NCBI RefSeq assembly: GCF_026586625.1
Contig: NZ_JAODIW010000008.1
Span: 266,382 to 330,381 of the forward strand
Reading direction: 5' to 3'
DNA: 64,000 nt
Origin: Halobium salinum
GTDB lineage: Archaea > Halobacteriota > Halobacteria > Halobacteriales > Haloferacaceae
Numbering within the stretch: position 1 is the first letter of the stretch; the number at the start of each line of letters is the position of its first letter. Below are positions 1 to 64,000 of this stretch, in pieces. Below the pieces are notes generated by a model, which saw only the letters and a list, made by a program, of their open reading frames with translations, made no database searches and had not been told where the DNA came from. Position numbers and translations under genes: made by a program.

Positions 1-122
1 TGTTCGACACCATCGCTATCGGGCTCATCGACGTGATGCTGTGGTTCGCCCTCTTCGGCGCCCTCACCTTCTGGGTCATCATCCCCGCGGTCCGTGAGGG
101 CCGCCGCGCGTTCCGCAACTGA
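1..122 (+). CDS. C-terminal end of a membrane protein (partial)
   Basis: Only the last 39 codons are visible, ending in TGA at 120-122. The segment is one hydrophobic helix (residues about 5-30 of the visible part: IAIGLIDVMLWFALFGALTF) followed by a short basic tail (REGRRAFRN), so the protein ends on what is probably the cytoplasmic side. The start and any domain lie outside the window and the family cannot be named. Confidence 0.6.
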   Translation, partial: FDTIAIGLIDVMLWFALFGALTFWVIIPAVREGRRAFRN

Positions 123-452
123 ACAGACTCGGCGGCGACTCCCCGACTCCCGGCCGTCGCCACCGACGCACCGTACCGACTACGCACCGCCGGTTCCCGG
201 TTCCGTTCCCGTTCCCGTTTCTCTGCCTCCTGTCGCCACTACGAGGAGACGGTACTCACGCCCCCGACGAGCCTCGCGGTCGGGGTCGGAGACTGGTCGA
301 CGTCGGCGAACGGTGAGAGCGGAGACGGGGAGTAGTAGTCGCCGAAGTGGGCGTCGGTCGTCGAGGTCGGAGCCGGTCGCCGAGGCCGAAGCCGGAGCCA
401 GTCGTCGAGATGACCGACGCCGAGTCGGTAGGCGCCGTCTACGACCGCCGAT
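123..452. other. Non-coding stretch, nothing recognised
   Basis: These 330 bases separate a plus-strand 3' end from a minus-strand 3' end. The sequence is rich in GGTTCC/CGTTCC and GTCGGAGCC-like simple motifs around 195-230 and 350-410. Open frames here are Arg/Ser-rich and lack the acidic composition of real genes in the window, so no gene is called. Confidence 0.5.
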
Positions 453-869
453 TCAGCCGGCTGCGCGTGCGAGCGTCTTCACCGTGCCGCGGAGTTCGGC
501 CTTGCGGACGGGTTTCTCGAGGGTCGTGTGAGCACCGCTCGCCTGTGCTCGCTCGCGGGCCGCCGCCGGGAGACGCCCGGCGAGGACGAGAATCGGGACG
601 CCCAGGGCCTTGATTCGTTCACAGCGTTCCCACACCGAGGGGGTGAACCCGTCGAGGTCGAGGACAACGACGCTCACGCCGTCGGAGTCGGAGAGCAGCT
701 CGTCGAACCGCTCCAGCGTCGACGCGGTCTCGACCTCGTACCCTTCCGAGCGGAGGTACTCGGACATCAACTCGAGATTCCGCTCGCGCGTCGCGATGGT
801 GAGGATGAGCGCGGTCCGCCCCGAGGAGTCGCTCGAGTCCGCTTCGACCGACTCGTCGGGCGTGGTCAT
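453..869 (-). CDS. Response-regulator receiver-like protein
   Basis: This is a 138-residue protein with an acidic N-terminal tail (about 18 residues) and then one CheY-like receiver fold. The hydrophobic strand VVVLDLDGF (about residues 68-76) carries the Asp expected to accept phosphate, and the C-terminal LEKPV is the usual Lys-Pro signature. No output domain is present, so it would act by protein-protein contact or as a phosphate sink. No histidine kinase is adjacent. The receiver fold is a confident call; a signalling partner cannot be named. The ATG at 869 gives the natural N-terminus. Confidence 0.75.
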   Translation of the reverse strand: MTTPDESVEADSSDSSGRTALILTIATRERNLELMSEYLRSEGYEVETASTLERFDELLSDSDGVSVVVLDLDGFTPSVWERCERIKALGVPILVLAGRLPAAARERAQASGAHTTLEKPVRKAELRGTVKTLARAAG

Positions 870-1064
870 CGGTGCCGCCTCGACGACGGCCCGTCGGGTG
901 GCGTTCGCGTTCGGTGCGGTCCACTCGTGCCGCCGCGACGTGCCTCGGCGCCGCGACGATGCTGTAGAAGCATGTAGGTCACCCGGATACCCGGCAGTCC
1001 GAGCCCCGTGTACAAAACGTTGGTCCCCGCCTGTCGGAGCGTGCGAGAGAAGCGAGCCGCGCCG

Positions 1065-1514
1065 TCAGATGACCGCGTTCCAGAACGGTGCGATGAGGAA
1101 GAACAGCGCCTGGTAGCTGGCGTACAGGAGCACGAACACCGACGCGACGAGGCCGGCCTTCGGGCGCTCGAGCGACAAGGCGTTGCGTGCCTCCACGTTG
1201 CGCGCCTCGAACTCGAAGAAGTCCGTGATGACCATCCCGAGGACGAGCACCGACAGCACCATGCCGCCGTGTGGCGCCACGATGAGGAACATGAACGAGA
1301 CGAACAGCAACACGAGCGAGCTGACGATGTGGGGGGCGTACCAGCTCAGGTCCTCCTGACCGTCCTCGACCTGTGAGCGGTGTTTCCGGTAGCTCAGCAG
1401 GCGCGTCGCCATGTTCACCAGCACCAACACGAGCGCGGCAATCGCGATGGCCCGCTCGAAGTCGGCGAGGACGCCGACGGGGACGAGAAACTGCAGCGGT
1501 TGCATGGTCGTCAT
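1065..1514 (-). CDS. Conserved haloarchaeal membrane protein, four helices
   Basis: This 149-residue protein has about four hydrophobic segments (near residues 8-16/24-40, 65-85, 87-100 and 125-145), separated by short charged loops such as SYRKHRSQVEDGQEDLSW. No enzymatic motif is visible. It starts inside the stop of the NAD-kinase-like gene (ATGA overlap at 1511-1514), so the two are probably co-transcribed and translationally coupled. From memory it belongs to a haloarchaea-specific family of unknown function (DUF7313-like); the number was not checked. Confidence 0.75.
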   Translation of the reverse strand: MTTMQPLQFLVPVGVLADFERAIAIAALVLVLVNMATRLLSYRKHRSQVEDGQEDLSWYAPHIVSSLVLLFVSFMFLIVAPHGGMVLSVLVLGMVITDFFEFEARNVEARNALSLERPKAGLVASVFVLLYASYQALFFLIAPFWNAVI

Positions 1515-2266
1515 TCGGACGAGGAGTCATTAGAGTTTTTCCAATCGCCCCGCCCCGACGACCCGGGACGGAGGTCCGGCGCGTGGACGAGCGTCGCCTG
1601 CGCGTCCGGGGAGACCGTCACCCGCTCGCCCGGGTCGACAGGTCTGACGGACCGCCCGTCGACGACGAGCGACACGTCGCCCTCGTCGCGCTCGACGGTC
1701 AGGGTCACGTCGTCGCCGGCGACCCAGCAGTCGCGGCGCGTCGCGAACGCCGAGACCGGGACGACGCTCATCCCCGCGTCGGGGGCGAGCAGGGGTCCGC
1801 CGGCGGCACGAGCGTACCCGCCGCTCCCGAGCGGGGTCGCGACGACGACCCCGTCCGCCCGGAACGACGTCACCGCCTCGCCGCCGAAGCGGACGGCGTA
1901 CTCGGAGATGCGGGCGGGTTCGGTCGTCACCAGCAACGTGTCGAGGGCGGCCTCGGTGACCGGCTCGTCCGCGACGTGCACCGACGCAGTCGGGTGATCG
2001 ACGGTCCGCCACTCCCCGGCGAGGAGTGTGTCGAGTGCGCCCTCCGCATCGGAGCCCGCCAGCTCAGCGGTCGTGACACCGTACCGGCCGGCGTCGGCGT
2101 CGACCGGGAGGACCGGACGCTCGGCGTCGGCCCGGGCGGCCTCGGCGACCGACTCTGCGCCCACGGCGAGAACGAGGTCGGCGTCCGGCCCGTCGACGAC
2201 CCGTCCGCCGCCGGCGGCGACGGCGTCCGCGAGCCGACCGTCGTCGCCGCGGAGCGCGACGTTCAC
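1511..2266 (-). CDS. NAD kinase-like protein with altered active-site motif
   Basis: This 251-residue protein resembles ATP-NAD kinases. The NAD-binding segment TPLGSGGYARAAGGPLL (about residues 145-161) matches the family motif TPTGSTAYxxSAGGP, and the all-beta C-terminal half (DGRSVRPVDPGERVTV) follows the family pattern. However, the glycine-rich GGDGT motif, which holds the catalytic Asp, is replaced by VGAES near residues 35-40 (DLVLAVGAESVAEAA). Kinase activity is therefore doubtful; it may be a regulatory or repurposed paralogue. The GTG at 2266 overlaps the stop of a nine-codon ORF upstream, and the gene's own stop overlaps the following membrane-protein gene. Confidence 0.75.
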   Translation of the reverse strand: MNVALRGDDGRLADAVAAGGGRVVDGPDADLVLAVGAESVAEAARADAERPVLPVDADAGRYGVTTAELAGSDAEGALDTLLAGEWRTVDHPTASVHVADEPVTEAALDTLLVTTEPARISEYAVRFGGEAVTSFRADGVVVATPLGSGGYARAAGGPLLAPDAGMSVVPVSAFATRRDCWVAGDDVTLTVERDEGDVSLVVDGRSVRPVDPGERVTVSPDAQATLVHAPDLRPGSSGRGDWKNSNDSSSE

Positions 2267-2292
2267 CGCGGCTCACCCTGCGTCTCGTACAT
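2263..2292 (-). CDS. Possible nine-codon leader ORF (MYETQGEPR)
   Basis: An ATG at 2292 opens a nine-codon frame whose TGA (2265-2263) overlaps the GTG start of the NAD-kinase-like gene in a GTGA arrangement. The ATG lies 27 nt downstream of the centre of a TATA-like box (2315-2323), the spacing of a haloarchaeal leaderless start. The likely role is to load ribosomes on a leaderless mRNA and couple translation to the next gene. It could be chance; nothing in the peptide is recognisable. Confidence 0.3.
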   Translation of the reverse strand: MYETQGEPR

Positions 2293-2314
2293 CGGGAGCG
2301 ACTTCGCCGCGCGC

Positions 2315-2323
2315 GATAAAAAG
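2315..2323 (-). promoter_or_regulatory. TATA box for the NAD-kinase-like operon
   Basis: On the minus strand this reads CTTTTTATC, a good archaeal TATA element in a GC-rich context. Its centre is 27 nt upstream of the ATG at 2292, predicting a transcript that begins at or next to that ATG. Confidence 0.5.
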
Positions 2324-2404
2324 CCCCAGTGGTTCCGGCCGCCCGCGTCGCGTCGGCGCGGGGTCGAGTCGAGTCGCCGAGCCGACTCGGCGTCCGTGGT
2401 CGCT

Positions 2405-3748
2405 TCAGCCTTCGTACGGCCAGTCGCCGGTCACTTTCATCCCGGCGGCCTGGTCGTTCGCCTCGAGTTCGGTCGCGATACCGTCCGTCTCCCGACGGGC
2501 GACCGTCGTCTCCGCGCCCGCGAGGTCGACGACGAGGTCCGTGAGGAGGATGGCCTGCTCGCGGAGCGTTCGGACTTCGAGTTTCTCCAGCGTGTCGGCG
2601 TGGGTGTGGCCCCAGCCGCGGCCCCGCGTGTCGGACTCGGCGGCGACCATGTAGCCGGGGACGCCGTGCTTGACGAACGACCAGTGGTCGCTGTGGGGGA
2701 CGAGGTCTCCACTCGTCGCCACCGGGTGGTCGAACCGGTCGGCGACGCGCTCTGCGGCGGCCTCCAGTTCGTCGAAGCCGTGGGCGTCGAGCGTGAGGGT
2801 GCGCCCGTGGACGTTGCTGTCGACGTTGACGACGGCTCTGATGGCGTCGCGGTCGGCGCGGTCGGCCTCGTGGTTCGAGCCGACGAGCCCGACCTCTTCG
2901 GCGCCGAAACAGACGAACCGTACGCGGGTGTCGAGTTCGTCCTCGCGCTCCGCGAGGGCGTGGGCTAGCTCGACGACCGTCGCGGTTCCGGCACCGTTGT
3001 CCATCGCCCCCTCGGCGATGTCGTGTGCGTCGACGTGAGAGGTGACGAGCAGTTCCTCGTCGGTGTCGGGGCCGAGTTTGGCGTGGACGTTCCCACTGCG
3101 GGCGTCGTGCACGTCGCAGTCGGTCGTGACGGTCACGCTCTCGCCCTCGAACCGGCGGGTGAGGCGGGCACCGGCCTCGCGGCTCACACCGACGGCCGGG
3201 ATGTCGCCGACGGGGGCCTCGGCGGTGCCGACGGAGCCGGTCGGAGGGAGACACCCCTCGACGTGGTTCTCGAAGACGAACGCGGCGGCGCCGGCCTCGA
3301 CGGCGTAGTAGTACTTCTCGCGACGGTGGATGAACCGGTCGTAGTCGTCGGGGACCGTCGAGGAGACGCGGACGACCTTCCCGTCGAGGTCGGCCTCCTC
3401 GAACTCCTCGGGCAGGCCGTGGCCCACGTCGACCAGTTCGCCCGTCGCCGAGGCGTCGGGACTACGCGGGAGGGCGATACACTGGTGGGCGGCGTCGAAC
3501 GTCTCGGCGGCGGCGTCGGGTCCGTCGCCGCCGGCACGAATCTCGCTCGACCCGCGGGCCCACCCCTGGATGTCGAACTCGTCGACGTGCGCCCCGCGGG
3601 CGCCCGCCTCGGCGAGCGCGTCGCGCGTCAGTTCGAGCGCCTCCCGCTCGCCCTCGCTCCCGGCCATCCGGTTGCCGACGTCGACGAGCGATTCGAGGTG
3701 GTTCCAGCCCGCGTCGCTCGTGAAGGTCCGGCCGATCCAGTCGGTCAT
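2405..3748 (-). CDS. M28-family zinc aminopeptidase
   Basis: This 447-residue protein is a di-zinc peptidase. After an N-terminal region and a PA-like insert (about residues 120-210), the metal site is visible: HVDAHD and AMDNGAG around residues 240-255 (His, bridging Asp), GAEEVGLVGS (catalytic Glu and ligand Glu), NVDSN (Asp) and PHSDHWSF (His). It most likely removes N-terminal residues from peptides in the cytoplasm, as no signal peptide is seen. The start at 3748 (MTDWIGRTF) is preferred over an upstream ATG at 3796, because the extra 16 residues are basic and unlike the rest. Substrate preference cannot be read. Confidence 0.9.
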   Translation of the reverse strand: MTDWIGRTFTSDAGWNHLESLVDVGNRMAGSEGEREALELTRDALAEAGARGAHVDEFDIQGWARGSSEIRAGGDGPDAAAETFDAAHQCIALPRSPDASATGELVDVGHGLPEEFEEADLDGKVVRVSSTVPDDYDRFIHRREKYYYAVEAGAAAFVFENHVEGCLPPTGSVGTAEAPVGDIPAVGVSREAGARLTRRFEGESVTVTTDCDVHDARSGNVHAKLGPDTDEELLVTSHVDAHDIAEGAMDNGAGTATVVELAHALAEREDELDTRVRFVCFGAEEVGLVGSNHEADRADRDAIRAVVNVDSNVHGRTLTLDAHGFDELEAAAERVADRFDHPVATSGDLVPHSDHWSFVKHGVPGYMVAAESDTRGRGWGHTHADTLEKLEVRTLREQAILLTDLVVDLAGAETTVARRETDGIATELEANDQAAGMKVTGDWPYEG

Positions 3749-3820
3749 AGACGGTCCTGCTCGCGGTTCGCGCCTAACGGTTTCGGTCGCCGGCACGGCC
3801 GCCAGGTCTCCGAGGGACTG

Positions 3821-4243
3821 TCAGTTCGGGGCGGAGTCGTCGAGCAGCTTGCGGACCGAGACTGCGACGACCTCCAGCGCCCGCGCGTCCAATTCGTCCG
3901 TCGTCACGATGACCCCGTGGCCGCCGGTCGCGACGCGACTCGCGAAGCCGCCCGAGAACACGCGAACGGTGAACTCGTAGTCGCCGAACCCCGGAGAGAG
4001 GTCGTCGTCGTGAAGGTGGGTGACGTACGGGTCGTCGGGCCACACCTCCAGCCGCTCGTTCTCGACGAGCGCGGCCTTCACCGTCCGCGCCGTTCGCTCG
4101 TCGTCGTACAGGTCCTGTCGAAGGTAGAGCAGGTCGAAGGTCTCGGGTGTGAAGTACACCACGCTCCGGAGCTCGTCGCCGAGGCCGGTACGGCACGTGC
4201 TGACGATGCTCTCGTTCAACTCGGAAGTGAGAGCGGAGTCCAT
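3821..4243 (-). CDS. Conserved haloarchaeal protein of unknown function
   Basis: This 140-residue acidic soluble protein has an alpha/beta pattern: an N-terminal helix, TPETFDLLYLRQDLYDD, a central beta-rich part (GFGDYEFTVRVFSGGFASRV) and a C-terminal helix. It contains no Cys cluster, P-loop or membrane segment. It resembles a small haloarchaeal DUF family (DUF7522-like, from memory). A TATA-like CGTTATCT (complement of 4265-4272) lies about 26 nt before the ATG, suggesting a leaderless monocistronic transcript. Confidence 0.7.
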   Translation of the reverse strand: MDSALTSELNESIVSTCRTGLGDELRSVVYFTPETFDLLYLRQDLYDDERTARTVKAALVENERLEVWPDDPYVTHLHDDDLSPGFGDYEFTVRVFSGGFASRVATGGHGVIVTTDELDARALEVVAVSVRKLLDDSAPN

Positions 4244-4264
4244 GAGAAGAGTAGGTGGGAGACC

Positions 4265-4272
4265 AGATAACG
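4265..4272 (-). promoter_or_regulatory. TATA-like box for the gene starting at 4243
   Basis: The minus-strand reading is CGTTATCT, centred about 26 nt before the ATG at 4243. This is consistent with leaderless initiation. Confidence 0.35.
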
Positions 4273-4360
4273 GCGCCGGTGAGACGGTCGTGGAGCGCGG
4301 TCACCCGGTGACTCCGGACGGACATGTTTTGCCGGTTCCACGCCTACGGTACCGTGGACC

Positions 4361-4831
4361 ATGACCGAGGCAGATGTCGACAGCTTGTCCGGGAACCGAA
4401 TGGAGGAGACCGAAGCGCGGGCGTTCCTGAAGGAGCGCGGAACCGGCGTCCTCTCTCTCGCGCGCGAGGGCGAGGCGTACGGCTTCCCCGTCTCGTTCGG
4501 GTACGACGAGGACGCCGACCGTATCTACTTCGTCTTCGTCGGCTACGGCGAGGAGAGCCGCAAGGAGTCGTTCGCCGGCGAGACGACGCGCGCGAGCCTC
4601 TGTGTCTACGCGGCCGACTCGGCACGGGACTGGCGGAGCGTCGTCGTCGACGGGGCGATCGACGCCGTCGAGGACGGCTGGGAGGACTCCCGGGCGGCGC
4701 TCGAGGACAACGCCTGGTATCCGAGCCTCTTCTCCGAGGCCGACCCCCGTCGAGACCTGTCGGTCTGGGGGCTGAACGTCGAGTCGATAAGTGGGTTGCG
4801 CGGCCCCGACGCCGAATCGACGTCGGAGTAG
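4361..4831 (+). CDS. Pyridoxamine 5'-phosphate oxidase-like flavin-barrel protein
   Basis: This 156-residue protein has the split-barrel pattern of the PNPOx-like family. ETEARAFLKERGTGVLSLAR leads into the beta strands AYGFPVSFGYD and IYFVFVGYGEESRKE, then ASLCVYAADSARDWRSVVVDG. The start motif (a helix followed by GxLsLA) and the charged Glu-Ser-Arg-Lys stretch are typical of haloarchaeal members annotated as FMN-binding. It is probably a cytoplasmic flavin- or haem-binding oxidoreductase. The biological substrate is unknown. It stands alone, with flanking genes on the other strand. Confidence 0.8.
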   Translation: MTEADVDSLSGNRMEETEARAFLKERGTGVLSLAREGEAYGFPVSFGYDEDADRIYFVFVGYGEESRKESFAGETTRASLCVYAADSARDWRSVVVDGAIDAVEDGWEDSRAALEDNAWYPSLFSEADPRRDLSVWGLNVESISGLRGPDAESTSE

Positions 4832-4857
4832 TCTGGGTCGGAGTCCTCTGAGTCGGA

Positions 4858-5061
4858 CTACGCGTCGTTCATGCGGACTTTCTCCTCCGAGCCACACACG
4901 TCACACTCCGAGACGCGGTAGGGCTCGCGGGAGAACTCCGCGTTGCGCTCGCGCTCGCTCTCGGTGACGAGCTCTATCGAGACTGTGTGGGTCGTCCGCG
5001 TATCGCACACGGTACACTCCTCCGTATCGGCTTCTGGGGGTTTTCGGCTTGACATAGGCAT
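4858..5061 (-). CDS. Small zinc-ribbon protein
   Basis: This 67-residue protein has two CxxC knuckles: CTVCDTRTTHTV (about residues 17-20) and CDVCGSEEKV (about residues 54-57). Such a beta ribbon binds one Zn. The middle is polar and acidic (ELVTESERERNAEF). It matches the many haloarchaeal micro-zinc-finger proteins of unknown role (DUF7835-like, from memory). Two in-frame ATG codons (5061 and 5055) are equally plausible starts. Confidence 0.75.
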   Translation of the reverse strand: MPMSSRKPPEADTEECTVCDTRTTHTVSIELVTESERERNAEFSREPYRVSECDVCGSEEKVRMNDA

Positions 5062-5183
5062 TCCGGCGTGCGCTCGGGGCGGCCGCCCCGCCCCGGCGCT
5101 TCCGACTCTTCCTACATGCGGGCGACGGAAAAGGGTAGGGATACGCTGTTTAGGTTCGTTCGGGTCAGATTCGAAGACAGTTA

Positions 5184-5200
5184 GGTTCGGTTTCCGAACC
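5184..5200. terminator. Perfect 7-bp hairpin just past a small ORF
   Basis: GGTTCGG (5184-5190) pairs with CCGAACC (5194-5200) across a TTT loop. It sits 5 nt beyond the 3' end of the minus-strand ORF at 5206-5373, with no clear U-tract. TTAGGTTCG also occurs as a direct copy near 5150. A terminator or processing signal is possible. Confidence 0.3.
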
Positions 5201-5205
5201 CGGGC

Positions 5206-5373
5206 CTAATCGGTCGTCCGGCGGAGGACGCAACCGGCACACGGCGGCGAGAGGGACTCGCCGGTCGGTGTGAGACAGGGAACCACGTCCATCGACGCCG
5301 TGGCGTGGCGTTCGGCCGCACGCACCGCCAGGTCGGCGCAGCCGTGTCGGCTGAAGCGCCTCGCGTGTGACAC
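5206..5373 (-). CDS. Possible small Cys-containing protein
   Basis: A GTG at 5373 opens a 55-codon frame ending RRTTD. It has four cysteines (HGCADL, VPCL, PPCAGC), including a CxxC, which could hold zinc. It lies 16 nt after the stop of the lipoprotein gene and ends next to a hairpin, which supports it modestly. The composition is less acidic than its neighbours and a longer in-frame ATG at 5505 overlaps the lipoprotein gene. It may not be expressed. Confidence 0.35.
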   Translation of the reverse strand: MSHARRFSRHGCADLAVRAAERHATASMDVVPCLTPTGESLSPPCAGCVLRRTTD

Positions 5374-5389
5374 TCGCGGCCGACGAGGC

Positions 5390-5818
5390 TCAGTCGACGG
5401 CGACCGTGAAGTCGATAGCCGACTCGGTGACTCTGATATACAGCGTCTCCGCGTTCCTGCCATCCGACTCGGACCCCACGTCCCACTCGTGTTCGTCGCT
5501 CGCACCGTCGGCGACGGTCACCGCCGCTCGGTGCGGTCCAGTCGCGTCGAGCGGGTCCTGAAAGTCCACGTGGTCCGATGCGTCGACGTCGACGGCGCGC
5601 TCGAACACCGTCTCGCCGGACGCGACGTGGACGACGGAGACGTCGACCGAGACGCTCGACTCGGTGTGATTGCTGAGATAGATGTCCGGTGTTTGGCCGC
5701 CCGGTCCGACCGCGTAACAGCCACTCAGGGCCGCGACCGTGGAGACTGCCAGGGAGGTAACCCGCCTGCGGGTGAAGGGGCGTCTGAGCACGGCACCGAC
5801 GACTCGGCGGCGACCCAC
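5390..5818 (-). CDS. Putative lipoprotein
   Basis: The N-terminus has an Arg-rich stretch (RRPFTRRRVT), a hydrophobic core (LAVSTVAAL) and a lipobox, LSGC, with Cys near residue 34. It should therefore be exported (possibly Tat, although the twin-Arg context is imperfect) and lipid-anchored on the cell surface. The mature part is about 108 residues and beta-rich, with paired strands such as DIYLSNHTESSVSVDVSVVH. This resembles the small immunoglobulin-like lipoproteins common in haloarchaea. No catalytic motif is seen. Confidence 0.75.
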   Translation of the reverse strand: MGRRRVVGAVLRRPFTRRRVTSLAVSTVAALSGCYAVGPGGQTPDIYLSNHTESSVSVDVSVVHVASGETVFERAVDVDASDHVDFQDPLDATGPHRAAVTVADGASDEHEWDVGSESDGRNAETLYIRVTESAIDFTVAVD

Positions 5819-5861
5819 AAAACGGTATCCGAAGGAATCACGTCGGCGTGTCAGCGCGTCA

Positions 5862-5971
5862 CGAGCGGACGAATCCGCTCGCCGGCATTGCGCTCAGTCG
5901 CACCTCCGCGACGGCGCGTCGGGGCGTGCCAAGCCGCGCCCCGTCCGCGGTCGCTCCGGGCTAATCGTCCC
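5862..5971. repeat. Modular hairpin repeat, copy 1
   Basis: Copy 1 of a two-hairpin module. Hairpin A is CGAGCGGA (5862-5869), loop CGAA, TCCGCTCG (5874-5881). A 33-nt core follows (5890-5922), running into hairpin B, GGGGCGTG (5921-5928), loop CCAAGC, CGCGCCCC (5935-5942). The tail 5943-5971 differs from copy 2 at one base. The repeat fills the intergenic space downstream of gltB. Confidence 0.75.
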
Positions 5972-6058
5972 GAGTCGGCGGCTCGTCGCCGCGTGACGGA
6001 GCACGCGGCGAACCACGGCCGACTCGGCTAGTCGTCCCACACCACCGCGTCGGCGAAT

Positions 6059-6169
6059 CGAGCGCGCACGAACGCGCGCTCGTCGCGGCGCTCAGTCGCA
6101 CCTCCGCGACGGCGCGTCGGAGCGTGACGAGCCACGCTCCGTCCGCGGTCGCTCCGGGCTAGTCGTCCC
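6059..6169. repeat. Modular hairpin repeat, copy 2, overlapping the gltB 3' end
   Basis: Hairpin A is CGAGCGCGC (6059-6067), loop ACGAAC, GCGCGCTCG (6074-6082). The same 33-nt core lies at 6088-6120. Hairpin B is GGAGCGTG (6119-6126), loop ACGAGC, CACGCTCC (6133-6140). The tail is 6141-6169 and includes the gltB stop codon (6159-6161). A third copy of just the tail end (CTAGTCGTCCC) is at about 6028-6038. Stem sequences differ from copy 1 in paired fashion while the core is unchanged. Confidence 0.75.
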
Positions 6170-9100
6170 CTGACACGTACTCTACGCCCTCCCGACCCTC
6201 CTCGCCGGGTTCGACGGGCGCGGCCGACTCGGGGAGGGACTCCCGGACGTCCTCGCGGCCGTGCTCCTCGATGGCCTCGTGGTAGGCGTCGGGCATCACC
6301 TTCACGAAGTCGCCCACAGCCGAGGACCAGTCGTCGAGCAGGTCGGCGGCCCGGTCGCTGCCGGTGTGGGCCGCGTGGTTCTCGACCAGCCGACGGAGCA
6401 TCGCCTCGTCGGACTCGTCGAGGCGCTCGTGGAGCGTCACCATCCCGGTGTTCGCCTTCTCGGGGAACTCGCCGTCGGGGTCGTAGACGTACGCCACGCC
6501 GCCGCTCATCCCGGCCGCGAAGTTCCGGCCGGTGTCGCCCAGGACGGCGACGACGCCGCCGGTCATGTACTCACAGCCGTGGTCGCCGACACCCTCGACG
6601 ACCGCCTTCGCGCCGGAGTTGCGCACCGCGAACCGCTCGCCGACCTGGCCGTTGACGTAGGTCTCGCCGTCGGTCGCGCCGTACAGGCAGACGTTCCCCG
6701 CGAGGATGTTCTCGCTCGCCTCGAAGGCCGCGTCCTCGGGCGTCCGGAGGACGACCGTCCCGCCGGAGAGCCCCTTCCCGACGTAGTCGTTCGCGGCGCC
6801 GGTCAGCCCCATCCGGACACCGCGCTGGAGGAAGGCCCCGAAGGATTGGCCGGCGGTGCCGCCGAACTCGCAGATGATGGTGTCGCGTGCGAGCCCCTCG
6901 CCTTCGGTCGCCGTGGAGATGCGGTTCGAGAGCAGCGCGCCGACCGCGCGGTCGACGTTCGAAACCTCGCCGTCGACGTGGACCGGCTCGCCGCGCTCGA
7001 TGGCGGCTTCGGCCTCCTCGAGGAGCGCCCAGTCGAGCTGGTCGTCGAGGTCCGAGTGAGCCTGTTCACGGGTCTTCCGGCGCTGGTCGCCTGCGGGCTC
7101 TGCGACGACCGCCGAGAGGTCGAGATGCTTCGCCTTCGGGTGGTCGGTGTCGCGCTGGGTGAGCACGGCGGGTCTGCCGACCATCTCGTCGAGGGAGCGG
7201 AAGCCCAACTCGGCCATGATCTCCCGAAGCTCCTGGGCGATGAACGTCATGTAGTTCACGACGTGGTCGGGCTGGCCGGGGAACCGCTGTCGGAGGTTCT
7301 CGTCCTGCGTCGCGACGCCGACCGGACAGGTGTTCTCGTGACACTGCCGGGCCATCACACAGCCGGAGGTGACTAGGGAGGCGGTGCCGAAGACGTACTC
7401 CTCGGCGCCGAGGAGGGCGGCGACGGCCACGTCGCGGCCGGTCTTCAGCCCGCCGTCGGCGGAGACGCGAATCCGGTCGCGCAGGCCCGTGGCGCGGAGC
7501 ATCTGGTTCGCCTCGGCGAGGCCGAGCTCCCAGGGGAGGCCCGCGTTCTTGATGCTCGTCTTCGGCGAGGCGCCGGTGCCGCCGTCGTGGCCGGAGATGT
7601 GGACCACGTCGGCGTTGGCCTTCGCGACGCCGGCGGCGATGGTGCCGATGCCGGCCTCGGAGACGAGCTTTACGTTGATCTCGGCCTCAGGGTTGGCGGC
7701 CTTCAGGTCGTGGATGAGCTGTTTGAGGTCCTCGATGGAGTAAATGTCGTGCAGCGGCGGCGGCGAGATGAGCCCGACGCCGGGGGTCGCGTAGCGCACG
7801 TGGGCGATCATCTCGTTCACCTTCGAGCCGGGGAGGTGGCCGCCCTCGCCGGGCTTCGACCCCTGTGCCATCTTTATCTGCAGTTCGTCGGCCTCGGCGA
7901 GATACTGGCTGGTGACGCCGAAGCGGCCGGAGGCGACCTGCTTGACGTTACACTCCTTCTCCGTACCGAAGCGCTCGGGCGGCTCGCCGCCCTCGCCGGA
8001 GTTCGACTTCCCGCCGATGCGGTTCATCGCGATGGAGTTGTTCTCGTGGGCCTCCGGGGAGAGGCTCCCGAGACTCATCGCGGCCGTGGAGAAGCGCTCG
8101 ACGATGTCGGACACCGGTTCGACCTCGTCGATGGGAACCGGGTCGCGGTCGGGGTCGAACTCCAGCAGACCCCGGAGCGTGGCGAGGTCCTCGGACTGGT
8201 CGTTCACGAGGTCGGCGAACTCGCCGTACCGCTCGTAGTCGCCGGAGCGGACGGCCTGCTGGAGCGTCCCGACCGTCTTCGGGTTCCAGCCGTGGTGGAG
8301 GCCGCCCGAGCGGTTCTCGTACTCGCCCTGCCGTTCGAGGTCGGGCGCGTCGCCGCCGAAGGCGACCTGGTGGCGGGTGAGCAGGTCGTCCTCTATCTGT
8401 TCGATGCTGATACCCTCCGTCCGAATCTCGGTGCCTTCGAAGTACTCGGCGACGAAGCCGGAGTCGAGCCCGACGGCCTCGAATATCTGGGCCCCCTGGT
8501 AGCTCTCGACCGTGGAGATGCCCATCTTCGCCATCGTCTTCAGCAGGCCGTCCTCCAGGGCCTTCCGGTAGGCCGCCTTCGCCTTCTCGGGGTCGGCGCC
8601 GTCCGGCCCGGAGACGATGTCCTCGATGGACTCGTAGGCGAGGTAGGGGTTCACCGCGCCCGCGCCGTAGCCGACGAGGGTCGCGAGGTGGTGGACCTCG
8701 CGGGGGTCGCCGGACTCGACGACGAGACCCGCCCGGTTTCTGAGACCGTCGCGGACGAGCGTGTGGTGGACCGCGCCGGTCGCGAGCAGGCTCGGCACCG
8801 CCACGCGGTCGGGGCCGACCGCTCGGTCCGAGAGGACCACGACGTCGGCGCCACCCTCGATGGCGTCGCGGGCGTCGTCGCGGACGCGCTCGACCGCCGC
8901 TTCGAGGTCGACGCCGCGCTCGTAGGTGGTGTCGACGACGACGGAGCGGAGGCCGTCGGCGCCGTCGTCACGGTCGCTCCCGTCGAGCGCCTTGACCGCC
9001 GCCGTCGCCTCGTCGGTCAGGACGGGCGAGTCGAGTACGAGTTGGCGGGCGTGTGCGGGCGACTCGCCGAGCAGGTTGCGCTGGTTCCCCAGCCGGGACT

Positions 9101-10814
9101 GCAGCGAGGTGACCAGCTCCTCGCGGATGTAGTCGAGCGGCGGGTTCGTCACCTGCGCGAACAGCTGTTTGAAGTAGGTGAACAGCGGCCGGTCCAACTC
9201 GGTGAGAACCGAGAGCGGCGTGTCGTCGCCCATCGACCCGACCGGGTCCTTCCCCTGTTTCGCCATCGGCTCGACGAGGTGGTTGAGCTGGTCGTGGGTG
9301 TAGCCGAAGGCGGCCTGGTGGGCGCGGACGGAGCGGTCGTCCGCGGCGAGTTCGCCGTCGCCGTCGTCCTCTGCGCCGTCGGGGTCGGTGTCCGTCTCCG
9401 CACCGTCGGCGCCGTCCGCGTCGAAGTCGGCCGCCTCGGCGTCGGCGAGCAGGTCGTCGAGGTGGCGCTGCTCCTCGCGGAGCCACTCGCCGTACTTCGG
9501 GTCGGTGAGCCCCTCGAACACCTCCTCGTCGGGGACGACGCGACCTTCCTCGGGGTCGGCGACGAACAGTTGGCCGGGTTGGAGGCGACCGCGTTCCTCG
9601 ATTTCGGCGGCGGGGGTGTCGAGGGCGCCGGCCTCGCTCGCCATCACCAGACGGCCGTCGGTCGTCACGTCGTAGCGGCAGGGACGGAGTCCGTTGCGGT
9701 CGAGCACGGCGGCGATGCGGTCGCCGTCGGTGGCGGCGACGAGCGCGGGACCGTCCCACGGTTCGACCAGCGAGGCGTGGAAGTCGTACCAGTCCTTGCG
9801 TCCCGCGTCCATCCGGTCGTCGCCCTCGAACGCCTCGGGGACGAGCATCCGGAGGACGTGAGGAAGGTCCCGCCCGCCTTGGAGGAGCAGTTCGACGGCG
9901 TTGTCGACGCTCGCGGTGTCGGATTGGTCCGCGCTCGTCACCGGCCGGAGGGTGTCGAGGTCGTCGCCGAGTTCGGGGTGTTCGAGGTCGTTCTCGCGGG
10001 CGCGCATCCAGTTGACGTTGCCGCGGATGGTGTTGATTTCGCCGTTGTGGATGACGTTCCGGTACGGGTGGGCGAGATGCCACGCCCCGAGGGTATTCGT
10101 CGAGAACCGGGCGTGGACGAGCGCGAGTTCGGACGACACGCGCTCGTCGGCCAGGTCGGGGTAGTACTCCCGGAGCTGTTCGGCCGTCAAGAGCCCCTTG
10201 TAGACGACCGTCTTTCGCGAGAGCGAGCAGACGTAGAACCGGCCCGCACCGTCGGTTTCGAGGGTCTCGACGGCCTTCTCGGCCGCGCGACGGGCGACGT
10301 ACAGCGCCCGGTCGAACTCCGAGAGGCCGCTGGCGCCGGGGTCGACGTCGACGCCGTCGTCGGGCGCGACGAACACCTGTCGCACGGCGGGTTCGTTCTC
10401 CAGTGCGGTCTCGCCGAGGCTCGCGTTGTCGGTCGGGACGTCGCGCCACGCGAGAACGTCGAGGTCGTAGTCGGCGAGTGTCGCCTCGAACGTCGACTCG
10501 ACGGCCTTGCGCGCGTCGTCGTCGGTCGGGACGAAGAGGGAGCCGACCGCGTACTCCTCCGGGAGGTCGGCGTCGACGACTTCGGCGAAGAAGGCGTCCG
10601 GCCGCTGGAGGAGGATGCCCGCGCCGTCACCCGTGTTCGGGTCCGCCCCCGTCGTTCCGCGGTGTTCGAGGTTCGCGAGTAGGTCGAGCCCGTCCGATAC
10701 GACGTCGTGGGAGCGACCCCCCTCGAGGTCGACGACGGCGCCGACCCCGCAGTTCGATCGCTCGTCGGTCGGGTCTGTCAGCCCGACCGACTCGTCGCTC
10801 CGTGGCTTGGTCAT
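6159..10814 (-). CDS. gltB: Glutamate synthase, large subunit
   Basis: This 1551-residue protein makes glutamate from glutamine and 2-oxoglutarate. Domains in order: a class II glutamine amidotransferase whose nucleophile is the Cys in NCGVGAVVD (about residue 23); a central domain (from about 510); an FMN/2-oxoglutarate barrel with the iron-sulphur cysteines in SGCVMARQCHENTCPVG (about 1145-1165); and a C-terminal GXGXG beta-helix (about 1290-1500). An acidic insert (about 460-490, Asp/Glu-rich) is a halophilic feature. No small subunit (gltD) is adjacent, so electrons may come from ferredoxin; this is inference. Start MTKPRSDES (10814) is preferred over 10829. The stop lies inside a repeat. 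Confidence 0.95.
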   Translation of the reverse strand: MTKPRSDESVGLTDPTDERSNCGVGAVVDLEGGRSHDVVSDGLDLLANLEHRGTTGADPNTGDGAGILLQRPDAFFAEVVDADLPEEYAVGSLFVPTDDDARKAVESTFEATLADYDLDVLAWRDVPTDNASLGETALENEPAVRQVFVAPDDGVDVDPGASGLSEFDRALYVARRAAEKAVETLETDGAGRFYVCSLSRKTVVYKGLLTAEQLREYYPDLADERVSSELALVHARFSTNTLGAWHLAHPYRNVIHNGEINTIRGNVNWMRARENDLEHPELGDDLDTLRPVTSADQSDTASVDNAVELLLQGGRDLPHVLRMLVPEAFEGDDRMDAGRKDWYDFHASLVEPWDGPALVAATDGDRIAAVLDRNGLRPCRYDVTTDGRLVMASEAGALDTPAAEIEERGRLQPGQLFVADPEEGRVVPDEEVFEGLTDPKYGEWLREEQRHLDDLLADAEAADFDADGADGAETDTDPDGAEDDGDGELAADDRSVRAHQAAFGYTHDQLNHLVEPMAKQGKDPVGSMGDDTPLSVLTELDRPLFTYFKQLFAQVTNPPLDYIREELVTSLQSRLGNQRNLLGESPAHARQLVLDSPVLTDEATAAVKALDGSDRDDGADGLRSVVVDTTYERGVDLEAAVERVRDDARDAIEGGADVVVLSDRAVGPDRVAVPSLLATGAVHHTLVRDGLRNRAGLVVESGDPREVHHLATLVGYGAGAVNPYLAYESIEDIVSGPDGADPEKAKAAYRKALEDGLLKTMAKMGISTVESYQGAQIFEAVGLDSGFVAEYFEGTEIRTEGISIEQIEDDLLTRHQVAFGGDAPDLERQGEYENRSGGLHHGWNPKTVGTLQQAVRSGDYERYGEFADLVNDQSEDLATLRGLLEFDPDRDPVPIDEVEPVSDIVERFSTAAMSLGSLSPEAHENNSIAMNRIGGKSNSGEGGEPPERFGTEKECNVKQVASGRFGVTSQYLAEADELQIKMAQGSKPGEGGHLPGSKVNEMIAHVRYATPGVGLISPPPLHDIYSIEDLKQLIHDLKAANPEAEINVKLVSEAGIGTIAAGVAKANADVVHISGHDGGTGASPKTSIKNAGLPWELGLAEANQMLRATGLRDRIRVSADGGLKTGRDVAVAALLGAEEYVFGTASLVTSGCVMARQCHENTCPVGVATQDENLRQRFPGQPDHVVNYMTFIAQELREIMAELGFRSLDEMVGRPAVLTQRDTDHPKAKHLDLSAVVAEPAGDQRRKTREQAHSDLDDQLDWALLEEAEAAIERGEPVHVDGEVSNVDRAVGALLSNRISTATEGEGLARDTIICEFGGTAGQSFGAFLQRGVRMGLTGAANDYVGKGLSGGTVVLRTPEDAAFEASENILAGNVCLYGATDGETYVNGQVGERFAVRNSGAKAVVEGVGDHGCEYMTGGVVAVLGDTGRNFAAGMSGGVAYVYDPDGEFPEKANTGMVTLHERLDESDEAMLRRLVENHAAHTGSDRAADLLDDWSSAVGDFVKVMPDAYHEAIEEHGREDVRESLPESAAPVEPGEEGREGVEYVSGDD

Positions 10815-10854
10815 ACACGTGCGGACCAATCACACAGGTAAGAGTCTACTCCTG

Positions 10855-10895
10855 AATGAATAAGGGTACATTTGTGTCATGGGTATGGATATAAG
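10855..10895 (-). promoter_or_regulatory. AT-rich promoter region of gltB with two TATA-like boxes
   Basis: Minus-strand CTTATTCATT (complement of 10855-10864) would place a start near 10830. CTTATATC (complement of 10888-10895) would place one near 10865, with a leader of about 50 nt. Two alternative starts would suit a nitrogen-regulated gene, but no known operator is recognised. Confidence 0.4.
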
Positions 10896-11018
10896 GTGTC
10901 TATGTCTCTCAAAGGATAGACTCGAATCCGAGTGAACAGTAGTGAGCGTCGGACCGGGGACTGAGCCACGCACGAAGCCCGGACGCCGACCGGCGCCGAC
11001 CGCGTGGGTCGGGGGCGC

Positions 11019-12497
11019 TCAGTACGACTTCGCGAAGTACGCCGTCTCCTCGGCGTCGTCGCCACAGACCGCACAGTCCTCGCCCTCGTGAACGTGCTTC
11101 TCCTCGTCGTCCTCGAAGGGGACCATCACGATTTCCGCCGCGATCTGTTCTTTGATTTCGGTCTCGCAGTCCTCCTCCCCACACCAGGGCGCACGGACGT
11201 AGCCGCCGTGCTGGCCGATGGTTCCGAGAATCTCGTTGCGCTCGGTCGCGTCGCGGACGCCCTCGGCGAGGGTCTCCTCCGCGGTCGCGTACAGCTTCGC
11301 GAACACCTCGTCTAAGTGCTCCTCCGTCGTCTCGACGATTCCCTCGCGGGAGACGGTCTCCTCGGCGCCGTCGGGGCGGTGGACGACCGTCACCTCGTCG
11401 TCTTCGACCTCGTGGGGGCCGATTTCGAAGCGGACGGGGACGCCCTTCAGCTCGTGTTCGTTGAACTTGAAGCCGGGGTTGCGCTCGTCGCGGTCGTCGA
11501 GTTCGACGCGCACGCCCGCCTCCTCGAGGTCGGCGGCGACGCCGGTGGCGTACTGGAGCACGTCGTCGCGGGTGTCGTCCTGCCAGATGGGGACGATGAC
11601 GACCTGCTCGGGGGCGACGGTGGGAGGCAGGACGAGCCCCTGGTCGTCGCTGTGGGTCATGATGAGCGCCCCGAGCGAGCGCCACGAGAGCCCCCACGAA
11701 GTGGTGTGAGCGGCCCGCTCCTCCTCGTCCTCGGCCGAGAACGTGAGGTCGAACGCCTCCGCGAACGACTGGCCGAGGTGGTGGCTCGTCGCCCCCTGCA
11801 CGGACTTCCCGTCGGGCATCAGCGCCTCGACCGTGGTGGTCGTGTGCGCGCCGGGGAACTTGTCGTGGTCGGGTTTCTGTCCCCGGAGCACGGGGATGGC
11901 GAGGGTGTCCCGGTAGAGGTCCTCGTACTGGTCGAGACGGGTCATCGTCTCGTTCCACGCCTCGTCGTGGGTCTCGTGGGCCGTGTGGCCCTCCTGCCAG
12001 AGGAACTCCTTGGTGCGGAAGAAGGGCTTCGTGTCCGTCGCCTCCCAACGCACGACCGAACACCACTGGTTCACGCGCAGGGGGAGGTCGCGGTGGCTCC
12101 GGACCCACTGGGCCATGTAGGGGGCGATGATGGACTCGCTGGTGGGACGGACGGCGAGGCGCTCCTCCAGTTCCTCGTAGCCGCCCTGCGTGACCCACGC
12201 CACCTCGGGGTCGAACCCCTCGACCACGTCCTTCTCCTTCTCCAGGTAGGACTCGGGGATGAACAGGGGGAAGTAGGCGTTCTGGACGCCCGTCGCCTTG
12301 AACGCGCCGTCGAGTTCGTTCTGGATGGACTCCCAGAGCGAGTACGCCCGGGGCCGGGTGACGATGAACCCGCTCATCCCCTCGGGACCGTAGTTCGCGA
12401 GTTCCGCCTTCTGTACGACTTCGGCGTACCACTCGCCGGTGTTGTACTCCTTGGACTCGGTGATTCCGAGGTCCTGTCCGTCGTCTGCGTCGCTCAT
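11019..12497 (-). CDS. proS: Prolyl-tRNA synthetase (archaeal/eukaryotic type)
   Basis: This 492-residue class II synthetase charges tRNA-Pro. The N-terminal catalytic core shows LAVRPTSESIIAPYMAQW, the motif 2 region VVRWEATDTKPFFRTKEFLWQEGHTAH and motif 3-like GLSWRSLGALIMTHSDDQGL. An anticodon-binding domain follows (VVIVPIW to about residue 400). The C-terminal zinc-type domain has cysteines in APWCGEEDCE and CAVCGDDAEE, and the protein ends in a conserved Tyr (FAKSY), as in archaeal ProRS. There is no editing insertion. Length is normal for the archaeal form. It is transcribed alone, about 200 nt upstream of gltB on the same strand. Confidence 0.95.
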   Translation of the reverse strand: MSDADDGQDLGITESKEYNTGEWYAEVVQKAELANYGPEGMSGFIVTRPRAYSLWESIQNELDGAFKATGVQNAYFPLFIPESYLEKEKDVVEGFDPEVAWVTQGGYEELEERLAVRPTSESIIAPYMAQWVRSHRDLPLRVNQWCSVVRWEATDTKPFFRTKEFLWQEGHTAHETHDEAWNETMTRLDQYEDLYRDTLAIPVLRGQKPDHDKFPGAHTTTTVEALMPDGKSVQGATSHHLGQSFAEAFDLTFSAEDEEERAAHTTSWGLSWRSLGALIMTHSDDQGLVLPPTVAPEQVVIVPIWQDDTRDDVLQYATGVAADLEEAGVRVELDDRDERNPGFKFNEHELKGVPVRFEIGPHEVEDDEVTVVHRPDGAEETVSREGIVETTEEHLDEVFAKLYATAEETLAEGVRDATERNEILGTIGQHGGYVRAPWCGEEDCETEIKEQIAAEIVMVPFEDDEEKHVHEGEDCAVCGDDAEETAYFAKSY

Positions 12498-12594
12498 TGT
12501 CGAATGGATTCGGTCGGGGGCGGTAAGCGTTCTGGAAGTGTGCTAGTCGGGAGGGGCGCCAACAGGTTGTTCGACAGCGGCCACGATGACCCCG

Positions 12595-12765
12595 AAAGCC
12601 CCCGGCGGTCTCGACTCGCGCGGCTCGCTGCGGTCCTCACTCACTCGCTCCGCTCGTTCGTTGCGGTCCTTTCGTCGTCACCAGAAGCCGCGGGCTTCTG
12701 GCTGGCTCACGAGAGCTTTGCTCTCGTGAACGCCGTGCTTCGCCGAGACCGTCGGCCCCTTTCAG
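12595..12765 (-). repeat. Dispersed double-hairpin element, copy 1
   Basis: In minus orientation: hairpin 1 TCACGAGAGC/GCTCTCGTGA (12707-12716 with 12720-12729, 3-nt loop); hairpin 2 CCAGAAGCC/GGCTTCTGG (12681-12689 with 12693-12701, 3-nt loop); then a conserved tract rich in GCGAG/GAACG/AGCGAG (about 12600-12675) ending in GGGGGCTTTC. A second copy with the same order is at 33295-33475. The element fills the 351-nt gap between proS and the next gene. Confidence 0.7.
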
Positions 12766-12848
12766 TCCCACCCACGGTAGTTCCGGACTCACGTCGAGCC
12801 TCCGAAATCGGACGCGTACCCCGGGATTTCGGCCGAGGGTCGTTCCCC

Positions 12849-13343
12849 TCACTCCTCGACCGGCTCCACCGCGAACGGGCTCTCCCCCTCGCGCCACTCC
12901 CAACCGGGCAGTCGCGTCTGAAAGCCCGCGGCGAGCGCCGCGTCGAGGTCGTCGGCGCCGGCCGTGTCGTCTTCGCCCTCGTGTGTGTGTACGTCCGCGA
13001 GGTGGAACGTCGCCTGTGCGAGCGTCGAGAGGGGCTGACCGCCGGCGACCGCGGCCGCGAGTTCCCGGCCCAGCACCTCGTCGACGACGAACCCGGGGTA
13101 GTCGCCCTCGACGTCGAGGTCACGGAGGAGGGCGACGAGGGCGGCGACGTTGACCGCGAGGTCGCCGTCGGCGAAGACGGCGTCCACCTCGGCGCGGTAT
13201 CGGGCCTCGGAGACGTGAGCGACCTCCGTCTCGAACAGTTCACCGAGGCGGTCGCGGGTGTCGTTGAGCAGTCCGACGACCGTCGGGGCGCGCTCGCGGC
13301 AGCGGTCGCGTTCGGCGGCGACCGTCTCGGGAGTGAGTCGCAT
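12849..13343 (-). CDS. Conserved haloarchaeal helical protein, unknown function
   Basis: This 164-residue acidic protein is predicted to be mainly helical (MRLTPETVAAERDRCRERA; HVSEARYRAEVDAVFADGDLAVNVAALVALL). It has two cysteine-free halves and an Asp-rich loop (HEGEDDTAGADD), and ends in a proline/glutamate tail. No motif identifies a function. The start at 13343 is chosen because the 34 residues upstream are basic and out of character. The 12.6-kb repeat element follows its 3' end. Confidence 0.65.
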   Translation of the reverse strand: MRLTPETVAAERDRCRERAPTVVGLLNDTRDRLGELFETEVAHVSEARYRAEVDAVFADGDLAVNVAALVALLRDLDVEGDYPGFVVDEVLGRELAAAVAGGQPLSTLAQATFHLADVHTHEGEDDTAGADDLDAALAAGFQTRLPGWEWREGESPFAVEPVEE

Positions 13344-13644
13344 ACTCGGAGCGACGGCTCCGGGACTCTTCGGCGTTACGTAGGGTGGTTCTAGCGTCGG
13401 TGGGGACGACGGCATTTGCGAAGCCCTTTTATAATCGGAGAGCAATTCAGCGAATAAGCGGGTTTTCGTGGCTCTTCCCGCAGTTCGACACTAACGAGAG
13501 TGTATTTCATCCGCCTATGCGCTTTCGCACGACCGGCAACGGACTCGCTCTCCCGGTCCCGGTGACCGACGGAGCGTCCCACTGTGTCCCACCCGGAGCG
13601 GGAGGGGAGACCCACGCCGCGACCCCGGCGGACCGTTTCGACCC
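13344..13644 (+). promoter_or_regulatory. Upstream region of the FttA gene with TATA box at 13427-13434
   Basis: This 301-nt gap contains TTTTATAA at 13427-13434, the best TATA element here. It predicts a start near 13460 and hence a 5' leader of about 180 nt, unusual in an organism that favours leaderless mRNAs. No ORF with acidic composition is seen. Confidence 0.45.
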
Positions 13645-15570
13645 ATGAGTTCAGTTGAGAAGCAACTCGAGGACCTGAAAGCAGAGATCGACGGCGAACT
13701 TCCGAGCGACATCACCGTCTCCGACGTCAAGTACGAGGGCCCGGAGCTGGTGGTGTACACGCGCCATCCAAAGGAGTTCGCGAGAAACGGCGACCTCGTC
13801 AGGAAGCTCGCCAGTAAACTGAGAAAGCGCATCACCGTGCGTCCGGACCCGGACGTGCTCTCGGACCCCCGCGAGGCCCGGGAGAAGGTGATGTCGGTCA
13901 TCCCGGAGGAGGCCGGCGTCACCGACCTCGACTTCCACGCCGACACCGGCGAGGTCGTCATCGAGGCCGAGAAGCCCGGCATGGTCATCGGCCGACACGG
14001 TTCGACGCTCCGGGAGATAACCAAGGAGGTCGGTTGGACCCCCGAGGTCGTCCGGACGCCGCCCATCGAGTCCTCGACGGTCTCGAACGTCCGGAACTTC
14101 CTCAAGCAGGAGCGCGAGGAGCGCCGCGACATCCTCGAGCGCGTCGGCCGGCAGATTCACCGCGAGGAGATGTCGAAAGACGAGTGGGTCCGCATCACCA
14201 CGCTCGGCTGCTGTCGCGAGGTCGGCCGCGCGAGCTTCATCCTCAACACGCCCGAGACCCGCATCCTCATCGACTGCGGTGACAAGCCCGGCGCCGAGGG
14301 CGAAGTGCCGTACCTGCAGGTGCCCGAGGCGCTCGGCGCCGGCCCGCAGAACATCGACGCGGTCGTCCTGACCCACGCCCACCTCGACCACTCCGCGCTC
14401 ATTCCCCTCCTGTTCAAGTACGGGTACGACGGGCCCATCTACTGCACCGAGCCGACGCGGGACCTGATGGGCCTCCTGACGCTCGACTACCTCGACGTGG
14501 CGAGCAAGGAGGGGCGCACGCCGCCGTACGAGTCCGAGATGGTGCGCGAGGCCATCAAACACTGCATCCCGCTGGAGTACGGCGACGTCACCGACATCGC
14601 GCCGGACGTGAAGCTCACCTTCCACAACGCGGGTCACATCCTCGGCTCCGCCGTCTCGCACTTCCACATCGGCGACGGCCTCTACAACGTCGCGTTCTCC
14701 GGCGACATCCACTACGAGGACACCCGCCTGTTCAACGGCGCCGTCAACGACTTCCCGCGCGTCGAGACGCTCGTGATGGAGTCGACCTACGGCGGACGCA
14801 ACGACTACCAGACCGACCAGGAGGACTCCGAGAAGACGCTCGTCGACGTCATCAACCGCACCCACGACCAGGGTGGGAAGGTGCTCATCCCGGCGTTCGC
14901 CGTCGGGCGCTCCCAGGAGATCATGCTCGTCCTCGAGGAGGCGATGCGCAAGGGGAAGATTCCGAGCATGCCCGTCCACCTCGACGGGATGATTTGGGAG
15001 GCGACGGCCATCCACACGACCTACCCCGAGTATCTCCGTGACGACCTCCGCGACCGTATCTTCCACGAGGACGAGAACCCGTTCCTCGCCGAGGAGTTCA
15101 ACCACATCGACGGGGGCGAGGACGAGCGCCAGGACGTCACCGACGGCGGCCCCGCAATCATCCTCTCGACCTCCGGGATGGTCACCGGCGGCCCCATCAT
15201 GTCCTGGCTCCGCCACCTCGGCACCGACCCCGACTCGAACCTCGTCTTCGTCGGCTACCAGGCCCAGGGGACCCTCGGGCGACGCATCCAGAGCGGCTGG
15301 GACGAGATTCCCGTCTCCGACCGGAACAGCTCCGGGCGGACGAGCACGCTGTCGCTCAAAATGGGCGTCGAGACCGTCGACGGGTTCTCCGGCCACGCCG
15401 ACCGACAGGGCCTCGAGAACTTCGTGAGTACGATGAACCCACGCCCGGAGAAGGTGCTCTGTGTCCACGGCGACGAACGCTCCGTACAGGACCTCTCCTC
15501 GGCGCTGTACCACGACTACAACATGCGGACGTTCGCCCCGAAGAACCTCGAAACGTTCCGATTCAAGTAG
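13645..15570 (+). CDS. fttA: Beta-CASP ribonuclease aCPSF1/FttA, transcription termination factor
   Basis: This 641-residue protein is the archaeal homologue of CPSF73. The N-terminal 150 residues form two KH-type RNA-binding domains (the second with VIGRHGSTLREI). The metallo-beta-lactamase domain follows, with HAHLDH (about residues 248-253), the AGHILGSA motif, SGDIHYED and the STYGG segment. The beta-CASP insert (residues about 400-560, FAVGRSQEIM, GYQAQGTLG) leads to FSGHADR and the final CVHGD. In archaea this enzyme cleaves nascent RNA at U-rich sites and terminates transcription in the cytoplasm. Length and all motifs are typical. It is monocistronic, with a long upstream region. Confidence 0.95.
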   Translation: MSSVEKQLEDLKAEIDGELPSDITVSDVKYEGPELVVYTRHPKEFARNGDLVRKLASKLRKRITVRPDPDVLSDPREAREKVMSVIPEEAGVTDLDFHADTGEVVIEAEKPGMVIGRHGSTLREITKEVGWTPEVVRTPPIESSTVSNVRNFLKQEREERRDILERVGRQIHREEMSKDEWVRITTLGCCREVGRASFILNTPETRILIDCGDKPGAEGEVPYLQVPEALGAGPQNIDAVVLTHAHLDHSALIPLLFKYGYDGPIYCTEPTRDLMGLLTLDYLDVASKEGRTPPYESEMVREAIKHCIPLEYGDVTDIAPDVKLTFHNAGHILGSAVSHFHIGDGLYNVAFSGDIHYEDTRLFNGAVNDFPRVETLVMESTYGGRNDYQTDQEDSEKTLVDVINRTHDQGGKVLIPAFAVGRSQEIMLVLEEAMRKGKIPSMPVHLDGMIWEATAIHTTYPEYLRDDLRDRIFHEDENPFLAEEFNHIDGGEDERQDVTDGGPAIILSTSGMVTGGPIMSWLRHLGTDPDSNLVFVGYQAQGTLGRRIQSGWDEIPVSDRNSSGRTSTLSLKMGVETVDGFSGHADRQGLENFVSTMNPRPEKVLCVHGDERSVQDLSSALYHDYNMRTFAPKNLETFRFK

Positions 15571-15907
15571 GTCGCCGGCGACCGGTTACGCCGAACGACC
15601 GTTCTCCCCGGTGTATTTTCCGTTCGGTCGGCTTTCGTTATAAGTCGCTTCGCCGTTGAAGCAGACGTACTTTATCAGTGTCGCCGCAAGTATCGGGCGT
15701 CCGGAAGGGGGCGAGTTCCGCGTCTTCAGACGGAGGGAGGGAACGACCCCACCGGCCGGACGCCGACCCCGCGGTCGGAAGGCGTGGCCCCACCCACCCA
15801 CCCCACGCGTCCGTTCCGTCCGCGGGGTTCGGCCGTCACACGGTCCAACTCTCCCCTTCGGGAGAGTTTCCCCCTACCGACCCGGAGCGGTCGTGTCGTC
15901 GTCCACC
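15571..15907 (+). promoter_or_regulatory. Intergenic region with U-tract and two TATA-like boxes
   Basis: Just past the FttA stop is a short U-tract (GTATTTTC, 15613-15620), a plausible terminator. Two plus-strand TATA-like boxes follow, TTATAA at 15638-15643 and TTTATC at 15670-15675, well upstream of the next ORF (15908). They predict transcripts starting near 15667 or 15700, with 200-240 nt before the zinc-ribbon gene. The intervening sequence has no convincing ORF and could be a long leader or a small RNA. Confidence 0.35.
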
Positions 15908-16066
15908 ATGTCCGAGGAAATCCCGAGTCTGGGTGTCTGCCCGCGCTGTGAGCGGACGCTGGGCGAGGAGTGGCTGCTCATCGAGTACGAGAGAGCCGAC
16001 GGGAGTCGGGGGCAGTTCGCCGAGTGCCCGGAGTGCGACGCCGTCGTGGCGCCCGAGTCGGAGTAG
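15908..16066 (+). CDS. 52-residue zinc-ribbon protein
   Basis: This short acidic protein has two CxxC knuckles, CPRCERTLG and CPECDAVV, spaced about 29 residues apart. It is enough for a rubredoxin-like zinc ribbon. The ATG at 15908 (MSEEIPSLG) removes an Arg/Pro-rich upstream extension of the same frame. It is similar in size to haloarchaeal mini-zinc proteins (DUF7837-like, from memory). The function is unknown. Confidence 0.7.
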   Translation: MSEEIPSLGVCPRCERTLGEEWLLIEYERADGSRGQFAECPECDAVVAPESE

Positions 16067-16116
16067 GCGGTGGTCCCGGGAGTCGGGCCGAGGCTCGGGT
16101 GAGGCCCGGGCGAGGC

Positions 16117-17205
16117 TCAGATGAGGTTGTCGAGCTGGTCGTTCTGGAACAGCGAGTCGGCGCTCTCGCGTTCCTCCTCTATCGCGTCGGTCTCCTGCTG
16201 AGCCGCCTTCGCGCGTTCGAAGAACTGCTCGACGCGCTTCGAGCGTTCGACCCCGCCGAGCAGGACGAGCGCCGCGACCCGCTCGGAGCCGAGCGGGAAG
16301 TCGCCGCCGCGGACCTGCATGCAACCGAGCTCCTCTTCGAGCCAGCTTCGAGCGCGTTCGACACCCTTGCGCGAGAGGCGGTCGGGCTCGCCGGCGATGG
16401 CGAGCAGGGCCGCCTCCGCCTCCGTCGCGTCCGGAAGGCTCGTCCCGGTCAGGAGGGCGCGACGGGCCGTGCTCATGACGACGTTGATGTTCTCCTCGGC
16501 GTCCGGGGCGGCCTCGGCGGTGGCGTAGCCGAGTGCGGCGATGCCGCCGGTGCGGAGGGTGTTGATGACCTCGCTGGTGTCGACGACGCTCTCGCCGACC
16601 CCCTCGACGGCCTCGCCGGCGGCCAGCAACAGCCCGAAGCGCTGGGCGATGGCCTTGTTGATGGCGTCGAACCCCTCCTCGACGCTCTCGCCGGCCGAGT
16701 GCCAGGCGTCGTTGTCCACGAGGAGCGTCGCGTCGGCCTCGCGGGCCAGCGTCTTGAGCGAGCGGCCGGCGTTCACCTGGTACATCGACCCCTCGCCCTG
16801 CCCGGGGAGGACGCCGAGCGCGTAGACGGGGACCGAGTAGATACGCGAGAGCTCCTTCACGAGCACGGGCGCGCCGCCTGAGCCCGTACCGCCGCCGAGG
16901 CCGGCGGCGACCCAGATGGCCTCGGCCTCGCTCGTGATGCGCCCTTCGAGGGCCTCGACGACCTCGTGAGAGTCGGCCTGCATCACCTCGGCGCCGAGTT
17001 CGTTGTCGCCGCCGACGCCGTGGCCGTTCACGCGGTCCTGTCCGATCAACACCGTGTCGAGGGGGAGCGACCGGAGGTCGGTCTTCGCGCTGTTGACCGC
17101 GAGCGCACCCGTGACGGCCCCGAACTCCATCTCCGCGTCGAAGTTCGCGATCTCCGTCGCGAGTTTGCCACCTGCCTGTCCGACACCGATCAGGACGGTC
17201 TTCAT
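16117..17205 (-). CDS. CetZ-like tubulin/FtsZ superfamily GTPase
   Basis: This 362-residue protein has the tubulin-superfamily GTPase domain. An N-terminal Rossmann start, LIGVGQAGGK, is followed by the G-box GLGGGTGSGGAPV (about residues 98-110) and a T7-like loop VVDTSEV near residue 210, which would complete the neighbouring subunit's GTP site. CetZ proteins polymerise under the membrane and control archaeal cell shape. The C-terminus is helical and charged (ERAKAAQQETDAIEEERES), ending DNLI. It is divergent from the pilus-like cluster, 76 nt away. It is not FtsZ1 or FtsZ2, judged by its short N-terminus; the paralogue number is not assigned. Confidence 0.85.
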   Translation of the reverse strand: MKTVLIGVGQAGGKLATEIANFDAEMEFGAVTGALAVNSAKTDLRSLPLDTVLIGQDRVNGHGVGGDNELGAEVMQADSHEVVEALEGRITSEAEAIWVAAGLGGGTGSGGAPVLVKELSRIYSVPVYALGVLPGQGEGSMYQVNAGRSLKTLAREADATLLVDNDAWHSAGESVEEGFDAINKAIAQRFGLLLAAGEAVEGVGESVVDTSEVINTLRTGGIAALGYATAEAAPDAEENINVVMSTARRALLTGTSLPDATEAEAALLAIAGEPDRLSRKGVERARSWLEEELGCMQVRGGDFPLGSERVAALVLLGGVERSKRVEQFFERAKAAQQETDAIEEERESADSLFQNDQLDNLI

Positions 17206-17251
17206 ACCCGTCACTCCGAGTCAGCTGCCTTGAATTTTCCGACGGCGAGAA

Positions 17252-17258
17252 TTTATCC
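17252..17258 (+). promoter_or_regulatory. TATA box of the pilus-like cluster
   Basis: TTTATCC is centred about 27 nt before the GTG at 17282, predicting a leaderless transcript that starts at the GTG. The minus-strand cetZ-like promoter must lie in the same 76-nt gap, with AATTTTCC near 17233-17240 the best candidate. Confidence 0.5.
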
Positions 17259-17281
17259 CGAAAGAGGCGACCACCCTCGCC

Positions 17282-17923
17282 GTGCCGACCGACACGTCCG
17301 ACCTCGACCGCCGTCTGCGCGCCGTCGAACGTACGCTGACCGACGGGACCCTCGACGCCGGCGACGGCGACGCCGACACCCGCACCGACGGTGCTCGCGA
17401 CCACGGCCTCGACGCCCTCCCGGAACGCGCGGCGCTCGCCGCCCGTCTCGGTGAGGTGGAGACGCAGTTGGAGACGGTCGAGTCCCGCCTCGACGAACTC
17501 GACGCGGCCACGCAGGCCGTCCGTGGCTACGTCGGCGGCGTCCGGGCGGTGAACCGCGACGTGGAGCGCCGGGCCGACGCCGCGCTCGCCGCCGTCGACC
17601 GCCTCGAACGCGCGATGGCCGACGGGTCGGGAATCGCCGGCGACGACGGCCTCTCCCGAGCGGTCGCCGCCGCCCGGGACGAGACTCCCGTCGGCGAGAG
17701 TGGGGGGAACGACGGAGGCGACGGCTCGGACGACGCCTGCGACCCCTCCAGTTCCGGCGGGGTTCGGTCCGGTGCCGACCTGACGGGTGACGACGCCGAC
17801 GCCGCCGACGGGGCCGGTAGCACCGACAGCGCCGACAGCGAGAGCCCGGTCGATACCGTCGAGAGCGGCGACCGCGGCGGCCACGACGGCTCGGTGGCTG
17901 GTCGGCTCCGCGACGTGCTGTGA
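17282..17923 (+). CDS. Coiled-coil protein opening the pilus-like cluster
   Basis: This 213-residue acidic protein has a central heptad region (ARLGEVETQLETVESRLDELDAATQAVRGYVGGVRAVN, about residues 58-95) and a long disordered Gly/Asp/Ser-rich C-terminal half, closed by a short amphipathic end (GRLRDVL). There is no signal peptide or membrane segment, so it is a likely cytoplasmic scaffold. It is the first gene of an eight-gene run and overlaps the next start by GTGA. It resembles a haloarchaeal coiled-coil family (DUF7310-like, from memory). A GTG start is supported by the TATA position. Confidence 0.7.
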   Translation: MPTDTSDLDRRLRAVERTLTDGTLDAGDGDADTRTDGARDHGLDALPERAALAARLGEVETQLETVESRLDELDAATQAVRGYVGGVRAVNRDVERRADAALAAVDRLERAMADGSGIAGDDGLSRAVAAARDETPVGESGGNDGGDGSDDACDPSSSGGVRSGADLTGDDADAADGAGSTDSADSESPVDTVESGDRGGHDGSVAGRLRDVL

Positions 17924-18486
17924 TTCGCGTCGTCCTCGCCGTCGCGCTCGCCGTCGCCCTCCTCGCCGCCTCGGTGCCGGCCGTCGAGGACGCGCGGGAG
18001 TCCGCCTCCGTCTCGGCGCTCGACCGCGAGGTCCGTGCCGTCCACGGCGCGGCCGCCGGACTCGTCGACGCCGAAGACGCGACCGCCGACGGGGTGCCGG
18101 GCGCTCGCCGGACGTTGACCGTCGTCCTCCCACGCCGGGGGTGGCGCAGGGCCGGCGTCGACTACCTGAAAATCGGCTGTGACCCCCCCGACGCCGCCGG
18201 CGACGACGTCATCTCCTACCGCCTCACCGGTGGCGTCGCTCGTCGGTTCGGAGTGCCCGGCGTCGACCTCGACACGCCGGACCAGCCAGTGGTGTTCACC
18301 GAGCCGGGGGCCCACCGTCTCACGCTCGGGCTGGCGCGCGGGTCGTCCGGCGAGGAACCTCGGGTCGTCGTTCGCCGCGGGACGACGCCCTCGGGCTCCG
18401 GTCGGTCGCCCGCCCTCCTGTCGCCCCCTCCCCTGTTTCCTACCCTCCTGTCGCCCGTCGTCCCCGCGAGAGTTCAAGTGAGGTGA
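17920..18486 (+). CDS. Exported or membrane-anchored protein of the pilus-like cluster
   Basis: This 188-residue protein begins with a hydrophobic segment (IRVVLAVALAVALLAASVPAVEDA), a signal peptide or N-terminal anchor. The rest is beta-rich (RTLTVVLPRRGWRRAGVDYLKI) and Pro/Ser-rich at the end, giving a probable extracellular domain. One Cys (GCDPP) is present. The start and stop both overlap neighbouring genes by four bases (GTGA). No enzymatic motif is seen. It belongs with the T4P/Tad-like genes by position (DUF7311-like, from memory). Confidence 0.65.
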   Translation: MIRVVLAVALAVALLAASVPAVEDARESASVSALDREVRAVHGAAAGLVDAEDATADGVPGARRTLTVVLPRRGWRRAGVDYLKIGCDPPDAAGDDVISYRLTGGVARRFGVPGVDLDTPDQPVVFTEPGAHRLTLGLARGSSGEEPRVVVRRGTTPSGSGRSPALLSPPPLFPTLLSPVVPARVQVR

Positions 18487-20777
18487 GGCGACCATCGAGC
18501 GTCGTGTTCCCCATCTCGAATTTCGACATCGGGTTCGACCTCGACTTCGACCTCGAACTCGGTTCGGTCGTCGGCTCCGACCCGAGCGGACTCCTGACCG
18601 ACGGCGGCGACGACTCGAACGGCGACTGCCGCTGTCGGGCTTCCTTTCACGAGCCGCGGGGAACCGGGCTCGACCGACGGGTCGAACTCCACCTCGACGG
18701 CGACGACTGTCCGGGAGCGGGCGACCTCGCCGCGTCGCCACCCTGCCGAGAGCGGGCGATTCGAGCCCTCGCGAGCCGCGACGCCGACGTGGTCAGGAGC
18801 CGCCACCGGGGCCGCGAACGCCGGTACGTCGACGGCGCGGCCGGACTCCTCCTCGCCGCGGGACGCTTCGTCGAGCGCGCCGAGTGGCACGACGAGCGCC
18901 TCGCCGACCGTGCGGCACGCGACCCCCTCGCGGCGGCGCGGGAGGCGACCGGTCGGGCCGGCCCGGTGCGCGAAATCGCCGTCGAGACCGGACTCGCGGC
19001 GGGCGCCGACCGCGTCCGTGACCTCGGCAGGTGCGCGAGCGACGGGGGCGGCGACGGAGTCGGCCGGGGCGACGGTGTCGACGTGGACGACGCAGACGCG
19101 GACGACGTAAACGTGGTAGACGACGACGTCCGGGGTGACGAGGGCGACCGCTACGCCGGCGCGCTCCGGGCGTTCGTCGGCCCGACCGTGGCGCGCTCCC
19201 GGGTCGCCGGCCCGCCGCCGGGGGCCAGACTACTCGACCGGCGGACGCTCGACTCCGGCGCGGTGGTCCGGCGGTACGGGACCGCCGACGGGCGGGAGCG
19301 GTACTGTCTGGACCCCGTCGCCCACCGGCTGGACGACGAATCGACCGCCGTACTCGCCGCGGCCCGCGACCGTCTCGCCGCCGGCGCCGTCGACGGCGGG
19401 GAGCGGGCGCCACACCGGGCGGTGAAGGCCGTCGTCGACGCCGGGGAGGGAGGAAGGGAGCGAGGTGGAGGGAAGGGAGACACCGGAGGAGACGACGCAC
19501 TCCCCGTCGAGCGCCTCGGGACCGTCCTCGCGCGCTACACCCGAGGCAACGGCGTGGTCGACGCGCTGTTCGGCGACCCTCGGGTCTCCGACGCCTTCGT
19601 CACCGCGCCGGCGGCGGCGAACCCGGTCCGCGTGACCGTCGACGGTGAGACGCTCCCGACGAACGCCCGGCTCACGCCGACCGGGGCGGCCACGCTCGCC
19701 TCCCGGTTTCGGCGGGCGAGCGGGCGCTCGTTCTCGCGGGCGGCGCCGACGCTCGACGCCGCGATTTCGGGGCCGGACGACGGCCGGATTCGCGTCGCCG
19801 GCGTCACCGACCCGGCGAGCGACGGCGTCGCGTTCGCCTTCCGGCGGCACGGCGGGGACGCGTTCACCCTGCCCGCGCTCGTCGCAAACGGGACGCTCCC
19901 GGCCGACGCCGCCGCGCTCCTGTCGCTCGCCGTCGAGCGCGCCGCGGCGACGCTCGTGGCGGGCACCCGCGGCGCCGGGAAGACGACGCTGCTCGGGACG
20001 CTCCTCTGGGAACTCCCCGAGTCGACGCGGACGGTGACGGTCGAGGACACGTCCGAACTCCCGGTCGAGGCGCTCCAGCGCGAGGGTCGGGACGTCCAAC
20101 CGCTATACGCCGGCACCGACGCGGACGCGACGCTGACGCCGACCGACGCGCTCCGGACCGCCCTCCGACTCGGGGAGGGCGCCCTCGTCGTCGGCGAAGT
20201 TCGCGGCGAGGAGGCCGCGGCGCTGTACGAGGCGATGCGCGTCGGCGCGGGCGGCAGTGCGGTGCTCGGCACCATCCACGGCGACGGCGGCGAGGACGTG
20301 CGCGAGCGCGTCGTCGCCGACCTCGGCGTGACCCCGTCGGCGTTCGGCGCGACCGACCTCGTCGTCACCTGCGGCCGCGACGCCGACGGCCGCCACCGGG
20401 TGAACCGAATCGAGGAGGTTCGAACGACCGACTCCGGCGTCCGGTTCGCGACGCTGTTCGAAGTCGGCGGGGGTGACGGCGTCGACGAAGTTCGCGGCGA
20501 GGAGGAGTCCGCCGGACTCCGACCGACGGGGACGGTCGACCGCGGCAACAGCCGACTCGTCGCCTCCCTCGCCCGCCCCGACGAGTCCTACGCGGACGTG
20601 CTCGACGCCCTCGGCCGCCGCGAGTCCGCCGTCGCCGCCCTCGCGCGGACCGGGCGGACGCGACCGGCGACGGTCACCGCCGCGTACCGGAGCCGACGGG
20701 GCGGAGGTGAAGCCGCCGACGAAGCCGGCGGCGGCGACTCCGTCGCCGGGCGGGCCGACGACGGGGGCACGCCGTGA
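18483..20777 (+). CDS. Type II/IV secretion (pilus assembly) ATPase
   Basis: This 764-residue protein is the motor of the cluster. A long variable N-terminal half has a Cys-rich patch (CRCRASF, DDCPGAG, PPCRER, about residues 48-86) and an Asp-rich insert (about 195-220). The ATPase core includes GTRGAGKTTLLG (Walker A, about 494-505), the Asp-box region VEDTSELP, ALVVGEVRGEEA (Walker B-like, about 566-577) and GTIHGDG (His box, about 598). This matches the VirB11/PilB/TadA superfamily, which powers pilin extraction at the membrane. Length and order fit archaeal PilB-type ATPases. Acidic or Gly-rich linkers make the middle poorly conserved. Confidence 0.85.
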   Translation: MRRPSSVVFPISNFDIGFDLDFDLELGSVVGSDPSGLLTDGGDDSNGDCRCRASFHEPRGTGLDRRVELHLDGDDCPGAGDLAASPPCRERAIRALASRDADVVRSRHRGRERRYVDGAAGLLLAAGRFVERAEWHDERLADRAARDPLAAAREATGRAGPVREIAVETGLAAGADRVRDLGRCASDGGGDGVGRGDGVDVDDADADDVNVVDDDVRGDEGDRYAGALRAFVGPTVARSRVAGPPPGARLLDRRTLDSGAVVRRYGTADGRERYCLDPVAHRLDDESTAVLAAARDRLAAGAVDGGERAPHRAVKAVVDAGEGGRERGGGKGDTGGDDALPVERLGTVLARYTRGNGVVDALFGDPRVSDAFVTAPAAANPVRVTVDGETLPTNARLTPTGAATLASRFRRASGRSFSRAAPTLDAAISGPDDGRIRVAGVTDPASDGVAFAFRRHGGDAFTLPALVANGTLPADAAALLSLAVERAAATLVAGTRGAGKTTLLGTLLWELPESTRTVTVEDTSELPVEALQREGRDVQPLYAGTDADATLTPTDALRTALRLGEGALVVGEVRGEEAAALYEAMRVGAGGSAVLGTIHGDGGEDVRERVVADLGVTPSAFGATDLVVTCGRDADGRHRVNRIEEVRTTDSGVRFATLFEVGGGDGVDEVRGEEESAGLRPTGTVDRGNSRLVASLARPDESYADVLDALGRRESAVAALARTGRTRPATVTAAYRSRRGGGEAADEAGGGDSVAGRADDGGTP

Positions 20778-22543
20778 GTCGCACGTCGGGCGAGCGTCGA
20801 CTCGACGTCGCGGTGAAATCCCTCGCGGGGGTCTACCCCTGGCCTGCGCCGGACGCCGGCGACGACCTCTCCCGGGCGCTCGCCTTTCTCGACTCGGCGC
20901 GGGCGCCGTCGGAGGTCGTCGCCGCGGGGTACGTCGCCGGTGCGGTCGCCGCGGCCCTCCTCCTCCCCCTCACGGTCGTCCTCCCCCCGCTCGTCGCGAC
21001 CGCGGCCGCAGTCGCGGCCGGTTTCGGCACGATGTACGCCGCCCACCGCGGACCGGTGGTACTCGCCCGAATCAGGCGAACGCGGGCGCTCGGCGCGTCG
21101 AGCGACCTGGTCGGGCGGGCGGTGCTCCGGATGCGCCTCGACCCGGCACTCGAAGGGGCGGCCGCTTTCGCCGCCCGGGGTGGCGACGGGCCGCTGGTCC
21201 GGAGCCTCCGCCGACACGTCCGTCGGGCGGCCGGCACGCCACGGAGCGGCCTCGACGACTTCGCCGCCGAGTGGGGGTCGTCGTTCGCGGCGCTCGACCG
21301 GTCGGTGTCACTGCTAGTGGCGGGCGCCGCCGCGCCGGCGGAGGAGCGGGCGCGGACGCTCGACCGCGCCCTCGACACCGTCCTGGAGGGCACTCGCGAG
21401 GAACTCGCGGCGTTCGCCGGGCGGGTCAGGGGGCCGGCGACCGGCCTCTACGCCTTCGGCGTGCTCCTCCCGCTGGCGCTGGTCGGCGTCGTCCCCGCCG
21501 CCGGCGTGGCCGGCATCGGCGTGACGCCGCTCGCGTTCGTGCTCGTCTACGACCTGTTGCTCCCCGGGGGACTGCTCACCGCGAGTGTCTGGCTCGTCTC
21601 CCGCCGTCCGGTGGCGTTCCCGCCGCCGTCGGTGACTCGTGACCACCCGGGCGTTCCCGAGCGGCGCTGGTCCGAACCCGCGGCGGCACTGAGCGCGGGT
21701 GTGACCGGCTGGGTCGGCGCGGGCGTCGCGGCCGGGGACTGGGCCGCGCCGGTCGCCGCCGTCGGCGCCGGAGCGGGCGCGTGGCTGGTCGTCCGCTACC
21801 GACCGGTGGCGTCGGTCCGCGAGCGCGTCCGTGCCGTCGAGGCCGGCCTCCCGGACGCGCTCTACCTCGTCGGCCGGCGCGTCGCGGAGGGGGTCGCCGT
21901 CGAGGTCGCACTCGACCGCGCGGCCGACGAGGTCCCCGACGCGACCGGCGACGTGCTCGGGGACGCCGTCCGAGTCGGGCGCACCCTCCGAGTGGACGTC
22001 CACAGCGCCTTCCTCGGCGACTGCGGTGCGCTCGCCGACGTGCCGAGTCCACGCCTTCGGGGCGCCGCACGCCTGCTCGCGCTGGCGGCCGCCGAGGGGC
22101 GGCCCGCCGGGGAGACCGTCGTCGCGATGGCCGACCAGCTCGCCGACCTGCGACGGCTCGAACGCGAGGCGCGCCGCGAGTTAGCGTCCGTGACGGGGAC
22201 GCTCTCGAACACGGCCGCCCTCTTCGGCCCGCTCGTCGGCGGCGCCACGGTCGCGCTGGCGGACGCGATGGCCGACCACGCCGGCGGCGAGGGGATGACG
22301 GGCGCACCCACCGCGCCGAACGGCGCCGCCGGCGCGACCGGAGGCGCCGCGCTCGCCACCGCCGACCTCGGACCGGCCGTCTTCGTCTACGTCCTCCTGC
22401 TCGCCGCAATTCTCACCGGTCTCGCGGTAGCGCTGGAGCGAGGACTGGACCCGGCGCTCGTCGGCTACCGCGTCGGGCTGGCGCTGCTGTCGGCGACGGC
22501 GACGTTCCTCGCCGCCGTCGCCGGCGCCGGCCTGCTGGCCTGA
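20774..22543 (+). CDS. TadC/PilC-like membrane platform protein with duplicated T2SSF domain
   Basis: This 589-residue multi-pass protein contains two type II secretion F-like halves. Hydrophobic pairs lie near residues 55-95 and 225-275, then near 300-340, 470-500 and 540-589. The cytoplasmic helical domains between them (RAVLRMRLDPALEGAAAF; RRVAEGVAVEVALDRAADE with LADLRRLEREARRELASV) are the typical four-helix T2SSF folds. It should anchor the ATPase and pilin platform in the cytoplasmic membrane. The start overlaps the ATPase stop (GTGA). The tandem arrangement is usual in archaeal PilC/FlaJ-type proteins. Confidence 0.8.
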   Translation: MSRTSGERRLDVAVKSLAGVYPWPAPDAGDDLSRALAFLDSARAPSEVVAAGYVAGAVAAALLLPLTVVLPPLVATAAAVAAGFGTMYAAHRGPVVLARIRRTRALGASSDLVGRAVLRMRLDPALEGAAAFAARGGDGPLVRSLRRHVRRAAGTPRSGLDDFAAEWGSSFAALDRSVSLLVAGAAAPAEERARTLDRALDTVLEGTREELAAFAGRVRGPATGLYAFGVLLPLALVGVVPAAGVAGIGVTPLAFVLVYDLLLPGGLLTASVWLVSRRPVAFPPPSVTRDHPGVPERRWSEPAAALSAGVTGWVGAGVAAGDWAAPVAAVGAGAGAWLVVRYRPVASVRERVRAVEAGLPDALYLVGRRVAEGVAVEVALDRAADEVPDATGDVLGDAVRVGRTLRVDVHSAFLGDCGALADVPSPRLRGAARLLALAAAEGRPAGETVVAMADQLADLRRLEREARRELASVTGTLSNTAALFGPLVGGATVALADAMADHAGGEGMTGAPTAPNGAAGATGGAALATADLGPAVFVYVLLLAAILTGLAVALERGLDPALVGYRVGLALLSATATFLAAVAGAGLLA

Positions 22544-22566
22544 ACGAGCGAGACCGGGCTTCGAGC

Positions 22567-23082
22567 GTGAACACACGAGCGTTCAAGTACGGGGACGGGA
22601 CCACCCCCGTCGTGTTCGACGCACCCATCGACGCCTGGTACGTCTGGTTCGGAACCGCCGTCGCCGGCGCGACCCTGCTCGGCGTCGTCGGCTCGCTGCC
22701 GACGACAGCGCCGCCCGACGCGACGGTCGTGGCCGACACCGTGGACTCCGTCGCGGCCAGCGAGACGGCGGCGACGGGGGAGGTCCCACTCGACGCGACC
22801 GCGCTCAGAATCGGACCCCACCGGGTCGCCCTCCGCAACGACGCCGGAACGGCGCACGGGTCGTTCGCGTTCGGCCCCGTGACGCCCGTCGCCGACGGCT
22901 CGCGCCTCCAGCGGGTCGTGTACGGCACACCCCCGAACCGCGTCTTCGACTCGCCGACCGCCTTCCAGCAGGCGGTCGTCGAGGCGCGGACCCGCGAAGC
23001 GACCTGGGAGACCGCCGACCGAACGATGGTCGTCAGGTCGACCGAGTGGGGAGGTGTCGATGTCACGCTCGTCGACGCGTGA
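22567..23082 (+). CDS. Single-TM protein of the pilus-like cluster
   Basis: A GTG at 22567 gives 171 residues. One transmembrane helix lies near residues 20-42 (WYVWFGTAVAGATLLGVVG), followed by about 125 residues of beta-rich exported domain (LRIGPHRVALRNDAGTAHGSFAFGPVTPV). No cysteines or catalytic motif are seen. The N-terminal 20 residues are cytoplasmic and polar. It is probably a minor pilin-like or assembly component (DUF7283-like, from memory). It is 23 nt after the TadC-like stop and overlaps the next gene by 23 nt. Confidence 0.7.
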   Translation: MNTRAFKYGDGTTPVVFDAPIDAWYVWFGTAVAGATLLGVVGSLPTTAPPDATVVADTVDSVAASETAATGEVPLDATALRIGPHRVALRNDAGTAHGSFAFGPVTPVADGSRLQRVVYGTPPNRVFDSPTAFQQAVVEARTREATWETADRTMVVRSTEWGGVDVTLVDA

Positions 23083-23557
23083 AGCCGGTCGAATCGGCAC
23101 GCCGTCGCCGACACGACTATCGAGCCGACGGAGTGGCTATCCCGGCGACCGCGCACAGGCCGAACCGACAGTCGCGCTGGCGGCGGTCTTCGCCGTCGCC
23201 GTGGGGGTAAGCCTCTACGCCGGCGTCCTCGGCGACGTCGTCCCGGACCGCGAGCGAGACCTGTCGGAGCCGACGCTCCGACGGGTGTTCGACCGGGTGA
23301 CTGCGGGCGGAGTCGCGTCGCCACCCCGACTCTCGGAGGCTCTCGCCGGCGACCCGGAGAGCGGTCGCGGCGGGTCGCAGGTCGGCCCGTCCGGGTACGG
23401 CGTGAACGCCACGCTCCGTGCGGGCGGCGAACGCTGGAGCGCCGGCCCGACGCCGCCGCCGGGCGCCGACCCCGACGTGACTTCGCGCTCGGTGAGTGTT
23501 CGGCTCGACCCTGGCACCGTCAGAGCGGGGAGACTCGTCGTCCGGGTGTGGTCGTGA
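23060..23557 (+). CDS. Pilin-like protein with class III signal sequence
   Basis: This 165-residue protein has a short polar leader ending in DRAQAEP (about residues 28-34), then a hydrophobic helix (TVALAAVFAVAVGVSLYAGVLG). An Arg-Ala-Gln-x-Glu-Pro junction before the hydrophobic stretch resembles the archaeal prepilin-peptidase (PibD) substrate pattern. The rest is Gly/Pro-rich and extracellular. The start ATG at 23060 is chosen because GGAGGTG (23050-23056), a near-perfect Shine-Dalgarno, sits just upstream; GTG at 23054 is the alternative. This is the best pilin candidate in the cluster. Confidence 0.7.
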   Translation: MSRSSTREAGRIGTPSPTRLSSRRSGYPGDRAQAEPTVALAAVFAVAVGVSLYAGVLGDVVPDRERDLSEPTLRRVFDRVTAGGVASPPRLSEALAGDPESGRGGSQVGPSGYGVNATLRAGGERWSAGPTPPPGADPDVTSRSVSVRLDPGTVRAGRLVVRVWS

Positions 23558-24444
23558 CCAGCGCCCTCATCGACGCGACGGTGTGTCTGTTGCTCGTCTC
23601 GGCCGGCGTCGGGACGCTCGTCTCGGTGAACGACCCGTCGGCGGTCGGCGGGCCGGCGTCCGGCGAGCGGGCGGCCGACCGTGCCGACGCGACCGCGGAG
23701 ACGCTGGCGACGGCCACGGCGTCGGTGAACTACTCGCTCGCGACGGGGGTTCGCGAGGCCGGCGGGCCGACCGACCGTCTCCCCAGACTGGACGGCAACC
23801 GCTTCCGCCGGACCGACCACGGGTCGCTCGCCAGACTGCTCGCCGACGCTGCGGTGGCGAACACGACGGTCGACGGCCGGCGGACGAGTCTGGCATCGGT
23901 CGGGTTCGTCCGTGCCGTCCGGACGACGGTCGCGAACCGGACGGGCCCGCGCGTCCAGGTCGTCGCGCTCTGGCGGCCGTCTCCCGGGGGGGCCGTCGAA
24001 GGACGGGTCGTCGCCGGCGCCGAGCCGCCACGAACCGGAGCCGTCCACGCCGCGGCGCTGGCGGTTCCCGTCGGTGGAACGGGGAATTCCGGAGCGAGTA
24101 GGCGAACCGGAGAAGCGTCGTTCGGACGGCTGGCCGAGGGAGTCGCTCGGAAGACGATTCGAACGCTCGTCCCGGCCGGACGAACCGAGACTGCGCTCCG
24201 GGCCGACTACCCGGCGTCGGCGCTCGTCGAACACCGGTATCGTCGACTGGGTGCGGCGCTCGGCGTCGAGGTCCTCCCGGCCGTCGAACGGGGGAACACG
24301 ACCGCCGCGAATCGTCAGCTCACCCGGGTACTCCAGCCTCGGGTCGAACGCGGCCTTCGGGACCGGTTCCCCTCCGCCGAGCGCGCGGGGGAGTCGACCG
24401 CCGCGAGCCGGGTGCGAATCGTCGTCAGGACGTGGTCGCCGTGA
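23554..24444 (+). CDS. Single-TM exported protein of the pilus-like cluster
   Basis: About 296 residues. The N-terminal helix (SALIDATVCLLLVSAGVGTLVSV) begins almost at residue 1, like a TadE-type or mature-pilin helix without a long leader. The exported part is acidic and Arg-rich in places, with potential N-glycosylation sequons (NYS, NTT, NRT). GTG at 23554 gives the GTGA overlap seen throughout this cluster; in-frame GTG at 23548 is possible. No known domain is recognised. Probably a minor structural subunit. Confidence 0.7.
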   Translation: MTSALIDATVCLLLVSAGVGTLVSVNDPSAVGGPASGERAADRADATAETLATATASVNYSLATGVREAGGPTDRLPRLDGNRFRRTDHGSLARLLADAAVANTTVDGRRTSLASVGFVRAVRTTVANRTGPRVQVVALWRPSPGGAVEGRVVAGAEPPRTGAVHAAALAVPVGGTGNSGASRRTGEASFGRLAEGVARKTIRTLVPAGRTETALRADYPASALVEHRYRRLGAALGVEVLPAVERGNTTAANRQLTRVLQPRVERGLRDRFPSAERAGESTAASRVRIVVRTWSP

Positions 24445-27400
24445 GGCTGGCCGAGGACCGTCGCGCCCGGGTCCCGTTCGCACTCGTCGGCGTCCTCCTG
24501 CTGGTCGGGAGCGCGACGTTCGCCGCGTCGCTCGCGCAGCCACCGGTCCGCGAGGACCGTTCGGTCGGGGTCGCGATGGACCGTGCCGAGGCGTCGGCGA
24601 CGACCGAGTTGCGCTCGGCCGTCCGCGAGGCCGCGCGCGACGCCGCCCGTCGTCCGGTTACCGCGGCGGCAAACACGACGGCCGGGCGCGCCCTGAACGA
24701 GTCGACGCCGTTCCGAGACGCCCTCCGGCTCCGAATCTACCTCGCCGCCCGCGAGGCGTTCGCCTCCTCGTCCGTCGACCGACGGGGGGTCGTCGCGAGC
24801 GCGACCCTGTCCGGCGTCGAGGAGACCACGGCGTCGGTCCGGACGGCGAAACGCCGCGTCGGAGTCGAGTCCGTCGGCGGGGGGAGCGCGGTGCGCGTCG
24901 TCCTCCGGAACGTGACGATTCGGGCCGAGCGCCGGGACCGCGTCGTCGCGAGCGAACGGGAGACGCTGACCGCGACGGTGGCGACGCCCGTCCTCGCCGC
25001 ACACGACCGGACCGTGGAGTACGAGCGACGGCTGAACGCCGCCCCGCTCGCGGGGCCCGGGCTCGGCAACCACCTCAGCGCTCGACTCTACCCCATCGCG
25101 TGGGCCCGGGGTGGCGCGCAGTTCGGCGGCGCGCCCATCGAGAACGTCGTCTCGAACCGACACGTCGAGTTCGCGACGAACGGCGGCCTCCTCGCGACCC
25201 AGCGCAACGTGTACGGTCGGACCGACCGCGGCGCCCGCTACGGCTATCGCGTCGCCGCCGGCACGGTCGCGCTCCACGACCTGTTCGCGGGGGAAGTGGT
25301 GACGGAGGGGAACCGGGCCGACGAGTTCGTTCCGCCGCCCGCCCTCGAGCCGCCCCGCCAGGGCACGCCGCCGACGCTGACGGCCGAGAGGAACGGAGGA
25401 ACCGACTCCGGACCGAATCGGACGTTCACCGTGAGCGTCAACCGGACCGCGGACCTCGCGTACCTCTCGCTTCTCGACGGCGAGCCGACGCGTGGCGTCG
25501 CGCGGTCCGACGACCTCGACGCCGCGCTCGGCGGCGCGTACCGCGCCGAGGCCGTCCTTCTGACGCGTGTTCGCCAGACGCGGAACGAGGACCGACCCCC
25601 GGCGACCGCTCCCGGGGCGAACTGGTCGCTCGTCCGCGAGTCCGTGTCGACGCGGACCGTCGTCCGGGACACCGCGGTCGACGAACGGTGGCGTCCGACG
25701 ACGGCGGGCGTGGAGGGGAGTAGGGGCGGAGGCTCGGACCAGACGTTCACACGGTTCGCCCGGTACGTCGTCGAGCGCCACACCGTGACCCGAACGTGGC
25801 GCCGGGGGAGCGAGACGGTCCGCCGCGAGTCGACCTGGGCGGACCGCCACCGAGTCGACGCCGCGCTCCGTGGCCGGTACCGGCCGACGGCGGGCGCACC
25901 GAACCGGTCGACCCGACCGCTGTTCCGCCGCGGCGGCGCCGTCGACGGCCCGAACCTCGCGGACGTGCGGGGAGCCGCCCGGAGCCGTCTCGTCGACGGC
26001 AACGGCGGCCGCGACGGCGTCGCCCGCCGAGCCGTCGAGGGTAGTCTCGACTCCGGGTCCCGACTCGGCGTCGGCCTCGGGGGCGGCGGGACCGAGACCG
26101 TCGTCCGCGGAGACCGCCCGAGGACGTTGCGGCCGTGGGTCGCCGCCGACCTCGCCGACCTCCGCGAGCGGGTCCGAGCCGTCGGCGTCGAGGTGTCGAG
26201 CGGCGCCGTCGCGGCCGGCGACGCGAACCCCCCGGCGGCGCTGGCGTCTCGCCTCCGGTCCCGGCGTGCGTCGCTCGTCGACGCCCCGGAGACGTACGAC
26301 GGCGCCGCCGACCGCGCGAGAGTCGCGGCGCGAGCGGCGTACCTCGACCGGGTGCTCGCGGCGCTCGACCGGCAGGCGGCCGACCAGTCGACCGCGAACG
26401 GCCGGCTCGGGGACCTGCTGGCCGAGCGCGGACCGGGCCCCGGCGACGTGCGGCGTCTCGTCGCCGGGCGGTACGACGAGGGGTCGACCCCGGAGTCGGT
26501 CGTCGACGCCGACGCTCCCGGTGGGTCGGTGACGCTGGTTCCGGACGGGTCGCCCGGCTACCTGACCCTCTCGCCGACGACCGGTCGCCACGTCGCGGGC
26601 CTCCCGGAGGGCGCCAGCTACCGCCCGCTCGCCGCCAGGAACGTGAACCTCTTCACGGTTCCCTACGGCGACGCCGCCGACGCGGTGTTGGAGCCGCTCC
26701 TAGCCGAGGAGAAGCGCGTCTCGCTTCGCACCGGGGCGGCGACGCTCGTCGCCGCGAACCGGACACTGGAGCGAGAGGGCGGGTCGAACCTGACGCTCCA
26801 GAGACGGCGGACGCGGCTCCGGAAGGCCGTCTCCAGGGGGATACGACCGGTCGATACCGCCGCGAGGGCGACGCTGGCCCGGCGGACCGACCTCTCGAAG
26901 CGCGAGCGGGTGGCCGTCGTGACGGCGGCCGGGCGCGAGTGGAACGGCGTCGGGCGACGGGCGCTCGCGGCGACGAACGGGTCGTTCGCCCGGGCGGTGG
27001 CGGCGGAGGCGAGGACCCGAGCGGACCTGTCGGCGCGGGAGGCAAACACCCTCTCCGTCCGACTCCGGGTTCGCATCGGGAGCGTCACCGAGCGCTCGGC
27101 CGCGTCGGTGCCGCAGGCGCCGACGAATCGAACCGCGGTGGCGACGCAGGCGGTCTCGCACGCCCTCGTCGAGCACGCGGTCTCGGGGGCGGCCGGGAAC
27201 CTCTCCGAGAGGGCGGTGGAACGGCTCGCCGGCGGCACCTACGGGTCGGTTCCGGCCGGACTCCCCGTCCTCCCGCCGGGCGTCGGACCGACGTACGGCG
27301 TGGTCAACGCGTGGACGGTCGACGTGCGCGGCGAGTACCGCCGCTTCGCCGTGCGAGCGCGAAGCGGACCACCGTCCGACGGTGCCGGCCTAACGTACGT

Positions 27401-27632
27401 CCGCGACGGGGCCTCGGTCCGTCTCGACGTGGACGGCGACGGCGACGGCGAGCGACTGGGGGCGAACGAACGAGTGTCGTTCCGGACCGGGACGGTCGTC
27501 GTCGTCGCCGTCCCGCCGTGGGGTACCGGCGTCGGCGACGTGGACGGCGTGATGAACGAGAGTTCGGAGGGGTGGCCTCGGCCCGGGTGCGAGTCCGAGC
27601 CGGCCCAAGCGTGTGAGACGGGCGGCGTGTGA
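24441..27632 (+). CDS. Very large single-TM surface protein of the pilus-like cluster
   Basis: This 1063-residue protein has an N-terminal membrane helix (VPFALVGVLLLVGSATFAAS, about residues 11-31) preceded by RRAR, recalling a class III or signal-anchor start. It is followed by a roughly 1000-residue exported region rich in Arg, Ala and Gly, with many NxT/S sequons (NTT, NES, NVT, NRT, NLT). No catalytic motif is recognised. Helical stretches (residues about 560-700) alternate with beta-rich segments. It is the last and largest gene of the run, overlapping the preceding stop by GTGA, and could be a tip adhesin or assembly scaffold (DUF7286-like, from memory). Confidence 0.7.
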   Translation: MRLAEDRRARVPFALVGVLLLVGSATFAASLAQPPVREDRSVGVAMDRAEASATTELRSAVREAARDAARRPVTAAANTTAGRALNESTPFRDALRLRIYLAAREAFASSSVDRRGVVASATLSGVEETTASVRTAKRRVGVESVGGGSAVRVVLRNVTIRAERRDRVVASERETLTATVATPVLAAHDRTVEYERRLNAAPLAGPGLGNHLSARLYPIAWARGGAQFGGAPIENVVSNRHVEFATNGGLLATQRNVYGRTDRGARYGYRVAAGTVALHDLFAGEVVTEGNRADEFVPPPALEPPRQGTPPTLTAERNGGTDSGPNRTFTVSVNRTADLAYLSLLDGEPTRGVARSDDLDAALGGAYRAEAVLLTRVRQTRNEDRPPATAPGANWSLVRESVSTRTVVRDTAVDERWRPTTAGVEGSRGGGSDQTFTRFARYVVERHTVTRTWRRGSETVRRESTWADRHRVDAALRGRYRPTAGAPNRSTRPLFRRGGAVDGPNLADVRGAARSRLVDGNGGRDGVARRAVEGSLDSGSRLGVGLGGGGTETVVRGDRPRTLRPWVAADLADLRERVRAVGVEVSSGAVAAGDANPPAALASRLRSRRASLVDAPETYDGAADRARVAARAAYLDRVLAALDRQAADQSTANGRLGDLLAERGPGPGDVRRLVAGRYDEGSTPESVVDADAPGGSVTLVPDGSPGYLTLSPTTGRHVAGLPEGASYRPLAARNVNLFTVPYGDAADAVLEPLLAEEKRVSLRTGAATLVAANRTLEREGGSNLTLQRRRTRLRKAVSRGIRPVDTAARATLARRTDLSKRERVAVVTAAGREWNGVGRRALAATNGSFARAVAAEARTRADLSAREANTLSVRLRVRIGSVTERSAASVPQAPTNRTAVATQAVSHALVEHAVSGAAGNLSERAVERLAGGTYGSVPAGLPVLPPGVGPTYGVVNAWTVDVRGEYRRFAVRARSGPPSDGAGLTYVRDGASVRLDVDGDGDGERLGANERVSFRTGTVVVVAVPPWGTGVGDVDGVMNESSEGWPRPGCESEPAQACETGGV

Positions 27633-27698
27633 ACACCGGACGCCGTCGACCCGACCGCAGTGACAACCGTTTTGCCCGCGGCGGGCCGACTCCGGGGT

Positions 27699-28148
27699 AT
27701 GTTGTACGACGCAGTCGACGAGCCGGCCTCGCTCGACGCCGCGGCGCTGCAGGCCGCCTACGAGCGCGAGCTGGCGGCCGTCGTCGAGGCCGAGGGGCTC
27801 GACGCCGTCGCCGACGAGACGGGAGTCGACCGGGACCGACTGGCGGCGCTCGACGGCGAGCGCGCCGACAGCGACACCGACGTCGGCCAGCTCACGCTCT
27901 CCGAGGCCGCCGCGGTGCTCGCGGTCTCGGACGACTACCCCGACGCCGAGGCCATCGTGATGGAGGTCCGCGACCACCTCCTGCTGTCGATGACGACCGG
28001 CGTCGTCGACGTCGACATCCTCGCCGCCAACCTCGACCACGACCTGACGGGCCAGGAGGTCCAGCAAGCCATCGAGGGGCGCAACCCGATGACGCTCGCC
28101 CAACTCGCCGCCATCCAGCGCTTCCTCGCCGAGCGCAACGACCGCTGA
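27699..28148 (+). CDS. Conserved haloarchaeal acidic helical protein
   Basis: This 149-residue protein starts at ATG 27699 (MLYDAVDEP). It is almost entirely helical and acidic (AAYERELAAVVEAEGLDAVADETG; LSEAAAVLAVSDDYPDAEAIVMEVRDHLLL). The repeated use of VDVDILAANLDHDLTGQEVQ suggests a helix-turn-helix-like module, possibly DNA- or protein-binding (DUF5791-like, from memory). It is 3 nt from the following SDR gene and likely co-transcribed with it. Confidence 0.75.
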   Translation: MLYDAVDEPASLDAAALQAAYERELAAVVEAEGLDAVADETGVDRDRLAALDGERADSDTDVGQLTLSEAAAVLAVSDDYPDAEAIVMEVRDHLLLSMTTGVVDVDILAANLDHDLTGQEVQQAIEGRNPMTLAQLAAIQRFLAERNDR

Positions 28149-28151
28149 CCC

Positions 28152-29069
28152 ATGAGCGAGCCATCGACGACCGGCGCCGAGCGCGTCGTGATTCTGGGCT
28201 GTGGCTACGTCGGACTCGAACTCGGTCGCCAACTCCGGGCGGCCGGCCACGACGTCGTCGCCGTCCGGCGCTCCGACGACGGGTTGGACGCGGTCGAGTC
28301 CGCGGGGCTGGAGGCCGTTCGGGCCGACGTGACCGACCCCCACAGCCTCGCGGCCGTCCCCGACGCCGACTGGCTGGTGTTCGCCGCGAGCACCGGCGGG
28401 CGCGGCGCCGACGCGGCCCGCGAGACGTACGTGGAGGGGCTCCGGGCCAGCATCGACGCGTTTGCCGACCGCGACAGCGCACCCGACCGGCTGGTGTACA
28501 CGTCGAGTACGGGCGTGTACGGCGACCACGGCGGCGACTGGGTCGACGAGTCGACGCCGCTGTCGCCGACGACCGAGAAGACCGAGGTGCTCGTCGAGGC
28601 CGAGTCGATAGCGACCGACTACGCCGAGGAGCGGGGAGTCGACGGTACTATCGCCCGTTTCGCGGGGCTGTACGGCCCTGACCGGTACCGGCTGGAGCGC
28701 TACTTGGAGGGGCCGGTGACGGCGGGCTACCTCAACATGGTCCACCGCGACGACGCCGCCGGCGCCGTCCGGTACCTACTCTCCGAGGACCTCGCGCGGG
28801 GGGAACCGGTGCTCGTCGTCGACGACGAACCCGTCTCGAAACACGAGTTCGCCGACTGGCTGGCGGACGCCTGTGGCGTCGACCGGCCGGAGAAGCGGAC
28901 GAAGGAGGCGCGGTTGGCGGCCGGCGACCTCTCGGAGGCGGCGAGACGCCGGATTCTGACGAGTAAGCGGTGCTCGAACGCGCATCTACGGTCCTTGGGC
29001 TACGAGTTCACGTTTCCCACGTTTCGGGAAGGATACCGCGCCGCGGTCGACGGGTTTCCGTCGGGATAA
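28152..29069 (+). CDS. Extended/atypical SDR family NAD(P)-dependent epimerase or oxidoreductase
   Basis: This 305-residue protein has the nucleotide motif ILGCGYVGLELG (about residues 14-25), followed by VAVRRSDD, as in YeeZ-like atypical SDRs. The YTSSTGVYGDHGG motif (about 116-128) marks the active-site strand. The canonical YxxxK is not obvious, as in other atypical members. Later LYGPDRYRLERYL and NMVHRDDAAGAVRYLL bind the sugar nucleotide or substrate in relatives. Substrate unknown. It is cytoplasmic. Confidence 0.85.
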   Translation: MSEPSTTGAERVVILGCGYVGLELGRQLRAAGHDVVAVRRSDDGLDAVESAGLEAVRADVTDPHSLAAVPDADWLVFAASTGGRGADAARETYVEGLRASIDAFADRDSAPDRLVYTSSTGVYGDHGGDWVDESTPLSPTTEKTEVLVEAESIATDYAEERGVDGTIARFAGLYGPDRYRLERYLEGPVTAGYLNMVHRDDAAGAVRYLLSEDLARGEPVLVVDDEPVSKHEFADWLADACGVDRPEKRTKEARLAAGDLSEAARRRILTSKRCSNAHLRSLGYEFTFPTFREGYRAAVDGFPSG

Positions 29070-29164
29070 GCCCGCCATTCTCCCTGTACGAGCGGGTTAA
29101 CGGGCGGTTCAGTCGCCTGAAACCATGGGGAACCTTCTTGCCAGTCCCCACGTACTTGCAGGAT

Positions 29165-30382
29165 ATGCGTGGCTGGGCAGATAACCCCGCGGAGTCGTTC
29201 GCGGCGGCCGAACGGTTCGTCGTGACGAACCCCGGGGTGGTGGCCGCGGTGGCCGTCGCGGTGCTCGCGCTCGCTCTCGGGCTCTACGCGCTGCGTCGCT
29301 TCCGGCGGCCCATCGGCGCCCGCTTTCGAGGGGTCCTCGCGAACCGGGACCGCATCGTCGTGTTGATGCATCCGAACCCAGACCCCGACGCGATGGCCGC
29401 CGCCATCGGGGTCGCCTGCTTGGCCGAACAGGTCGACACCGACGCCGTCCTCCAGTTCTCCGGACAGATTCGTCACCAAGAGAACCGCGCCTTCCGGACC
29501 GTCCTCGACCTCGACCTCGAACGAATCGACCACGTCTCCGACCTCGCAGCGCCGGACGTGGTACTCGTCGACCACAACACCCCCCGCGGGTTCGGCGGCG
29601 CCGGCGGGGTCCTCCCCCTCGCCGTCGTCGACCACCACCCCGGCGAGGGCGCCGGCGAGGAGTTCACCGACGTCCGCACCGACTACGGCTCCTGTTCCTC
29701 CATCGTCGCCGAGTACATGCAGGACATCGGCGCGAAGCCCGTGCCGCCGGACCAGCACGCCTCCGAAATCGACGCCGAGTACACCGTCCCGTCGACGGTC
29801 GCGACCGGCCTCCTCTACGGCATCCTCGCCGACACGAAGCATCTGACGGCGGGCGCGGCGGCCGCCGACTTCCGGGCCGCCTCGTACCTCTCACCGGGCG
29901 TCGACGAGGACCTGCTCGACCGCATCGCCAACCCGCAGGTGAGCGCCGAGGTGCTCGAAGTGAAGGCCCGCGCCATCGCCGGGCGCAAAGTGGAGGGTTC
30001 CTTCGCCGTCAGCGACGTCGGTCAACTGTCGAACGTCGACGCCATCCCGCAGGCCGCGGACGAACTCATCCAACTCGAGGGCATCACCGCGGTCGTCGTC
30101 TGCGGCGAGCGCGAGGGGACGCTGTACCTCTCCGGGCGCTCCCGCGACGACCGCGTCCACATGGGCCGAGCGCTGGAGGCCGCGGTGTCGGACATCCCCC
30201 ACGCCAGCGCCGGCGGCCACGCTCGGATGGGCGGCGGCCAGATTCAACAGGGGACCGCTCTCCCCGGCGGCGCCAACGGCGGGGGCGGAGGCGGGGGTGC
30301 CGGCAGCGTGGCCGAGCAGGAACCGGTCTCTCGCGCCGAAATCATCGAGCGCATCTTCCGGTCGATGGCCGGGGACGTCTGA
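29165..30382 (+). CDS. Membrane-anchored DHH family phosphoesterase
   Basis: This 405-residue protein has an N-terminal helix (VVAAVAVAVLALALGLYALRRF, about residues 24-45) and then a DHH/DHHA1 core: LMHPNPDPDAMAAA (about 68-81), VDHNTP, VDHHPGEG, and the C-terminal GGHARMGGGQI substrate clamp. Such enzymes hydrolyse short oligonucleotides or cyclic dinucleotides (NrnA/GdpP class) with Mn. A membrane anchor is typical of the haloarchaeal form. ATG 29165 (MRGWADN) is chosen over an upstream frame that overlaps the SDR gene. The tail is Gly-rich. Confidence 0.88.
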   Translation: MRGWADNPAESFAAAERFVVTNPGVVAAVAVAVLALALGLYALRRFRRPIGARFRGVLANRDRIVVLMHPNPDPDAMAAAIGVACLAEQVDTDAVLQFSGQIRHQENRAFRTVLDLDLERIDHVSDLAAPDVVLVDHNTPRGFGGAGGVLPLAVVDHHPGEGAGEEFTDVRTDYGSCSSIVAEYMQDIGAKPVPPDQHASEIDAEYTVPSTVATGLLYGILADTKHLTAGAAAADFRAASYLSPGVDEDLLDRIANPQVSAEVLEVKARAIAGRKVEGSFAVSDVGQLSNVDAIPQAADELIQLEGITAVVVCGEREGTLYLSGRSRDDRVHMGRALEAAVSDIPHASAGGHARMGGGQIQQGTALPGGANGGGGGGGAGSVAEQEPVSRAEIIERIFRSMAGDV

Positions 30383-30436
30383 GTTCCGTCCCGTCGACTG
30401 AGTTCCGTCCCGTCGACTATGTCCGGTCCCGCCGAC
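30380..30436 (+). repeat. Short tandem repeat (19 bp) at a stop codon
   Basis: TGAGTTCCGTCCCGTCGAC occurs twice in direct tandem (30380-30398 and 30399-30417), and a decayed third copy matching 13 of 19 positions follows (30418-30436). Each clean unit begins with TGA, so the DHH gene's stop codon is the first base triplet of unit 1. Confidence 0.7.
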
Positions 30437-30486
30437 CGGCACCGCGGACCCACGACCCTTTTCGCCCGTCCCGCCCAAACCCGAGC

Positions 30487-31593
30487 ATGGCGACGACCAG
30501 CGGCACGTGGGGGTATCGCGACCGGTTCGGCGACGCCTTCGGCCGGACCTACTTCCGCCGCTTCGGGCCGGGCGTGGTCTCCAGCGTCGGCGTCGGCACG
30601 TACCTCGGTGACCCCACCGACGACGCCGACGACCGGTATCGCGAGGCGGTCCGGACCGCGCTCGACGCCGGCGTGAACGTCGTCGACACCGCCGTCAACT
30701 ACCGCGCCGGGCGGTCCGAACGGGTCGTCGGCGAGGCGCTCGCCGAGTCGAGCGCCGACCGCGACGAGGTGCTCGTGGCGACGAAGGGCGGGTTCCTCCC
30801 CTTCGACGGCGAGCGGCCGGAGGAGCCCGCGGCGTACGTCCGTCGGGAGTTCGTTGAGCCGGGGCTGGTGGACCCCGACGACCTCGTCCGCGGGAGCCAC
30901 TGCATCGCGCCCGACTTCCTGGACGCGATGGTCGACCGCTCGCTGTCGAACCTCGACCTCGACGCGGTCGACCTCTACTACGTCCACAACCCGGAGACAC
31001 AGTTGACGGAGCACCCACGTGACGAGGTGTACGACCGACTGGAGGCCGCCTTCGAGACGCTGGAGCGGCGGGTCGCGGCCGGCGACGTCGGGGCGTACGG
31101 CGTGGCGACGTGGGAGGCGTTCCGGATGCCCGAGGGCCACGACAGCTACCTCTCGTTGCCGGCGGTGGTGGCGCGGGCAGAAGCCGCCGCGGAGACGGTC
31201 CACGGCGACGGTGCGAGCCACGGCTTCGAGGCCGTCCAGTTGCCGTTCAACGTCGGGATGGCGGACGCGTTCTCGCTGAAGAACCAGCGGAAGCCGGAGT
31301 CGGGCGACTCGGTGAGTACCCTCGAGTACGCCCACGACGCCGGCCTCGGGATGTTCACGAGCGCCTCCCTCTCGCAGGGCGAGTTGGCGCGCGAGGGCGT
31401 CATCCCGGACGACGTAGCGGCGCTACTGGAGGGCGACTCGGCCGCCCAGCGAGCCATCAACTTCGCGCGGTCGGCGCCCGGCGTGACCTGCTCGCTGGTC
31501 GGGATGGGGTCGCCCGAGCACGTCGCCGAGAACGTCGCCGCCGGGACGTTCGACCCGCTGGGCGCACAGGCGTTCGACTCGACGTTCGAGTGA
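30487..31593 (+). CDS. Aldo/keto reductase family oxidoreductase
   Basis: This 368-residue TIM-barrel protein reduces carbonyls with NADPH. Catalytic residues can be placed: Asp and Tyr in VVDTAVNYRAGRSE (about residues 68-81), Lys in LVATKGGF (about 101), and a histidine in YYVHNPE (about 167). SLVGMGSPEHVAEN near the C-terminus is the cofactor-phosphate loop. Length is slightly above the usual 320 because of an insertion around residues 105-140 (PFDGERPEEPAAYVRREFV). Substrate unknown. It stands alone, convergent with the PfkB-type kinase. Confidence 0.88.
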   Translation: MATTSGTWGYRDRFGDAFGRTYFRRFGPGVVSSVGVGTYLGDPTDDADDRYREAVRTALDAGVNVVDTAVNYRAGRSERVVGEALAESSADRDEVLVATKGGFLPFDGERPEEPAAYVRREFVEPGLVDPDDLVRGSHCIAPDFLDAMVDRSLSNLDLDAVDLYYVHNPETQLTEHPRDEVYDRLEAAFETLERRVAAGDVGAYGVATWEAFRMPEGHDSYLSLPAVVARAEAAAETVHGDGASHGFEAVQLPFNVGMADAFSLKNQRKPESGDSVSTLEYAHDAGLGMFTSASLSQGELAREGVIPDDVAALLEGDSAAQRAINFARSAPGVTCSLVGMGSPEHVAENVAAGTFDPLGAQAFDSTFE

Positions 31594-31630
31594 GCCTCAC
31601 CGGCCGGACGGCGGGGAGCAGACGGCCGAC

Positions 31631-32521
31631 TTACGGATAGCTCCCGTAGCGGTCCTCGTACTCGAGGGCAAGCCGTTCGGCCGACAGCCCCGCGTGTGCG
31701 AGTTCGGGAGATTCGACCGCGAGTCCCCCGGCGAGCGTCCCCAGACGCATGCAGGTCTCCGTGTCTTCCCCCTGTGCGTGCCCGTAGAGGAACCCCGAGA
31801 CGTAGGCGTCGCCGGCGCCGTTCGTGTCGACCATCTCGAAGGACTCGGCGGGCACCTCGATTCGCTCCCCGTCGGCCGTGAGCGCCGTCGACCCGTCCGC
31901 CCCCCGGGTGCAGACGACCAGTTCGGTGCCGGCGTCGACGCGCTCCCGCATGAACTCGGTCGGGTCGTCCATCCCCTCCTCGCTCAGAAAGAGGTAGTCG
32001 GCGGCGTCGACGAACGCGTCGTGGTGGGGGTCCACGCCGTCGTAGGCGTGCACGTCGCACCAGACCGGCGTGTCGTGGCGCTCGGCCGCGGCGAGGAGCG
32101 GACGGGTGTAGTCGACCGGGTTCACCACGAAGGCGTCGCAGGTCTTCACGAGGCGCTCCAGGCGCTCGTAGTCGATGTCGGGGGCCGGCGTCGACTCCAC
32201 GACGAAGATGCTGATGCGCTCCCCCTCGGCGTTCATGAGGTTGACGTGGCGTTCGGTGCCGTTCGGGTCCACATCGTGGAGGAACGTCGCCGGCTCGTCG
32301 GCGAACGTCTCCCGAACGATTCGCCCGTAGCGGTCGTCGCCGAGCATCGCGTGGAACGTCACGTCCAGCCCCAATCGACCGAGGTTCATCGTCTTGCCCG
32401 CGCCGGTCGAGCCGACGGTCTCCCGGAAGTCGCGTGCGCGGTGCGTCTCCGTCTCCCGTGGGAACTCGTCGAGGTAGACCATCGCGTTGTACGAGCACCC
32501 GCCGGCGACGAAGGCGTCCAT
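31631..32521 (-). CDS. PfkB/ribokinase family sugar kinase
   Basis: This 296-residue cytoplasmic kinase ends with the family's catalytic signature TNGAGDAYVSGFLYG (about residues 232-246, Asp base in GAGD). The N-terminal MDAFVAGG and VGSTGAGKTMNLGRLG stretch (about residues 35-52) form the substrate lid; LGDDRYG (about 60-66) is also typical. It phosphorylates a sugar or nucleoside; the substrate cannot be read. It is monocistronic, converging with the aldo/keto reductase and diverging from the acyltransferase. Confidence 0.88.
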   Translation of the reverse strand: MDAFVAGGCSYNAMVYLDEFPRETETHRARDFRETVGSTGAGKTMNLGRLGLDVTFHAMLGDDRYGRIVRETFADEPATFLHDVDPNGTERHVNLMNAEGERISIFVVESTPAPDIDYERLERLVKTCDAFVVNPVDYTRPLLAAAERHDTPVWCDVHAYDGVDPHHDAFVDAADYLFLSEEGMDDPTEFMRERVDAGTELVVCTRGADGSTALTADGERIEVPAESFEMVDTNGAGDAYVSGFLYGHAQGEDTETCMRLGTLAGGLAVESPELAHAGLSAERLALEYEDRYGSYP

Positions 32522-32622
32522 GCGTCGGGGTAGCCGAAGGTGCGGATTAGGCCTGCCGGTCGCCGACGACTCGCACGCGGAGACGTCGAACTGTTGAAAT
32601 ACGGTCTCGGAGATAGCACCGT

Positions 32623-33117
32623 ATGACCGACACCAGCGGCCACTCGGCTCGCATCGACGACTCGGCCCGAATCGTCGACTCCGACGTCGGACGCTCCACG
32701 ATTCGCGAGTTCGTCACCGTCCACGACTCGACGGTGGGCGACGACTGCGAAATCTACGAGCGAACCTCCCTCAAGAAGTGCCGAATCGGCGACGACGTGG
32801 TGGTCAACGCGGGCGGGTTCCTGGAGAACGTCGATGTCGAGGACGAGGTACAGGTCGGCCCGAACTGCAGCGTCGTCGGCGTCACGCACGAACTTAGCGA
32901 GTCGGGGATGAAACACCACGACGACGTGTTCGAGACGATTCTGTTGCGAGAAGGGTCGTTCGTCGGCGCCGGCTCGGTGCTAACGCCCGGCGTCGAAATC
33001 GGCGTGGACAGCGTCGTCGCGGCCGGGGCGGTGGTCACGGCGGACGTGGGCGACCGGAAGCTGGTCCTCGGCTCGGCGCCGAATCAGCGGGTCGTCGACC
33101 TCCAGGAGTGGGTGTGA
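32623..33117 (+). CDS. Left-handed beta-helix acyltransferase
   Basis: This 164-residue protein is built from hexapeptide repeats ([LIV]Gxxxx) forming a trimeric beta-helix: ARIDDSARIVDSDVGRSTIREF, CRIGDDVVVNAGGF, VQVGPNCSVVGV, SFVGAGSVLTPGVEIGVDSVVAAGAVVTADV. It resembles sugar O-acetyltransferases or N-acyltransferases of the gamma-carbonic anhydrase/hexapeptide superfamily. The acceptor is unknown. Cys residues (CEIYERTSLKKC) lie in the second turn. Confidence 0.8.
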   Translation: MTDTSGHSARIDDSARIVDSDVGRSTIREFVTVHDSTVGDDCEIYERTSLKKCRIGDDVVVNAGGFLENVDVEDEVQVGPNCSVVGVTHELSESGMKHHDDVFETILLREGSFVGAGSVLTPGVEIGVDSVVAAGAVVTADVGDRKLVLGSAPNQRVVDLQEWV

Positions 33118-33294
33118 TATCCGACTCACGTCGACCCGGGAACGAATAGAACCCACCTCTTACCGCCTCGGTCGGGACAACTCGACTCTCGGACTCGGCG
33201 GGTGTTTCCAGCAGTCGGACCTAAGAGTCGGGCTGGTACGTTCGGCGATGTGTAGTTAAGAGGGGTTGAGTCGGTAGAAGTGCTGTGTCGGTAG
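33118..33294. other. Intergenic, nothing recognised
   Basis: A non-coding stretch between the acyltransferase gene and the second double-hairpin element. It contains no gene-like frame. Confidence 0.4.
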
Positions 33295-33475
33295 TTCACG
33301 GAAGCCTCCGCGCTCGCGGCGAAGGCCGGCGTTCACGAGAGCTTCGCTCTCGTGAGCCCACGAGAAGTGCCGTCGGCACTTCTCGGGACGACGTAAGCAC
33401 CGCAGGCGAGCGAACGCAGTGAGCGAGCCGAGGAGCGCAGCGAGCCGCCCGAGTCGCGAGCGCGGCCCCTTTCGA
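33295..33475 (+). repeat. Dispersed double-hairpin element, copy 2
   Basis: Hairpin 1 is TCACGAGAGC/GCTCTCGTGA (33333-33342 with 33346-33355, loop TTC). Hairpin 2 is CGAGAAGTGCC/GGCACTTCTCG (33361-33371 with 33375-33385, loop GTC). A tract rich in GCGAGCGAACG, AGTGAGCGAG and CGCAGCGAGCC follows (33390-33465), ending GGCCCCTTTC. The order and spacing match the copy at 12595-12765. Hairpin 1 arms are identical between copies; hairpin 2 arms differ but remain fully paired. Confidence 0.75.
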
Positions 33476-33885
33476 ATTCCCTCTCAACACCGGCTGTTCG
33501 GCCGGTTGTTGCCCGTCTTTGCTCGGTGGGTCGCTCAACTAAACACGACCGTACGTTCGTGCCCATCTCTTATCAATGGCGAGTAGTAAGCGGTCCGCGC
33601 CGGGAAAAGACGCCCCGGCTCAGGGGGCGCCGCGTCGACCGGAATGCCTTGATGCAATCCAACTGACCCGGTTCGTATCGCCCGAGATGCTGAATTGCAG
33701 TTCCGTTTTTGGGGGTGTGACGGGAAGTACATGGCGGCAGAAGCAGCCGTGTTGCTGACTTGTAACTAACAGCGAAACGCTCGCGGTTTCTATCGAGTTC
33801 CCGGACTCGCGGTACGGCTCCGGGAGCCGACATAGTTCGACTTCGACCGAGAGAGACCCGGCCGGGAACGCCCGAGCGACCCCGA
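33476..33885. other. Lower-GC non-coding region, unexplained
   Basis: About 410 nt between the repeat and the acyl-CoA ligase 3' end, with noticeably more A/T than its surroundings (33540-33800). A plus-strand 60-codon frame (33576-33758) and a minus-strand frame (33573-33833) exist, but both are basic and Cys/Ser-rich. A TTATCA box sits only 5 nt before the plus-strand ATG, too close to serve it. It could be decayed mobile DNA or an RNA gene. Nothing specific is recognised. Confidence 0.4.
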
Positions 33886-35496
33886 CTACCCCTCGCCCAC
33901 CATCCGGTCTTCCTCGTCCCACTCCCGCTCGCGGAGTTCGTACTTCTGGACCTTCCCGGTCGCCGTCGTCGGCAGCGACTTCACGAACTCGACCTCCCTG
34001 GGCACCTTGTACGAGGCGAGGTGCTCGCGGCTGAACTCGATGAGGTCCGCGGCGGTCACGCCCGGGTCGTCCACGTCCCCGTTCGCCGGGACGACGAACG
34101 CCTTCGGCGTCTCGCCCCACTCCTCGCTGGGCGCCGGGACGACGGCCACGTCGGCGACGGCACCGTGTTCGAACAGCGTGTCCTCGAGTTCGATGCTGGA
34201 GATGTTCTCCCCGCCGGAGATGATGATGTCCTTCTTGCGGTCCTGGATGGAGACGAGCCCCTCCTCGTTCACGACGGCGAGGTCGCCCATGTGGTAGTAC
34301 CCCTCGACGCGGTCGTTGAACGCCTCCTCGGTGGCCTCGGGTTTCTCCCAGTAGCCGTCCATCACCTGGTTGCCGCGGACGACGATTTCGCCGACCGTGG
34401 CGTCGTCGTGGGGCACGTCGTTCCCGTCCTCGTCGACGACGCGGACCTCGGTGCCGAGGTAGCCAAAGCCCTGGCGCTTCTTCACGGCGAAGCGGTCGGG
34501 GTCGTCCTGGTCGAAGAAGCGACGGAAGTCGGAGGTGGTGATGAGTGGGCCGGTCTCGGTGGCGCCGTACACGTGTTTGAGATACCAGTCGAACTCGTCT
34601 TCCACCGTGCGGATGGTGGCCTCGGGCGGGGCCGCCCCGGCGGTGGCGACGCGCACGGGGTTCTCGCCGAGGGTCTCCGGGTCGTGCTCGTCGTAGTAGT
34701 CCATCAGGCGATTGAGGACGGTGGGCGCCGCACAGAGGTAGGAGACGCCCTCGTCGCGGACGGCCGAGAAGATCTCCTCGGCGTCGACGCCGCGGGTACA
34801 GACGTGTCGGGCGCCGTTGCCCGTGACGGCGTAGATGTGCCCCCAGCCGTTGACGTGGAACATCGGGAGCGTCCAGAGGTACACGTCGTCGTCGCGAATC
34901 TCCCCGTGGTGGGAGACGAGGTACGCGTGGATGGTCTCGGTCCGGTGGGTGCGACAGACCCCCTTCGGGTCGCCGGTGGTGCCCGAGGTGTAGTTGATGG
35001 TGATTATCTCCTCTTCGTGCATCTCGGGGCGCTCGTACTCGGCCGACTCGGCGACCACCTCGTCGAAGGACTCCCAGTCACCCTCGACCTCGTCGGCATC
35101 GTTCGTCACGAACGTGGTCGTCGGCACGTCGTCGCGAATTGACTCGATCTTGTCGGCGTAGGCGTAGTCGGCGTACACGACGTCGACGCCGGCGTCGTTC
35201 AGGATGTACTCGAAGTCCGACTCGATGAGCCGGTAGTTCAGCGGCGTGTGGATAGCGCCGACCTGCATCGACCCGTAGGCGGCTTCGAGGTGGTAGTGCG
35301 TGTTGGGGTCGAGCACCGCCACGCGGTCGCCCTTCTCGACGCCACGGGACTGGAGGAACGCGGACCAGCCGTCGGCGCGCTCGCCGAGTTCGTCGTAGGT
35401 GTAGCGCTCGCCCGTCGTCGCGAGCACCGCCTCGTGGGCGCCGTAGTTGCGCCGTGCCCTGTCCAGAAAGTCGGTGACCAGCAGTGGCTTCTCCAT
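33886..35496 (-). CDS. Acyl-CoA ligase (AMP-forming, long-chain fatty acid type)
   Basis: This 536-residue ANL-superfamily enzyme activates a carboxylic acid through an acyl-adenylate to the CoA thioester. It shows the P-loop-like YTSGTTGDPKG (about residues 168-178), YGATETGP (about 314-321), the hinge region MGDLAVVNEEGLVSIQDRKKDIIISGGENIS (about 427-457) and the catalytic Lys in TATGKVQKYELR near the C-terminus. Size fits medium/long-chain or fatty-acid ligases. Substrate chain length cannot be read. A weak TATA-like AT stretch (35521-35529) lies about 29 nt upstream of the ATG. Confidence 0.9.
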   Translation of the reverse strand: MEKPLLVTDFLDRARRNYGAHEAVLATTGERYTYDELGERADGWSAFLQSRGVEKGDRVAVLDPNTHYHLEAAYGSMQVGAIHTPLNYRLIESDFEYILNDAGVDVVYADYAYADKIESIRDDVPTTTFVTNDADEVEGDWESFDEVVAESAEYERPEMHEEEIITINYTSGTTGDPKGVCRTHRTETIHAYLVSHHGEIRDDDVYLWTLPMFHVNGWGHIYAVTGNGARHVCTRGVDAEEIFSAVRDEGVSYLCAAPTVLNRLMDYYDEHDPETLGENPVRVATAGAAPPEATIRTVEDEFDWYLKHVYGATETGPLITTSDFRRFFDQDDPDRFAVKKRQGFGYLGTEVRVVDEDGNDVPHDDATVGEIVVRGNQVMDGYWEKPEATEEAFNDRVEGYYHMGDLAVVNEEGLVSIQDRKKDIIISGGENISSIELEDTLFEHGAVADVAVVPAPSEEWGETPKAFVVPANGDVDDPGVTAADLIEFSREHLASYKVPREVEFVKSLPTTATGKVQKYELREREWDEEDRMVGEG

Positions 35497-35693
35497 GCCG
35501 TCCGGTGATTCGTGAAGCGCATTGAAAAAGATGAAGGATGGTGTAACCCATGCGCCGACCCGGGCCGGAGCGCGCCGTGGTTCGGTACCGCTCCCGAGAC
35601 GTTCGTACCCGTCCGTACGGGACCCTCCAGCAATCTTTTCTCCGTACTAATACCCACAAAAATCTCTTGTAGGCGACGGTCCGAATCGAGCGT

Positions 35694-35945
35694 ATGGGAC
35701 TCGCCGAGTTCACCGGGCTGACACCGACCGGCTACGACGAGGGCACACGAATCGAGCGCGTCTCCCGACACCACCGCTGGGACGTCGACCGCGAGGCTTG
35801 GAGCGACTGTACGAACTGCGGCTCCGAACTCCGACTCCGAGACCGTCACCTGCTCGTCAGGCTCGGTCCGGGGCGGGGCCACGAAGCCGGCCGCGTCCAC
35901 GTCTGTGACGAGCGCTGTCTGGCCGAGTGGGTCGGTCAGGGGTGA
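35694..35945 (+). CDS. Small Cys-rich (zinc ribbon-like) protein
   Basis: This 83-residue protein carries a CTNCG knuckle (about residues 39-43) and a CDERC pair (about 71-75), which together can bind one Zn. The polar middle includes RHHRW and RLGPGRGHEAGRVHV. It looks like other haloarchaeal DUF7576-like zinc ribbons (from memory). Function unknown. It is transcribed away from the acyl-CoA ligase gene. Confidence 0.65.
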   Translation: MGLAEFTGLTPTGYDEGTRIERVSRHHRWDVDREAWSDCTNCGSELRLRDRHLLVRLGPGRGHEAGRVHVCDERCLAEWVGQG

Positions 35946-36011
35946 GTACGGACGGTCGTTACGAGTCCACGAGTCGGCTCGCGTCGTGTGGAGGAGACGA
36001 ACGCGGCGGGC

Positions 36012-36263
36012 CTACGACGACCCCCTCGTCGCCTCCAGCGACCAGAAGAACCCGAAGTAGGCGACGACGCCGAGCCCCATCGCGAGATACGTCGCCCACT
36101 GGGGCGCCGAGAGGAACCCGAACAGCGCCGAGACGACGGTCACCCAGACGAGGGCGAAGACGAGGTCGACGACCATCCCCGAGCGGTGGTCGCGGACGTG
36201 CTCGCCGACCGCTTCGAGGCGGCTCATCGGCTCCCCCGACCGGCGGGCTCCGGCACGGCTCAC
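36012..36263 (-). CDS. Small membrane protein at the end of the symporter operon
   Basis: This 83-residue protein has two transmembrane helices (MVVDLVFALVWVTVVSALFGFL and WATYLAMGLGVVAYFGFFW). The GTG at 36263 overlaps the UspA stop (GTGA), so it is the fourth gene of the DUF4212-SSS-UspA operon; ATG at 36227 is an alternative start without the overlap. It has no known domain and may modulate the symporter or sense membrane state. Confidence 0.7.
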   Translation of the reverse strand: MSRAGARRSGEPMSRLEAVGEHVRDHRSGMVVDLVFALVWVTVVSALFGFLSAPQWATYLAMGLGVVAYFGFFWSLEATRGSS

Positions 36264-36721
36264 GCCTCCTCCTGTCGGTCGACGACGAGGACGGGGCGGT
36301 GTGTCGCGCGCAGAACACGTTCGGTGACGCTCCCGAGCAGGGCGCGTCTGACGCCCGCTCGACCGTGGCTTCCCATGACGACGAGGTCGACGTCCGCCTC
36401 CTCGGCGTAGTTGGCGACGACGACGTGGGGCTGTCCGACGCGCGTCTCCTCGACGGCGTCGACGCCGCGTTCGCGGGCCGCGGCGGCGACGGCGCCGGTC
36501 GCGGCCGACGCGCGTTCGCCGAGCTCCGTCATCTCGTCGAGCTTCCCCTGTCGGATGCGGTCGACCTGTTCGGTCCCGAGGCCGAGGTTGACGGCGTCGA
36601 TGTCGACGACGTATAGGGCGTGAATCGTCCCCCCGTACTGTGCGGCGAGGTCGACCGCGTGGTCGACGGCCAACTCCGCCACGGGGCTCCCGTCCGTCGG
36701 GACGAGGATTCGGTCGTACAT
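36260..36721 (-). CDS. Universal stress protein A family
   Basis: This 153-residue protein starts MYDRILVPTDGS, the family hallmark. The ATP-binding signature is GSHGRAGVRRALLGSVTERVLR (about residues 118-139, a G-x2-G-x9-G-S pattern), so it is probably a nucleotide-binding UspA. It sits 2 nt after the symporter stop and overlaps the next gene's start. UspA genes next to SSS symporters are common in haloarchaea, and may couple transport to energy or stress state. The longer open frame upstream is a shadow of the symporter. Confidence 0.88.
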   Translation of the reverse strand: MYDRILVPTDGSPVAELAVDHAVDLAAQYGGTIHALYVVDIDAVNLGLGTEQVDRIRQGKLDEMTELGERASAATGAVAAAARERGVDAVEETRVGQPHVVVANYAEEADVDLVVMGSHGRAGVRRALLGSVTERVLRATHRPVLVVDRQEEA

Positions 36722-36723
36722 GC

Positions 36724-38409
36724 TCAGTCGTCTCCCTCGACCTGCCCGCCGTCGGTCGCGGCGACCTCCTCGGCGGACTGCATCTTCGACATCGGTTCGG
36801 GGCTGTGACACTGCCGGACCAGCCGCTTCGTCGCCATGTCCGGCTCTTCGGTCGCGAGCGAGACGGCGATGGTGACGACGAAGACGATCGGGACGGCGAT
36901 GAGCGCCGACCCGATGGCCGGCACCCACTGGGCGAGCGCCGCCGAGTACGGCTCCCCGTTCCCGACGTAGGCGGGGAGCACCTCGTTCATCATCGGAACC
37001 AGCCAGATGACGAGGCCGGTGGTCATCCCCGCCAGCGCCCCCTGCCGATTGGTGTTCTCCCACCAGAGGCCGAGGAAGAACATCGGGAACAGCACCGCAC
37101 CGGCGAGCGAGAACGCGTAGGAGACCAGCGCGGCGATGGGCGCCGCCGGGTCGAGCGCGGCGAGCGTGGTGACGACGCCGAGCGCGACGATGCTCGCGCG
37201 GCCGACGAGCACCTGCTGGCGCTGGGTCGCGTCCTCGTTGATGATGTTCGCGTAGATGTCGTGGGAGATGGCCGAGGAGCCGGCGATGAACAGCCCCGAC
37301 ACCGTCGCGATGGCGGCGGCGATGCCGCCGGCGGCGACGAGGCCGACGAACCACTGCGGGAGGTTCGCCAACTGGGCGGCGAGCACGACGATGACGTCGC
37401 CGGCGGCGCTCGTCATCCCGGGGTCGCCGTACGTCGGCCCGATGTTGTCCGTGTAGAGGTCGGTGCCGAACGCCGCGAACGCCGGCGCCGACAGGTAGAG
37501 CAGGCAGATGAAGCCGAGGCCCCACACCGTCGACCAGCGGGCGGTCCGCTCGTTCTCGACGGTGTAGAAGCGCACGAGCACGTGGGGGAGCCCACACGTG
37601 CCGACGACGAGCGAGAACGCGGTGGCGATCCAGAGATAGTAGCTCTGGTTGACGAACGGCTCGCTGAACTCGTTCCCGAGTGTGCTGATGAGCGCCCCGT
37701 ACTCTATCTGGGGCAGTATCGTCGAGTATCCCTGCGTGTAGCCGACGGCGTAGAGGCCGGCGAGGAAGGCGACGATGAGGATGACGAACTGGACGGCCAT
37801 GTTCTTCGTCGCGCCCATCATCCCCGAGAGGGTGAGGTAGCCGACCGTGATGGTCATCATCAGGACGACCATCGACTGGTAGCCCGTCAAGCCGAGGATG
37901 CCGAGGTTGCCGAAGATGTACAGGCCGACGAGCCCCATCCCGCGGGCCTGCCCGATGGCGTAGACGAATCCGATGAGGAACGTCGTCACCGCCGCGATGG
38001 CGCGGGCCGCGTCGGAGTTGAAGCGGTCGCCGACGAAGTCCGGCGCCGTGTACTTCCCGAACCGCCGCATCTGCGCGGCGAGGAAGATGAGGAGGATGAA
38101 GTAGCCGGTCGACCAGCCGACGACGAACGCCAGCCCGTAGAACCCCGAGAGGGCGATGAGCGCCGCCATCCCGAGGTACGACGCCGCGGACATCCAGTTG
38201 GCGCCGATGGCCATCCCGTTCTCGACGTTGCCGATGGACCGTCCGGCGACCCACATCCCGTCCGTGTCCGCGACGCGGAAGGCGTACCCGATGCTCAGGA
38301 ACACCGCGAGCATCGCCGCGACCATCACGGCGGGAACGAGTTTGAACGAGACGTTCAGCCCCTCCGGGAGCAGGCCGCTCTGGAGGAGCAGGGCGAGCGA
38401 CGCCGTCAT
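36724..38409 (-). CDS. Sodium:solute symporter (acetate/cation type) large subunit
   Basis: This 561-residue protein has about 13 transmembrane helices of the SSS family. Signature segments are WVAGRSIGNVENGMAIGANWMSAASYLG (about residues 53-80), TGYFILLIFLAAQMRRFGKYTAPDFVGDRF and GTCGLPHVLVRFYT (about 268-281). It co-transports Na with a small carboxylate, probably acetate or a related acid, given the paired DUF4212 subunit and the adjacent acetyl-CoA synthetase. The C-terminal tail is acidic and cytoplasmic. The start overlaps the DUF4212 stop by ATGA. Confidence 0.9.
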   Translation of the reverse strand: MTASLALLLQSGLLPEGLNVSFKLVPAVMVAAMLAVFLSIGYAFRVADTDGMWVAGRSIGNVENGMAIGANWMSAASYLGMAALIALSGFYGLAFVVGWSTGYFILLIFLAAQMRRFGKYTAPDFVGDRFNSDAARAIAAVTTFLIGFVYAIGQARGMGLVGLYIFGNLGILGLTGYQSMVVLMMTITVGYLTLSGMMGATKNMAVQFVILIVAFLAGLYAVGYTQGYSTILPQIEYGALISTLGNEFSEPFVNQSYYLWIATAFSLVVGTCGLPHVLVRFYTVENERTARWSTVWGLGFICLLYLSAPAFAAFGTDLYTDNIGPTYGDPGMTSAAGDVIVVLAAQLANLPQWFVGLVAAGGIAAAIATVSGLFIAGSSAISHDIYANIINEDATQRQQVLVGRASIVALGVVTTLAALDPAAPIAALVSYAFSLAGAVLFPMFFLGLWWENTNRQGALAGMTTGLVIWLVPMMNEVLPAYVGNGEPYSAALAQWVPAIGSALIAVPIVFVVTIAVSLATEEPDMATKRLVRQCHSPEPMSKMQSAEEVAATDGGQVEGDD

Positions 38410-38840
38410 CGGCGCTCACCCCCGTCGGCGGCGACGGCGTCACCGGCCTCGTCCTGTGCCGTGCCGGCGCTGTGGTCGATGCCGTACTTCGCGTCGAGCG
38501 CGTCGCGCTTGCGGGCGTACCACACCGACAGGAGCAGCGCGCCGCCCGGTGCCCCGATGGCGACGAGGAAGTAGTGCAGCGGGAACCCCAGGACGGGCAT
38601 CGGCGCGGTCATGACGTCGGGTGCGACCGCCGTGAGCGTCACGGGGCCGAAGACGATGAGCGCCCACGCGACGAACCCGGTCCAGATGACCTTGAGATGG
38701 TCCCGCATGAACGGCGTACTCGGCCGGAGAAGATTCACCTCGCGTTCGAGGTAGTCCGTCTCCCGGTGGCCGTGTGTGGACTGTGTACCCGTACCACCGT
38801 CGGTCTCGATAGACGGGTCTCGTCTGTCGTTTTCTGCCAT
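38406..38840 (-). CDS. DUF4212 small subunit of a sodium/solute symporter
   Basis: This 144-residue protein has an N-terminal polar tail and two membrane helices (VIWTGFVAWALIVFGPVTLTAV, FPLHYFLVAIGAPGGALLLSVWYARKRDAL). Families of this type form the small partner of SSS acetate-like symporters. Start ATG 38840 (MAENDRR) is supported by a TATA box centred 28 nt upstream; ATG 38855 would be too close to that box. It is the first gene of a four-gene operon. Confidence 0.85.
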   Translation of the reverse strand: MAENDRRDPSIETDGGTGTQSTHGHRETDYLEREVNLLRPSTPFMRDHLKVIWTGFVAWALIVFGPVTLTAVAPDVMTAPMPVLGFPLHYFLVAIGAPGGALLLSVWYARKRDALDAKYGIDHSAGTAQDEAGDAVAADGGERR

Positions 38841-38863
38841 CGACCGGACTGACACAATCCTTC

Positions 38864-38872
38864 AGTATAGAT
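38864..38872 (-). promoter_or_regulatory. TATA box of the symporter operon
   Basis: The minus-strand reading is ATCTATACT, centred 28 nt upstream of the ATG at 38840. This is a typical leaderless promoter. Confidence 0.55.
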
Positions 38873-38895
38873 GCTTTGAATCCCGAAGGCGTTGC

Positions 38896-38902
38896 GAAAA
38901 AG
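38896..38902 (-). terminator. U-tract downstream of acs
   Basis: On the minus strand this reads CTTTTTC, 58 nt past the acs stop, and precedes the symporter operon promoter. Archaeal termination needs only a U-run, so it is a plausible acs terminator. Confidence 0.35.
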
Positions 38903-38959
38903 TCGAGTTCGGAGTCAATCAGTTTAGCCGACCAGTCTATATGATTACAATTCGGCGAC

Positions 38960-40954
<1,995 letters not shown>

Positions 40955-41362
40955 AGTTCGTTACGGTCTTCCCGGACTAGCGTGATAAGGGTTACCTCCA
41001 CGGGCGGTATTTTCCGGGGGATAGCGTCGGGGTACGAAGAGTACCCCTCCCGAGGGAGGGTCCCCCATCCGCACCCCTTTTACCGGATTCCGAACTGTTC
41101 AAATTATAATTATTATAGAAGTATGTATCGAACGGCACGGGTGGCCCCTGCGTTCCGCTACCGGGGAGAGCTTCCGCCGACCGAAAGGATAGTGAGCGCG
41201 CCTTCACAGCCCGGTGCCCGCCGTCCACGCGAGGTCGTTAGTCTCAACGGCGGGCTCCGGCCCGTTCGCGCCGAATAGAGCATCGACGGGGAGGGGAAAA
41301 AGCGGGATGCCCTACCAGTATGTATCTCCCGGGCGGGCGGTGAGTCGGTCGGATTGGGCCGA
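40955..41362. promoter_or_regulatory. Upstream region of acs with an AT-rich island
   Basis: A 408-nt gap. CCTTATC (complement of 40984-40990) is the likely acs TATA. A separate AT-rich block at 41099-41123 (CAAATTATAATTATTATAG, partly palindromic) lies about 150 nt from the acs start, a plausible regulator site. A 51-codon frame starting at 41123 on the plus strand looks non-coding (Arg/Pro-rich). Confidence 0.4.
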
Positions 41363-43063
41363 CTAGACGACCCCGACCGTCTCCCGGTAGCCGCCGTGTT
41401 TCGCTTCGAACACGCCCATGATTTCGCCCATCGTCGCGTACGCCTTCACCGCGTCGACGATGGCGGGCATCACGTTGTCGCCGCGCTCGACGACCTCCCG
41501 GAGTTCGTCGAGGGCGGCCTCGACGGCGTCGTCGTCGCGTTCCTCCTTCACCTCCGCCAGTCGGGCGAGTTGGCGGTCCTGGGTCTCCTCGTCGACGTGG
41601 AGCAGTTCGGGACGGGTGTCCTGGTCCATCGTGTACTTGTTGACGCCGACGACGACCTCCTCCTCGTCCTCGACGCGGGACTGGTACTCGTAGCTCGCCT
41701 CCTGAATCTCGCGGTGGAAGTACCCCTCCTCGATGCCGGCGAGCACGCCGTCGCGCACCGAACCGTCGCCGAGTTCCTTGATTTCCTCGATGTACGCCAT
41801 CGCCTTCTCCTCGGTCTCCTCGGTCAGCGACTCGACCATGAACGAGCCGGCGAGCGGGTCGACGGAGTCGGCGGCGCCGGACTCCTCGGCGATTATCTGC
41901 TGGGTTCGCAGGGCGACGCGGACCGCGTCCTCGCTCGGCAGGGCGAGCGCCTCGTCGAAGGAGTTCGTATGGAGCGACTGCGTGCCGCCGAGTACCCCCG
42001 CGAGCGCCTGAATCGTGACGCGGACGACGTTGTTCATCGGCTGCTGGGCCGTCAACGACTGGCCGGCCGTCTGGGTGTGGAACTTCAACTGCAGGGAGCG
42101 CTCGTCCTCGGCGCCGTACCACTCGTTCATCACGCGGGCGTAGATGCGCCGGGCGGCGCGGAATTTCGCGACCTCCTCGAAGATGGAGTTGTGGGAGTTG
42201 AAGAAAAAGGAGAGTTGCGGGGCGAACTCGTCGACGTCGAGCCCGCGGTCCATCGCGTCCTCGACGTAGGCGAACCCGTCGGCGAGGGTGAAGGCGAGTT
42301 CCTGAATCGCCGTCGAACCGGCCTCGCGGATGTGGTAGCCGGAGACGGAGACGGGCTTGAGCTTCGGCGTCTCCGCGGCCGCGTACTCGATGGTGTCGGT
42401 GACGATGTCCAGCGACGGCTCGGGCGGGATGACCCACTCTTTCTGGGCGATGAACTCCTTCAGCATGTCGTTCTGGAGGGTGCCCCGAAGCTCCTCGCGC
42501 GGGACGCCCTGCTGGTCGGCGATGGCGACGTACATCCCGTAGACGACCGCCGCGGAGGGGTTGATGGTGAACGAGGTGGACACCTCACCCACGTCGATAC
42601 CGTCGAAGAGAATCTCCATGTCGCGCAGGGTGTCGACGGCGACGCCCTCCTTGCCGACCTCGCCGTCGGCCATCGGGTCGTCGGAGTCGAGACCCATCAG
42701 CGACGGCATGTCGAACGCCGTCGACAACCCCGTCTGGCCCTCGTCGACGAGGAAGTGGAACCGCTCGTTCGTCTCCTCCGCCGTCCCGAAGCCGGCGAAC
42801 TGCCGCATCGTCCACGTCCGCCCGCGGTACATCGTCGGGTACGGCCCGCGCGTGTAGGGGTACTCGCCGGGGTTGCCGAGGTCCTCACCGTAGTCGAGGT
42901 CGGCCACGTCGGTCGGGTCGTAGAGGCGGTCGACCTCGAGGTTCGAGACGGTGGCGAACCGGTCCTTGCGCTCGCCGAAGCGGTCGAGCACCGGGTCGAG
43001 GGTCTCCTCCTCCCACTCCTCGCGTGACTCCTGAATCTCCGCGAGGTCGTCCTCGTCGTACAT
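41363..43063 (-). CDS. Methylmalonyl-CoA mutase, large (catalytic) subunit
   Basis: This 566-residue TIM-barrel subunit interconverts succinyl-CoA and methylmalonyl-CoA. Recognisable segments: YPYTRGPYPTMYRGRTWTMRQFAGFGTAEETN (about residues 68-99), GLSTAFDMPSLMGLDSD, VSVSGYHIREAGSTA (about 234-248), and QTAGQSLTAQQPMNNVVR followed by TQSLHTNSFDEALALPS. There is no C-terminal B12-binding domain, so a separate small subunit (not in this window) is needed for adenosylcobalamin. It functions in propionate/odd-chain and assimilatory pathways. The start at 43063 is supported by a TATA-like sequence 26 nt upstream. Confidence 0.93.
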   Translation of the reverse strand: MYDEDDLAEIQESREEWEEETLDPVLDRFGERKDRFATVSNLEVDRLYDPTDVADLDYGEDLGNPGEYPYTRGPYPTMYRGRTWTMRQFAGFGTAEETNERFHFLVDEGQTGLSTAFDMPSLMGLDSDDPMADGEVGKEGVAVDTLRDMEILFDGIDVGEVSTSFTINPSAAVVYGMYVAIADQQGVPREELRGTLQNDMLKEFIAQKEWVIPPEPSLDIVTDTIEYAAAETPKLKPVSVSGYHIREAGSTAIQELAFTLADGFAYVEDAMDRGLDVDEFAPQLSFFFNSHNSIFEEVAKFRAARRIYARVMNEWYGAEDERSLQLKFHTQTAGQSLTAQQPMNNVVRVTIQALAGVLGGTQSLHTNSFDEALALPSEDAVRVALRTQQIIAEESGAADSVDPLAGSFMVESLTEETEEKAMAYIEEIKELGDGSVRDGVLAGIEEGYFHREIQEASYEYQSRVEDEEEVVVGVNKYTMDQDTRPELLHVDEETQDRQLARLAEVKEERDDDAVEAALDELREVVERGDNVMPAIVDAVKAYATMGEIMGVFEAKHGGYRETVGVV

Positions 43064-43084
43064 GACTCGTGGTTGTGCCGGGCA

Positions 43085-43093
43085 ATTGATTAA
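43085..43093 (-). promoter_or_regulatory. TATA-like box of the mutase gene
   Basis: The minus-strand AT-rich stretch around CCTTAATCAATT is centred about 26-27 nt upstream of the ATG at 43063. It fits leaderless initiation. Confidence 0.4.
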
Positions 43094-43141
43094 GGATTCG
43101 GGTCGTCGTGCACCGCGCCCTCGCCGTCGGGTCGACCCATA

Positions 43142-43187
43142 GATTTATCTACTCGTGTAAAGTATCCTTGACTGTAAAGCGATCTTT
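43142..43187 (+). promoter_or_regulatory. Promoter with two operator copies for the DUF2178/XRE pair
   Basis: TATA-like ATTTATCTA (43142-43150) is followed by two copies of TGTAAAG-N4-CTT: TGTAAAGTATCCTTG (43156-43170) and TGTAAAGCGATCTTT (43173-43187), offset by 17 nt. Each is a short inverted AAAG/CTTT element. They would cover the predicted start region (about 43170-43178), so a protein bound there should repress. The adjacent XRE-type regulator is the natural candidate. Confidence 0.55.
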
Positions 43188-43212
43188 CCGACAAGGCCGC
43201 TTTCCATCCCCC

Positions 43213-43629
43213 ATGACACCGACCGAAACCCCCGCTGCGAACCGGCTCTCCGAGGCGCGTACGTACCGACGACTGCTGCTCGGCGTCGTCATCGGCGGCG
43301 TCGCGCTCAACGTCGTGCTCAGGTACTTCGACTACTCGGTGCTCGCCGAACTGACCTACATCGGCGCGTTCGTCCTCGCGTTCGTCGTCTGGCTCGGGAC
43401 GGACGTCCGACTGTTCGACGAGCGCGACGTGGCCATCGAACAGCGTGCGAGCCAACTCGCGCTCACCGCCTCCGCGCTCGTGCTCGTCCTCGGCGCGTCG
43501 GGCGCGCGACTGGTCACGGCGCTCGACCTCTACACCGTTCCGACCGTCGTCTGGGGCGCGCTGTACGGCTACGTCGCCGTGTTCCTGACCTTCGCCGGTG
43601 CGTATCTCTGGGTCCGCACTCGTCGATGA
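43213..43629 (+). CDS. DUF2178-like four-helix membrane protein
   Basis: This 138-residue protein has four hydrophobic helices (LLLGVVIGGVALNVVLRYF; LTYIGAFVLAFVVWLG; LALTASALVLVLGASGARL; TVVWGALYGYVAVFLTFAGAYLWV). A conserved-looking charged loop, DVRLFDERDVAIEQRASQ, sits between helices 2 and 3. The start ATG 43213 is preferred over an upstream frame that begins inside the operators. Such proteins are commonly paired with a small XRE regulator in bacteria and archaea. Function unknown. It overlaps the regulator gene by ATGA. Confidence 0.8.
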   Translation: MTPTETPAANRLSEARTYRRLLLGVVIGGVALNVVLRYFDYSVLAELTYIGAFVLAFVVWLGTDVRLFDERDVAIEQRASQLALTASALVLVLGASGARLVTALDLYTVPTVVWGALYGYVAVFLTFAGAYLWVRTRR

Positions 43630-43829
43630 GAAACGACCTCCGGGCACACCGCGACCGGGAGGGACTGAGTCAGGCCGACCTCGCCGCCGCGGTCGGCGTC
43701 AGCCGACAGACCATCAACTCGATAGAACGCGAACGCTACGACCCGTCGCTCGAACTGGCGTTCAAGCTCGCGGCACGCTTCGAGTGCCGTATCGAGGACC
43801 TGTTCCACCCCGATTTCGGCGACGCCTGA
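43626..43829 (+). CDS. XRE-family helix-turn-helix regulator
   Basis: This 67-residue protein consists of one Cro/C1-type HTH: LSQADLAAAVGVSRQTINSIERERYDPSLELAFKLAARF (about residues 14-52), then ECRIEDLFHPDF. It probably dimerises on short inverted repeats, such as the paired TGTAAAG sites upstream of the operon, and autoregulates. It is translationally coupled to the DUF2178 gene through an ATGA overlap. Confidence 0.88.
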   Translation: MRNDLRAHRDREGLSQADLAAAVGVSRQTINSIERERYDPSLELAFKLAARFECRIEDLFHPDFGDA

Positions 43830-43883
43830 ATCACCCCGCCGACGCGGTCCTCCACCGACCCTCGTTCCCTTCTCGCTCTCCGG

Positions 43884-45137
43884 TCAGACGCCCTGCCCCA
43901 TCAGGTGTGACCTGAGTAGGTCCGCCGTCTTCACCCCGGCCTCTCTGTTGACCAGGACGACCGTCTCGTCGCCGTCGAACGCCCCCTCGTCGGCGAGTTC
44001 CCACGCGCCGGCGAAGGCGATGCCGGCGTTGACACTCACCTCCAGCCCCTCGTGGTGGCCGGCGACGACCGCCGCTTCGAGCGCGTCCTCGTCGTCGACG
44101 GCGACCGCGCCACCCTCGGATTCGGCGAGGGCGTCGAGCGCCAGCGACCCGCCCGGCGGGTCCGGCACCTCCAGTTCGCCACAGATGGTGTCCGGCGGCC
44201 CCCACGGCTCCGGCACGTCGAGGCTGCGCTCCCACGCCGTCGCAATCGGCGCACAGCCGTCGGGTTGGGCCGCGTAGAGCCGGGGCAGTTCCCCCACTTC
44301 GACGAGTCCAACTTCGGCCAACTCCCGGAACCCCTTCCAGACGCCGTACAGCACCTCGCCGGTCCCGGTCGGGACGACCAGGGCGTCGGGGAGGTCCCAG
44401 TCGGTCCCGGCCGCGACCTCCCACGCGAGGCTCTTCTGCCCCTCGTGGCGGTACGGGGTCGTGAACGGCATGAGGTCGGTCCAGTCGTCCATCCAGCCGT
44501 CGGCGAGCGCCTCGACGGCGTCCGGGTAGCGCCCGCCGACCACCCGCATCTCGCCCCCGTGGACGTTGGTCATCGCCTTGTTGAGAAACGTCGACCGCGA
44601 CGGGGTGAACGAGTGCGGGCGCATCCCCGCTCGCCCGGCGTAGGAGCCCATCGACTGCCCGCCGTCACCGGGTTCGGCGACGGCCACGTCGGTGGCGTCG
44701 GCCGCGTTCGCGGCCGTGACGGCGACGGAGAACCCCCGGTCGAGGACGGTCCCGGTCGGGTTGCGCCCCTCGTCTTTCACGAGCACCCCCGCGACGCCGA
44801 GTTCGTCGGTGAGCCGCGGCGCCAACACCAGCGGCGTCGCCCCCTCGGCGACCGAGACGGCCGTCTCCGCCGGGAACGGGAGGAGGGCGTCGACCGCCCA
44901 GACGCCGTCGCGCGGTCGCGGAGCGAACGCCGCGCGGTCGAGGTCGGCGGCGAGGGCGTCGTAGTCGTAGTCGGCGTCGAGCGGGGCGTCGCAGTCGGGA
45001 CAGCGTCCCGAGACGACGACGGACCCCGACGACTCGCCGTCGCTGGCGCCGACTTCGGCTTCGTCACCCTGGTCTCCCACAACTCGCTCGCCACAGCCGG
45101 TACACCGGAGTCCGGTGAACGCCGCGGTCGTGTCCAT
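43884..45137 (-). CDS. Threonine synthase-like protein lacking the PLP lysine
   Basis: This 417-residue protein resembles ThrC of the fold-type II PLP family. It has an N-terminal zinc-ribbon pair (CTGCG at about residue 11 and CPDCD at about 46), the family phrase VKDEGRNPTG (about 118-127) and the Gly loop PTGTGEVLYG. But where threonine synthase has SFKDRG, with the Schiff-base Lys, this protein has TVLDRG. The usual STGN phosphate loop is PGDGGQS. It may be a diverged non-PLP relative or a regulatory pseudoenzyme. The zinc ribbon extension is present in archaeal ThrC. Whether another lysine substitutes is unknown. Confidence 0.75.
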   Translation of the reverse strand: MDTTAAFTGLRCTGCGERVVGDQGDEAEVGASDGESSGSVVVSGRCPDCDAPLDADYDYDALAADLDRAAFAPRPRDGVWAVDALLPFPAETAVSVAEGATPLVLAPRLTDELGVAGVLVKDEGRNPTGTVLDRGFSVAVTAANAADATDVAVAEPGDGGQSMGSYAGRAGMRPHSFTPSRSTFLNKAMTNVHGGEMRVVGGRYPDAVEALADGWMDDWTDLMPFTTPYRHEGQKSLAWEVAAGTDWDLPDALVVPTGTGEVLYGVWKGFRELAEVGLVEVGELPRLYAAQPDGCAPIATAWERSLDVPEPWGPPDTICGELEVPDPPGGSLALDALAESEGGAVAVDDEDALEAAVVAGHHEGLEVSVNAGIAFAGAWELADEGAFDGDETVVLVNREAGVKTADLLRSHLMGQGV

Positions 45138-45458
45138 GTCCGACCCTTCGACGCGACGGACAAATCGCTTCCCGTCCGCGGCGACGCCGCTGTCGCCGGG
45201 GCCGCGGAAGCGGCGAGGGCGATGGAGCCGAGGGAATCAGCGGGGGTGATAGAACCGACGGAGCCGGTGAGGGCGACAGAACCGACGGAATCGGTGGGAT
45301 TACCGAGACGGGCGGCAGAAACGGCACCGACGAGACCGTCAGCGACGACGTCGGAACGGACCCCGACCACCGACACCTCACCTTTCGCACACAACCGCTA
45401 TCGCCGTCCGTGGCCTTCGGATACCCGTACTCGGGCTGTCGACGGCCCGGTCACGACC
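45138..45458. repeat. Intergenic region containing three 27-bp tandem repeats
   Basis: Units at 45213-45239, 45240-45266 and 45267-45293 are degenerate copies. Units 2 and 3 share GAACCGACGGA; unit 1 has the diverged GAGCCGAGGGA at the same place. They can be read as a nine-residue repeat on either strand, but neither reading belongs to a supported gene. The region holds no other recognised feature. Confidence 0.6.
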
Positions 45459-45890
45459 ATGTCATCCGCACCCCTCGCGGCCTCGGTGTACGAACGTCGG
45501 CACCGGGTCGCAGTCGAACGCCGGGCCGTACTCGCGGCGGCCGCCGCGCTCCTGCTTCTCGGGGTCGCCAGCCGCGTCGGCACCGGGCCGGCCGAGAGGT
45601 CCGAGCCGCCCGTCGAGGTCGTCGCGGCGTCGTTCTACGTCGGACGCGGTCTCGCAGGGGTCCGCGGCAGCCTCCGAAACGTCTCCGGGGAGTCGCTCCC
45701 GACGGTGACGGCGACGGTCCGGTTCCTCGACGTGGCGGGCGAGCGCCTCGCCGAAGGGACAGATCGCGTCGAGAGGCTCGCCCCCGGGGTTCTCTGGCAG
45801 TTCGAGGTACCATGTCTGGACACCCGCGACGGCACGGTGGACGCGGGAGCGATTGCGGATTACGACCTCGTGGTGCGGGTCGGCGGGTGA
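45459..45890 (+). CDS. FxLYD-domain exported protein
   Basis: This 143-residue protein has an N-terminal hydrophobic segment (RRAVLAAAAALLLLGVASRV, about residues 20-39) serving as signal or anchor. A beta-sandwich follows, VEVVAASFYVGRGLAGVRGSLRNVSGESLPTVTATVRFLD, with the FxLYD-like pattern of a secreted domain. It probably faces the outside. No Cys lipobox is evident. ATG 45459 is chosen because the longer upstream frame in this phase runs antisense to the ThrC-like gene. Confidence 0.75.
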   Translation: MSSAPLAASVYERRHRVAVERRAVLAAAAALLLLGVASRVGTGPAERSEPPVEVVAASFYVGRGLAGVRGSLRNVSGESLPTVTATVRFLDVAGERLAEGTDRVERLAPGVLWQFEVPCLDTRDGTVDAGAIADYDLVVRVGG

Positions 45891-45955
45891 ACGCCGTCGG
45901 GGTCGGAACTGCCGCCGAACCGACGCTTATGTGACGCCCGGCCGAAGCTCGTGGC

Positions 45956-47242
45956 ATGGACGAAGACGCCTCCGTCGTCGTCGCCGGCGCGGGTCTCGCC
46001 GGCCTGGTCGCCGCCCGCCGACTCGCCGAGGACGGTGCCGACGTGACGCTGTACGAACGCCGCGACGAGGTGGGTGGCCGGGTCCGCACCCGCCACGAGA
46101 ACGGGTTCACCCTCGACCGCGGGTTCCAGGTTCTCTTCACCGCCTACCCGATGGTCCGCCGGTATCTGGACCTCGACGCCCTCAACCTCCGGTACTTCAC
46201 CCCCGGTGCGGTCGTCGCCCGGCCGGACAGTCGCTCGACGCTCGCCGACCCCCGGCGCGACCCGGGCGCTATCGTCGACTCGGTCACGACACGGGAGGTG
46301 ACGACCGTCGACAAACTGCGGACCCTCGCGCTCGTCCAGCACCTGCTGAGTCGCCGCGAGGCGGAACTGTTCGCCGGTCCGGACATGACCATCCGCGAGT
46401 ACCTCCGCGAGTGGGGCTTCTCGGAGAAGTTCGTCGAGCACTTCGTCGCCCCGTTCTACGGCGGCGTCACCCTCGACCGGTCGCTGTCCACCTCGAAGCA
46501 CGTCTTCGAGTACACCTTCCGCGCGCTGGCGAAGGGCGATATCGCGGTGCCCGCCGCGGGGATGGGCGCGATTCCGAAGCAGTTGGCAGAGCGCGCCCGA
46601 CGAGCCGGTGTCGAGTTCGCGTTCGACGAGCGGGTGACCGAGGTCGACGCGAACGGTGACGGGTCGGGCGTCACGCTCCGGGTGTCCGGAGAGACCGTCG
46701 AGGCCGACGCCGTCGTCGTCGCGACCGACCCGAAGGCCGCCCGAGAGCTCACCGGCGTCGAGTCTATCCCGACCGAGGGACGAGGCTGTGTGACCCAGTA
46801 CTACCGGCTCCCACGCGGAACGGGCCTCGACGTGGGGACGAAGCTGGTGCTCAACGCGGGCGGGTCGGCGCCGAACACGGTCGTCCCGCTCTCGAACGTC
46901 GCTCCGGAGTACGCCCCCGCGAGCGCGGAGCTACTGAACGCGACGTTCCTCGGCGAGGGGGCGCTCGAAGCCGACGACGAGGACCTCGTGGCGGAGACCC
47001 GCGCCGCGCTCTCCTCGTGGTTCCCGGCGAGGGGGTTCGAGACGATGGACCTCGTCGCCACCGAGCGCGTCCCCTTCGCGCAGTTCGACCAGCCGCCGGG
47101 CGTCCACGAGACGCTGCCGGACGTTCGCGCCCCCGGCGCCGGCGTGTATCTCGCCGGCGACTACACCGAGTGGTCCTCGATTCAGGGAGCGATGGAGAGC
47201 GGCCACGAGGCGGCGCGGGCGGTGCTCGACGACCGCCGCTGA
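45956..47242 (+). CDS. FAD-dependent amine oxidase/desaturase-like protein
   Basis: This 428-residue flavoprotein has the dinucleotide motif VVVAGAGLAGLVAARRLAEDG (about residues 7-27), then LYERRDEVGGRVRTRHENGFTLDRGFQ, typical of protoporphyrinogen oxidase/phytoene desaturase relatives. The C-terminal FAD segment APGAGVYLAGDYTEWSSIQGAMESG (about 391-415) completes the fold. Substrate unknown; carotenoid or other isoprenoid chemistry is possible in a haloarchaeon. A TATA-like GCTTATG (45925-45931) lies about 28 nt upstream, favouring leaderless initiation. Confidence 0.85.
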   Translation: MDEDASVVVAGAGLAGLVAARRLAEDGADVTLYERRDEVGGRVRTRHENGFTLDRGFQVLFTAYPMVRRYLDLDALNLRYFTPGAVVARPDSRSTLADPRRDPGAIVDSVTTREVTTVDKLRTLALVQHLLSRREAELFAGPDMTIREYLREWGFSEKFVEHFVAPFYGGVTLDRSLSTSKHVFEYTFRALAKGDIAVPAAGMGAIPKQLAERARRAGVEFAFDERVTEVDANGDGSGVTLRVSGETVEADAVVVATDPKAARELTGVESIPTEGRGCVTQYYRLPRGTGLDVGTKLVLNAGGSAPNTVVPLSNVAPEYAPASAELLNATFLGEGALEADDEDLVAETRAALSSWFPARGFETMDLVATERVPFAQFDQPPGVHETLPDVRAPGAGVYLAGDYTEWSSIQGAMESGHEAARAVLDDRR

Positions 47243-47640
47243 GCCCTCTCGAGACTCGTCTCGGTGTCGACCGGCAGGAACCACTCCGCTCCCGGAGGCG
47301 GACCGTGAGGTCCTCCGACCCGACGCGCCGCAGGAGGTGTGACCGACCCTGCAACGCGTGGTACATTCCATTACTATCTAGGTGGAAAATATTAAATATG
47401 GGTACTCATGAGATACAGATGGGCCGAGCAGAGGTGGTTGGTCCCCGCTGACGCCGCGCCCATCCACTGGTGCCACACCCCCCGCGGTTTTCGTCGGCTG
47501 TCGACTCGTTCCGGTGAGCGGAGACGATTCTTACGGCGTAGGCCCGAGGACGCGACTCGTGCCCGATAGCTGGCTCCGCCGACACGACACCGAGACGGGA
47601 CGGCGGCGGCCTTTCGGGGTGGACGGTCGACTGCCACCGG
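47243..47640. other. Intergenic region with an AT-rich block
   Basis: A 398-nt gap between convergent genes. An AT-rich block at 47366-47400 (ACTATCTAGGTGGAAAATATTAAATAT) stands out in the GC-rich surroundings and contains TATA-like sequences on both strands. A 17-codon plus-strand frame starts at 47399 (MGTHEIQ...). No conserved gene is recognised. Confidence 0.4.
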
Positions 47641-48681
47641 CTACGGCGTCAGCACCGCCCGCCCCTCTATCTCCCCGTGCTCCAACTGCTCCGCGACATC
47701 GTTGATTTCGTCGAGGCCGTAACGCGTCGTCCGCAGTTCCACGTCGCCGCGGTCGACCAGCGCCATCAGCTCCTGCAGTTCGGCGTACTTCCCGACGAGC
47801 GTCCCTTTGAAGCTGAACTCCCCGTTGACGAGCGCCTGCGAGGGTTCGTGGACGTGCCCGCCGTAGCCGATGACGTGGAAGTCCCCGGTGCCGGCGACGA
47901 TGTCGGGTGCCATCGAAGTCGTCGAGTCGCTGCCGACGAAGTCGAGGACCTGGTGGGCGCCCGTCCCGTCGGTGAGGTCGTCGATGCGGGCGGCCACGTC
48001 CTCGTTCGTCGGGTCGACGGTGTGACCCGCGCCGAGGTCGCCCGCCAGGTCGCGGGCCGCTTCCTTGGGGTCGAGGGCGACGATGTCGGTCGCGCTCATC
48101 GCGTCGAGACACTGGAGCCCGATGTGGCCGAGGCCGCCGACGCCGACGACGACGGCGGTGTCGCCGGGGTTCAACTGCCGGACGGCTTTCTTCACCGCGT
48201 GGTAGGCCGTGATGCCGGCGTCGGCGTGCGGCGCGATATCCGTCGGGTCGACGCCCTCTGGAAGCGGGATGACCGACCGTTCGGCGGTAGCGAGGTACTC
48301 GGCGAAGCCGCCGTCGCGGGAGAGGCCGGGGAACTCGGCGTTTTCACAGTGCATGTCCTCACCCATCCGACACGGGCGACACACGCCGCAGGTGACGTGC
48401 GGGTGGCAGATGACGGGGTCGCCCTCCGAGACGAGCGTCACGTCCTCGCCGACCTCGCGGACGATGCCGGCGTTCTCGTGGCCGAGCGTCATCGGGAGGT
48501 TCTGCTCGACGTAGTCGGTCCACATCCCCTCGACGATGTGGTTGTCGGTCTGACACCAGCCGGCGCCCTCGACCTCGACGAGGACGCCGTCCGGACGGTC
48601 GAGTTCGGGGCGGTCCACGTCGTCGAGGCTGAGCGCCTCGCTCATGTCGTCGGTGTACGCGTGGAGTCTGGCGGCTCGCAT
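47641..48681 (-). CDS. Zinc-dependent alcohol dehydrogenase
   Basis: This 346-residue medium-chain dehydrogenase has the catalytic zinc site (WCQTDNH near residues 41-47, GHENAG near 66-71), four structural zinc cysteines in CHPHVTCGVCRPCRMGEDMHC (about 91-111) and the Rossmann motif VVGVGGLGHIGLQ (about 170-182). The residue after the motif (LDPKEAA) suggests NAD preference. It should oxidise small alcohols or reduce aldehydes in the cytoplasm. ATG 48681 (MRAARLHAY) is preferred; another ATG five codons upstream falls in an inverted repeat over the start site. Confidence 0.92.
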   Translation of the reverse strand: MRAARLHAYTDDMSEALSLDDVDRPELDRPDGVLVEVEGAGWCQTDNHIVEGMWTDYVEQNLPMTLGHENAGIVREVGEDVTLVSEGDPVICHPHVTCGVCRPCRMGEDMHCENAEFPGLSRDGGFAEYLATAERSVIPLPEGVDPTDIAPHADAGITAYHAVKKAVRQLNPGDTAVVVGVGGLGHIGLQCLDAMSATDIVALDPKEAARDLAGDLGAGHTVDPTNEDVAARIDDLTDGTGAHQVLDFVGSDSTTSMAPDIVAGTGDFHVIGYGGHVHEPSQALVNGEFSFKGTLVGKYAELQELMALVDRGDVELRTTRYGLDEINDVAEQLEHGEIEGRAVLTP

Positions 48682-48697
48682 GGTACGAATAACCATG
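48679..48697 (-). promoter_or_regulatory. Inverted repeat over the adh start codon
   Basis: CATGGT (48679-48684) and ACCATG (48692-48697) form a perfect 6-bp inverted repeat with a 7-nt spacer. The adh ATG lies in one arm. A TATA-like GTTTACTT (complement of 48707-48714) is about 29 nt upstream. The repeat would sit across the transcription start of a leaderless mRNA, a repressor-like position. Confidence 0.4.
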
Positions 48698-48765
48698 GTA
48701 GACCCGCAAGTAAACGTTGTTGCCGCGGCGTCGTCGGCCGATTTCCCGCCGAGCCGACCGTCGGT

Positions 48766-49131
48766 TCACGGCCCCCGCGTCCGCGCCTCCGCCAGCGGAA
48801 TCTCCCGGATTCGGACCTCGTACTCCGGGTCGTCCGCGAGGCGCACCAACTTTCCTCGTCTATCCTCGGCGGTCGCTCGCGAGGCGTACACGTCGCGTTC
48901 GGCCGGGAGTTCCCAGCCGCTGTCGGGGCTCTCGCGCGCCTCGACTCGGTACACCGTCCCGGGGTGGAAGTAGAGCGTGAATCCGAAGTACGCCTCCGGG
49001 GTGACGCGGGCCTTGTAGCAGACGCGCTCGTGGTCGACGTCCGGGAGCCTGAGCTCGCCGGTCAGCTGTTCGTCGGAGGAGGCGGTCCGGAGGTACGGGG
49101 CGCCGCAGTGAGGACAGCCGTAGTCGGTCAT
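48766..49131 (-). CDS. Zinc-ribbon protein of unknown function
   Basis: This 121-residue protein starts MTDYGCPHCG, a zinc knuckle. The rest is beta-rich (FGFTLYFHPGTVYRVEARE) with an Arg-rich C-terminal half. A second CxxC is not evident; a lone Cys is in RVCYK. ATG 49131 is chosen because the 34 residues upstream are Arg-rich and out of character. It resembles a haloarchaeal family without a known role. Confidence 0.65.
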   Translation of the reverse strand: MTDYGCPHCGAPYLRTASSDEQLTGELRLPDVDHERVCYKARVTPEAYFGFTLYFHPGTVYRVEARESPDSGWELPAERDVYASRATAEDRRGKLVRLADDPEYEVRIREIPLAEARTRGP

Positions 49132-49254
49132 GGTGGTCGGTGCTGTGTGTAGGCGTCGGCAGGTAAGGAGTCCGGCGGCCGGCGTCGCGAGCGGAGAGCG
49201 TCGAGAGCGGAGCGCGTCGGAGACAAGGAGCACCGACGGCGCGCTCGGACGACT

Positions 49255-49962
49255 TTACAGCATCCGCCGGAGTCGCCCGAGCGGGGGAAACGGCAGCGTC
49301 TCCTGGCTGTCCGGGTCGTAAACGACGGGGCGGAACTCGTTCACTGAGGAGACGAGCGGCGACTGGAAGTCCGTCCCCCACATCCCGTTGACCGTCGCGC
49401 CCGCGGCGAGGCGGTTGAACGCCGGGAGCATCAGCACGTCGCCGCCGCGGTAGACGCCCGAGCCGTAGAGGTAACAAGGTCGCTTGCGACCCTCGATGTC
49501 GATGGCCGGATGGTCGTGGCCGACGACGTAGAGAAGCGCCGTCTCGGCGGGTTCCTCGTGACCGTGGGCGACGAGAACGTCCTCCCCCTCGTAGGCGTCC
49601 TCGAGGCGGTAGCAGTCGTGGACGGCCCCGTCGTACACCTCGTCGAGGAGGGTGTCGTGGTTGCCGGCGACCAGCACCGGGGTGGCGTCGGCCGCCGCAC
49701 AGCAGTCGAGCAGCTCCCGGAGGCCCGACTCGGCGTCGGGAGTGACGTCCCCGAACTGGTGGAGTACGTCGCCCGCGAAGACGACCTCGCGGGGCTCGAA
49801 GTGCGCGAGCAGGGCTTCGAGGCGCTCGCGGAGGTCGGCGCGCTCGCCGAGCGGGAACTCGACGCCGGAGGCCTCGTCGCGGCCGACGTGCGTGTCGGCG
49901 ACGACCAGCGTCGCCGCGTCGGGGAAGTAGACGGCACGGTCCCGGAACGCGAGGTCGTTCAC
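49255..49962 (-). CDS. Metallophosphoesterase (archaeal MPE type)
   Basis: This 235-residue calcineurin-like phosphoesterase shows the metal-ligand motifs in order: VVADTHVG (Asp, His), FAGDVLHQFG (Asp), VAGNHDTL (Asn, His-Asp), VAHGHEEP and VGHDHPAID (His pairs). The C-terminal half is Gly/Pro-rich. The archaeal MPE group is often linked to helicase/ATPase genes elsewhere; here its neighbours are a zinc-ribbon gene and an Agl23-like gene. Substrate unknown. GATTTATC (complement of 49985-49992) is a leaderless-type TATA box. Confidence 0.88.
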   Translation of the reverse strand: MNDLAFRDRAVYFPDAATLVVADTHVGRDEASGVEFPLGERADLRERLEALLAHFEPREVVFAGDVLHQFGDVTPDAESGLRELLDCCAAADATPVLVAGNHDTLLDEVYDGAVHDCYRLEDAYEGEDVLVAHGHEEPAETALLYVVGHDHPAIDIEGRKRPCYLYGSGVYRGGDVLMLPAFNRLAAGATVNGMWGTDFQSPLVSSVNEFRPVVYDPDSQETLPFPPLGRLRRML

Positions 49963-49984
49963 GTCCGAGACGACGTCGGCGAGT

Positions 49985-49992
49985 GATAAATC
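49985..49992 (-). promoter_or_regulatory. TATA box of the metallophosphoesterase gene
   Basis: The minus-strand reading is GATTTATC, centred 26.5 nt before the ATG at 49962. It is one of the clearest TATA elements in the window. Confidence 0.55.
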
Positions 49993-50079
49993 GTTAGCGT
50001 CGCGGGTCGGCCGCCCACGGTCGCTCGCGGCCTCCGATGAGTCGGCCGGTGACGGCGCTCGCCGAAGTCGTCACGTCCG

Positions 50080-51825
50080 TCACTCGGCGAAACAGGGGGT
50101 CGCCTCGGGGGCGTCGCCGGCCACGTCCTCGCGGACGAAGAACGCGAGCGGCCGGCCGTGCTGGTACCCCTGATACTCCCGGCAGACGTAGTCCTCGGCG
50201 AGGTACGGCCGGAGGTCGGTCGCGTTGTTCCCGAACCCGTTGCTGTCGAGCGCGACGACCACGGGCGGGCGGCGCTCGGCGAACGTCTCCGCCGAGTTCG
50301 TGCTGTTCACGTCGGCGTCGTAGCGACTGAAGTACCAGGGGAGCGGGAGCCGACTGAACCAGCCCGGCGTCGGCTGTTCACCCCGACTCCAGTTCTCGTC
50401 GGGCGAGTAGAGGTAGTAGCGGTCGTTCCCGTCGTTGTACCCGCCGTAGAACATCACGTCCGTCCCCTCGTTGTCGGCGGCGATGCGCTCGATTTCCCGG
50501 AGTTGGCCCTGCATCTCGCCCGCGGGCTGGGCGTACTGGACCATCCGGCTGTCCGGCCCCTGCGGGTTCACGTACACGTTGTCGACGGCGACGAACCCGG
50601 TGAACCCCGCGGAGACGAGCAACAGGGCGGCGGCCGCGCCGACCGCGACGCCGTCGTCTCGAGCGAGTGCGAGCCGCCCGCTCCGATACACCGCGGCGAA
50701 GCCGACGGCCGCCGGGACCGCGAGCGGCGTGTTGACGTGTGCGAGGTTCCAGGCGGCGTTGATGTCGACGGCGAGGGGGTAGCCGAAGAAGCTCGCCACC
50801 CCCCAGAAGAAACAGAGCGCGACGAGGTTCCGCGGCCCCTCGGGGTCGTAGCGGTCGACCAGGAACCCGACGACCGCGGCGGCCGCGAGCGGGGCCGCGA
50901 GGAAGGCCATCGTCTTCGCGAACCAGCCGAAGAACTCCAGATAGGAGTGGTCGCGGAGGTGGCCGCTGAGCCAGTTACGCTGGAGTTCGTTCCAGACGCG
51001 GGTTATCGTCGAGTCGGCGACGCCCCCGACCGCGAGCGGGTCGGCGAGGACGCCGTACAGCTCCGGTTTCGGCGCGTAGAAGAGGAAGACGACGAGCAGG
51101 AAGAGCGCGAGTGCGGCGACGACGTGGCCCATCCAGCCCGCCAGCCCGCGGCCGACGGCGGCGAGTCGGTCGGCGACGGCGTCGAGCGGGTCCCGGCCGT
51201 CGCGGTGACTCGCCAGCAGGGTCTCGCGGTCGAGAATCAGGACCAGCGCGCCGAGCCAGCAGACGGGGTAGAGAAAGGCGTTCTCCTTCATCGCGAAGCC
51301 GAGCCCCATCACGAAAGCGGCGGGGTAGAGGTAGCGCGGCCGGCGGGTGTCGAGCGCCCGGACGAACAGCCCCAGCGCGACGAACATCACGGTCGCGAGC
51401 GGCACGTCGTTGCGCATGAACCGCGAGTAGTAGAGGAGAGCCGGGTCGGCCGCGAGAACCAGCGCGAGCGTGACGGTCTCGGTCCGGGAGAGGCGCTCGC
51501 GAAACAGCCACGCCGAGAGGGGCAGCAGCGCCCCGAAGAGCGCGACGACGAGCCGGGCCGTGAAGTCGCTGGCGCCGAACAGCGAGAAGACGACGCCGTT
51601 GACGTGGGGGAGGAAGGGGCCGTGAATTATCGCGCGGTACTGCCACTCGCCGAACTCCATGTAGTGGAGAATCCAGTCGCCGACGCGTCCCTCGTCTTGG
51701 TGGAAGACGCGCCAACCGAGGGCGTACAGCCGCGCGAGGAGGGCGACGACCGACACCGCGACGAGGAGGGGGAGGACGCCGCCCTCCTCGCGCTCGCGGA
51801 GCCGACGCACCGAGAGGCTACTCAT
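50080..51825 (-). CDS. Large multi-pass membrane protein, Agl23/TIGR03663-like
   Basis: This 581-residue protein has about 12 hydrophobic helices and the WRVFHQDEGRVGDW motif near residues 37-50, an acidic loop reminiscent of GT39/dolichyl-phosphate-using glycosyltransferases. The C-terminal third is an exported soluble domain (YNDGNDRYYLYSPDENW, VALDSNGFGNN). Flippase-associated Agl23-type proteins of haloarchaea have this architecture and act in surface-glycan assembly. ATG 51825 (MSSLSVRR) is preferred over 51870. No glycosylation cluster is adjacent in this window. Confidence 0.8.
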   Translation of the reverse strand: MSSLSVRRLREREEGGVLPLLVAVSVVALLARLYALGWRVFHQDEGRVGDWILHYMEFGEWQYRAIIHGPFLPHVNGVVFSLFGASDFTARLVVALFGALLPLSAWLFRERLSRTETVTLALVLAADPALLYYSRFMRNDVPLATVMFVALGLFVRALDTRRPRYLYPAAFVMGLGFAMKENAFLYPVCWLGALVLILDRETLLASHRDGRDPLDAVADRLAAVGRGLAGWMGHVVAALALFLLVVFLFYAPKPELYGVLADPLAVGGVADSTITRVWNELQRNWLSGHLRDHSYLEFFGWFAKTMAFLAAPLAAAAVVGFLVDRYDPEGPRNLVALCFFWGVASFFGYPLAVDINAAWNLAHVNTPLAVPAAVGFAAVYRSGRLALARDDGVAVGAAAALLLVSAGFTGFVAVDNVYVNPQGPDSRMVQYAQPAGEMQGQLREIERIAADNEGTDVMFYGGYNDGNDRYYLYSPDENWSRGEQPTPGWFSRLPLPWYFSRYDADVNSTNSAETFAERRPPVVVALDSNGFGNNATDLRPYLAEDYVCREYQGYQHGRPLAFFVREDVAGDAPEATPCFAE

Positions 51826-52230
51826 ACCCGGGAGTGTTCTGCCGGTAATAAACGCTTTCCCATACGTCAAAGAGCCGCTTCACCGTCCGCCGGCGTCGCT
51901 CCCCAGTTCGGAGTCGCGGCGGCGGCCGGGTCGGAGTCGGTCGTCCGAGACGCGGCGAACCGAGGGTCGGCCCCTCGGCGACCGCGCCGCCTATGAAGGC
52001 CCATCGGGCGTTCGACCTGTCAGAGGCGGTGGGGGTCGTCGGACCGCGGTGGGCATGGCACGCGGTCTGACGGTCGGGTTTCAGTTCCCAATCCTCCCGA
52101 TGAGCAATCCCACGTTTCGCTCCCATGTGTGTAGGTGCCACGGCTCGCCAACGAAGGTCGTTAAGTCAGCGTGAAGGCGAACGGATAGGTTCAACGACTG
52201 TTAATTACGCTCGGGTTTCGCCGACCATCC
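51826..52230. other. Upstream region of the Agl23-like gene, with one hairpin
   Basis: Non-coding. A 9-bp stem with one wobble pair (CGGACCGCG 52040-52048 with CGCGGTCTG 52061-52069, 12-nt loop) stands out. A TTAATTA at 52200-52206 is the only AT-rich site. No tRNA or known small RNA is recognised. Confidence 0.4.
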
Positions 52231-52365
52231 GTGACTGATGTCCGCCTTCCACCGTCGAATCGACAGCCTCGTCCCGTCGCGGCCGCAGTTACGACGGTCG
52301 GTCCGGCCGCAGCTCGAGTCCGTGACCCCGGCGGCAGCAGTCGGCAGTTCCTGCCGATCGTCGCA

Positions 52366-52374
52366 AGTTATAAA
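52366..52374 (+). promoter_or_regulatory. TATA box upstream of the lysine operon
   Basis: GTTATAAAT is centred about 28 nt before a GTG at 52399 that opens a short ORF. It predicts a transcript from about 52398, leaving roughly 208 nt before the dapA ATG. Confidence 0.5.
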
Positions 52375-52398
52375 TCCGCACACCGACGTGATGCGAAC

Positions 52399-52494
52399 GT
52401 GAATCGACCCGTCGTCGTGGCCGGGGGCCGCTCCCGCACAGCGACGGCGACGCTCTTCTCCCTCGAGTTCGGTAAACCGAAAACACGCGACTGA
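52399..52494 (+). CDS. Possible 31-residue leader ORF upstream of dapA
   Basis: A GTG 28 nt after a strong TATA box opens a 31-codon frame (MNRPVVVAGG... ending GKPKTRD). Its two lysines are both AAA, a rare choice in a GC-rich genome, and they lie near the stop. Two hairpins follow before dapA, the first lysine-pathway gene. This arrangement resembles a translational leader that could sense lysyl-tRNA. The peptide is basic and unlike mature haloarchaeal proteins. A longer in-frame GTG start (52231) is also possible. Confidence 0.35.
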   Translation: MNRPVVVAGGRSRTATATLFSLEFGKPKTRD

Positions 52495-52506
52495 ATCGCT
52501 CGCGGC

Positions 52507-52539
52507 GGGCGTAGCGCCCCCGTCCCGGGTGAGCACCCG
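52507..52539 (+). promoter_or_regulatory. Two tandem hairpins between the leader ORF and dapA
   Basis: GGGCG-TAG-CGCCC (52507-52519) and CGGGT-GAGC-ACCCG (52526-52539) sit 12 nt after the leader ORF stop and about 67 nt before the dapA ATG. No U-tract follows either hairpin, so control by structure rather than classical termination is more likely. Confidence 0.35.
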
Positions 52540-52606
52540 ACCACACAGTAGCGTCCGGTAAACCCGACTCCGAATCTCGGAACCCACACCACACCATCGA
52601 ACCCCT

Positions 52607-53530
52607 ATGACAGGCACACACTCCCACTTCGCCGGGGTCTACCCGGCCATGACGACGCCGTTCGACGAGGACGGCGGAATCGACCACGACCAACTCGCCA
52701 GCGACGCCCGCCGTCTGGAGGACGCCGGCGTCGACGGCGTCGTCCCCGTCGGCTCGACCGGCGAGAGCGCGACGCTGACTCACGACGAACACGTCGCCGT
52801 CGTCGAGACGGTCGCCGACGCCGTCTCCGTCCCGGTCGTCGCCGGCGCCGGCTCGAACTCGACGCGCGAAGCGATCGAACTCGGCCGGCGGTCGGTCGAC
52901 GCCGGCGCCGACGCGCTCCTGCTCATCTCGCCGTACTACAACAAGCCCGAACCAGCCGGGATGGAGGAGCACTTCCGGACCGTCGCCGACGAGGTCGACG
53001 TCCCGCAGATCGTCTACAACGTCCCCTCGCGGACGGGTCGAAACGTCGCCGTCGACACCGTCGTCTCGCTCGCGAGCCACGAGAACGTCGCGGGCTACAA
53101 GGCGGCGAGCGGCGACCTCGGGCGAATCTCGGAGGTGTGTGAGCGCACCCGTGACGAGGCGTTCGACGTGCTCTCCGGCGACGACGGGCTCACCCTTCCG
53201 ACCTGCTCGGTCGGCGGCACCGGCACCATCAGCGTCGTCGCCAACGTCGAACCCGAGCGAAGCTGCGCGCTGGTCAACGCCGCGCTGGCGGACGACTATG
53301 AGCGCGCCCGCGAGATTCACCACGACCTCGGCCCGCTCGTCCGGGAGCTGTTCGTCGAGACCAACCCCATCCCGGTGAAGGAGGCGATGGCCATCCGCGG
53401 CTACGGTCCGGCGGACCTCCGCCCGCCGCTGTCGCGACTCTCCGAAGAGCACGTCGACGACCTCGCCGCCCTGCTCGACGACCTCGAGACCGAGCCGGTC
53501 GAGGACGAGTACGCGGAGGCGACGCCGTGA
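52607..53530 (+). CDS. dapA: 4-hydroxy-tetrahydrodipicolinate synthase
   Basis: This 307-residue TIM-barrel class I aldolase condenses pyruvate with aspartate semialdehyde, the first committed step to lysine. Motifs: GSTGESATLTHDEH (about residues 48-61), SPYYNKPEPAG (about 106-116), the catalytic Tyr in VYNVPSRTG (about 134) and the Schiff-base Lys in VAGYKAASGDL (about 164). It starts a six-gene operon with GTGA/ATGA overlaps. A C-terminal acidic extension (EPVEDEYAEATP) is lineage-specific. ATG 52607 is followed directly by MTGTHSHFAG. Confidence 0.95.
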   Translation: MTGTHSHFAGVYPAMTTPFDEDGGIDHDQLASDARRLEDAGVDGVVPVGSTGESATLTHDEHVAVVETVADAVSVPVVAGAGSNSTREAIELGRRSVDAGADALLLISPYYNKPEPAGMEEHFRTVADEVDVPQIVYNVPSRTGRNVAVDTVVSLASHENVAGYKAASGDLGRISEVCERTRDEAFDVLSGDDGLTLPTCSVGGTGTISVVANVEPERSCALVNAALADDYERAREIHHDLGPLVRELFVETNPIPVKEAMAIRGYGPADLRPPLSRLSEEHVDDLAALLDDLETEPVEDEYAEATP

Positions 53531-54366
53531 GCGGGTCGGTACGCGACGCCGCGAGCGGCCCCGTGCGACTCGCCGTCACGGGCGCCGGCGGACACATGGG
53601 CCGGGAGGTGCTCGAAGCCGCCACCACTCGCGACGACGTCGAGGTCGTCCTCGCCGTCAACCGGCCGCCGGTCGAGTCGGTAGCGGGGTACGAAGTCGAG
53701 GACGAGGCCGACCTCCCCGGTCTCCTCGCCGAGCGCGAACCGGACGCGCTCGTCGATTTCACGCTCCCCGAGGCGTCCGTCGACTACGTCTCGACCTGCG
53801 CCGAGGCGGGCGTCCCGGTCGTCGTCGGAACGACCGGCTTCGACGACGAGGCTGAGGCGGCGCTCGACGCCGCCGCCGAGGCGGTTCCCCTGCTCCACGC
53901 CGCGAACTTCTCGCGGGGGGTCGCCGCGCTCCGGCGGGCCGTCCGCGAGGCGGTCGCCGCGCTCCCCGGCTACGACGTGGAGCTGACCGAGACCCACCAC
54001 AACCGCAAGCGCGACGCGCCGTCGGGGACGGCGAACGCCGTCCTCGACGACGTAGAGGACGTTCGGTCGGACCTCACCGCGCGCCAGCACGGCCGGGAGG
54101 GCGAGCAGCCCCGCTCGGGGGACGAAATCGGCGTCCACGCCCGCCGTGCCGGCGACGTGACCGGCGAACACGAACTGCTGCTCGCCGGCAACCACGAGAC
54201 CCTGTCGCTGACACACCGTGCGGGGTCGCGGGGCGTGTTCGCCGAGGGGGCGCTCGACGCCGCCGTGTGGCTCGCCGGACGCGAGCCGGGCCGGTACGAG
54301 TTCTCGGCAGTAATCGACGGTGCCGACGGTTCGAACACCCGGGGCGACGCAGGTGACCGACAATGA
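53527..54366 (+). CDS. dapB: 4-hydroxy-tetrahydrodipicolinate reductase
   Basis: This 279-residue reductase uses NAD(P)H. The N-terminal Rossmann motif VTGAGGHMGREVLEAA (about residues 17-32) is followed by VDFTLPEASVDY and VVGTTGFD. The catalytic/substrate motif ETHHNRKRDAPSGTA (about 156-170) contains the His pair, the Lys and the substrate-binding segment typical of DapB. The GTG start overlaps the dapA stop by four bases, and its own stop overlaps dapD. Product: tetrahydrodipicolinate. Confidence 0.95.
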   Translation: MSGSVRDAASGPVRLAVTGAGGHMGREVLEAATTRDDVEVVLAVNRPPVESVAGYEVEDEADLPGLLAEREPDALVDFTLPEASVDYVSTCAEAGVPVVVGTTGFDDEAEAALDAAAEAVPLLHAANFSRGVAALRRAVREAVAALPGYDVELTETHHNRKRDAPSGTANAVLDDVEDVRSDLTARQHGREGEQPRSGDEIGVHARRAGDVTGEHELLLAGNHETLSLTHRAGSRGVFAEGALDAAVWLAGREPGRYEFSAVIDGADGSNTRGDAGDRQ

Positions 54367-55208
54367 GCCTCCAGACCGACGTGGACGACCTGTGGGAGCG
54401 CTACCGGAACGACGAGGTGTCGGCCGAGACGGTCGGCTCCGGCGGATTGGGGACGCTCGACGAGTTCCTCACCGCACTCGAGACCGGCGACGCCCGTGCG
54501 GCCGAACCGCTCGGCGGCTCGGGCCCGGACGCGTGGACGGTCAACGAGTGGGTGAAGCGCGGCGTCCTCCTGAACTTCGGCCTGCGCGAGACACAGGGGC
54601 GGAGCTACGGCGACGTGACCTACTACGACGTCCTGCCCCTCAGGGACACCGAGGACCTCGGCGCCCGCGGGACGCGCAACACGCCCGACGGCACCGTCAT
54701 CCGCCGCGGCGGCTACCTCGGCGACGACTGCATCATGATGAGCCCCTCGTTCGTCAACGTCGGCGCGCGCGTCGGCGACGGGACGCTCGTCGACTCCTGT
54801 GACGTGGTCGGCTCCTGCGCCCAAATCGGCGCGGACGTGAAACTCGGCGCGAACACGCTCGTCGGCGGCGTCCTGGAGCCGGTCGAGGACGCGCCCGTCG
54901 TCGTCGAGGACGGTGTCTCCCTCGGTGCGGGCTGTCGGGTCACTTCCGGGTTCCACGTCGGCGAGAACTCGATAGTGGGCGAGAACACCCTGCTCACGCC
55001 GCGCATCCCCGTCTACGACCTCGTCGAGGAGGAGATACTGTACGGCCACCTGCCCGCGGAGCGCCGCGCGTTCCAGCGCATGGTCGAGTCGAGCGTGGGC
55101 GACCACGACCTGTTCGAGGGCGGGGCGTACAAGCCCGCCGTCGTCGCGACCGACGTCGAGGAGGAGACGCTGGACGCGACGCGGCGGGAGGAGGCGTTGC
55201 GTGAGTAG
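54363..55208 (+). CDS. dapD: Tetrahydrodipicolinate N-succinyltransferase
   Basis: This 281-residue left-handed beta-helix transferase shows the hexapeptide run VIRRGGYLGDDCIMMSPSFVNVGARVGDGTLVDSCDVVGSCAQIGADVKLGANTLVGG. The N-terminal helical part (LTALETGDARA...TVNEWVKRGVLLNFGLRE) binds the acceptor. SFVNVGA and DAPVVVEDGVSLGAGCRVTSG are diagnostic of DapD. It directs the pathway to the succinylase branch, consistent with dapE at the end of the operon. The start overlaps dapB by ATGA. Confidence 0.94.
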   Translation: MSLQTDVDDLWERYRNDEVSAETVGSGGLGTLDEFLTALETGDARAAEPLGGSGPDAWTVNEWVKRGVLLNFGLRETQGRSYGDVTYYDVLPLRDTEDLGARGTRNTPDGTVIRRGGYLGDDCIMMSPSFVNVGARVGDGTLVDSCDVVGSCAQIGADVKLGANTLVGGVLEPVEDAPVVVEDGVSLGAGCRVTSGFHVGENSIVGENTLLTPRIPVYDLVEEEILYGHLPAERRAFQRMVESSVGDHDLFEGGAYKPAVVATDVEEETLDATRREEALRE

Positions 55209-56697
55209 CCCGGACGACGACACCGACGCAGCGGGAACCGGCGGCGACGGCACCTCGACCGTCGACGCCGACGGCGGGTCGGCGGTCCGCCGACTCGACG
55301 ACTGGGACCCCGCCCGCCTCGTCGGCCTCGCCGAGGAGTACGACACCCCGCTGTACGTCACCGACCTCGACCGCGTCCGCGAGAACTGCGCGCGCCTCCG
55401 GGCGGCGTTCCCCGACGCCGACGTTCGCTACGCCGCGAAGGCTCACACCGGTCGGGCCGTCCTCGAGACGGTCCGCGACGCCGGCCTCGACGCCGAGTGC
55501 GCCTCCGCCGGCGAGGTCCGCCGGGCGCTCGACGCCGGCTTCCCGGCCGAGCGGGTCCACTACACCGCTGTCAACCCGCCAGCCGTCGACCTCGACGCCG
55601 TCGTGGCGTGGTGGGCGGACGGCGGCGACGAGGAGAACGGGCACGACGGCCTCACCGTCACCGTCGGCGCGGCGGACACCGTCGACCGTCTGCGCGAGCG
55701 CGGCTACGACGGTCGGCTCTGCGTCCGGGTGAATCCGGGCGTCGGCGCCGGCCACCACGAGAAGGTCAGGACCGGCGCGGACGCGAAGTTCGGCGTCCCG
55801 CACGACCGGGCGGCGGACCTCGTCGCCGACGCCGAAGACGACTTCGACGTGGTGGGCATCCACGCCCACGCCGGCTCGGGAATCACCGGCGAGGACGACC
55901 TCGCGGCCCACCGCGAACTCGTCCGGCGGATGGGCGACCTCGCGCGCGACGTCGTCGCGGACGGAACCGACCTCGAGTTCGTCGACGTGGGTGGCGGCTT
56001 CGGCGTCCCGTATCGCGAGGACGAACCGGCGCTCGACCTCGGTTCGGTCGCGGCGGCGACCCGCGAGGCGCTCGGCGACGTGGACGCGACGCTGGCCGTC
56101 GAGCCGGGTCGGTACGTCGTCGCCGACGCCGGCGCGCTCGTGACCCGCGCCAACACACTTAAGACAACTGAGGAGACGACCGTGGTAGGAGTCGACGCCG
56201 GCATGACCACGCTGCTTCGCCCCGCGATGTACGACGCCTACCACGCCCTCCGGAACCTCACGGCCGCGGTCGAAGCCGAGGCCGCCGGGACCGAGAGCGG
56301 GGCGGAAAGCGGCGATGCCGGCCGGGACCCGAACCGTGTGGCAATCCCTGCCACCGTCACCGGCCCTATCTGTGAGTCCAGCGATGTGCTATGTGAAGAC
56401 AGACCGCTCGCGCGGCCCGACCGCGGCGACCTCCTCGCCGTCGGCAACGCGGGTGCGTACGGATACGAGATGTCGAGCACCTACAACTCCCGCCCGCGCC
56501 CGGCAGAGGTCGCCCTCGAAGGCGGTCGAGCCCGCCTCGTCCGTCGCCGCGAGCGCCTCTCCGAGCTGACCGACCTCGAAGTGACGACCGACGAACCGAC
56601 CGGTAGCGACCGAAGCGACCGAAGCGACGCAGACACCGACCGCGATTCCGGAGCCGAGTCGAACCGTACCCGACCGGGACCGCACGCAGACCACTGA
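55201..56697 (+). CDS. lysA: Diaminopimelate decarboxylase
   Basis: This 498-residue PLP enzyme makes lysine. The PLP Lys is in VRYAAKAHTG (about residue 80), HAHAGSGI (about 221-228) and VDVGGGFGVPY (about 261-271) form the barrel active site, and CESSDVLCEDR near residue 392 and GNAGAYGYEMSS near 418 are late signatures. A roughly 30-residue acidic Asp/Gly N-terminal extension precedes the barrel. GTG start overlaps dapD by eight bases. The C-terminus is a polar, low-complexity tail (DRSDRSDADTDRDSG). It is placed before dapF, although its enzyme acts after it. Confidence 0.94.
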   Translation: MSSPDDDTDAAGTGGDGTSTVDADGGSAVRRLDDWDPARLVGLAEEYDTPLYVTDLDRVRENCARLRAAFPDADVRYAAKAHTGRAVLETVRDAGLDAECASAGEVRRALDAGFPAERVHYTAVNPPAVDLDAVVAWWADGGDEENGHDGLTVTVGAADTVDRLRERGYDGRLCVRVNPGVGAGHHEKVRTGADAKFGVPHDRAADLVADAEDDFDVVGIHAHAGSGITGEDDLAAHRELVRRMGDLARDVVADGTDLEFVDVGGGFGVPYREDEPALDLGSVAAATREALGDVDATLAVEPGRYVVADAGALVTRANTLKTTEETTVVGVDAGMTTLLRPAMYDAYHALRNLTAAVEAEAAGTESGAESGDAGRDPNRVAIPATVTGPICESSDVLCEDRPLARPDRGDLLAVGNAGAYGYEMSSTYNSRPRPAEVALEGGRARLVRRRERLSELTDLEVTTDEPTGSDRSDRSDADTDRDSGAESNRTRPGPHADH

Positions 56698-56703
56698 CCG
56701 AGC

Positions 56704-57669
56704 ATGAGCCTACACGAGAGCCGAGCACGACCCGTATCGTTCGAGAAGTACCACGGAACCAGCAACGACTTCCTCGTCGTCGACGCCGACGCCTACGTCC
56801 CCAACCGGGCGGCGTTCGCGACCGCCTACTGTGACCGCGACGAGGGCGTCGTCGCCGACGGCGAGAGCGTCGAGGAGGAGGGACGACGCGGGGCGGACGG
56901 CACGCTCTTTCTCGCACTCGAAGACCAGTACTCCCCGCCGCGGGTCATCATGACGCTCGTCCAGCCCGACGGGTCGACGGCCGCGATGTGTGGCAACGGC
57001 GCCCGCGTCGCCGCCGCCTGGGCCGCCGAGCGCACCGGCGCAGACGAGGTGATGGTCGACACGCAGGCCGGCACGCGCCACGCCCGCGTCGAGGACGACG
57101 GCGACGTGACCATCGAGATGGGCGTCCCCGCGTTCGACCCGAAGAACGTCCCGCTCGCCCGCGACGCGCCGCTCGTCGAGGAGGACGTGGAAGGGCTGAC
57201 CGTCACGGCGGTCAACACCGGCGTCCCCCACGCCGTCGCGTTCGTCGACGACGTGGACGCGGTGGACCTCGACGCCGTCGCCCCCGCCGTCCGCCACGCG
57301 GACGTCTTCCCGGAGGGCGCGAACGTCACCGTCGCCTCCGTCGAGGAGGACGCCGAGGGCGAGGTGTCCTTCCGCCAGCGCACCTACGAGCGCGGCGTCG
57401 AGGGCGAGACGCAGGCCTGCGGCACCGGCGCCGTGGCGCTCGTCGCCGCCGCGAAGCAACTCGACCTCGTCGGCTCCGAGGCGCGCAGCGCCTCGGGTGC
57501 GAGCGGGGAGCGAAGCGACTCGCGAACGGGCACGAAGTTCACCGTCTCGCCGCCGGGCGGCGACCTCGAGATTACTGTCCCCGACCGGCGCGGCGTCGCG
57601 ACCCTCCGCGGCCCCGTCGTCCACGAGTTCTCGGGCGAGGTGCCGCGCCGGCCCGACGCCGAGCAGTGA
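56704..57669 (+). CDS. dapF: Diaminopimelate epimerase with an in-frame hairpin insertion
   Basis: This 321-residue epimerase converts LL- to meso-diaminopimelate using two cysteines: MCGNGAR (about residue 97) and ACGTGAVA (about 239). The C-terminal region ends in SPPGGDLEITV. Between KQLDLVG and TKFTVS lies a low-complexity segment of about 20 residues (SEARSASGASGERSDSRTG), encoded by a perfect 9-bp hairpin plus GCGAGC-type repeat DNA. Bacterial homologues have only a short linker here. The catalytic residues are all present, so the enzyme is probably active. Confidence 0.93.
   Translation: MSLHESRARPVSFEKYHGTSNDFLVVDADAYVPNRAAFATAYCDRDEGVVADGESVEEEGRRGADGTLFLALEDQYSPPRVIMTLVQPDGSTAAMCGNGARVAAAWAAERTGADEVMVDTQAGTRHARVEDDGDVTIEMGVPAFDPKNVPLARDAPLVEEDVEGLTVTAVNTGVPHAVAFVDDVDAVDLDAVAPAVRHADVFPEGANVTVASVEEDAEGEVSFRQRTYERGVEGETQACGTGAVALVAAAKQLDLVGSEARSASGASGERSDSRTGTKFTVSPPGGDLEITVPDRRGVATLRGPVVHEFSGEVPRRPDAEQ
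57476..57535 (+). repeat. In-frame hairpin repeat inside dapF
   Basis: CCGAGGCGC (57476-57484), loop GCA, GCGCCTCGG (57488-57496), then TGCGAGCGGGGAGCGAAGCGACTCGCGAACGGG. The pattern of a short-loop hairpin followed by a GCGAGCG/GCGAACG tract resembles the intergenic elements at 12.6 and 33.4 kb. It is in frame and codes for a Ser/Arg/Glu/Gly linker. Confidence 0.55.
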
Positions 57670-58895
57670 GTTCCGATTCGGACCCGGCCGGACGGACTGA
57701 CACCGGATTCGACCCCGTCTCCTTCCTGAACGACGCCGTCCCCGTCGCCTCCGACGAGGACGTGGCCGAGATGCGGGAGCTACTCGTCGACACGCTGGAG
57801 CGCCACAGTGACGACGCCGCGCTCGACGCGGACGTAGCGGTGGACGACGCGGGCAACGTCGTCGCGAGCAGGGGTGCCGCCCTCGACGACCTCGGCGGAC
57901 CTGGCGACCCCGACACGGCCGGCTCGCACGTCGTCTTGAACACCCACGTCGACACCGTCACGCCACACGTCGCCCACGAGTACGACGGGGACGCCGGCGT
58001 GATTCGCGGCCGGGGGTCCTGCGACGCGAAGGGACCGCTCGCCGCGCTGCTGACCGGCTTTCTGAGCGTCGACCCCGGCGACGACCGCGTGACGCTCGCC
58101 GTCACGCCGGACGAGGAGACCCTATCGACCGGCGCCCACGCGCTCGTCACCGACCCCGACGGACCGCTCTCCGGCCTCGGCGACCGCGACGGTGACGCTG
58201 TGCTCGTCGGCGAACCCACCGGGCTCGACGTCTGCACCGCCGCGAAGGGTCGATTCGAGGGGACGGTCCACCTCTCGGGCGTCAACGCCCACGCCGCCGA
58301 GGCCGAGTCGGGCGCCAACGCCGTGGCCGCGCTCGAGGGCGTGCTCGCCGCGGTCCGCGAGTTCGACGCCGAACGCGACCCCCACCCGGAGCTCGGTCCC
58401 GCGTCGCTGACGCCGACGGTCGTCTCCGGCGGCGACGCCACCAACCAGGTCCCCGCCGACTGCGCGCTGACGCTCGACCGCCGGAGCGTCCCGCCGGAGA
58501 CCGCCGACGGGTTCCGCGAGTCACTGCTCGTCGCGCTCCGCGACGCCGCTCCCGAGGAGGTCGGCGTCGACTTCGCGTTCACCGAGCGCGACACCCCCTT
58601 CCTGGAGGCGTTCGCGACCGACCGCGACGCGCCGGTCGTCCGGGCGCTCGCCGACGCCGCGGAGGGGGTGTCCGACCGGGCGGGCCGCGACTGCGGCGCC
58701 GTCCGGCCGTTCGGCGCCGCGACCGAGGCGTCGTACTTCGCCGACCTCGCGCCGACCGTCGTGTTCGGCCCGGGCGACCTGGCCGACGACGAGGGAGCGG
58801 TCGCCCACGCCGACCGGGAGTACGTCCGGGTCGCCGAGGTCGAGGCCGCCGCCGAGGCGGTGACGGCGGCGCTACGCTCGCTGGTCGGCGGGTAG
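57666..58895 (+). CDS. dapE: Succinyl-diaminopimelate desuccinylase
   Basis: This 409-residue M20 di-zinc hydrolase has NTHVDTV (about residues 95-101), GRGSCDAKGPLAA (about 117-129), TPDEETLSTGAHA (about 151-163) and GEPTGLD (about 181-187). The lid domain region is FEGTVHLSGVNAHAAEAESG. It removes succinate from N-succinyl-LL-DAP. GTG 57666 overlaps the dapF stop by GTGA. The gene's last 24 nt overlap the convergent halocyanin gene. M20 enzymes are versatile, but position in the dap operon supports this call. Confidence 0.9.
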   Translation: MSSDSDPAGRTDTGFDPVSFLNDAVPVASDEDVAEMRELLVDTLERHSDDAALDADVAVDDAGNVVASRGAALDDLGGPGDPDTAGSHVVLNTHVDTVTPHVAHEYDGDAGVIRGRGSCDAKGPLAALLTGFLSVDPGDDRVTLAVTPDEETLSTGAHALVTDPDGPLSGLGDRDGDAVLVGEPTGLDVCTAAKGRFEGTVHLSGVNAHAAEAESGANAVAALEGVLAAVREFDAERDPHPELGPASLTPTVVSGGDATNQVPADCALTLDRRSVPPETADGFRESLLVALRDAAPEEVGVDFAFTERDTPFLEAFATDRDAPVVRALADAAEGVSDRAGRDCGAVRPFGAATEASYFADLAPTVVFGPGDLADDEGAVAHADREYVRVAEVEAAAEAVTAALRSLVGG

Positions 58896-59942
58896 TCCGC
58901 CGTCGGAGTCCGACTCGCCGCGTCCCCGGTTCCGGCCGCGAATCGGGTCCCGGTCCTCGCCGTGAAAGAGGAGGCCGAGCGCGACGGCGAGCGGCGACAG
59001 CGCCACGGCTCCGACGCCCAGCATCAGGTAGTCGTCGGTGCCGAGCGCGCCCGAGCCGCCGGCGCCGACCGCGTCGCCGACGACCACGACCCCCTTCATG
59101 CCGAGCGAGACGTGCGGCGCGCAGGCGTACTTCGTCACGCCGGCCGCGTCGAACGTCCGCTCGAACGTCGTGCCCGCGTCGCCGAGAAGGTCGCTCTCGA
59201 AGCTTCCGTCCTCGGCGACGACGTTGTGTGACCCGCCGTCGCCGGTCCACTCCCAGCGGACGGTCGTCCCGGGGTCGACCTGCACGGCGGGCGGGTCGAA
59301 CGCGAACGCCCCGCCGTTGCCGGCGGCGCCGACCCGGACCGTCACCTCGCTCTCTCCGCGTTCGTCGGCGACGCCGTCGTAGTTGTCGACGCCGTCCAGC
59401 CAGCCGTCGAACGTCGGCGCCGCGGGGCCGGAGTCGGCTACGTCGCCCGCCCCGGGCAGTTCCGTGTCGCCGACGAGGACGGCACCCTTCATCCCCATCG
59501 CGCGGTGGGGCATGCAGTAGTACGCCGCGAAGCCGGGGGCGTCGAACGTCCGCTCGAAGGTGTACCCCGCGTCGCCGACCAACTCGCTCTCGAAGGAGCC
59601 GTCCTCGGCGACGACGTTGTGCGACCCGCCGTTGCCCGTCCACTCCCAGACCACCGTGGTACCGGGGTCGACACGGACCGCGGCGGGACCGAAGCCGAAG
59701 TCGCCGCCGTTGCCGGCGGTTCCGACCTCGACGGTGACTTCCGATTTCCCGCGTTCGTCGACGACGCCGTCGAAGTTGTCGACGCCGTCCAGCCAGCCGG
59801 CGGGTCCGCCGGAGCCACCGGAGTCGCTCGCTCCGTCAGTCTGGGCCGCCGCAGTCGACGCCGACGCGCCGAGCGCGAGCGACGCGGTGGCCGCACCCGC
59901 GCCGAGGCGGAGCGCGTCGCGTCGGGTGTAGTTCGTACTCAT
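58872..59942 (-). CDS. Two-domain halocyanin (blue copper protein) with Tat signal
   Basis: This 356-residue protein begins with a twin-arginine signal (TRRDALRLGAGAATASLALG, about residues 6-25), so it is exported folded. Two plastocyanin-like domains follow. Each has a His in GGSHNVVAEDG and a C-terminal CxPH...GM triplet: YYCMPHRAMGMKG (first domain) and YACAPHVSLGMKG (second). That gives the four T1 copper ligands per domain. A C-terminal helix (YLMLGVGAVALSPLAVALGLLF) anchors it to the membrane outside. It is 6 nt after the multicopper oxidase gene, suggesting electron donation between them. Convergent with dapE. Confidence 0.9.
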   Translation of the reverse strand: MSTNYTRRDALRLGAGAATASLALGASASTAAAQTDGASDSGGSGGPAGWLDGVDNFDGVVDERGKSEVTVEVGTAGNGGDFGFGPAAVRVDPGTTVVWEWTGNGGSHNVVAEDGSFESELVGDAGYTFERTFDAPGFAAYYCMPHRAMGMKGAVLVGDTELPGAGDVADSGPAAPTFDGWLDGVDNYDGVADERGESEVTVRVGAAGNGGAFAFDPPAVQVDPGTTVRWEWTGDGGSHNVVAEDGSFESDLLGDAGTTFERTFDAAGVTKYACAPHVSLGMKGVVVVGDAVGAGGSGALGTDDYLMLGVGAVALSPLAVALGLLFHGEDRDPIRGRNRGRGESDSDGGLPADQRA

Positions 59943-59948
59943 CCCCGG

Positions 59949-61103
59949 TCACCCCTCGTACCCCGCGTACTCCATCAGCTTCGCGAAGATGTCGGTGTTC
60001 ATCGCCTCCTTGTACACGACGCCGGAGAGCATCCCGCCGGGGTACGAGGAGCCGTTGCGGACGTGGTCGACCTTGTGGCAGTGCATGAGGTAGATGCCGG
60101 GGTCGACGTCGGCCTCGAACTCGATAGTGTAGCGCTCGGCCGGCGCGACGTTCAGCACGTCCTGGTCGAACTGGAGCGCCTCGGGCATCGGGCTCCCGTC
60201 CTTCTCGACCACGCGGAAGCGGTGGTTGTGGATGTGTAACGGGTGGCTCATGAACCCCGCGTTGACCCAGTGGACTCGGACGGTGTCGCCCCGCTCGACG
60301 ACGATGGGCGACCCGTCCTCCGGGTGGAGCGTCCGCGGGGCGCTCTTCCCGTTGACGGTGAAGGTGTCGGGCCGGCGGTTCGTGAGGTCGTAGGTCACGT
60401 CCTCGCCGCCGTACTGGCGGGTGAGCCGGGAGTCCCACTCCTTGACGGTCATGAAGTACTCCTTGTCGGCCGGCTCGTACCCCTTCGGGTCGACCCGGAG
60501 GATGCCGTACATCCCCATCTCCATGTGGTTCGGCGTCTGGTAGTGGCAGTGATAGAGGTGGGTGCCGGGGACGTTCGCGGGAATCTGGTAGGTGTGCTTC
60601 TCGCCGGGCTTCACGACGACACCGGTCGTCGTGGGGACGCCGTCGTTCTCCCACGTCTTCTGCACCCCGTGGAAGTGGAGCGTGTGGGGTCGCATGCTGT
60701 CCGTGTTGTCCAGCGTCACCTCGAGGTCGTTGCCCTCGGTCGTCCGCAGGATGGGACCGGGGACCGACGGCGCGCTGTCGTTCGCCTGGAACGCCCACAC
60801 CTGGGGGAAGACGATGGGGCCGCCCATGTTCTCGCCCGGGTGGACGGCGTGACGGGCACGGGCCATCCGCATCGTCACCTTCCCGTCCGTCTCGTCGCAG
60901 TCGACGACCTCCGGCGGGCCGGTGAAGGGGAGGTTCTCGTTCATCGACGCCGACGCCCCGACGCCCGCGTCCGCGCCGTTCGTCTCCGCGACGGGGGCGG
61001 AGACACAACCCGCCGTCGCCGCGACGCCCGTCGCACCGGTCGCCGCGAGAAAACTCCGTCGTGAGATGCCGGTTCCGGGTGCACCGATTCTGTCTCGGCT
61101 CAT
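59949..61103 (-). CDS. Two-domain multicopper oxidase / nitrite reductase-like cupredoxin
   Basis: This 384-residue protein has an Arg-Arg signal (ISRRSFLAATGATGVAATAGC) with a Tat-like RR and a lipobox Cys (about residue 33). Copper motifs: HTLHFHG (about 140-146), HLYHCHYQTPNHMEMGMYG (Cys-His-Met T1 site, about 181-199), HPLHIHNHRF (about 285-294) and LMHCHKVDH (about 346-354). Two cupredoxin domains and one T1 site per monomer suggest a trimeric enzyme such as NirK or a two-domain laccase. Which reaction it performs cannot be decided. A leaderless TATA box (61129-61134) precedes it, and a second TATA lies 75 nt further upstream. Confidence 0.85.
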   Translation of the reverse strand: MSRDRIGAPGTGISRRSFLAATGATGVAATAGCVSAPVAETNGADAGVGASASMNENLPFTGPPEVVDCDETDGKVTMRMARARHAVHPGENMGGPIVFPQVWAFQANDSAPSVPGPILRTTEGNDLEVTLDNTDSMRPHTLHFHGVQKTWENDGVPTTTGVVVKPGEKHTYQIPANVPGTHLYHCHYQTPNHMEMGMYGILRVDPKGYEPADKEYFMTVKEWDSRLTRQYGGEDVTYDLTNRRPDTFTVNGKSAPRTLHPEDGSPIVVERGDTVRVHWVNAGFMSHPLHIHNHRFRVVEKDGSPMPEALQFDQDVLNVAPAERYTIEFEADVDPGIYLMHCHKVDHVRNGSSYPGGMLSGVVYKEAMNTDIFAKLMEYAGYEG

Positions 61104-61128
61104 ACATCAGGGTGCGTCTCCGGGGAGG

Positions 61129-61134
61129 TTATAA
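61129..61134 (-). promoter_or_regulatory. TATA box of the multicopper oxidase-halocyanin operon
   Basis: TTATAA is centred 28.5 nt before the ATG at 61103, typical leaderless spacing on the minus strand. Confidence 0.55.
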
Positions 61135-61148
61135 CGGGAGAGCGGTTC

Positions 61149-61175
61149 TCAGCCGTGTGAAACGGCGTCTTCCAT
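61149..61175 (-). CDS. Possible eight-residue leader peptide (MEDAVSHG)
   Basis: An ATG at 61175 is 28.5 nt downstream of a strong TATA (61200-61207, minus strand), so a second leaderless transcript would begin by coding MEDAVSHG and stop at 61149-61151. It lies 74 nt upstream of the multicopper oxidase start. Whether it is translated is unknown. Confidence 0.25.
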   Translation of the reverse strand: MEDAVSHG

Positions 61176-61199
61176 CCTACGGGCTTCACCCGAGGAGTG

Positions 61200-61207
61200 T
61201 ATATAAA
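61200..61207 (-). promoter_or_regulatory. Second TATA box upstream of the multicopper oxidase
   Basis: TATATAAA is the strongest TATA match in the window and can be read on both strands. On the minus strand it would start a transcript at about 61175, before the short MEDAVSHG frame. On the plus strand it would run antisense into purB. Two stacked promoters suggest regulated expression. Confidence 0.4.
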
Positions 61208-61296
61208 CGGCCGCCGATTCCGAGCGCGTGAGAACGGGGGTTGAGTCGAGTCGGGTCGAGTCGACCGAGTCCGGTCGGCGGTCGAGCCGCTGCCGG

Positions 61297-62787
61297 TCAG
61301 TTCGACGCGTCCAGTTCGTCCACCAGTTCGTCCGCGACGCCGGTGTACCCCGTCGGCGTCAACGCGAGCAGCTCCTCCCTGACCGACTCGTCCACGTCGA
61401 GGTCGGCGAACAGCTCCCGGAAGTCCTCGATAGTGACGCGCCGCCCCCGAGTCAGCTCCTTCACACGCTCGTAGGCGTCGGTGTCGCCCTCGCGTCGCAG
61501 AATCGTCTGGACGGCCTCGCCGATGACTTCGGGGGTCGACTCCAACTCCTCGCGCATCACCCGCTCGTTCGGGACGACCTTCGAGAGGCCCGCACTCGCC
61601 TTCGAGTAGCCGACGAGACAGTGGGCGAACGCGGCCCCGACGTTGCGTTTCACCGTCGAGTCGGAGAGGTCCCGCTGGAGCCGCGAGGTGGTGACGTAGT
61701 CCGCGAGGAAGACGAGGTCGGAGTTCGCCTTCGAGAGGTTCCCCTCGGAGTTCTCGAAGTCGATGGGGTTCACCTTGTGGGGCATCGTCGACGACCCCGT
61801 CTCGCCCTCGACGGCCTCCTGGCCGAGATAGCGGTCGGAGACGTACAGCCACATGTCGCGGTCGAAGTCGAGTAGCACGTCGTTGACGCCCCGGAGGGCG
61901 TCGAACAGTGCCGCGAGGTCGTCACAGGGGTTCACCTGCGTCGTCAGGGGAACGTGTTCGAAGCCGAGCGAGCCGACGAACTCGCGGGAGAAGGCCCGCC
62001 AGTCCACGTCGGGGTAGGCGGCGACGTGGGCCGCGTAGGTGCCGGAGGCGCCGCCGAGTTTGCCGGCGAGGTCGTCGGTCGCCCCTCGAACGCGTCCCAT
62101 CGCCGTCCCCAGTCGGGCGGCGTAGACGGCCATCTCCTTGCCGAACGTCGTCGGCGTCGCCGGCTGGCCGTGGGTCCGGGCGAGCATCGGCGTCCCGCGG
62201 TACTCCCGAGCCATCGCGGTCAGGTCGTCGCGCACGTCGGCGAGTGCGGGGAGGAGGACGTCGTCGACGGCGGGGCGCACGAGCAGGCGCTGAGCGAGGT
62301 TGTTCACGTCCTCGCTCGTGAGTCCGAAGTGAATCCAGGGGGAGAGCCGTTCGGCGTCGTCCACGTCGGCCGTTTCGCCGAGTCGCACCCGGAGGAAGTA
62401 CTCGACGGCCTTCACGTCGTGGTTCGTCGCCGAGTAACCGGCCGCGCCCTCGGTCTCGAGGCGCTTGACGAGCCGTGCGTCGGCGGCGCCGAAGGACTCG
62501 TAGACGTCGCGGACGGCGGCCGCCTCCCCGTCGGAGAGCGAGAGCGGCGTCGCGTCGAGGTCGGCGAGCGCGAGCAGGTACTCGGCCTCGACCTCGACCC
62601 GGGCGCGCATCAGGCCGGCCTCGCTGGCGTAGGCGGAGAGCGGCGCCGTTCGGCCAGCGTACCGCCCGTCGAGGGGTGAGACGGCCGCCAGCGGGTCCTC
62701 GCGGGAGAGGCCGAAGGCGCCGCCGTCGGTCCCGCCGTCCGCGACGGTCGGCCCGGTGAAGTCGCCTGCGTCGTCGGTGTCGGTCAT
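61297..62787 (-). CDS. purB: Adenylosuccinate lyase
   Basis: This 496-residue fumarase/aspartase-superfamily enzyme removes fumarate from SAICAR and adenylosuccinate. Signatures: TSEDVNNLAQRLL (about residues 152-164), RTHGQPATPTTFGKEMAVY (about 201-219) and the signature loop GSSTMPHKVNPIDFE (about 327-341). The mobile active-site elements are in the same order as other PurB. The first 35 residues are acidic and glycine-rich. ATG 62787 (MTDTDDAG) is chosen; the longer open frame upstream crosses the divergent purine gene. The intergenic region with the PurN-AICAR transformylase fusion is 168 nt. Confidence 0.95.
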   Translation of the reverse strand: MTDTDDAGDFTGPTVADGGTDGGAFGLSREDPLAAVSPLDGRYAGRTAPLSAYASEAGLMRARVEVEAEYLLALADLDATPLSLSDGEAAAVRDVYESFGAADARLVKRLETEGAAGYSATNHDVKAVEYFLRVRLGETADVDDAERLSPWIHFGLTSEDVNNLAQRLLVRPAVDDVLLPALADVRDDLTAMAREYRGTPMLARTHGQPATPTTFGKEMAVYAARLGTAMGRVRGATDDLAGKLGGASGTYAAHVAAYPDVDWRAFSREFVGSLGFEHVPLTTQVNPCDDLAALFDALRGVNDVLLDFDRDMWLYVSDRYLGQEAVEGETGSSTMPHKVNPIDFENSEGNLSKANSDLVFLADYVTTSRLQRDLSDSTVKRNVGAAFAHCLVGYSKASAGLSKVVPNERVMREELESTPEVIGEAVQTILRREGDTDAYERVKELTRGRRVTIEDFRELFADLDVDESVREELLALTPTGYTGVADELVDELDASN

Positions 62788-62955
62788 GGGTCGGGATGCC
62801 CGCGGAGCCCGCAAAAGCGTATCGGTGCGGAAGAACAGTTTCGTGTACAGGTGTGGCCCGAATCGGCCCGGTTCGGGGCGAGAATATCCACGAACGAGTA
62901 CAACTCGCCCGCCGCAACCGGAACTGTTTTTCTCGCGGCCGAGGGTCTTTCGCAC

Positions 62956-64000
62956 ATGCTCACCATCGCCGGTCTCGCGAGCAACCGTGGCCGCAATCTC
63001 CTGAACCTGGCCGACCGCGCCCCCGGCGGGGCGAAACTGGGCGTCGTCGTCTCCAACCGGGAGGACGCACCCATCCTCGACGCCGCGGACGAGCGCGGCA
63101 TCCCGACGGAAGTCGTCGTCCGCGACGAGGACGGCGGCGAGTCCCGCGAGTCCCACGAAGAGCGCATCCTCGAGGCGCTCTCAGACTACGGCGTCGACCT
63201 CGTCTGTCTCGACGGGTACATGCGTGTCCTCACGTCGACGTTCCTCGACGCGGCGCCGACGACGCTGAACGTCCACCCCTCCCTCCTACCGTCGTTCCCG
63301 GGGATGAACGCCCACGAGCAGGTGCTCGACGCCGGCGCCCGCGTCACCGGGTGCACCGTCCACGTCGTGAGCGAGGCGGTCGACGCCGGCCCCATCGTCA
63401 CCCAGGAGTCGGTCCCGGTGTACGAAGACGACGCCGAATCGGACCTCAAGGAGCGCGTCCTCCACGAGGCGGAGTTCCGCGCCTACCCCCGCGCGGTCAA
63501 GTGGTTCGCCGAGGACCGCGTGACGGTCGACGACGCGACGGGGGAGGTGTCAGTCGACGGTGACGACGCCGGCGCCGGCGGGGAGGGGGACGGCGCGTTC
63601 CCCGCCCGCAAGGTCGACTCCTTCGACCGCGAGGCCGACCTGCGGTACGGGGAGAACCCCCACCAGGACGCCGCGCTGTACGCCGACCCGACCTGCGAGG
63701 AGGCGAGCGTCGTCCACGCCGACCAGTTGAACGAGGGCGCGAAGGCGCTGTCGTACAACAACTACAACGACGCCGACGCCGCACTGAACCTCATCAAGGA
63801 GTTCGACGAACCCGCCGCGGCCGTCATCAAGCACACCAACCCCGCCGGCTGTGCGACGAGCGACACCCTCGCCGACGCCTACGACCGCGCGCTCCGGACC
63901 GACGCCAAGAGCGCCTTCGGCGGCATCGTGGCGCTCAACCGCGAGTGCGACGCCGAGACCGCCGAGCAGGTGGTCGACTCGTTCAAGGAGGTCGTCGTCG
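62956..64000 (+). CDS. purH: PurN-AICAR transformylase fusion (partial, 3' cut by window end)
   Basis: 348 codons are visible. Residues about 1-190 form a GAR formyltransferase domain: MLTIAGLASNRGRNLLNL, the conserved NVHPSLLPSFPGMNAHEQVL (about 97-116) and the VTGCTVHVVSEAVDAGPIVTQESVPV motif. After an acidic linker (about 193-215), RKVDSFDREADLRYGENPHQ begins an AICAR formyltransferase domain, with AVIKHTNPAGCATS (about 290-303) and KSAFGGIVALN. No IMP cyclohydrolase domain precedes the AICAR part, unlike bacterial PurH; archaea commonly use a separate PurO for that step. The start is ATG 62956. Both purine steps use 10-formyl-tetrahydrofolate. Divergent from purB. Confidence 0.9.
   Translation, partial: MLTIAGLASNRGRNLLNLADRAPGGAKLGVVVSNREDAPILDAADERGIPTEVVVRDEDGGESRESHEERILEALSDYGVDLVCLDGYMRVLTSTFLDAAPTTLNVHPSLLPSFPGMNAHEQVLDAGARVTGCTVHVVSEAVDAGPIVTQESVPVYEDDAESDLKERVLHEAEFRAYPRAVKWFAEDRVTVDDATGEVSVDGDDAGAGGEGDGAFPARKVDSFDREADLRYGENPHQDAALYADPTCEEASVVHADQLNEGAKALSYNNYNDADAALNLIKEFDEPAAAVIKHTNPAGCATSDTLADAYDRALRTDAKSAFGGIVALNRECDAETAEQVVDSFKEVVV

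Follow-up and report, generated by a model that had tools for sequence, protein, structure and literature searches.

Type IV pili (T4P) of the halobacterial subclade 4F have been catalogued without a function, and a PilA-family major pilin was proposed for them (Makarova, Koonin & Albers 2016, PMC4858521). A pilB2/C2 regulon located beside cetZ2 was described later, also with no function given, as a single regulon that is possibly a mobile element (Brown & Duggin 2023, PMC9856176). No report on the function of the 4F/pilB2-C2 system was found in the literature, and no published work was found on the DUF names of its proteins.

Haloarchaea are characterised by heavy gene exchange, no DNA-uptake machine has been identified in them, and ComEC is reported to be missing in archaea (PMC7749143, PMC10133366). 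Uptake of plasmid DNA has been reported for a laboratory strain, Haloferax mediterranei (PMC6759562). The transformation of Methanococcus maripaludis requires T4P, a MinD-like ATPase, a TctA-like protein and a thermonuclease, and TctA is also needed for transformation in Methanoculleus thermophilus (PMC10133366). DNA import in the Sulfolobales involves HerA/VirB4-type ATPases (PMC11868833).

Gene content of the Halobium salinum locus

The window, which is the whole stretch of DNA analysed, comprises 64,000 nt of Halobium salinum (GCF_026586625.1, NZ_JAODIW010000008.1, positions 266,382–330,381, forward strand). Its ORFs include eight genes on one strand, at 17282–27632, and this cluster is, judged by gene content and domain features, archaeal T4P subclade 4F, the cetZ2-linked pilB2-C2 regulon. 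The features are the following:

16117–17214, minus strand: cetZ2-like gene, divergent neighbour (Pfam CetZ_C, E 1.5e-65)
17252–17281, plus strand: promoter P1; TATA TTTAT at 17252–17256, element GGCGACCA at 17266–17273, leaderless GTG start at 17282
17282–17923, plus strand: DUF7310 coiled-coil protein, 213 aa (Pfam E 7e-27)
17920–18486, plus strand: DUF7311, single N-terminal helix (Pfam E 2e-40)
18473–18503, plus strand: promoter P2 of PilB; TATA TTCAA at 18473–18477, element GGCGACCA at 18487–18494
18504–20777, plus strand: PilB-type ATPase (Pfam T2SSE, E 3e-20)
20774–22543, plus strand: PilC/TadC-like platform protein, 589 aa (T2SSF matches in orthologues)
22582–22611, plus strand: promoter P3; TATA TTCAA at 22582–22586, element CGGGACCA at 22596–22603
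22612–23082, plus strand: DUF7283, 156 aa (Pfam E 3e-55)
23060–23557, plus strand: DUF7285, small pilin with predicted class III site RA/QAEP (Pfam E 2e-34)
23554–24444, plus strand: DUF7284, pilin-like subunit (Pfam E 2e-80)
24441–27632, plus strand: DUF7286, pilin-like giant subunit, 1063 aa (Pfam 1111 bits over 1000 positions)

The eight-gene run, the protein of about 1063 residues and the CetZ neighbour had all been recognised in an earlier sequence-only reading, and they are borne out here with Pfam families assigned; the neighbour is CetZ2-like (529 bits versus 4b45, 325 bits versus 4b46). The same reading called the cluster uncharacterised, which is right as to its function but not as to its existence, given that it has been catalogued. 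The dense GTGA overlaps that it described are genuine at 17920, 20774, 23554 and 24441; there is none before PilB, whose most likely start, revised from the position of promoter P2, is the GTG at 18504. The most likely start of DUF7283 is the GTG at 22612.

Four cysteines of the N-terminal domain of PilB (C49, C51, C76 and C88) are invariant among the orthologues compared, as are the catalytic residues (Walker A G499-K500-T501, Glu E572 and His box H599; numbering from 18483). Together with this cysteine-rich domain and the intact catalytic residues, the DUF7310 coiled coil and the CetZ2-like neighbour match the description of subclade 4F; the platform does so weakly, with T2SSF found in 13 of 22 orthologues (best E 3e-7) and no Pfam match for the window protein itself. 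The term Tad-like, which had also been applied, suits the ATPase by sequence only, its best solved match being CpaF, but its score against TIGR03819 (E 1e-34, 120 bits) is far under the cut-off of 373 bits. Since no TadE, TadF or Flp was matched by Pfam among the cluster proteins either, membership in the Tad/Flp pili was rejected.

Five of the proteins (DUF7311, DUF7283, DUF7285, DUF7284 and DUF7286) have one N-terminal hydrophobic helix each. The R[GA] prepilin site is absent from the DUF7311 orthologues seen, and a prepilin site is likewise absent from those of DUF7283, in which the helix starts right after Met. In the orthologues of DUF7285 the leader is short, the site reads R[GA]Q.EP and the length is about 120–135 residues; on these features DUF7285 is a normal small pilin, contrary to the previous statement that no typical one was present. 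Its RAQAEP junction had been correctly noted, but DUF7286 also carries a class III-like site, RA/RVPFAL, which is near-invariant (R[GA]RVPFAL in orthologues); both conserved sites are predicted to be processed. The site of DUF7284 is found in most other lineages and was lost in that of the window. A prepilin peptidase, reported as missing from the locus, does occur in the same genome as a family A24 gene on a different contig. No PilA-type (Pilin_N) gene lies within the cluster, three are located elsewhere in the genome, and a DUF7382 pilin-like gene stands in trans under the promoter type of the cluster. The giant DUF7286 contains 13 N-glycosylation sequons, and its predicted model is multi-domain and mostly confident (mean pLDDT 79, pTM 0.57); neither this model nor that of DUF7284 (mean pLDDT 86.5, pTM 0.81) had a structural match in the PDB at E < 0.001.

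Promoters, modules and the wider gene set

The whole run had been assigned to a single leaderless TATA box. On promoter comparison across loci this single-operon reading was rejected: P1, P2 and P3 share the arrangement TATA-N9-SGSGRCCA-N8-start, and on this pattern the cluster is a set of three conserved leaderless transcription units, starting at DUF7310, PilB and DUF7283. A relaxed TATA-element-start pattern gave 142 matches in the 80 named loci (1 in the reversed control), and 136 of them are located at PilB (44 loci), DUF7283 (59 loci) or DUF7310 (33 loci). The own start of the cetZ2-like gene is without the shared element (element median -15 at cetZ starts). A palindromic operator within the element was considered and rejected, as there is no clear dyad symmetry and covariation supports one pair only. 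Nor is the element a general trait of leaderless genes here, something like it being seen in 2 of 10 clusters of other TATA-start ORFs; both belong to one gene family (DUF785x type), which in Halorubrum and Haloarcula is itself located near the pilus genes.

The conserved gene order that was claimed earlier is confirmed across haloarchaeal genomes by the 80 named loci (Halobacteria), which share no additional conserved gene for a secreted cargo. DUF7286 is carried by 224 of 292 haloarchaeal genomes, about three quarters of species. The idea of a pilus-type machine working as one functional complex is also upheld: the 20 genomes tested that are devoid of DUF7286 have no match to DUF7311 or DUF7284 either, and five genomes that carry the cluster in separate pieces retain parts of both halves. 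Orthologous loci that split the genes, which had been taken as grounds for refuting a single complex, thus exist, yet in the clearest cases the split falls at the promoter boundary before DUF7283, a pattern that speaks for modules of one system and not against such a system.

In the window's own genome, the strict pattern has 17 matches (none in the reversed control). Those at coding genes are the three units of the cluster, a MinD ATPase gene followed by a KaiC-like gene (L172), a lone TctA protein (L178) and the DUF7382 pilin (L186). About 11 of the 17 are leaders with two-codon ORFs that precede unrelated genes such as hisG, hisI and an nreA-like gene, and Rfam found only tRNAs at the leader loci. 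As most matches are of this kind, DNA-uptake genes are not the only ones with this promoter, and the element could represent a type of core promoter instead of the site of a regulator.

The search was extended to 59 haloarchaeal genomes, with matches in 25 and none in the controls; some cluster-bearing genomes (e.g. G014) have no match to the strict pattern. The genes downstream are DUF7310, PilB and DUF7283, a NucS_N/Zn-ribbon type (8), MinD, Cas4-like, HerA-like, DUF7382, DUF7857 and TFB. A search of relatives added element-bearing Cas4-like genes in three genomes, a secreted LTD-PLD type in two and TctA in one more; the NucS, Cas4, HerA and PLD members of the set all come from genomes other than that of the window. 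In another lineage, HerA and DUF7382 are physically beside DUF7310 (L072, L075, L077, L086 and L087), and in L075 MinD-DUF7125 and DUF7857 also adjoin the cluster. From the promoter shared across genomes and this linkage, we infer that the pilus is regulated in common with DNA-handling genes.

A candidate DNA-uptake pilus and its rivals

The promoter is shared with TctA, MinD, another pilin and DNA-handling genes, and therefore a DNA-uptake machine is indicated. Among the functions previously listed for the cluster (adhesion, DNA uptake, secretion and display), the sequence evidence favours DNA uptake, and we give an even chance to the proposal, which also draws on analogy, that it is a haloarchaeal competence-type pilus. 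Expressed as three leaderless units under one distinctive promoter type, this T4P-type machine (4F, pilB2-C2) would consist of a PilB with a four-cysteine N-terminal domain driving the PilC-like platform, and of DUF7285, DUF7284 and the giant DUF7286 as membrane-anchored pilin-like subunits. DUF7286 would be the binding part, most likely at the tip, while DUF7311 and DUF7283 probably stay unprocessed and act as helpers in the membrane, and an extra small pilin could come from the separate DUF7382 gene. Extracellular DNA would be bound by the filament, a secreted nuclease and the TctA-family protein would help it across the membrane, and HerA-, Cas4- and NucS-type proteins would handle it inside the cell.

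The same machine could instead be an adhesion or biofilm pilus, in which the giant DUF7286 is the adhesin at the tip, directed at surfaces or other cells, and the shared promoters reflect no more than general stress or surface control. The T4P systems of Haloferax volcanii studied so far, PilB3-C3 and PilB1-C1, do act in adhesion (PMC6491452), and the size, sequons and multi-domain model of DUF7286 are in keeping with such a role; nevertheless, the promoters common to TctA, MinD, NucS_N, Cas4-like, HerA and PLD-type genes are left unexplained, as is the physical linkage of HerA and DUF7382, and we regard this reading as unlikely.

Two further readings are less probable. A mating-type device, functionally comparable with the Ups pili and Ced of the Sulfolobales and importing DNA on contact between cells and not from solution, would account for finding a HerA-type ATPase and nucleases within the promoter set and the locus of the pilus; DNA import in the Sulfolobales uses T4P with HerA/VirB4-type ATPases (PMC11868833). 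It is made quite improbable by the fact that a CedA-like channel was not identified, that pibD is dispensable for H. volcanii mating and that cetZ2 transcripts mostly drop under mating conditions (PMC7749143). Slightly more doubtful still is a pseudopilus-type secretion or display machine, whose short DUF7285/DUF7284 filament would push out DUF7286 or some other protein onto the cell surface: pilin-like subunits of varied size around one giant resemble pseudopilin tips and the cluster has no Pilin_N gene, but DUF7382 is available in trans, and within the locus in other lineages, and the conserved locus offers no further cargo.

The broader form of the competence proposal, which is tentative and somewhat less probable than the uptake pilus itself, is that Halobacteria hold a dedicated, widely conserved competence regulon. 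Its members, all transcribed from a leaderless promoter class of their own (TATA-N9-CGGGACCA-N8-start), would be the 4F pilus with its giant pilin-like tip, a DNA channel of the TctA family, ATPases of the MinD/KaiC type and, as further proteins, HerA, Cas4-like, NucS-type and secreted PLD-type ones. In Haloferacaceae, one of the pilins would have passed from peptidase-processed to leaderless. For about three quarters of haloarchaeal species, the present analysis puts forward a concrete candidate DNA-uptake machine, together with a promoter element by which its partners are predicted. This orphan pilus system, relatives of which occur in the genetically tractable Haloferax, becomes testable by gene deletion.

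Comparison with known systems

The gene cluster had been described before; what is new in this analysis is the shared promoter set and the DNA-uptake reading. With subclade 4F (PMC4858521) the locus has in common the VirB11-type ATPase with an N-terminal cysteine-rich domain, the TadC-like platform, the coiled-coil protein, the FtsZ/CetZ neighbour, the pilin-like proteins and the large surface protein; the three shared-promoter units, DUF7382 under the same promoter and the class III site on the giant are added here. The pilB2/C2 regulon (PMC9856176) is alike in locus type and in the flanking epimerase gene, cetZ2 being adjacent in part of the class only, whereas the promoter structure, the modules and the wider gene set are described here and not there. 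The Ups pili and Ced of the Sulfolobales (PMC11868833) also place T4P alongside a HerA/VirB4-type ATPase for DNA import, but CedA/CedA1-like proteins were not identified here and the pilins are unrelated by the searches made. The likeness to the transformation genes of M. maripaludis (PMC10133366) is one of functional category only (T4P, MinD-like ATPase, TctA-like membrane protein and secreted nuclease): in that species the Epd system supplies the pilus, and neither its pilins nor its nuclease family are those of the haloarchaea. The recurrence of the functional set of that methanogen screen would nonetheless suggest a mode of transformation shared among archaea.

Gene content and conservation of the cluster

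The sequence-only reading had proposed a pilus/Tad-like cluster of eight genes with a giant surface protein beside a CetZ gene, and the cluster is indeed real and colinear in the window:

17282-27632, + strand: DUF7310 (coiled coil), DUF7311, PilB ATPase, PilC/TadC-like platform protein, DUF7283, DUF7285, DUF7284 and DUF7286 (1063 aa)

Seven of the eight proteins have Pfam matches (DUF7310, DUF7311, T2SSE, DUF7283, DUF7285, DUF7284 and DUF7286), the exception being the platform protein, whose orthologues match T2SSF. The host genome (4.46 Mb, 14 contigs) has six ATPases of the T2SSE type, three Pilin_N genes and a single prepilin peptidase, of family A24. The G+C content of the cluster (18000-28000) is 75-77%, versus 65-73% in most of the window.

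DUF7286 is present in 224 of 292 Halobacteria genomes; in 20 genomes without it, no DUF7311 or DUF7284 match and no convincing DUF7310 was found, and two further genomes (G125 and G012) contain decaying remnants. The gene-order comparison proposed as a check, run across haloarchaea, bore out the idea of a conserved unit: the order DUF7310-DUF7311-PilB-PilC-DUF7283-DUF7285-DUF7284-DUF7286 is nearly universal in the 80 named cluster loci, and a few genomes split it. In G116 and G124 the cluster is divided into [7310-7311-PilB-PilC] and [7283-7285-7284-7286], and in G069, G117 and G033 in related ways; all five still contain parts of both halves. Some family f4 genomes have two DUF7286 copies (L071/L072 in G077; L073/L074 in G116), at least one of which lies in a cassette of pilin genes alone, with no PilB/PilC nearby. 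Methanosarcina acetivorans, a control genome in the profile search, gives DUF7286 and DUF7284 matches above the cut-off, and therefore the pilin set extends beyond Halobacteria. One in-frame TAG interrupts DUF7286 in L019 (G100), probably a pseudogene or a sequencing error.

Pilin-like subunits

DUF7285 has the size of a pilin and an R[GA]|Q.EP site. DUF7286 begins with an R[GA]R[VI]PFAL motif that hardly varies (73 of 78 ORFs) and matches a class III signal; the rest of the protein gives a mostly confident multi-domain predicted model, for which no relative was found in the PDB. Outside Haloferacaceae, DUF7284 carries R[AG](I/V)STVxD, the aspartate of this region being invariant. R[AG] is missing in the Haloferacaceae genera seen, the window included and Salinigranum excepted, and the start codon (23554 in the window; L091-L170) lies at the former cleavage position (RA|ISTVVD versus M|TSTVLD), as though cleavage by the peptidase had been bypassed. 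No class III site was seen in DUF7283 or DUF7311.

A shared promoter pattern

When upstream regions were compared, DUF7310, PilB and DUF7283 showed a TATA box at a distance of 25-31 bases from their starts and, after it, the conserved element CGGG(A/G)CCA; such a box is rare at the other five genes. The relaxed form of this pattern has 142 matches in the 80 named loci, 136 of them at these three genes, and the reversed control has 1. The pattern leads to revised starts for PilB (18504) and DUF7283 (22612) in the window, and three transcription units are accordingly predicted from sequence.

The strict pattern has 17 matches in the host genome and 0 when reversed. Besides the three cluster promoters, the coding matches lie before a MinD-type ATPase gene with a KaiC-like gene behind it (L172), before a gene of the TctA family (L178) and before one for a DUF7382 protein whose N terminus, RA|IEGLPIRLVIALVVGVASL, is pilin-like (L186); the remainder are leaders with a two-codon ORF. 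Several of ten relatives have matches (one control match in all), as do 25 of 59 genomes (no control matches). The recurrent downstream families are T4P genes, MinD-DUF7125, DUF7382, DUF7857 and TctA, together with NucS_N with zinc ribbons and a Cas4-like nuclease (both modest Pfam matches, E 1e-7 to 3e-5) and a HerA-like ATPase; secreted LTD-PLD proteins and a Rad3-type helicase were assigned by eye, not by database match. The Cas4-like, NucS, HerA and PLD-type matches all come from genomes other than that of the window. In three genomes (L246, L250, L251) a TFB gene has a version of the element directly before its start.

The leaders, about 11 in the host genome (L171, L173-L177, L179, L183-L185, L187; each with its site near position 1500) and about 10 similar ones in relatives (L212, L213, L217, L218, L220, L224, L227, L231, L258, L259), consist of the same promoter, a leaderless two-codon ORF (RTG-NNN-TGA/TAA) and about 100 bases, in most cases with a conserved CCGCCTGTTCGCC-like segment. 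The genes that follow, read by eye, are unrelated (hisG, hisI, nreA-like in two genera, NUDIX, M20 peptidase). The leaders have no match in Rfam and may form a new family of structured leaders or small RNAs. Because the pattern is also found before leaders of unrelated genes, it may represent a type of core promoter.

As an independent test, the cluster loci were searched for the families found downstream of the pattern. HerA and DUF7382 adjoin DUF7310 in five loci (L072, L075, L077, L086, L087), L075 additionally containing MinD-DUF7125 and DUF7857, and in L046 DUF7286 is followed, 3 kb downstream, by a TctA fragment. The element is present at most of the DUF7382 genes of this group and not clearly present at the HerA genes.

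Proposed function and relation to known systems

The eight-gene set matches the halobacterial T4P of subclade 4F (Makarova et al., 2016; PMC4858521), in which the ATPase often has an N-terminal cysteine-rich domain and is accompanied by a coiled-coil component and an FtsZ-like neighbour; the window ATPase likewise has N-terminal cysteines (four, invariant). It also corresponds to the pilB2/C2 regulon beside cetZ2 (Brown and Duggin, 2023; PMC9856176), and the window cluster likewise adjoins a CetZ2-like gene. No functional study of this system was found in the open-access literature.

Beyond the observed gene content, conservation, recurrent promoter pattern and linkage, the element-bearing genes would be under common regulation, and the cluster products would form a filament, with DUF7286 putatively at its tip. 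The main rival reading is an adhesion pilus, which we consider less likely. The reading that we favour, with about an even chance of being correct, is a DNA-uptake pilus, in which DNA would be the substrate of the machine; it is preferred because the promoter set overlaps the list of transformation genes of M. maripaludis and because DNA import in Sulfolobales involves HerA/VirB4-type ATPases (PMC11868833). According to a transposon screen, natural transformation of M. maripaludis depends on T4P genes as well as a MinD-like ATPase, one TctA-like and one OB-fold protein and a thermonuclease, and TctA is also needed in Methanoculleus thermophilus (PMC10133366). Four categories are common to that list and the haloarchaeal promoter set, the correspondence being by family only.
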